Assembly: GCA_012961055.1 (NCBI GenBank)
Contig: DUAA01000158.1
Location: 4,648 to 22,006, forward strand
Source of the DNA: Nitrospinaceae bacterium
Lineage (GTDB): Bacteria; Nitrospinota; Nitrospinia; Nitrospinales; VA-1
Reading direction: 5' to 3'
Length of the DNA stretch: 17,359 bases
Positions 1-17,359 of the stretch are shown in pieces (position 1 is the stretch's first letter; each line of letters opens with the position of its first letter). The translations under genes were made by a program, and so were the position numbers. The notes beneath the pieces were generated by a model. That model had not been told where the DNA came from, did not search any database, and saw only the letters and a list, made by a program, of their open reading frames with translations.

Positions 1-243
1 TACAGGGTTGATCACTTTTGATCCTGGGTTTATGAGTACAGGACCCTGCCAGAGCCAGACCACCCTTTAAATATTCCCGTTAATATGTTTCCGGTGATGT
101 TTGCCATGGGTCGCTTACCGAGCTGGATTGCTCAATGGAAGGAACTTCACGAAGACAAACAATTCAGAATTGGCCGCCCTCGGTAGCTTTATATGGGTTT
201 AACTGCAAGGAATTACATTGCAATGGAAGACAGGCAGCAGTAA
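1..243 (+). pseudogene. gltA: Citrate synthase remnant with large internal deletion and an in-frame TAG
   Basis: Two pieces of a GltA-type citrate synthase are joined. Bases 2-67 read as [20 protein letters not shown], matching the near-N-terminal segment of the family (E. coli GltA has FTFDPGFTSTASCESKITF). From about base 67, in another frame, the sequence reads [19 protein letters not shown] and continues through [11 protein letters not shown] to IGRPR. This is the extreme C-terminal region of the same family. The roughly 300 residues between them, including most of the catalytic core, are missing, and the join changes frame. After IGRPR comes TAG at 184-186 where the family has CAG (Gln, as in RPRQLYTG). 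Homology resumes as LYMGLTARNYIAMEDRQQ and ends at TAA 241-243. The 5' end lies outside the window. It cannot encode an enzyme. An assembly join is the alternative to a true deletion. Recognition is from family memory. Confidence 0.85.
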
Positions 244-257
244 CAAAATTCGCTTAT

Positions 258-578
258 TTAAACAGGCTCAATAGTGCAGGTGAAGGGAAATTCTTCCATT
301 GCAGCGGCAGTATGTACTTGATCCACCTTAAACTCAGCTTGTTCCAAAGGCAGGGTAGCGACATGGCCTGCACCTTGCAGATGAATTTCGTACATCAGTT
401 TTTCTGCGGCCGAATAATCTTTACTAAACAACTTAACTAGAACCCGAATGACGAATTCCATCGTGGTGACATTATCATCCCACATTATAATTTTATACAT
501 CGGGAGATAGGCACGAAGAGTTTCCTCCTCAGATTCCTCGATAGTCCCCGGCAGGAAGGGTAAGGTTTCTACTGGCAT
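258..578 (-). CDS. clpS: ATP-dependent Clp protease adaptor ClpS
   Basis: 106-residue protein with the ClpS fold signature. YKIIMWDDNVTTMEFVIRVL (about residues 28-47) corresponds to the family block YKVILHNDDYTPMEFVVxVL. Further on, the KLMYEIHLQGAG segment matches the family's MxxVHxxGxG, and the C-terminal part has KVDQVH. ClpS binds the N-domain of ClpA (or ClpC) and delivers N-end-rule substrates to ClpAP in the cytoplasm. The Asp-Asp and Met-Glu-Phe residues of the N-degron pocket region are present, while the usual His before Asn-Asp-Asp is replaced (MWDDN). Length is normal for the family. No clpA lies next to it in this window. It converges on the citrate synthase remnant, 14 nt from that remnant's terminal stop. 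The Shine-Dalgarno before ATG 576-578 is weak. Confidence 0.9.
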   Translation of the reverse strand: MPVETLPFLPGTIEESEEETLRAYLPMYKIIMWDDNVTTMEFVIRVLVKLFSKDYSAAEKLMYEIHLQGAGHVATLPLEQAEFKVDQVHTAAAMEEFPFTCTIEPV

Positions 579-683
579 AAGATTTTAAATTAAAATGGGC
601 TAACAGCTTAATAATTAGATCAATACTGATTCTAAAATAATTTTCGAACAAAAACAATTTTTTTCACTTTTTCATTCTGGATT

Positions 684-1344
684 ATGAATTTTAAGCCTTC
701 TCAAATTCGCTCCCTCCTGATTATTTTTCGTTCCACCTTGATTTTCATTAGCAATATTTCTGTCGCTAATGCCCTGCAAGCAAATCTAGAAACTCCGGTA
801 ATAATGGGCCAATACAGAGACTTGCTCCCTGCAGAAAAAATAATTTGTTTGTCGGAGAAACTTTATATTATGAAATCAGCTTCCTAGGGTTTAAGAACGC
901 TGCTTCGGCTAAAGTGACCTTTTTGAGTAAAGTGGGAAGTTTTTTTTCAGTTCTAGAGGCCAACACTAAAGACTTTGTCGATTTCTTTGCATCTTACCGA
1001 AAACATTTTTACAAGACGGAATTCGAAGTGATCGACAATGGCAATAAGTTCCGACCCAAACCTTTTTTTTGCGATAGGTTATTATTGGTGATCAATTGAG
1101 TCCACAAAACACTCTTTTGATTACGACAACCGGTTACAGACCTGGAGAAAACTAGTAAGTGAGGAGGGGAAAGGACGAACTTCTATTCAACATCATTTTG
1201 CCAAAAGAAATATTAAAGACTGAAACTGGAGAATTGAAGACTTGGATTTCCAAACATTATCTTCCGGTTGAAATCACCGTGAAAGACTATATTTTACAGG
1301 TCGATCTACACGCCCGCTTCACCCATAGAGAAGTTAAGCGCTAG
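684..1344 (+). pseudogene. Broken DUF3108-like exported protein, several frameshifts
   Basis: Coding potential jumps between frames. 684 to about 838 begins with a signal-peptide-like segment (hydrophobic run LLIIFRSTLIFISNI, then ANALQA). 839 to about 1062 carries FVGETLYYEISFLGFKNAAS, the typical opening of DUF3108 domains (VGExLxYdIsxLGIxAG). From about 1071 the frame changes again, includes TGA at 1089-1091, and then reads HSFDYDNRLQTWRKLVSEEG. From about 1168 a third change gives ILPKEILKTETGELKTWIS, then KHYLPVEITVKDYI, the DUF3108 C-terminal strand pattern, to TAG 1342-1344. The changes fall at an A6 run (835-840), a T8 run (1063-1070) and a G4A3 stretch (1167-1172). Together this would make a periplasmic protein of about 220 residues. 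Function of the family is unknown. It is most likely a pseudogene. Confidence 0.7.
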
Positions 1345-1365
1345 TAGCGTTTCACTGAGGTGTGG

Positions 1366-1710
1366 TTAGACATCAAAAGCAGGAACAGGCGGATCCTGCC
1401 AGATATTCACTTCCGTCGTCTCATCCAAAGTGACTCTGCCAAAATGAACCGTATAGGGTTTCTCACTTTCGCAATCATATTCGATGGAAATTTTTTCTAT
1501 CTCCCATTTTCCTGATTCCGGGCCAACCAGAGTTAAGCTATGCGCAAAACTATTCACACTAAAGCTACCTTCAAACGTCTTTCCTGACTCCGCAGAACCG
1601 ATAACATCCTCAAAAAGCATTTTATGGTTATTGAAATTGAAATGGACGTTCTCAGACATTCCCTGCTGACCGGTTTGTACCGTAACTTTAAACGTATTGA
1701 CTCTAGGCAT
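1366..1710 (-). CDS. Conserved-looking small protein of unknown function, coupled to nfu
   Basis: I do not recognise this protein. From ATG 1708-1710 it has 114 residues, beginning MPRVNTFKVTVQTGQQGMSE. The sequence alternates short hydrophobic and polar stretches (VHFNFNNHKMLFEDVIG, YTVHFGRVTLDETTEVNIW), suggesting a soluble beta-rich domain. It has no signal peptide, no membrane segment, and one cysteine near residue 85. A TTG at 1720-1722 overlaps the stop of the upstream Nfu gene and would add four residues. The ATG is preferred because GAGGGA sits about 5 nt before it. Tight coupling to the Fe-S scaffold gene suggests co-translation. A role in Fe-S metabolism is only a guess from that neighbourhood. 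Confidence 0.7.
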   Translation of the reverse strand: MPRVNTFKVTVQTGQQGMSENVHFNFNNHKMLFEDVIGSAESGKTFEGSFSVNSFAHSLTLVGPESGKWEIEKISIEYDCESEKPYTVHFGRVTLDETTEVNIWQDPPVPAFDV

Positions 1711-1718
1711 GGCTTCCC

Positions 1719-2522
1719 TCAAGAAAAGTATGGATTCAAACCTGCTGTATGATCTGTTTCATCGAAGATGGCACCTACCTTGGGCACGGCCGTTCTAAAT
1801 GAAGTATGAATACCTTGTTTAAGGGTCAAGTCAGCCGCACTGCAACCCTGACAACCTCCACCCATTTGTATGGTGACTGAGTTTCCTTTAACAGCAAGAA
1901 GGCTGATGTTCCCACCATGCCCAGCAACACCCGGGTTCACCTCGGTATCAATCACCTTTTGAATTCCTTCTCGAATTTCTTCTTCAGTAGGAAGTCCTGC
2001 AATAATTTTTTCAGAAATAAGACAATTATCTGTAACCAGTACCTCTCGAATCACAGTGCCTATCTCCTTAGCGAAAGGAACCCAATCAACCAGAGTTTTA
2101 TCTTTACGAGTAACGGTAACCGTCGATTCGCATACTAGGGCAGTATCAAGATCATCTAAACAAAATAGGGCTTCTGCCAGTGGAGATTCCGCAGCACTTT
2201 CAAACCCCGAGAAATACCAGGAGTACCCTTTCATCAAAGGCCGGTTAATAGTAAAAAGGCATTGATCACCGGTTGGAGAGGGTTGCGCCTTGATTAAAAT
2301 TTCATCAGAATCTTTTGGAAATGTACCTTCAGAAATAGAAGAAATCTGAAGAACTCTGCGGGCTGTGGGAAAGTTAGATGCCTCCTCTGTTTTAGCTGAA
2401 GGTTCAGATTCAGTTGGAGGAACTTTAGCAACCGGACTTGTTTCGACATCTTCCGCCCCCACCGACGCCTCAGACTCGACATCCTGCTTCATGCCCGTGA
2501 AAAAACGTTTAATAAAGTTCAA
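1719..2522 (-). CDS. Nfu/NifU-family iron-sulfur scaffold protein
   Basis: 267 residues. Residues 1-60 form an acidic, Ser/Glu/Pro-rich, probably disordered N-terminus. Residues about 73-165 resemble the Nfu N-terminal domain (QPSPTGDQCLFTINRP, then SPLAEALFCLDDLDTALV and VTVTRKDKTLVDW). Residues about 178-260 are the NifU C-terminal domain with the cluster-ligating pair C224 and C227 in GGGCQGCSAADLTLKQGI. Nfu proteins bind a [4Fe-4S] cluster between two subunits through this CxxC and pass it to apo-enzymes. The start is TTG at 2520-2522, supported by AGGAGA about 7 nt upstream. The N-terminal extension is longer than usual. The next gene starts at its stop codon. The family is clear; the choice of exact symbol (nfuA or another) is not. 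Confidence 0.88.
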   Translation of the reverse strand: MNFIKRFFTGMKQDVESEASVGAEDVETSPVAKVPPTESEPSAKTEEASNFPTARRVLQISSISEGTFPKDSDEILIKAQPSPTGDQCLFTINRPLMKGYSWYFSGFESAAESPLAEALFCLDDLDTALVCESTVTVTRKDKTLVDWVPFAKEIGTVIREVLVTDNCLISEKIIAGLPTEEEIREGIQKVIDTEVNPGVAGHGGNISLLAVKGNSVTIQMGGGCQGCSAADLTLKQGIHTSFRTAVPKVGAIFDETDHTAGLNPYFS

Positions 2523-3214
2523 AGAATTGTCTCCTGTAATATTTAATCGCTATCATAAACTTGGATACCCCTATTCCTTTATATAAATGCCAGATATTAT
2601 AGAAAGTCGCAAATCACACTACAAATTTTATTTAATGAAAACAACCTCACCTATAAGTTTATTTATTTTTGGGCCCTTAGCCGAATACTTATATTTTTCT
2701 CCACATGATTACAGACACCTCTGCATAAACAACACAGAGAACCATCGAATCTAAAAAGCATTTTAAATAATTTCGATTTATCAGGAATCCTTGTTTCCAA
2801 CATCTACTGTCAAGGACACCACATCAAACTGGATATTTTTTCTGTTAGACATTTTTTGGCAAGAAAGCTTTAGGCCGTCTGAGTAATTTTTCTCTGCTTG
2901 GCAGGCATCAAGACATTGAAGGGGTGACTAAACTTATGATCAGCACGGACTTTGATTTCAACAAAAACGATCACCCCGCCCTGCTAGGTAATAATATCTA
3001 TTTAACCCACTTTCGAACGAAAATTATTTCAAGAATCTAACAACCCTTCTTTCTTAAAAAGATCAATGCGGAAGACTCGACATCTCGTTCAAACTGCAAT
3101 CATTTTTGAATTAATTCAGTTCTCCACTAGGCGTGTGATTCATGAGTAATGGCTTTGTCTGGTTGTCAACAATTCATCCTAGCATAAAAAATCATTGCCT
3201 AATTTTTTTCAACG
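2523..3214. other. Gene-poor AT-rich gap between nfu and polA
   Basis: No convincing gene lies in these 692 bases. The part next to 2522 should hold the promoter of the Nfu unit, but I see no clear -35/-10 pair. The only notable open stretch is 2849-3040 (+), 63 codons between stops. It includes ATG 2936-2938 and peptide text such as LMISTDFDFNKNDHPALLGN with ordinary codon use, but no ribosome binding site and no family I recognise. It may be a gene remnant. No clear rho-independent terminator follows polA at the other end of the gap. Confidence 0.5.
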
Positions 3215-5905
3215 TTAGTGGGCGGTGTTCCAGTTTTCGCCCCAGCCCATATCTACGACCAGGGGTACTTTAAGGGTAACCACTTCTTCCATTTCCTTTT
3301 TGACCAACGCTTGTATTTCCCGTTTCTCTTCTTCCGGGCATTCAAATACCAGTTCATCGTGAACTTGTAGGATCATTCGGGATTTCATTTTTTTCTCTCG
3401 TATTTTTTTTGCTAACTGAATCATAGCCAATTTTATCAAATCTGCTGCGCTACCCTGAACAGGAGAGTTGATTGCAGTTCTCCCTGCCGCCTCTCGCACC
3501 TGACGATTTTTACTTTTAAGGTCAGGAAGATAACGTTTTCGTTTCATTAGTGTCTGGGTATAACCGATTTCCGTTGCTTGAGCTATAGTTTCATCCATAT
3601 ATATTTTGACTTTTTTATAAAGCGCAAAATACTGGTCGATAAATTTCTTGGCATCTTTGGGGTAAATTTTTAGCTGTCGAGACAGGCCAAAAGCACTCAA
3701 ACCGTAGACAATACCAAAGTTCACCGCTTTAGCCATCCGTCGAGCTTCTGCATCAAGACGTTCAGCAGTAGTTCCAAAAATTTCTATAGCAGTACGGGTA
3801 TGAATATCTTCCCCTAAATGGAACGCTTCTACTAAGGCTTCATCCCCAGAAAGGTGGGCAAGGACTCTCAATTCCACTTGCGAATAATCAGCCGACAGCA
3901 AATGATTGTTTTCCTCTGCAACAAATGCCTTCCTGATTTCTCGTCCCATCTTGGTTCGAATCGGGATATTTTGCAGATTCGGGTTGCTGCTGCTCAATCT
4001 TCCGGTCGCAGCTACCGTCTGATTGAATGAGGTGTGGACCCTACCTGTTTTTCTGAATATTTCTTCTTGCAGTCTATCCACGTATGTCGATTTTAATTTT
4101 CCTAATTGCCGGTATGTCAAAACTAATTCAGGAAGATCATGTTCCTCCGCCAATTGTTCTAATACGGAAACATCTGTTGAATAACCACTTTTGGTTTTCT
4201 TTATGACCGTCAACTCCAGTTTTTCAAATAAAATTACCGAAAGTTGTTTGGGAGAGTTGATATTAAACTCCTCTCCGGCACTGGCATAAATTTTCTTCGC
4301 ATAAGCTGCAATTCTTTGTTCTATTGTTTGGGAAAGATTTTGCAGATGACCTTTGTCTAGTTTCATTCCATGGATTTCCATCTCGGCAAGAACTTCTAAT
4401 AGAGGTACTTCCATTTCCCGAAAAACCTTAAGATCATCACCTTGCAAAAGGGGTGAGAGTTTTTCATATAATCTCCAGGTAATATCCGCATCTTCTGCTG
4501 CGTAAGCAGTCGCACGTTCAATATCCACCTCATCGAACCCGATCTCTTTGGTGGCCGAGCCCACTACATCTTTATACTTAATAGTTGTATGGACCAGATA
4601 ATCCTGGGCCAAGTCGTCCATATTGTGTCTCCTACCAGAAGGATTCAAAACATAGGAAGCCAGCATTGTATCAAAGGCAACACCCTTCAGGTTTATCCCT
4701 TCACTGCGCAGGACAATTAAGTCGTATTTAATATTCTGACCTACCTTTTTAATTCCCGGGTCTTCAAGCAAAGGTTTAAGTTTCTTAAAAACCCAATCCG
4801 GGTTCAATTGCTCAGGAACTCCCAAATAGCGATGAGTTAAAGGAATGTAGCAGGCCTGTCCTTTTTCACAGGAAAACGAAATTCCTACCACTTGTGCCTG
4901 AACTGGATACAAGCTTGTCGTTTCCAGATCCAGTGCGAAAATTTTCGATTCTTTCAACTTTGTGAACCATATCTCAAAATCAGCTTCAGTGAGAATGGTT
5001 TCATACTTACTTTCAATTGCAGGTGAACTCGCTACAGGGTCAGAGCTGTCTTCCAAATCCCCTAGTAAGGATAAAAATTCAAACTTCGAAAATAGCTTTT
5101 TTAGTTCCACTTGGTTCCTAGGTCTTAGTTCAAAATCTTCAAGGTTAAACTCCAGATTCATAGCTGTATCAATGGTCACCAGTTGACGACTGAGCAGAGC
5201 CATTTCTTTGTCTTGAACAAGTTTTTCCTTGAGTTTTTTCTTATCCACTTCATCAATCCGTTTATACAACTCATTGATCGAACCAAATTTGCGAATGAGT
5301 TCCGCAGCCGTTTTAGGACCCACCCCTTTAACTCCGGGAATATGATCGCTGGAGTCACCCATCAACCCCATCACATCAATCACTCGCTCAGGGGTAACCC
5401 CAAATTTTTCTTCCACATCTTCAATAGCAAACCATTTATTTTTCATGGTATCTAGCATACGGACATCAGGACCGACCAACTGCATCATATCCTTATCTCC
5501 ACTGACGATGACAACCTGGAGACCCTCCTCCACCCCTTTTCTAGCTAAGGTTCCCATGATATCGTCGGCTTCAAACCCAGGAACGCGAACACTGTGGATA
5601 TTAAAGGCCTGTACTAGAGGCTCAAAAAAGGGAAATTGCTTTGCTAAGTCTTCAGGAGGCGCCTCGCGATTGGCTTTATAATCCGCATAAATTTCGTGAC
5701 GAAATGTCTTTTCCTTGCTATCGAATGTCACCGCAAGATAATCCGGTTTTTCGTCCTTCACCACCTTCTGTAGCATATTGATGAACCCGTAAAGGGCATT
5801 GGTGGGAAATCCTTTTGAGGTTGCCAAAATATGCCGTATACCAAAATAGGCTCGGAAGATATAAGAAGATCCGTCGATGAGATAGAGAGATTTAGGTTTG
5901 GTCAT
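3215..5905 (-). CDS. polA: DNA polymerase I
   Basis: 896 residues, close to the usual 880-930. Three domains are intact. The 5'-3' exonuclease/flap domain (1 to about 290) has YLIDGSSYIFRAYFG, GFEADDIMGTLA, VSGDKDMMQLV and GDSSDHIPGVKGVGPKTA. The 3'-5' exonuclease (about 320-490) keeps all acidic ligands: D326/E328 in FALDLETTS, D395 in NIKYD, and Y468/D472 in YAAED, so proofreading should be active. The polymerase domain (about 520-896) has motif A D673 (SADYSQVELR), motif B (RRMAKAVNFGIVYG) and motif C H849-D850-E851 (QVHDELVFE). It fills gaps in repair and removes RNA primers in the cytoplasm. It reads divergently from kdsD and has its own promoter (5939-5967), giving a leader of about 27 nt. 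Start ATG 5903-5905. Confidence 0.98.
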   Translation of the reverse strand: MTKPKSLYLIDGSSYIFRAYFGIRHILATSKGFPTNALYGFINMLQKVVKDEKPDYLAVTFDSKEKTFRHEIYADYKANREAPPEDLAKQFPFFEPLVQAFNIHSVRVPGFEADDIMGTLARKGVEEGLQVVIVSGDKDMMQLVGPDVRMLDTMKNKWFAIEDVEEKFGVTPERVIDVMGLMGDSSDHIPGVKGVGPKTAAELIRKFGSINELYKRIDEVDKKKLKEKLVQDKEMALLSRQLVTIDTAMNLEFNLEDFELRPRNQVELKKLFSKFEFLSLLGDLEDSSDPVASSPAIESKYETILTEADFEIWFTKLKESKIFALDLETTSLYPVQAQVVGISFSCEKGQACYIPLTHRYLGVPEQLNPDWVFKKLKPLLEDPGIKKVGQNIKYDLIVLRSEGINLKGVAFDTMLASYVLNPSGRRHNMDDLAQDYLVHTTIKYKDVVGSATKEIGFDEVDIERATAYAAEDADITWRLYEKLSPLLQGDDLKVFREMEVPLLEVLAEMEIHGMKLDKGHLQNLSQTIEQRIAAYAKKIYASAGEEFNINSPKQLSVILFEKLELTVIKKTKSGYSTDVSVLEQLAEEHDLPELVLTYRQLGKLKSTYVDRLQEEIFRKTGRVHTSFNQTVAATGRLSSSNPNLQNIPIRTKMGREIRKAFVAEENNHLLSADYSQVELRVLAHLSGDEALVEAFHLGEDIHTRTAIEIFGTTAERLDAEARRMAKAVNFGIVYGLSAFGLSRQLKIYPKDAKKFIDQYFALYKKVKIYMDETIAQATEIGYTQTLMKRKRYLPDLKSKNRQVREAAGRTAINSPVQGSAADLIKLAMIQLAKKIREKKMKSRMILQVHDELVFECPEEEKREIQALVKKEMEEVVTLKVPLVVDMGWGENWNTAH

Positions 5906-5938
5906 GGCTACCTTTTAGAATTAAAAAATTGCTGACCA

Positions 5939-5967
5939 AGTATAAAGTCGTGGCTTTACCGTGTCTA
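5939..5967 (-). promoter_or_regulatory. Sigma70-type promoter for polA
   Basis: On the minus strand TAGACA (5962-5967, 5/6 to TTGACA) is followed after exactly 17 nt by TATACT (5939-5944, 5/6 to TATAAT). Transcription would begin near 5932 and leave a short leader before the polA ATG at 5905. The fit in sequence, spacing and position is good. It is unproven. Confidence 0.65.
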
Positions 5968-5984
5968 ATTAATTGTGTTATCAT
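5955..5984 (+). promoter_or_regulatory. Possible promoter for kdsD, overlapping the polA promoter
   Basis: TTTACC (5955-5960, 4/6) and TATCAT (5979-5984, 5/6) are separated by 18 nt on the plus strand, about 60 nt before the kdsD start. It overlaps the divergent polA promoter, so polymerase binding to one could exclude the other. It is weaker than the polA signal. Confidence 0.4.
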
Positions 5985-6046
5985 AAATATCCCTATTAGT
6001 CATGAACTTATTGAAATGAAAGGCTTAAGTTAAGGCCCAAACAAAT

Positions 6047-7051
6047 ATGCGCCCCGTGGAAAGTACGTCAGAAATGCAGAATGACCAAACCCGGTTGATC
6101 ATTGATACCGCTCGCCGAACTCTGAGCATTGAGAGCCAGGCCATAGTTGGACTGAAAAGTAGGATAGATTCTCAGTTTGTAGAAATTGTGGGTCATTTGG
6201 ATCAGTGTCAGCACCTAATAATTACTGGAGTAGGAAAATCCGGGCTGATTGGAAAAAAAATAGCCTCTACGTTTGCTAGCATAGGGCTACCTAGTCTCTT
6301 TCTGCATGCAGCAGAAGCTAGCCACGGAGACCTGGGGATGATTTCGAAAGGGGATACCGTGATCGCTATCTCTAACAGCGGGGAAACAGAAGAGGTTGTA
6401 AAGTTGCTCCCTGTTTTTAATCGAATTAATTGTACTCTGGTAGCAATGACTGGCAACACCCAGTCCTCACTAGCAAAACAAAGTAATTATGTTCTCGATA
6501 TCAGCGTTAAAGAAGAAGCTTGCTCAAAAGATCTCGTTCCCACTGCCAGCACAACAGCCACCTTGGCAATGGGAGATGCTCTCGCCATGGCATTCATGGA
6601 GCTTCGCGGAGTCCAAGAAGAGGATTTTGCACTCAACCATCCTGGCGGCAGCCTGGGAAGAAAACTGCTTATTCTGGTCAATGACCTGATGCATTCTGGA
6701 GAAGATATTCCCAAGGTCAAAGAAAGCGCTGATATTTACCAGATACTTAAGGAGATATCGCAAAAAAGACTGGGAGTAACCTTGGTGGTCGGAGATCAGG
6801 ATCAACTTCTCGGTATCATTACAGATGGTGATTTAAGACGGTTGATTGAACTTAAACAAGATATTTCCCAAGTTCACGCCAAGGATATGATGGCCGGTCA
6901 TCCTAAAACTATTTCAAAAGATACTCTAGCAGCTAAAGCCGTCAAGGTAATGAAGGATCATTCCATTACCTCCTTGGTAGCGATCAATGAGGAGAAAAAA
7001 ATTGAAGGAATCATTCACCTACACGATATCCTCAAAGCAGGCATCGTTTAA
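6047..7051 (+). CDS. kdsD: Arabinose-5-phosphate isomerase, KpsF/GutQ/KdsD family
   Basis: 334 residues with the full family architecture. An N-terminal SIS sugar-isomerase domain (about residues 45-185) contains GVGKSGLIGKKIASTFASIG, LHAAEASHGDLGM, AISNSGETEEVVKLLP and PTASTTATLAMGDALAMAF, then NHPGGSLGRKLL. It is followed by two CBS domains (about 210-265 and 275-334; VGDQDQLLGIITDGDLRRLI in the first). The enzyme converts D-ribulose-5-phosphate to D-arabinose-5-phosphate, the first step towards Kdo of lipopolysaccharide. This implies a Gram-negative envelope. ATG 6047 is used; an in-frame ATG at 6074 with GGAAAG upstream is a plausible alternative that would leave the SIS domain intact. 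alaS follows after 28 nt, so the two may be co-transcribed. Confidence 0.95.
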   Translation: MRPVESTSEMQNDQTRLIIDTARRTLSIESQAIVGLKSRIDSQFVEIVGHLDQCQHLIITGVGKSGLIGKKIASTFASIGLPSLFLHAAEASHGDLGMISKGDTVIAISNSGETEEVVKLLPVFNRINCTLVAMTGNTQSSLAKQSNYVLDISVKEEACSKDLVPTASTTATLAMGDALAMAFMELRGVQEEDFALNHPGGSLGRKLLILVNDLMHSGEDIPKVKESADIYQILKEISQKRLGVTLVVGDQDQLLGIITDGDLRRLIELKQDISQVHAKDMMAGHPKTISKDTLAAKAVKVMKDHSITSLVAINEEKKIEGIIHLHDILKAGIV

Positions 7052-7079
7052 CTCTTACACAGACACCCCCATTTAAATT

Positions 7080-9716
7080 ATGACCGGCGAAGAAATTAGA
7101 AATAAGTTTCTGCAATACTTTAAGGATAGAGGGCACACCATCGTCCCAAGTGGACCCCTGGTCCCACAAAATGATCCTACCCTCATGTTTGCCAATGCAG
7201 GAATGGTACAGTTTAAAGGTGTATTCCTGGGCGAAGAGAAAAGAGATTATAACCGTGCCGTGTCAGTGCAAAAATGTGTCCGCGCCGGGGGAAAACACAA
7301 CGATCTAGAAATGGTTGGGCGCACAGCCCGGCATCACACTTTTTTTGAAATGCTTGGCAACTTTTCGTTTGGAGATTATTTCAAAAAAGAGGCCATTCAG
7401 TTTGGCTGGGAATTCTTAACCGATGTGATTGGCCTTCCTAGAGATCGTTTGTATATTTCGGTCTTCGAAGAAGACGATGAAGCTTTTAATTTGTGGACCG
7501 ACGAAATAAAAATGCCGCGAGAGAGGATATACAAGCTGGGAGAAAAAGACAACTTCTGGGCCATGGGTCCCACCGGACCCTGTGGCCCCTGCTCAGAAAT
7601 ATTTATCGACCAAGGTAAATCTGTAGGTTGTAGAAAACCTTCCTGCGAGGTCGGTTGCGATTGTGACCGATTCCTCGAAATCTGGAACCTTGTTTTCATG
7701 CAATACAACCGGGATGAATCCGGCAAACTCACCCCGCTCCCCAACCCCTGTATTGATACAGGCATGGGTTTAGAGAGACTGGCAGCTGTCGTTCAGGGTC
7801 GTACCACCAATTACGATACCGATCTCATGATGTCAATCATCACCGAGGCTGCTCACATCATGAGTAAAGAATATGGCAAACAGAACGACGTGAATGTCTC
7901 ATTACGAGTCCTGACTGACCATGCACGTGCCGCTGTATTTATAATCAATGATGGCGTCATTCCCTCCAACGAAGGCCGGGGTTATGTTCTACGCAAAATC
8001 ATGCGGCGGGGTCTGCGTCACGGAAAACTTCTCGGACAAAAAGGGTCCTTCTTCCATCGAATCACAAACAAGGTTATCGCTGACTTTAAAGATGCATACC
8101 CTGAGTTAAAAAGAAACAAGGACTTTATTCAGAAAGTGATCATCAATGAAGAAGAAAGTTTCATGAGTACCCTGCATTATGGGACGCAGCTCCTAGAACA
8201 AATTTTGGACAAAGTGCGTAAGGAGGGACTCACTGTAATCCCGGGAGAAGAAATATTCAAGCTGTACGATACCTACGGCTTCCCCACAGACCTAGTAGAA
8301 GAAACTGCCAAAGACGCTGGACTAACCCTCGACATGAAGGGATACAACCAAGCCATGAGTGAACAGAAGACCAAAGCCATGGCCTCTTGGAAAGGATCTG
8401 GAGAAAAAGAAGTCTCATCTTTTTTTAAAGAATTCTTGCAGTCCTCTACCACCACTCTTTTTGAAGGTTATGGGGCGACAGAAGGAGAGGGCCGGGTATT
8501 AGCCATTTTGAAAAATAACGTGCCAGTAGACTCTGCCAGCACGGGAGAGGAGATAGAGTTTCTGACTGACAAGACTCCTTTTTATGGAGAATCCGGAGGA
8601 CAGGCTGGAGACTCAGGACAAGCTTTTAATGAAAATATTCAAATGGAACTTTATGATGCAAACAAACCTCTACCGGGTTTGATTGTTCATAAAGCAAAAA
8701 TTATTCAAGGGACCCTTAATAAAGGGGATAATCTAACATTGGTGGTGAACCAACAGATTCGAGGTAACACCGCACTCAATCATTCTGCAACTCACCTGCT
8801 GCACGCCGCACTCAAGGAAGTTCTGGGAGAACACATCAAGCAGGCGGGTTCATTGGTTGCACCCAATCGATTACGATTTGATTACACTCACTTTTCGCCC
8901 TTGACAGACAAAGAAAGAACCCGCATAGAGTCCCGTGTAAATGAAAAAATCCGTGAAAATATTCAGGTATCAACGCGTGAAATGGATATTGATACAGCCC
9001 TAAAAGAAGGCGCAATGGCATTATTTGGGGAAAAATATGGGGAGAAAGTGCGCGTTGTTAACATTCCCGGATTCAGCAAAGAATTATGTGGCGGCACTCA
9101 TGTTACGGCGACCGGAGATATTGGCTTGTTCCACATTATCTCTGAAGGAGGGATCGCATCCGGCGTTCGAAGGATCGAAGCGGTAACCGGTGCAACCGCG
9201 TATGACACCATTCGCGGGGAACAGAAATCTTTATCAGCTATACGCGAACTCTTAAAATCTCCTTCAAACGAGGAGATTGTGAAGTTGAAAAAATTGCTGG
9301 CAAAAAATCGGCAGTTGGAAAAAGAACTTTCCGCTCTAAAAGAAAAAATGGTGAGCAGTAAAGAATCTTCCGATGACGATGATGTGCAAAAACTGGGAGA
9401 GGTTTCGTACCTGATCAAAAAACTAGAAGACATGGATGCCAAAACCCTACGCACTTTTATAGACAATGCTAAGAACCGATTAAAATCTGGAATTGTTGTA
9501 GTCGGCTCTATTACCAATAGCAAAGTTTCTCTGGCAGCCGGTGTAACCAAAGACCTGACAGCCAAATACCATGCCGGGAATATCATCAAGGAAATAGCGG
9601 CAATCGTTGGAGGAAGTGGAGGCGGCAGACCGGATATGGCACAGGCTGGAGGATCCAAAATTGACAAACTTGATGAAGCCCTCAAAAAAGCAGAAGAACT
9701 GATCCGCTCTAACTGA
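7080..9716 (+). CDS. alaS: Alanyl-tRNA synthetase
   Basis: 878 residues, full length. The class II catalytic core at the N-terminus has PQNDPTLMFANAGMVQFKGV (motif 1 region), then QKCVRAGGKHNDLEMVG and RHHTFFEMLGNFSFGDYFK (motif 2), and later DTGMGLERLAAVVQG (motif 3). The editing domain carries the zinc ligands H568 and H572 (HSATHLLHA) and C670/H674 (CGGTHV), so clearance of mischarged Ser/Gly should work. The C-Ala domain ends with GGSGGGRPDMAQAGG. It charges tRNA-Ala and is essential. No clear Shine-Dalgarno precedes ATG 7080, so initiation may rely on coupling with kdsD, whose stop is 28 nt upstream. The frame is unbroken over 2.6 kb, which argues for good base accuracy in the window. 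Confidence 0.98.
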   Translation: MTGEEIRNKFLQYFKDRGHTIVPSGPLVPQNDPTLMFANAGMVQFKGVFLGEEKRDYNRAVSVQKCVRAGGKHNDLEMVGRTARHHTFFEMLGNFSFGDYFKKEAIQFGWEFLTDVIGLPRDRLYISVFEEDDEAFNLWTDEIKMPRERIYKLGEKDNFWAMGPTGPCGPCSEIFIDQGKSVGCRKPSCEVGCDCDRFLEIWNLVFMQYNRDESGKLTPLPNPCIDTGMGLERLAAVVQGRTTNYDTDLMMSIITEAAHIMSKEYGKQNDVNVSLRVLTDHARAAVFIINDGVIPSNEGRGYVLRKIMRRGLRHGKLLGQKGSFFHRITNKVIADFKDAYPELKRNKDFIQKVIINEEESFMSTLHYGTQLLEQILDKVRKEGLTVIPGEEIFKLYDTYGFPTDLVEETAKDAGLTLDMKGYNQAMSEQKTKAMASWKGSGEKEVSSFFKEFLQSSTTTLFEGYGATEGEGRVLAILKNNVPVDSASTGEEIEFLTDKTPFYGESGGQAGDSGQAFNENIQMELYDANKPLPGLIVHKAKIIQGTLNKGDNLTLVVNQQIRGNTALNHSATHLLHAALKEVLGEHIKQAGSLVAPNRLRFDYTHFSPLTDKERTRIESRVNEKIRENIQVSTREMDIDTALKEGAMALFGEKYGEKVRVVNIPGFSKELCGGTHVTATGDIGLFHIISEGGIASGVRRIEAVTGATAYDTIRGEQKSLSAIRELLKSPSNEEIVKLKKLLAKNRQLEKELSALKEKMVSSKESSDDDDVQKLGEVSYLIKKLEDMDAKTLRTFIDNAKNRLKSGIVVVGSITNSKVSLAAGVTKDLTAKYHAGNIIKEIAAIVGGSGGGRPDMAQAGGSKIDKLDEALKKAEELIRSN

Positions 9717-9819
9717 TTTCAGCATTTCAAAGTTCTGTAGAAATGGACGAGTGAATCCTGTATCATTATCTATCCGTCTTTAAGTTAAACCGGTTTGAAT
9801 TTGCAGGAAAGGATTAAAC

Positions 9820-10203
9820 ATGAGCGATATACTGGGTTTGACAGGTAAAACTTCCCCGATCAATCCTATCAGGAAAAAAGAACTCGACGGCAACTGGAAA
9901 ACCATTGCGGCTAAAGCAGTTACTGATGATGAGTTCACAAAGGTCCTGGCAAAAGACCCTCTTAAAGTCCTAAAGGAAAATGGGTTGGTCGCAGCCACTG
10001 GAATCAAAATTATTTTTGATGAAACAAATCAAGAGTACAGCGCAAAAGTCCCAAAGGATGTTTCAGAAGAATTGCTGGAAGAATCCAAGTGGTGGACCTG
10101 GCGATTAAAAATGATCAAAGAATTTGGCCAGGAGTTGGATCGTAAGGTGGGAACCGTAGCAGGGTATGATGAAGGCTGCCAGCCACCCAGAAGTTTAACC
10201 TAA
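9820..10203 (+). CDS. NHLP (nitrile hydratase-like leader peptide) family protein, orphan RiPP precursor candidate
   Basis: 127 residues. The middle part (about 26-90) has the leader pattern of the NHLP family, derived from the nitrile hydratase alpha subunit. WKTIAAKAVTDDEFTKVLAK is followed by DPLKVLKENGL, then TGIKIIFDETNQEYSAKVP and SEELLEES. In known systems such leaders guide modification enzymes and a peptidase-containing ABC transporter. The tail after SEELLEE is WWTWRLKMIKEFGQELDRK, ending YDEGCQPPRSLT with a single cysteine and no double-glycine cleavage site. No modifying enzyme or exporter lies in the window. Start ATG 9820 is supported by AGGAAAGGA about 6 nt upstream. The stop is 6 nt before tRNA-Arg. 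Alternatives are a diverged stand-alone nitrile-hydratase-like domain, or a small protein using the fold for another purpose. Confidence 0.72.
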   Translation: MSDILGLTGKTSPINPIRKKELDGNWKTIAAKAVTDDEFTKVLAKDPLKVLKENGLVAATGIKIIFDETNQEYSAKVPKDVSEELLEESKWWTWRLKMIKEFGQELDRKVGTVAGYDEGCQPPRSLT

Positions 10204-10209
10204 ACCAAT

Positions 10210-10286
10210 GCGCCCGTAGCTCAGCTGGATAGAGTGGCGGTTTCCGGAACCGTAGGTCGGAGGTTCGAATCCTCTCGGGCGTACCA
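10210..10286 (+). tRNA. tRNA-Arg (anticodon CCG)
   Basis: A complete 77-nt cloverleaf. The acceptor arm 10210-10216 (GCGCCCG) pairs with 10276-10282. The D arm is TAGCTCAGCTGGATAGAG. The anticodon stem GCGGT/ACCGT encloses the 7-nt loop TTCCGGA with anticodon CCG. The T arm is GGAGG TTCGAAT CCTCT. The discriminator is A10283, and CCA (10284-10286) is encoded. It starts 6 nt after the NHLP gene and is followed by its own terminator. Confidence 0.96.
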
Positions 10287-10295
10287 TAATAAAAC

Positions 10296-10333
10296 AAGGG
10301 GTTAGCTGATAAAAGTCAACCCCTTTATTTTTA
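10296..10333 (+). terminator. Rho-independent terminator after tRNA-Arg
   Basis: An 8-bp perfect stem, AAGGGGTT (10296-10303) with AACCCCTT (10318-10325), has a 14-nt loop and is followed by the T-rich run TATTTTTAT. It lies 9 nt after the tRNA CCA end and would end both tRNA and any NHLP read-through transcript. Confidence 0.85.
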
Positions 10334-10420
10334 TAATTTTCTCTATTTTTACCTAGTTCCCGCCAATCTGCCCTCCCCCAGTCTACTTCCTATTTTACTT
10401 AAGTTAGTTTAAAAAATGAA

Positions 10421-10429
10421 TGCTATAAT
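10421..10429 (+). promoter_or_regulatory. Perfect extended -10 promoter element
   Basis: TGCTATAAT is a consensus extended -10 (TGnTATAAT). No good -35 lies 17 nt upstream, which extended -10 promoters do not need. Transcription would start near 10436 and run into the structured region ending at the terminator 10736-10769. The transcript would be about 335 nt with no long ORF. Confidence 0.55.
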
Positions 10430-10659
10430 CTCTGGAAGTTTTTGAAGAATCTGATGCTACATCTAAAGCTTCGGAATAAATAGCGGATGCAAATGCAGAT
10501 GGCTGATTACCTCAATACATTCGAGTCGAAGCTATCTGTTCACTGTTAGGTTTTGGTAGGGTTTTACTGCATGCAATGCATTAAAAAGTTTGTTGTGCGA
10601 TAGATTTAACAGGGAAATCTATCGCACGAAGACAAATGCCCTGAGAAGGAGGTGATCCC

Positions 10660-10704
10660 ATGATATCTGATAGTACCCGGGGAACTTCCGGAGTAATTTG
10701 TTAA
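10660..10704 (+). CDS. 14-codon leader-peptide-like ORF with an exceptionally strong ribosome binding site
   Basis: ATG 10660-10662 opens a short frame reading MISDSTRGTSGVIC, ending at TAA 10702-10704. Upstream, AAGGAGGTGATCC (10646-10658) is complementary over 13 nt to the universal 3' tail of 16S rRNA (GGATCACCTCCTT). AGGAGG lies 7 nt from the ATG, the optimal spacing. The ORF runs through the 5' arm of the following hairpin and stops inside its inner stem, so a translating ribosome would open that hairpin. The peptide has no obvious run of regulatory codons. Translation is likely from the signal; the function is unknown. Confidence 0.5.
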   Translation: MISDSTRGTSGVIC

Positions 10705-10735
10705 CCACAAGTTAACGGAAGCTCCTGAGTACAGC

Positions 10736-10769
10736 AACGCTCCGCTTGCAAAAGCGGAGCGTTTTTTTT
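10736..10769 (+). terminator. Strong rho-independent terminator
   Basis: A perfect 12-bp GC-rich stem, AACGCTCCGCTT (10736-10747) with AAGCGGAGCGTT (10752-10763), is closed by a GCAA tetraloop. An uninterrupted T8 (10762-10769) runs from the 3' arm. It ends the structured RNA 380 nt before mscS, with no ordinary gene immediately upstream. Confidence 0.92.
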
Positions 10770-11148
10770 AATAATCTTCCCTGAAAAAATTGTTATAGTC
10801 TGTACAATAGATGAGGGGATTATTAAGTGCTGTAAAATCTCCATAGTATTGAGAATAACCATCAAGGTCTGGTGATTTTATTCAAGCAAAACCCCGAGAT
10901 CCTTAGCAAGAGTTGTTCAAAGTATGACGGGATTTTTTTATGCGATTGAAAGCAGTTCTTGTGCCGTCTATCGCAAGCAATAAAGTGGTTTCAATTTGAT
11001 GAAGCGCCCCTGTACCGTGAAGGTTAGGGCCGACCTGCGAAACCGACACGGTCGTTTGTGGGTTTACATTATTTAAAACACGTAAAAGATTTGAGCAATG
11101 AGGAAGTGGTTACCAAAATCCTAGTAGGCAATCGAGGGAAGAAAAATA
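10770..11148. other. Non-coding stretch before the MscS gene, with weak RNA-like elements
   Basis: No ordinary gene is visible. TACAAT (10803-10808) could be a -10 without a good -35. AAACCCCG (10889-10896) can pair with CGGGATTT (10928-10935) except for one mismatch, and T7 follows (10933-10939), giving a weak terminator with a 31-nt loop. TAAAATC (10833-10839) can pair with GATTTTA (10874-10880). A 25-codon ORF at 10999-11076 begins MKRPCTVKVRADL, has normal codon use and lacks a ribosome binding site. The same bases can fold (ACCGTG 11014-11019 with CACGGT 11047-11052, and AGGT 11021-11024 with ACCT 11033-11036). Which reading matters, if either, is unclear. Confidence 0.35.
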
Positions 11149-12228
11149 ATGATGGGATTTGAGGAAATTTTCAACCAGAAAAATATGCACATAATGCAAA
11201 TTTTTCTTGTCATCTTCATGACGCAGGTTGCAAATTTAATCCAGAAGAAAATTTTTAAAACTTTTTTAAAAAAAGCAGCCCTCACGAAAAACAAATGGGA
11301 TGATGCCTTCCTAGTCTCCATTCCCCGCCCTCTAAGTGCCATTATCTGGATAACTGGAATTGCCTTCTCGTGTGAAATCCTCCATAAGGCTACCAATGCT
11401 GTGCTCCTGGAAGCGATCACGCCCTTACGCAATGCAACAATTATTGCCTCCCTAGCCTGGTTTTTAGTTCTCACCATTCAACAGTCGGAAAAAAACTATC
11501 TAATAACCGGAAAAGAACTTGATCCGACAACGCTAGATGCCATATCAAAACTGGCTCGTATTTCGGTTGTCATCACAGCCATATTGATGATACTGCAGGC
11601 ACTTGGATTTAGCATTTCCGGTGTCCTGGCTTTTGGGGGTGTGGGCGGTATAGCTGTAGGTTTTGCAGCTAAAGATCTACTGTCAAATTTTTTCGGAGGG
11701 CTTTTTATTTATATGGACCGACCTTTCGCCGTTGGAGATTGGGTTCGGTCACCCGACCGTGAGATTGAAGGCGTCGTCGAGAAAATAGGATGGAGAGTTA
11801 CTCTGATACGAACTTTTGACAAGCGACCGCTATATGTACCAAATGCAATTTTTTCGCAAATTGCGGTGGAAAATCCTTCACGTATGGAGAACCGGAGAAT
11901 CAAGGAAACCATCGGAATCCGTTATGACGATGCAGTTAAAATGCAAACAATCACCGACCAAGTTGAGAAAATGTTGAAAAGCCATCCTGAAATCGATACC
12001 GGTAAAACATTAATGGTTAATTTTAATAGTTTTGCTCCGTCCTCTCTAGATTTTTTTATTTATACTTTTACCAAAACTACCAATTGGGAAAAATACCACA
12101 TCATCAAACAGGATATCCTTTTAAAGATCCTGGAAATTGTTGAAACCAATGGAGCGGAACCGGCTTTTCCCACCTCAACCATTCATTTACCAAAACAAGA
12201 TACATTGCATACACCCGAACCCAGATAA
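11149..12228 (+). CDS. MscS-family mechanosensitive channel
   Basis: 359 residues. Hydrophobic segments at about 12-32, 60-78, 90-110 and 134-160 precede the pore helix region. The MscS core motif is GVGGIAVGFAAKDLLSNFFG (about 164-183), followed by YMDRPFAVGDWV, the start of the beta domain. Family features of the beta and alpha/beta domains follow, including RTFDKRPLYVPNAIF, then NPSRMENRRI, where E. coli MscS-type proteins have PN..I....I.N.S. These inner-membrane channels open under membrane tension to release solutes during osmotic downshock. Length and topology suggest a YbdG/YnaI-like subgroup rather than minimal MscS (286 residues). ATG 11149 is followed by a second ATG at 11152, and either may start. 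A lipoprotein gene follows 9 nt downstream. Confidence 0.9.
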   Translation: MMGFEEIFNQKNMHIMQIFLVIFMTQVANLIQKKIFKTFLKKAALTKNKWDDAFLVSIPRPLSAIIWITGIAFSCEILHKATNAVLLEAITPLRNATIIASLAWFLVLTIQQSEKNYLITGKELDPTTLDAISKLARISVVITAILMILQALGFSISGVLAFGGVGGIAVGFAAKDLLSNFFGGLFIYMDRPFAVGDWVRSPDREIEGVVEKIGWRVTLIRTFDKRPLYVPNAIFSQIAVENPSRMENRRIKETIGIRYDDAVKMQTITDQVEKMLKSHPEIDTGKTLMVNFNSFAPSSLDFFIYTFTKTTNWEKYHIIKQDILLKILEIVETNGAEPAFPTSTIHLPKQDTLHTPEPR

Positions 12229-12237
12229 AATAATTCC

Positions 12238-13341
12238 ATGAACTCTCGTTTGTCTTCCTTAAGTATCATATCTGCTGTTTGTATTATTCTGATTATTCCA
12301 GTATTGCTCATGGGTTGCGCTAACCTCGGGCCGACTACTCTGAAAAGTGAAAGAAGCAACTATAATATTGCTATCCAAAGAACCAACGATGAACAATTGT
12401 TGCTAAACTTGATTCGTCTCAAATACAGGGACACTCCTTTTTTCATGGAAGTGAGTAGTGTCGCATCACAGTTTACATTATCAACCACTACTAACGCGGC
12501 GGCCACTTTAGAGGAGGGTGTCAAAGGAATATTTGGATTTGGAGGAAGCTTGGGGTTCTCCGAAAAGCCGACAGTAACTTATTCCCCTTTGCAGGGAGAT
12601 AAGTTTATTCAGCGCGTGTTATCACCCCTCCCCTTAAAAACCATCGTCTTATTATTTCATTCGGGCTGGAGCATTGAAAGAATTTTTAGGTTATGTTTTC
12701 AACAGATGAACCAACTAAAAAATGCGCCGGGTGCTTCGGGTCCTACACCCAGCCTCGCTCCCCAGTTCAGAAATTTCACATCAGCAGTAAAGCTTTTAAG
12801 AGCATTGCAGGTTCAAGATGCCATAACCCTTTCCTACCAAGAGAAAAATGGCCTGCCTCAATTAATTTTGCATATTAACGAAGAATATAAAAACAGGGAA
12901 GAGGCAAAACAGTTTGCCCATGCAGTTAATGTCGAACCAGGAAGAACCTATTATGTATTTAATTTTTCACCCACTTTTAATAATACCAATAAAATTCAAG
13001 TCGTCACACGCTCTCTTCTAGGAATAATGTTTTATCTTTCTCAGGCAGTTGAAGTTCCCAGCAAGGATATTTCGCAAGGTAAGGTGACCCAGACAAAGAA
13101 TTCAACAGGAAGTATTTTTGATTGGAAAGAAGTAACCGGTGACTTATTAAGAATCCGTTCTAGCATTGACAAGCCACAAACAGGTTCTATGGTTATTTTT
13201 TATCGAGAAAAATGGTTTTACATTGACGATTCAAATCTATCATCGAAGTCCACATTTTCCTTACTGGCTCAAATTTTTTCTTTGCAGGCAGGTAATATTA
13301 AAGACAACACACCCCTACTAACACTTCCTATTGGACAATAG
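12238..13341 (+). CDS. Lipoprotein of unknown function, likely outer membrane
   Basis: 367 residues. The N-terminus is a lipoprotein signal peptide: a charged start, a hydrophobic stretch, then the lipobox LLMGC with lipidated Cys at residue 27. The residue after Cys is Ala, so by the usual Lol rule it should go to the outer membrane. The mature protein begins with a conserved-looking segment (ERSNYNIAIQRTNDEQLLLN, then LIRLKYRDTPFFMEV) that I associate with uncharacterised proteobacterial lipoproteins. It continues with a Thr/Ala/Gly-rich stretch (about 81-105) and helical parts. No enzymatic motif is visible. It starts 9 nt after the MscS stop, without a strong Shine-Dalgarno, so translational coupling is likely. 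Pairing with a mechanosensitive channel hints at an envelope role; this is inference. Confidence 0.8.
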   Translation: MNSRLSSLSIISAVCIILIIPVLLMGCANLGPTTLKSERSNYNIAIQRTNDEQLLLNLIRLKYRDTPFFMEVSSVASQFTLSTTTNAAATLEEGVKGIFGFGGSLGFSEKPTVTYSPLQGDKFIQRVLSPLPLKTIVLLFHSGWSIERIFRLCFQQMNQLKNAPGASGPTPSLAPQFRNFTSAVKLLRALQVQDAITLSYQEKNGLPQLILHINEEYKNREEAKQFAHAVNVEPGRTYYVFNFSPTFNNTNKIQVVTRSLLGIMFYLSQAVEVPSKDISQGKVTQTKNSTGSIFDWKEVTGDLLRIRSSIDKPQTGSMVIFYREKWFYIDDSNLSSKSTFSLLAQIFSLQAGNIKDNTPLLTLPIGQ

Positions 13342-13368
13342 CGCAATCATACATCGACCTTCTTTAAC

Positions 13369-13872
13369 TCAAAGGGAGAGCTCTGTCCTTTTTGTTAAAG
13401 CATTTCGCCTGTTTACCAACCGGTCCAGAAATAGTTTCCCCTCTAAATGATCAATCTCGTGCTGAACAGCCCGGGCTTCGTAGCCAGACATTCGAAACTC
13501 ATGTTGTTCCCCGTTCACATCATGCGCTTTTAAAACAATCAACTTAGCCCGCTGAACTCTACCAGTATAATTAGGAACTGAGAGACACCCTTCCCTGCCA
13601 AGGCTTGTCCCGTCATAAAAGATGATTTCCGGATTTACTAACACCAAAAACCCATGGTTCACATGCTGAGGTTTTTGTGAAACATCCACAAGAACAATTC
13701 TTTCAAATCGGCCCACCTGAGGGGCCGCTATTCCCACACACCCAGGAAAAGAATGAAATGTTTCTTCAAGGTCCTTAACAAACTGATTTAATTCTTCAGA
13801 AAATTTTTTGACAGGTTGAGAGACTTGCTTAAGCCTTTCATCTGGATAAACCAGAATATTTAGGAGGGCCAT
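13369..13872 (-). CDS. def: Peptide deformylase
   Basis: 167 residues with all three family motifs: motif 1 GIAAPQVG (47-54), motif 2 EGCLSVP (94-100; C96 is a metal ligand), and motif 3 QHEIDH (137-142; H138 and H142 bind metal, E139 is the catalytic base). It removes the formyl group from the N-terminal methionine of nascent proteins. The usual G-x-G-L-A-A-P-Q of motif 1 is GCVGIAAPQ here, a common variant. It starts 2 nt after the stop of the upstream ACT-domain gene, with no separate strong ribosome binding site, implying coupled translation. Genes from the two strands converge downstream across 27 nt. A def gene beside an ACT regulator rather than fmt is less usual. Confidence 0.96.
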   Translation of the reverse strand: MALLNILVYPDERLKQVSQPVKKFSEELNQFVKDLEETFHSFPGCVGIAAPQVGRFERIVLVDVSQKPQHVNHGFLVLVNPEIIFYDGTSLGREGCLSVPNYTGRVQRAKLIVLKAHDVNGEQHEFRMSGYEARAVQHEIDHLEGKLFLDRLVNRRNALTKRTELSL

Positions 13873-13874
13873 GG

Positions 13875-14399
13875 TTAACCGACCATGGTATCAATGGGTG
13901 TAACATGAACCACTACATCATTTTCAAGAGCAAAGATTTGTAAAGATTTATCCAGGACTTCTATTCCATTTCCAGCAACCCCTTCCATATGCAAAATGTA
14001 CACAGGGTTACCAGGGTGTCCGACAACATCCGACTCAAGATTAAGAATATTCAATCCTGCTTTATTCGAAATATCGGTGGCTTGGGCAACGATACCCGCC
14101 TGATCCGCCCCATGAATACTAATTCTCACATCAGGTTCTACATGCTGATGCAATCCACCCTCTATCTCATCCAAGTGGAAAAACAGTTCAAGATCATCAC
14201 ATACAGCTTGAAGTTTTTCCTGTACAGTAGATTTTTTTTCCGGAGTACAAACCATGAGCATGATGGTAAAGTTACCTCCCAAGCGCGTCATTGATGTCTC
14301 TCCAAGGTTACCTTTCAAATCAAATAAAGCCTGACTAATCTTGGCAACGATACCGGCTTGGTCTTTACCTACCAATGTCAGCATCAACCAGTTTTTCAT
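13875..14399 (-). CDS. Double ACT-domain protein, GcvR-like
   Basis: 174 residues made of two ACT domains. The first (about 4-75) opens WLMLTLVGKDQAGIVAKISQ and contains GNLGETSMTRLGGNFTIMLM. The second (about 90-170) contains DVRISIHGADQAGIVAQATD and GLNILNLESDVV. The pattern (two ACT repeats, about 175 residues, DQAGIV after strand 1, and GETSMTRLGGNF) matches the GcvR family of glycine-cleavage regulators and related amino-acid-sensing proteins. There is no DNA-binding domain; GcvR acts by binding another regulator. No gcvA or gcv gene lies in the window, so the partner and ligand are unknown here. GGAGGT 6 nt before ATG 14397-14399 gives a strong start. It sits 18 nt after the upstream small gene and 2 nt before def. 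Confidence 0.82.
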   Translation of the reverse strand: MKNWLMLTLVGKDQAGIVAKISQALFDLKGNLGETSMTRLGGNFTIMLMVCTPEKKSTVQEKLQAVCDDLELFFHLDEIEGGLHQHVEPDVRISIHGADQAGIVAQATDISNKAGLNILNLESDVVGHPGNPVYILHMEGVAGNGIEVLDKSLQIFALENDVVVHVTPIDTMVG

Positions 14400-14417
14400 T
14401 TCAATACCTCCAATTTA

Positions 14418-14675
14418 CTAAGCCTTTTGACCCAACCATTCCAGAAACAATTTCAGAGCTTCTTGGTACCGGCCCGCAATAAATCTTTGCTCTGAAGGAC
14501 CCGCAACATTTTTATCTTTTGAAACTATTATATATTTTTCAGTAATACTTTCGTTTTGAATAAAAATAGAAGCACCGGAACCCATTACAGAACCAGTCCC
14601 TCGAAAAAGCTCTTCATTGATTGCTTTAGGATTATTGGTTACCGAAATACCGTCTCTATTTATTAAATGAGTCAT
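14418..14675 (-). CDS. Small hypothetical protein, first gene of the ACT-def unit
   Basis: 85 residues; I do not recognise it. The N-terminal third is polar (MTHLINRDGISVTNNPKAIN). The middle has GTGSVMGSGASIFIQNESIT with an IIVSKD strand. The C-terminus is a probable helix, QEALKLFLEWLGQKA. It has no cysteine, no signal peptide and no membrane segment. It precedes the GcvR-like gene by 18 nt on the same strand, so the three genes probably form one transcript that this gene opens. No strong Shine-Dalgarno precedes ATG 14673-14675. The codon use and operon placement make it a likely real gene. Confidence 0.6.
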   Translation of the reverse strand: MTHLINRDGISVTNNPKAINEELFRGTGSVMGSGASIFIQNESITEKYIIVSKDKNVAGPSEQRFIAGRYQEALKLFLEWLGQKA

Positions 14676-15219
14676 ATAAAAATATCAGCCTAAAATAAAA
14701 TTAGCACACACACTTTAAGACAAAATTCAATACAGTGACCTGATCCAGTTAGTTGTACCACTTTTTAAGTTAGCATTTCTACCTTCACAGACTGTATTAC
14801 CTCTCATGCTAAAGATCTAATCCCAATGAGCTATGTCGCCGAAATTGATTATATCCCCTCCCAAAATACAGGTGAGGTTAACTCCAAGAAATCACGACAG
14901 ATATCAGTTGGTGTTTATTGGTATCCAGGAACAAAGAAAAGATTCACTCTTGAAGTCCGTACAGAACAAGACAAACAAATACAAAAAGGAGGAGTTCCAA
15001 CCATCTCCAATGGCGGGGTGTGTGAAAAATTCATCAAGTAATGGTTAGGCAACAAATGTCCCGCTCTCGGCTAATGGCATACGCGCTCGGGATTTAAGCT
15101 ATAAAATCCACCCCAAAAAACGTGTAGCCATATGAAAACCTTTTGTATAAATAATGCATCTGGTTAATTGGGTTTTTGGCCAAAAGCCCTAGTCTAAAAT
15201 CCTTACACCAATAAATTGT
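14676..15219. other. Gap with no reliable gene between the ACT-def unit and the transporter remnant
   Basis: Two overlapping plus-strand frames of 71 codons each (14826-15041 and 14833-15048) are open. Neither has a ribosome binding site or a recognised family. The first has somewhat more protein-like text (SRQISVGVYWYPGTKKRFTL) and might be a remnant. At 15170-15189 there is a 20-bp palindrome around TTTTGGCCAAAA with one G-T wobble. It lies just beyond the stop of the transporter remnant and lacks a clear T-run on either strand, so it is a weak terminator candidate at best. The promoter of the 14675 gene should be at the left edge, but none is clear. Confidence 0.4.
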
Positions 15220-15540
15220 TTAATCTTTTATTTTAGTAGCGAGTTCCTTTTCTTGTAAAGTGGCTCCTGCTTCCATGCGCAGGCTAGGAGTGGCCAGCCA
15301 GTACACTAGACCGACAAAAGCTCCTCCACCGACCAAGTTTCCGAGAGTAACAAAGATCTGGTTATTAATAAACCCAGCAACGGAAATTTCTGGTCCATGA
15401 GGCAAAAACATTGCCATGCTTAACAAACTTTGATTGGCAATACTATGCTCAAACCCACTTCCGATAAAAGCAAACAAGGACCAGAAAATCATTATCGAGC
15501 CAGCTAGCCCTTCAGAGGAGGTATAACCAAGAGAGGCACA
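15220..15540 (-). pseudogene. C-terminal fragment of a formate/nitrite transporter (FNT family)
   Basis: Minus-strand reading from about 15540 to TAA 15220-15222 gives LGYTSSEGLAGSIMIFWSLF, then AFIGSGFEHSIANQSLLSM and later LGNLVGGGAFVGLVYWLATP. GFEHSIAN is the hallmark of FNT channels (GFEHSIANM in E. coli FocA), close to the functional histidine. Full FNT proteins have about 260-290 residues; only the last 100 or so are present. An ATG at 15490-15492 would give 90 residues without the first transmembrane helices, so no working pore. Upstream it runs into the 3' end of nirA in other frames. Its last coding part shares 79 identical bases with the transporter gene entering at 17359. Likely product of a partial duplication or deletion. 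Confidence 0.8.
15240..15318. repeat. 79-bp exact direct repeat, copy 1
   Basis: Identical base for base to 17281-17359. It lies within the C-terminal coding end of the transporter fragment. Identity stops sharply at base 15239, inside the last codons. The other end cannot be judged because copy 2 is cut by the window edge, so the true repeat may be longer. Confidence 0.97.
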
Positions 15541-15545
15541 TCCTT

Positions 15546-17201
15546 TCAGACCCTCTTGCCACTACTTTCGGTTTGTCCTTCTCCGAGATGAGGCCTACTT
15601 TTATCATCATTGCTAATACATTGTTCACTGTTGGCAGACCTTTTGGGGTTGGTTTGCTCAGATTTATTGGGTGATTTTTTCTTCTTACTATATTTTTTTC
15701 CCTTAATCGGATGCATCTTTTGTCGTGTATGATATGGGGTGACAAATTCAAGAACTTTTGCCAACTGGTCACAAGGCACATCTTCCATGACTTTTGTTGC
15801 CAGCTTAGGATGAGTGCCCGTCCGACCACCCATATAAATATCGACTGCGTCAATCACTTCATTTCCACGCTTAATTCTCTTCCCCAAGAGCCCTATATCG
15901 GCCACTAAATGATTACCGCATCCCGCCGGGCATCCTGACCAGTGCATGGTGATCGGGTCGGTATTGGGAAGTTTGCCCTCAAGCTCGACCGCTACCCGCA
16001 AAGCTTGCGATTTAGTTTCAATAGCCGCGAGGCTACAGTAGTCACTCCCCACGCAACTTACCAGCCCGCGCATTACACTGGACGGATGATAAGTAAATTC
16101 CTTCACGAGAGGTTCATCCAGCATTTCTCCCAGCTTGTCATCCGACACATGAGGGATAACGAGGGAATTGGAATGGGAAAACCGGACTTCGCCGTTTCCA
16201 TACTTTTCTGCGAGTCGTGCCATGCCAATAAGTTTTTTGGAATGTATTCGCCCTACAGGAATCTTCAGGCCTACGTAGTTCATAAAAGGTTGCTTCTGGC
16301 GATAAATTCCAATATGTTCGGATTTTTCATTTCCTCTTAAATCCGTTCCGCCTGAAGAAAGGCATTTCCCCAAACTTTGTTCCAGTGCTTTTCGAAATTT
16401 TTTCTCGCCCCAGTCTTCTATGAGAAAAGCCAACCTATTTTTATTACGAGCTTCCCTGCTTCCATGATCCCGGTACAAAAGAATTATCGCAGAGCACACT
16501 TCTACAACTTCTTCAGGTGAAACAAAAACATCCAGCGAAGTAGCAATGCGATAACCACCAGAACCTAACTTTCCACCTACCAATATGTTGAAACCATAAA
16601 CAGGATTGCCTTCCTTTTCCTGAACCGCAGGTATCAGGGCCAGATCTTGTGTCTCAGCGTGAACACAGTCATCGGCACAGCCACTAATAGCTATATTGAA
16701 TTTTCGTGGAAGGTTTGAAAATTCAGAGTTATTTAAGATATGCTCGTTCAACGCTTTGATTTGTGCATAAGGACTCACCTTCTCTTTTGGGTTTAAACCT
16801 GTTATTGGGCAGCCTATAATGTTTCTCACATTGTCCAGTCCTGTCTGCGTTGAAGTCAGGCCTACCTCCTCGAGAAGATCGAAAACTTCAGGCACGTTTT
16901 CAATTTTAAGTTGGCGCAGTTGAACCTGCTGTCTTGTTGTGATGTCTATAATGCCGTTACCAAATGTTTCAGCAATAAACGACAGAGCTCTTATTTGATG
17001 TGAAAATGAAAAACCGTTAGGTATCCGAACCCGAAGCATAAAAAATCCTGGCGTGGGATTACGAAGAAACAAGCCATACCATTTGAGGCGCTGAATATCG
17101 TCTTCGCTGATTGATTCCCAGCCTTCCTTAGCCATACGAGGTATGTCGGCCTTGATCTTTAATCCATCTTTTTGATGTTTTAAAATTTCAATTTTATTCA
17201 T
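15546..17201 (-). CDS. nirA: Ferredoxin-nitrite reductase, siroheme and [4Fe-4S] enzyme
   Basis: 551 residues of the nitrite/sulfite reductase family. It has two ferredoxin-like half-domains (around 55-115 and 305-365) and two siroheme-binding regions. Residues 89-98 are TRQQVQLRQL. The cluster ligands are C383 and C389 (SCVGSDYCS) and C424 and C428 (SGCPAGCGN), the family's C-x5-C and C-x3-C. The enzyme reduces nitrite to ammonium with six electrons from ferredoxin for nitrogen assimilation. The transporter gene upstream ends 62 nt before the start, fitting nitrite uptake plus reduction. ATG 17199-17201 has no strong Shine-Dalgarno. Odd: after residue about 490 the family fold ends and a Lys/Ser/Asn-rich tail of about 55 residues follows. 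The same DNA in the next frame looks more protein-like, so the native C-terminus may have been lost. Confidence 0.92.
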   Translation of the reverse strand: MNKIEILKHQKDGLKIKADIPRMAKEGWESISEDDIQRLKWYGLFLRNPTPGFFMLRVRIPNGFSFSHQIRALSFIAETFGNGIIDITTRQQVQLRQLKIENVPEVFDLLEEVGLTSTQTGLDNVRNIIGCPITGLNPKEKVSPYAQIKALNEHILNNSEFSNLPRKFNIAISGCADDCVHAETQDLALIPAVQEKEGNPVYGFNILVGGKLGSGGYRIATSLDVFVSPEEVVEVCSAIILLYRDHGSREARNKNRLAFLIEDWGEKKFRKALEQSLGKCLSSGGTDLRGNEKSEHIGIYRQKQPFMNYVGLKIPVGRIHSKKLIGMARLAEKYGNGEVRFSHSNSLVIPHVSDDKLGEMLDEPLVKEFTYHPSSVMRGLVSCVGSDYCSLAAIETKSQALRVAVELEGKLPNTDPITMHWSGCPAGCGNHLVADIGLLGKRIKRGNEVIDAVDIYMGGRTGTHPKLATKVMEDVPCDQLAKVLEFVTPYHTRQKMHPIKGKKYSKKKKSPNKSEQTNPKRSANSEQCISNDDKSRPHLGEGQTESSGKRV

Positions 17202-17263
17202 GATAGTTTATTTGAAAAATTTCCTGGATTTATATAAAGTCGTTTAGTGCTCCACTAAATATT

Positions 17264-17359
17264 TCATTTTTTCTCAATAACGAGTTCCTTTTCTTGTAAA
17301 GTGGCTCCTGCTTCCATGCGCAGGCTAGGAGTGGCCAGCCAGTACACTAGACCGACAAA
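17264..17359 (-). CDS. 3' end of a formate/nitrite transporter gene (partial)
   Basis: The gene enters from the right edge on the minus strand. 31 codons are visible, FVGLVYWLATPSLRMEAGAT then LQEKELVIEKK, ending at TGA 17264-17266. It is the C-terminal end of an FNT-family nitrite/formate channel. It is identical in protein to the downstream fragment (15220-15540) until the last few residues, where this copy has VIEKK and the other ATKIKD. It lies 62 nt upstream of nirA in the same direction, so it probably supplies nitrite to NirA. Whether the rest of the gene is intact cannot be seen here. Confidence 0.8.
   Translation of the reverse strand, partial: FVGLVYWLATPSLRMEAGATLQEKELVIEKK
17281..17359. 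repeat. 79-bp exact direct repeat, copy 2, reaching the window edge
   Basis: Same orientation and sequence as 15240-15318. The two copies flank nirA about 2.04 kb apart. The repeat could recombine to delete nirA. It could also be where an assembly graph branches. Confidence 0.97.

Follow-up and report, generated by a model that had tools for sequence, protein, structure and literature searches.

What does an RNA do that packs a pseudoknot, a reading frame of 14 codons and a terminator of its own into ~190 nt? Such an element lies on the forward strand at positions 10595–10769 of the window, that is, of the whole stretch of 17,359 nt analysed here, which comes from a Nitrospinaceae metagenome-assembled genome that is 74% complete. 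A first-pass annotation had described it as a compact structured RNA with a pseudoknot, a mini-ORF and a terminator, and all of these parts are found where it had placed them. The 5′ part forms a perfect 13-bp hairpin, P1 (arms 10595–10607 and 10615–10627, loop 10608–10614), which is evident in the sequence and supported by covariation. The CAGGG in its loop (10610–10614) is one strand of a pseudoknot, supported by pairing tests and covariation, whose 3′ strand CCCTG (10639–10643) lies 2–3 nt upstream of AAGGAGG. The Shine-Dalgarno (SD) sequence recognised earlier forms part of something that the annotation had missed, a 14-nt complement to the whole 16S rRNA 3′ tail (10645–10658). The micro-ORF MISDSTRGTSGVIC (10660–10704) has 14 codons, from an ATG at 10660 to a TAA at 10702–10704, and is marked by its conserved frame and stop column. 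Hairpin P2 pairs 10680–10690 with 10716–10726, with one A-C mismatch in the window copy, and above it the covarying apical helix P3 (10695–10700 with 10708–10713) holds the stop codon in its loop. An intrinsic terminator, read in the sequence as a stem (10736–10763) and a T run, occupies 10736–10769, and relatives have a GC-rich hairpin with a T run after it in the same position. Comparison shows the order of parts to be pseudoknot, tail complement 7 nt before the start, ORF, stop codon in the P2/P3 loop and terminator, and the element looks like a stand-alone gene. In line with a structured RNA, the 183 nt from 10590 to 10772 have a folding energy z-score of −6.3, with none of 200 shuffled sequences equally stable.

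The annotation had proposed a covariance search as a check, and this search recovered homologues with compensating base changes in 49 of the 64 genomes of the window's order, which includes major marine nitrite oxidisers. The model was built from 24 copies and used to scan 77 genomes of the phylum; 49 were positive, and elsewhere in the class none of 13 was (kin groups were tallied from the result table). Among the genomes with at least 90% completeness and at most 5% contamination, 25 of 31 are positive, or 25 of 28 within the order, the three near-complete exceptions being G007, G023 and G060. A single full-length copy is present in 47 of the 49 positive genomes, and two copies in G009 and G030. 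A laxer scan of the 28 model-negative genomes gave matches at E≤1 in 10 of them, none of which we count as real (best E 0.0075, 20.4 bits), and a 10-mer scan of 19 model-negative genomes gave, among 30 loci inspected, a single one passing the filter, which resembles coding sequence. A DNA search of 60 relatives returned clear matches in genus and family, many of the 50 matches at E≤1 being noise. By exact pattern, 23 loci were found in named genomes, 21 of them titled Nitrospina, Nitrospinaceae, Nitrospinae or Nitrospinota; the exceptions by label are L058 (Nitrospirae) and L043 ("Alphaproteobacteria"). L043 (JAJFIL010000154.1, 1–680, on a 4.3-kb contig) has the RNA in its Nitrospinota form, and since its neighbour gene falls into cluster C10 together with genes beside Nitrospinota copies, the contig is probably misbinned in this Alphaproteobacteria MAG (genome G077). 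We also considered a phage, plasmid or mobile origin of the Nitrospinota RNA and rejected it: viral contigs gave no match to its exact pattern, and blastn of the L054 copy gave none among phages or plasmids.

Alignment of 50 copies to the model left 48 distinct rows. Over P1, the pseudoknot, P2 and P3 together, 88.9% of 1643 cells are paired, compared to 77.9% after shuffling and 37–54% when the structure was slid, and 23 of the 35 pairs show double-sided changes in the 48 distinct copies (16.8 in shuffles). P1, P2 and P3 gain an advantage here, having guided the fit of the alignment; the pseudoknot played no part in that fit. In P1 all 11 pairs changed on both sides in the 48 copies, with 85.6% of cells paired; the corresponding values are 3 of 11 and 96.0% for P2, 5 of 6 and 86.1% for P3, and 4 of 7 and 84.9% for the pseudoknot alone. 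Loop and partner change together, as in CAGGGG/CCCCTG, CCGGGG/CCCCGG, CCAAGG/CCTTGG and TCAGGGG/CCCCTGA. Among the 47 distinct copies that match GGAGG[TC]GATC, the hairpin loop pairs with the segment preceding the SD in 46, compared to 265 of 940 trials with this segment shuffled; the sole miss is L043, which is truncated at the contig end, and in L019 and L053 the script ranked another upstream hairpin over the expected one. Genus g15 (L050, L121) has an extra stretch, apparently a hairpin, between P1 and the pseudoknot partner, with loop and partner kept. Judged from these aligned copies, the RNA is structured and has a covarying pseudoknot, and because homologues occur across the order and all four helices covary, the window RNA is not a product of chance. 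The annotation had also envisaged two exclusive folds, with CTCCT in the 3′ arm pairing alternatively with the AGGAG of the SD. This pairing is available in the window copy, but by reading it is not conserved as such in relatives, where the arm is also found as CTCCC, CTCCG, TTCCT or CCCCC.

Apart from the covarying hairpins, no invariant stretch is longer than the complement to the 16S rRNA tail. No 16S match was obtained in the window's own genome, with a model that also found only 9 of 14 control genomes, and the 3′ tail was therefore taken from two genomes of the same genus (L080, L089). With G-U pairs allowed, the unbroken tail match spans 13–17 nt in 47 of the 48 distinct copies found by the model (9 nt in L121), and copies picked by the core pattern likewise have a long match in 46 of 47 cases. 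For comparison, 86 ORFs with 180 codons or more, drawn from 24 stretches and with approximate starts (first ATGs), show Watson-Crick tail matches of no more than 7 nt. The RNA:tail duplex is predicted at −24.7 to −30.4 kcal/mol (median and window copy both −25.8), versus a median of −5.0 and a best value of −11.5 kcal/mol for the comparison ORFs. The 13-mer AAGGAGGTGATCC was found at 42 places in 41 genomes, its backward-read control at two; 30 of the 42 were inspected, and 23 correspond to the RNA, two to the 16S gene itself and five to other sequence. By these predicted pairings, the tail complement is far longer than initiation needs.

An unusually long tail complement is also known from Bacteroidota rpsU, the nearest experimental parallel. 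According to PMC9976891, the extended SD of Flavobacterium rpsU makes initiation sensitive to the 16S tail being free or not, and in Flavobacteriales such an SD typically belongs to one gene per genome, where initiation reads the state of the tail. There the gene encodes a protein and pairing lies below −13 kcal/mol with up to 13 bp (PMC9976891), whereas the Nitrospinota RNA carries a micro-ORF and reaches about −25 to −30 kcal/mol, the energies coming from different programs. We also considered rpsU as a carrier of an extended SD in Nitrospinota itself and rejected it, as the 12 loci inspected have shorter SDs, the longest match being AAAGGAGGT with 9 nt in L168 and L169.

Is the short ORF real? 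Its frame is kept in 47 of the 48 copies, L019 being the only exception, with UUG as start codon in 30, AUG in 17 and GUG in one. In 45 of 48 copies the stop codons line up in one column (TAA in 35, TAG in 4, TGA in 6), and the ORF has 14 codons in 39 copies, 15 in seven, and 18 and 19 in one each. Frame +2 closes within two codons in 47 of 48 copies, and frame +1 within six codons in 27 of 48, in eight remaining open to the end of the aligned stretch. On this pattern of conservation the 14-codon ORF is genuine as a reading frame, which bears out the mini-ORF of the first-pass annotation; translation is evidently part of how the RNA works. Substitutions were analysed in the 39 ORFs of exactly 14 codons, nine being dropped. 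Single-step changes in codons 2–7 number 10 synonymous to 21 non-synonymous, versus 6.1 to 23.7 under neutrality (a slight synonymous excess), and those in codons 11–14 number 12 to 22, versus 8.6 to 24.1; outside the central Gly-Ala-Ser (GAS) the ratio is thus near neutral, a value that rests on few changes. G8 and S10 are present in 39 of 39 and A9 in 37 of 39 of these ORFs, and GAS lies in the P2 stem. In the aligned sequences, frame and end point are conserved, and selection on amino acids outside GAS is not detectable.

A further predicted helix, UCC-N-UUGU with ACAA-N-GG(G), contains the start codon, which is usually UUG and usually lies inside this small covarying element. Its middle pair is CG in 19 copies, UA in 8, AU in 7, GC in one and UG in one, and is unpaired in 12 of 48. 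The helix shows 22 cells with double changes versus 7.6 in shuffles, these changes falling on two pairs, no more than the shuffled mean of 2.0. It has 5–8 bp in copies with a UUG start and shortens to 3–5 bp in g6 and the window's genus, where the start codon is AUG or GUG (L019 is an exception to this length); since the helix shrinks there, not every copy would have its start occluded. Nested-fold predictions give a mean unpaired probability of the SD of 0.44 in 29 UUG types and 0.55 in 17 AUG types. These folds leave the SD about half unpaired, so that its exposure stays a proposal.

Taken together, the long tail complement, the kept frame and stop codon with drifting amino acids, and the stop in an apical loop suggest a structured micro-mRNA that would catch the 30S subunit by its whole 16S tail and be translated over a fixed short track, a reading that we favour tentatively and with somewhat less than even confidence. 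The pseudoknot would hold the tail complement open and wall it off on the 5′ side, and the complement would dock free 30S subunits, the duplex being worth about −25 kcal/mol. Once the start helix opens, the docked subunit could initiate, and the ribosome would melt P2 and terminate inside P3; a ribosome terminating at a stop codon in the apical loop would indeed open P2. Because conservation is seen in frame and stop but not detectably in the amino acids outside GAS, the RNA most likely serves to bind or sense ribosomes, by holding 30S subunits or counting them, and not to supply the peptide.

A strong SD would also be expected of a simple peptide gene with efficient translation, namely a well-translated mRNA that encodes a functional micropeptide of 14 residues (M-S-S/N-x-S-I/T-x-G-A-S-...), which we regard as unlikely. 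Such a gene would account for the frame (kept in 47 of 48 copies) and the stop position (45 of 48), for the nearly invariant GAS and for the slight synonymous excess in codons 2–7; moreover, in genus g10 the synonymous changes GCT to GCC and TCC to TCT preserve A and S. However, the 22 UUG-type ORFs of 14 codons always use TCT for the Ser at codon 2, and 18 of these 22 have AGT at codon 5, with no other Ser codon there. This invariant codon choice points to a constraint at the nucleotide level, and the last four residues of the same 22 ORFs are highly variable. GAS itself overlaps the P2 pairing, and in L119 a change from Ala to Thr preserves the RNA pair.

An ordinary sRNA that base-pairs with mRNA targets, with a dual function or an incidental ORF, as presumed for CC2171 (see below), seems improbable to us as well. 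It would agree with a stand-alone gene that has its own promoter and terminator: 31 of 46 copies have TTGAC where a −35 element is expected, versus 120 of 2300 shuffles, and 21 of these copies also have a −10-like hexamer (counted without a shuffle control), the window copy's own promoter being indistinct. Rfam classes CC2171 as an sRNA, and the P1 loop and the P2 arms are conserved. Yet the longest invariant stretch outside the hairpins is complementary to 16S rRNA and does not look like an obvious target seed, and the stop column, shared by 45 of 48 copies, would not be kept in an incidental ORF.

Leader or riboswitch-type attenuators of a downstream gene resemble the RNA in architecture, with a pseudoknot, a short ORF, a hairpin and a terminator, and leader-peptide attenuators and the downstream-peptide motif combine a structured RNA with a short ORF and a pseudoknot. 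Within one genus the downstream gene is indeed often identical. In the 47 distinct loci, however, neighbours common within genera differ between genera, several downstream genes are convergent, and no downstream gene is conserved between genera, which sets the Nitrospinota RNA apart from these attenuators. By eye, the downstream genes resemble those for an MscS-type channel, a CBS-domain protein, a sensor kinase, an amidase and a DUF1566-like protein. Because neighbours change between genera, the RNA is hardly a cis-regulator; the first-pass annotation had likewise seen no obvious target gene attached. A ligand riboswitch or leader was rejected on the same grounds, and this explanation, largely refuted, has very little left to recommend it. 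Ligand sensing as such, which the annotation had offered beside translation sensing, finds no support in the data, which speak neither for it nor against it. Upstream, 17 other loci carry a small C0-type ORF (lipoprotein-like by eye), and the window has an ORF named alaS-like by eye and a tRNA 5′ of the RNA (7080–10595). Local rearrangement is perhaps the reason for the different upstream genes in this region. Between 9820 and 10203, upstream of the tRNA gene (10210–10283), lies a 127-codon ORF, whose sequence may resemble nitrile-hydratase-like leader peptides.

Sequestration of CsrA through GGA motifs (the ACAGGGA loop and AAGGAGG) is hardly credible. ACAGGGA of the window's genus fits the CsrA consensus, and a search of 21 genomes found CsrA encoded in 16 of them, but the genome of the window, at 74% completeness, yielded none. 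The loop changes together with its partner and so has no fixed sequence, CCAGGGGA or CCAAGGA standing there in other genera, and by reading there are about two GGA sites outside stems (P1 loop and SD) instead of several conserved ANGGA loops.

Does the proposed micro-mRNA belong to a known family? Scanned against Rfam at E≤5, the window returned only the tRNA at 10210–10283, with no family for the RNA copy and no tmRNA match. The earlier statement that it matches no family, for which an Rfam scan had been suggested, therefore stands for the window copy; it does not extend to six relatives, which weakly match RF01867 (CC2171, a Caulobacter sRNA) and share its core geometry. All six relatives scanned gave this match (E 2.9e-4 to 0.96), the best score of 35.1 bits lying below the gathering cut-off of 75 and hence below the threshold for CC2171 membership; eight other families in the same scan also stayed below their own cut-offs. 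The RF01867 alignment rests on ucGAAAGGAGGUGAUCC-N-xUG-UCU. In UUG-start genera the core reads GAAAGGAGGUGAUCC-N-xUG-UCU, and in the window copy GAGAAGGAGGTGATCC-C-AUG-AUA-UCU. Few of the CC2171 consensus pairs, between the ORF start and the segment preceding the terminator, line up in two alignments; in the UUG genera the start region pairs locally, unlike the CC2171 consensus. RF01867 matches 6 of 14 control genomes, Bacillus included, at E≤1 (one over the cut-off) and only Caulobacter among them at E≤0.001, and the tail complement alone may give weak RF01867 matches.

In the class to which G077 is assigned, 61 of 289 genomes match RF01867 at E≤0.001, nine of them over the cut-off, with G077's Nitrospinota contig counted among the 61. 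AAAGGAGGTGATCCNDTGTC occurs once each in 61 of 398 genomes of the corresponding phylum (Pseudomonadota), G077 included, and its backward-read control in none. All 30 loci found with RF01867 (L180–L209) have AAAGGAGGTG and, 1 nt beyond the complement, a start codon; 29 of the 30 have TCN as second codon, and the ORF comprises 18–26 codons in the 29 that were scored by script (L180 by reading). A stricter filter retained 53 distinct copies from 59 loci, all with an ORF of 14–31 codons, compared to 21% of 2345 random starts giving 14–33 codons. Spacer and second codon are not independent evidence, because they are favoured by the model or fixed by the pattern; the ORF length is independent. Peptides of both groups start alike (MSSD, MSNH, MSHC), and a named Pseudomonadota example is Methylobacterium bullatum. 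Among L180–L209 and L216–L245, the Pseudomonadota peptides are of the types MSHCH..., MSSDFVFQ..., MSSE...EQP... and VSY.KRCHLA..R. Six IMG/VR contigs (L210–L215) carry a Pseudomonadota-type element, and two Pseudomonadota copies compared by BLAST to plasmids matched 0 and 4 records.

Like the Nitrospinota RNA, CC2171 thus has ucGAAAGGAGGUGAUCC, one base, an xUG start and UCU, followed by a short ORF, 3′ hairpins and a terminator. In contrast, the CC2171-type copies of Pseudomonadota have a short CAACAA-type leader, with neither P1 nor a pseudoknot seen upstream by reading, ORFs of 18–26 rather than 14–19 codons, and a different 3′ structure. As the pseudoknot is unseen in the Pseudomonadota RNAs inspected, it cannot be essential to a shared core. 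From the sequences, the two groups appear to be of the same design, with homology not proven, and we do not file the Nitrospinota RNA as CC2171. The accessible portions of a Mesorhizobium sRNA list and of the Rfam 15 update name no function for CC2171, many subscription papers lying outside this search. The Alphaproteobacterial RNAs of the CC2171 kind probably share the same working core, and the core of the Nitrospinota RNA suggests a job for CC2171: pairing with the 16S tail and translation of a micro-ORF.

A far wider reading, which we consider possible but doubtful, is that these RNAs represent a broad class, unrecognised in the literature searched here and present at least in Nitrospinota and Alphaproteobacteria, that would bind, hold or count 30S subunits by means of a full complement to the 16S tail and a micro-ORF of fixed length, with CC2171 as the only member named in Rfam. 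6S RNA, which binds RNA polymerase, offers an analogy only, as an RNA that mimics the natural binding site of a core machine, which here would be the ribosome; if true, the class would be the translation-side counterpart of 6S RNA. For the window's order, the finding is an RNA carried by 25 of 28 near-complete genomes whose scanned sequences have no Rfam 15 match at family cut-offs. Should it titrate or sense free 30S subunits, this RNA would represent a new kind of global translation control.
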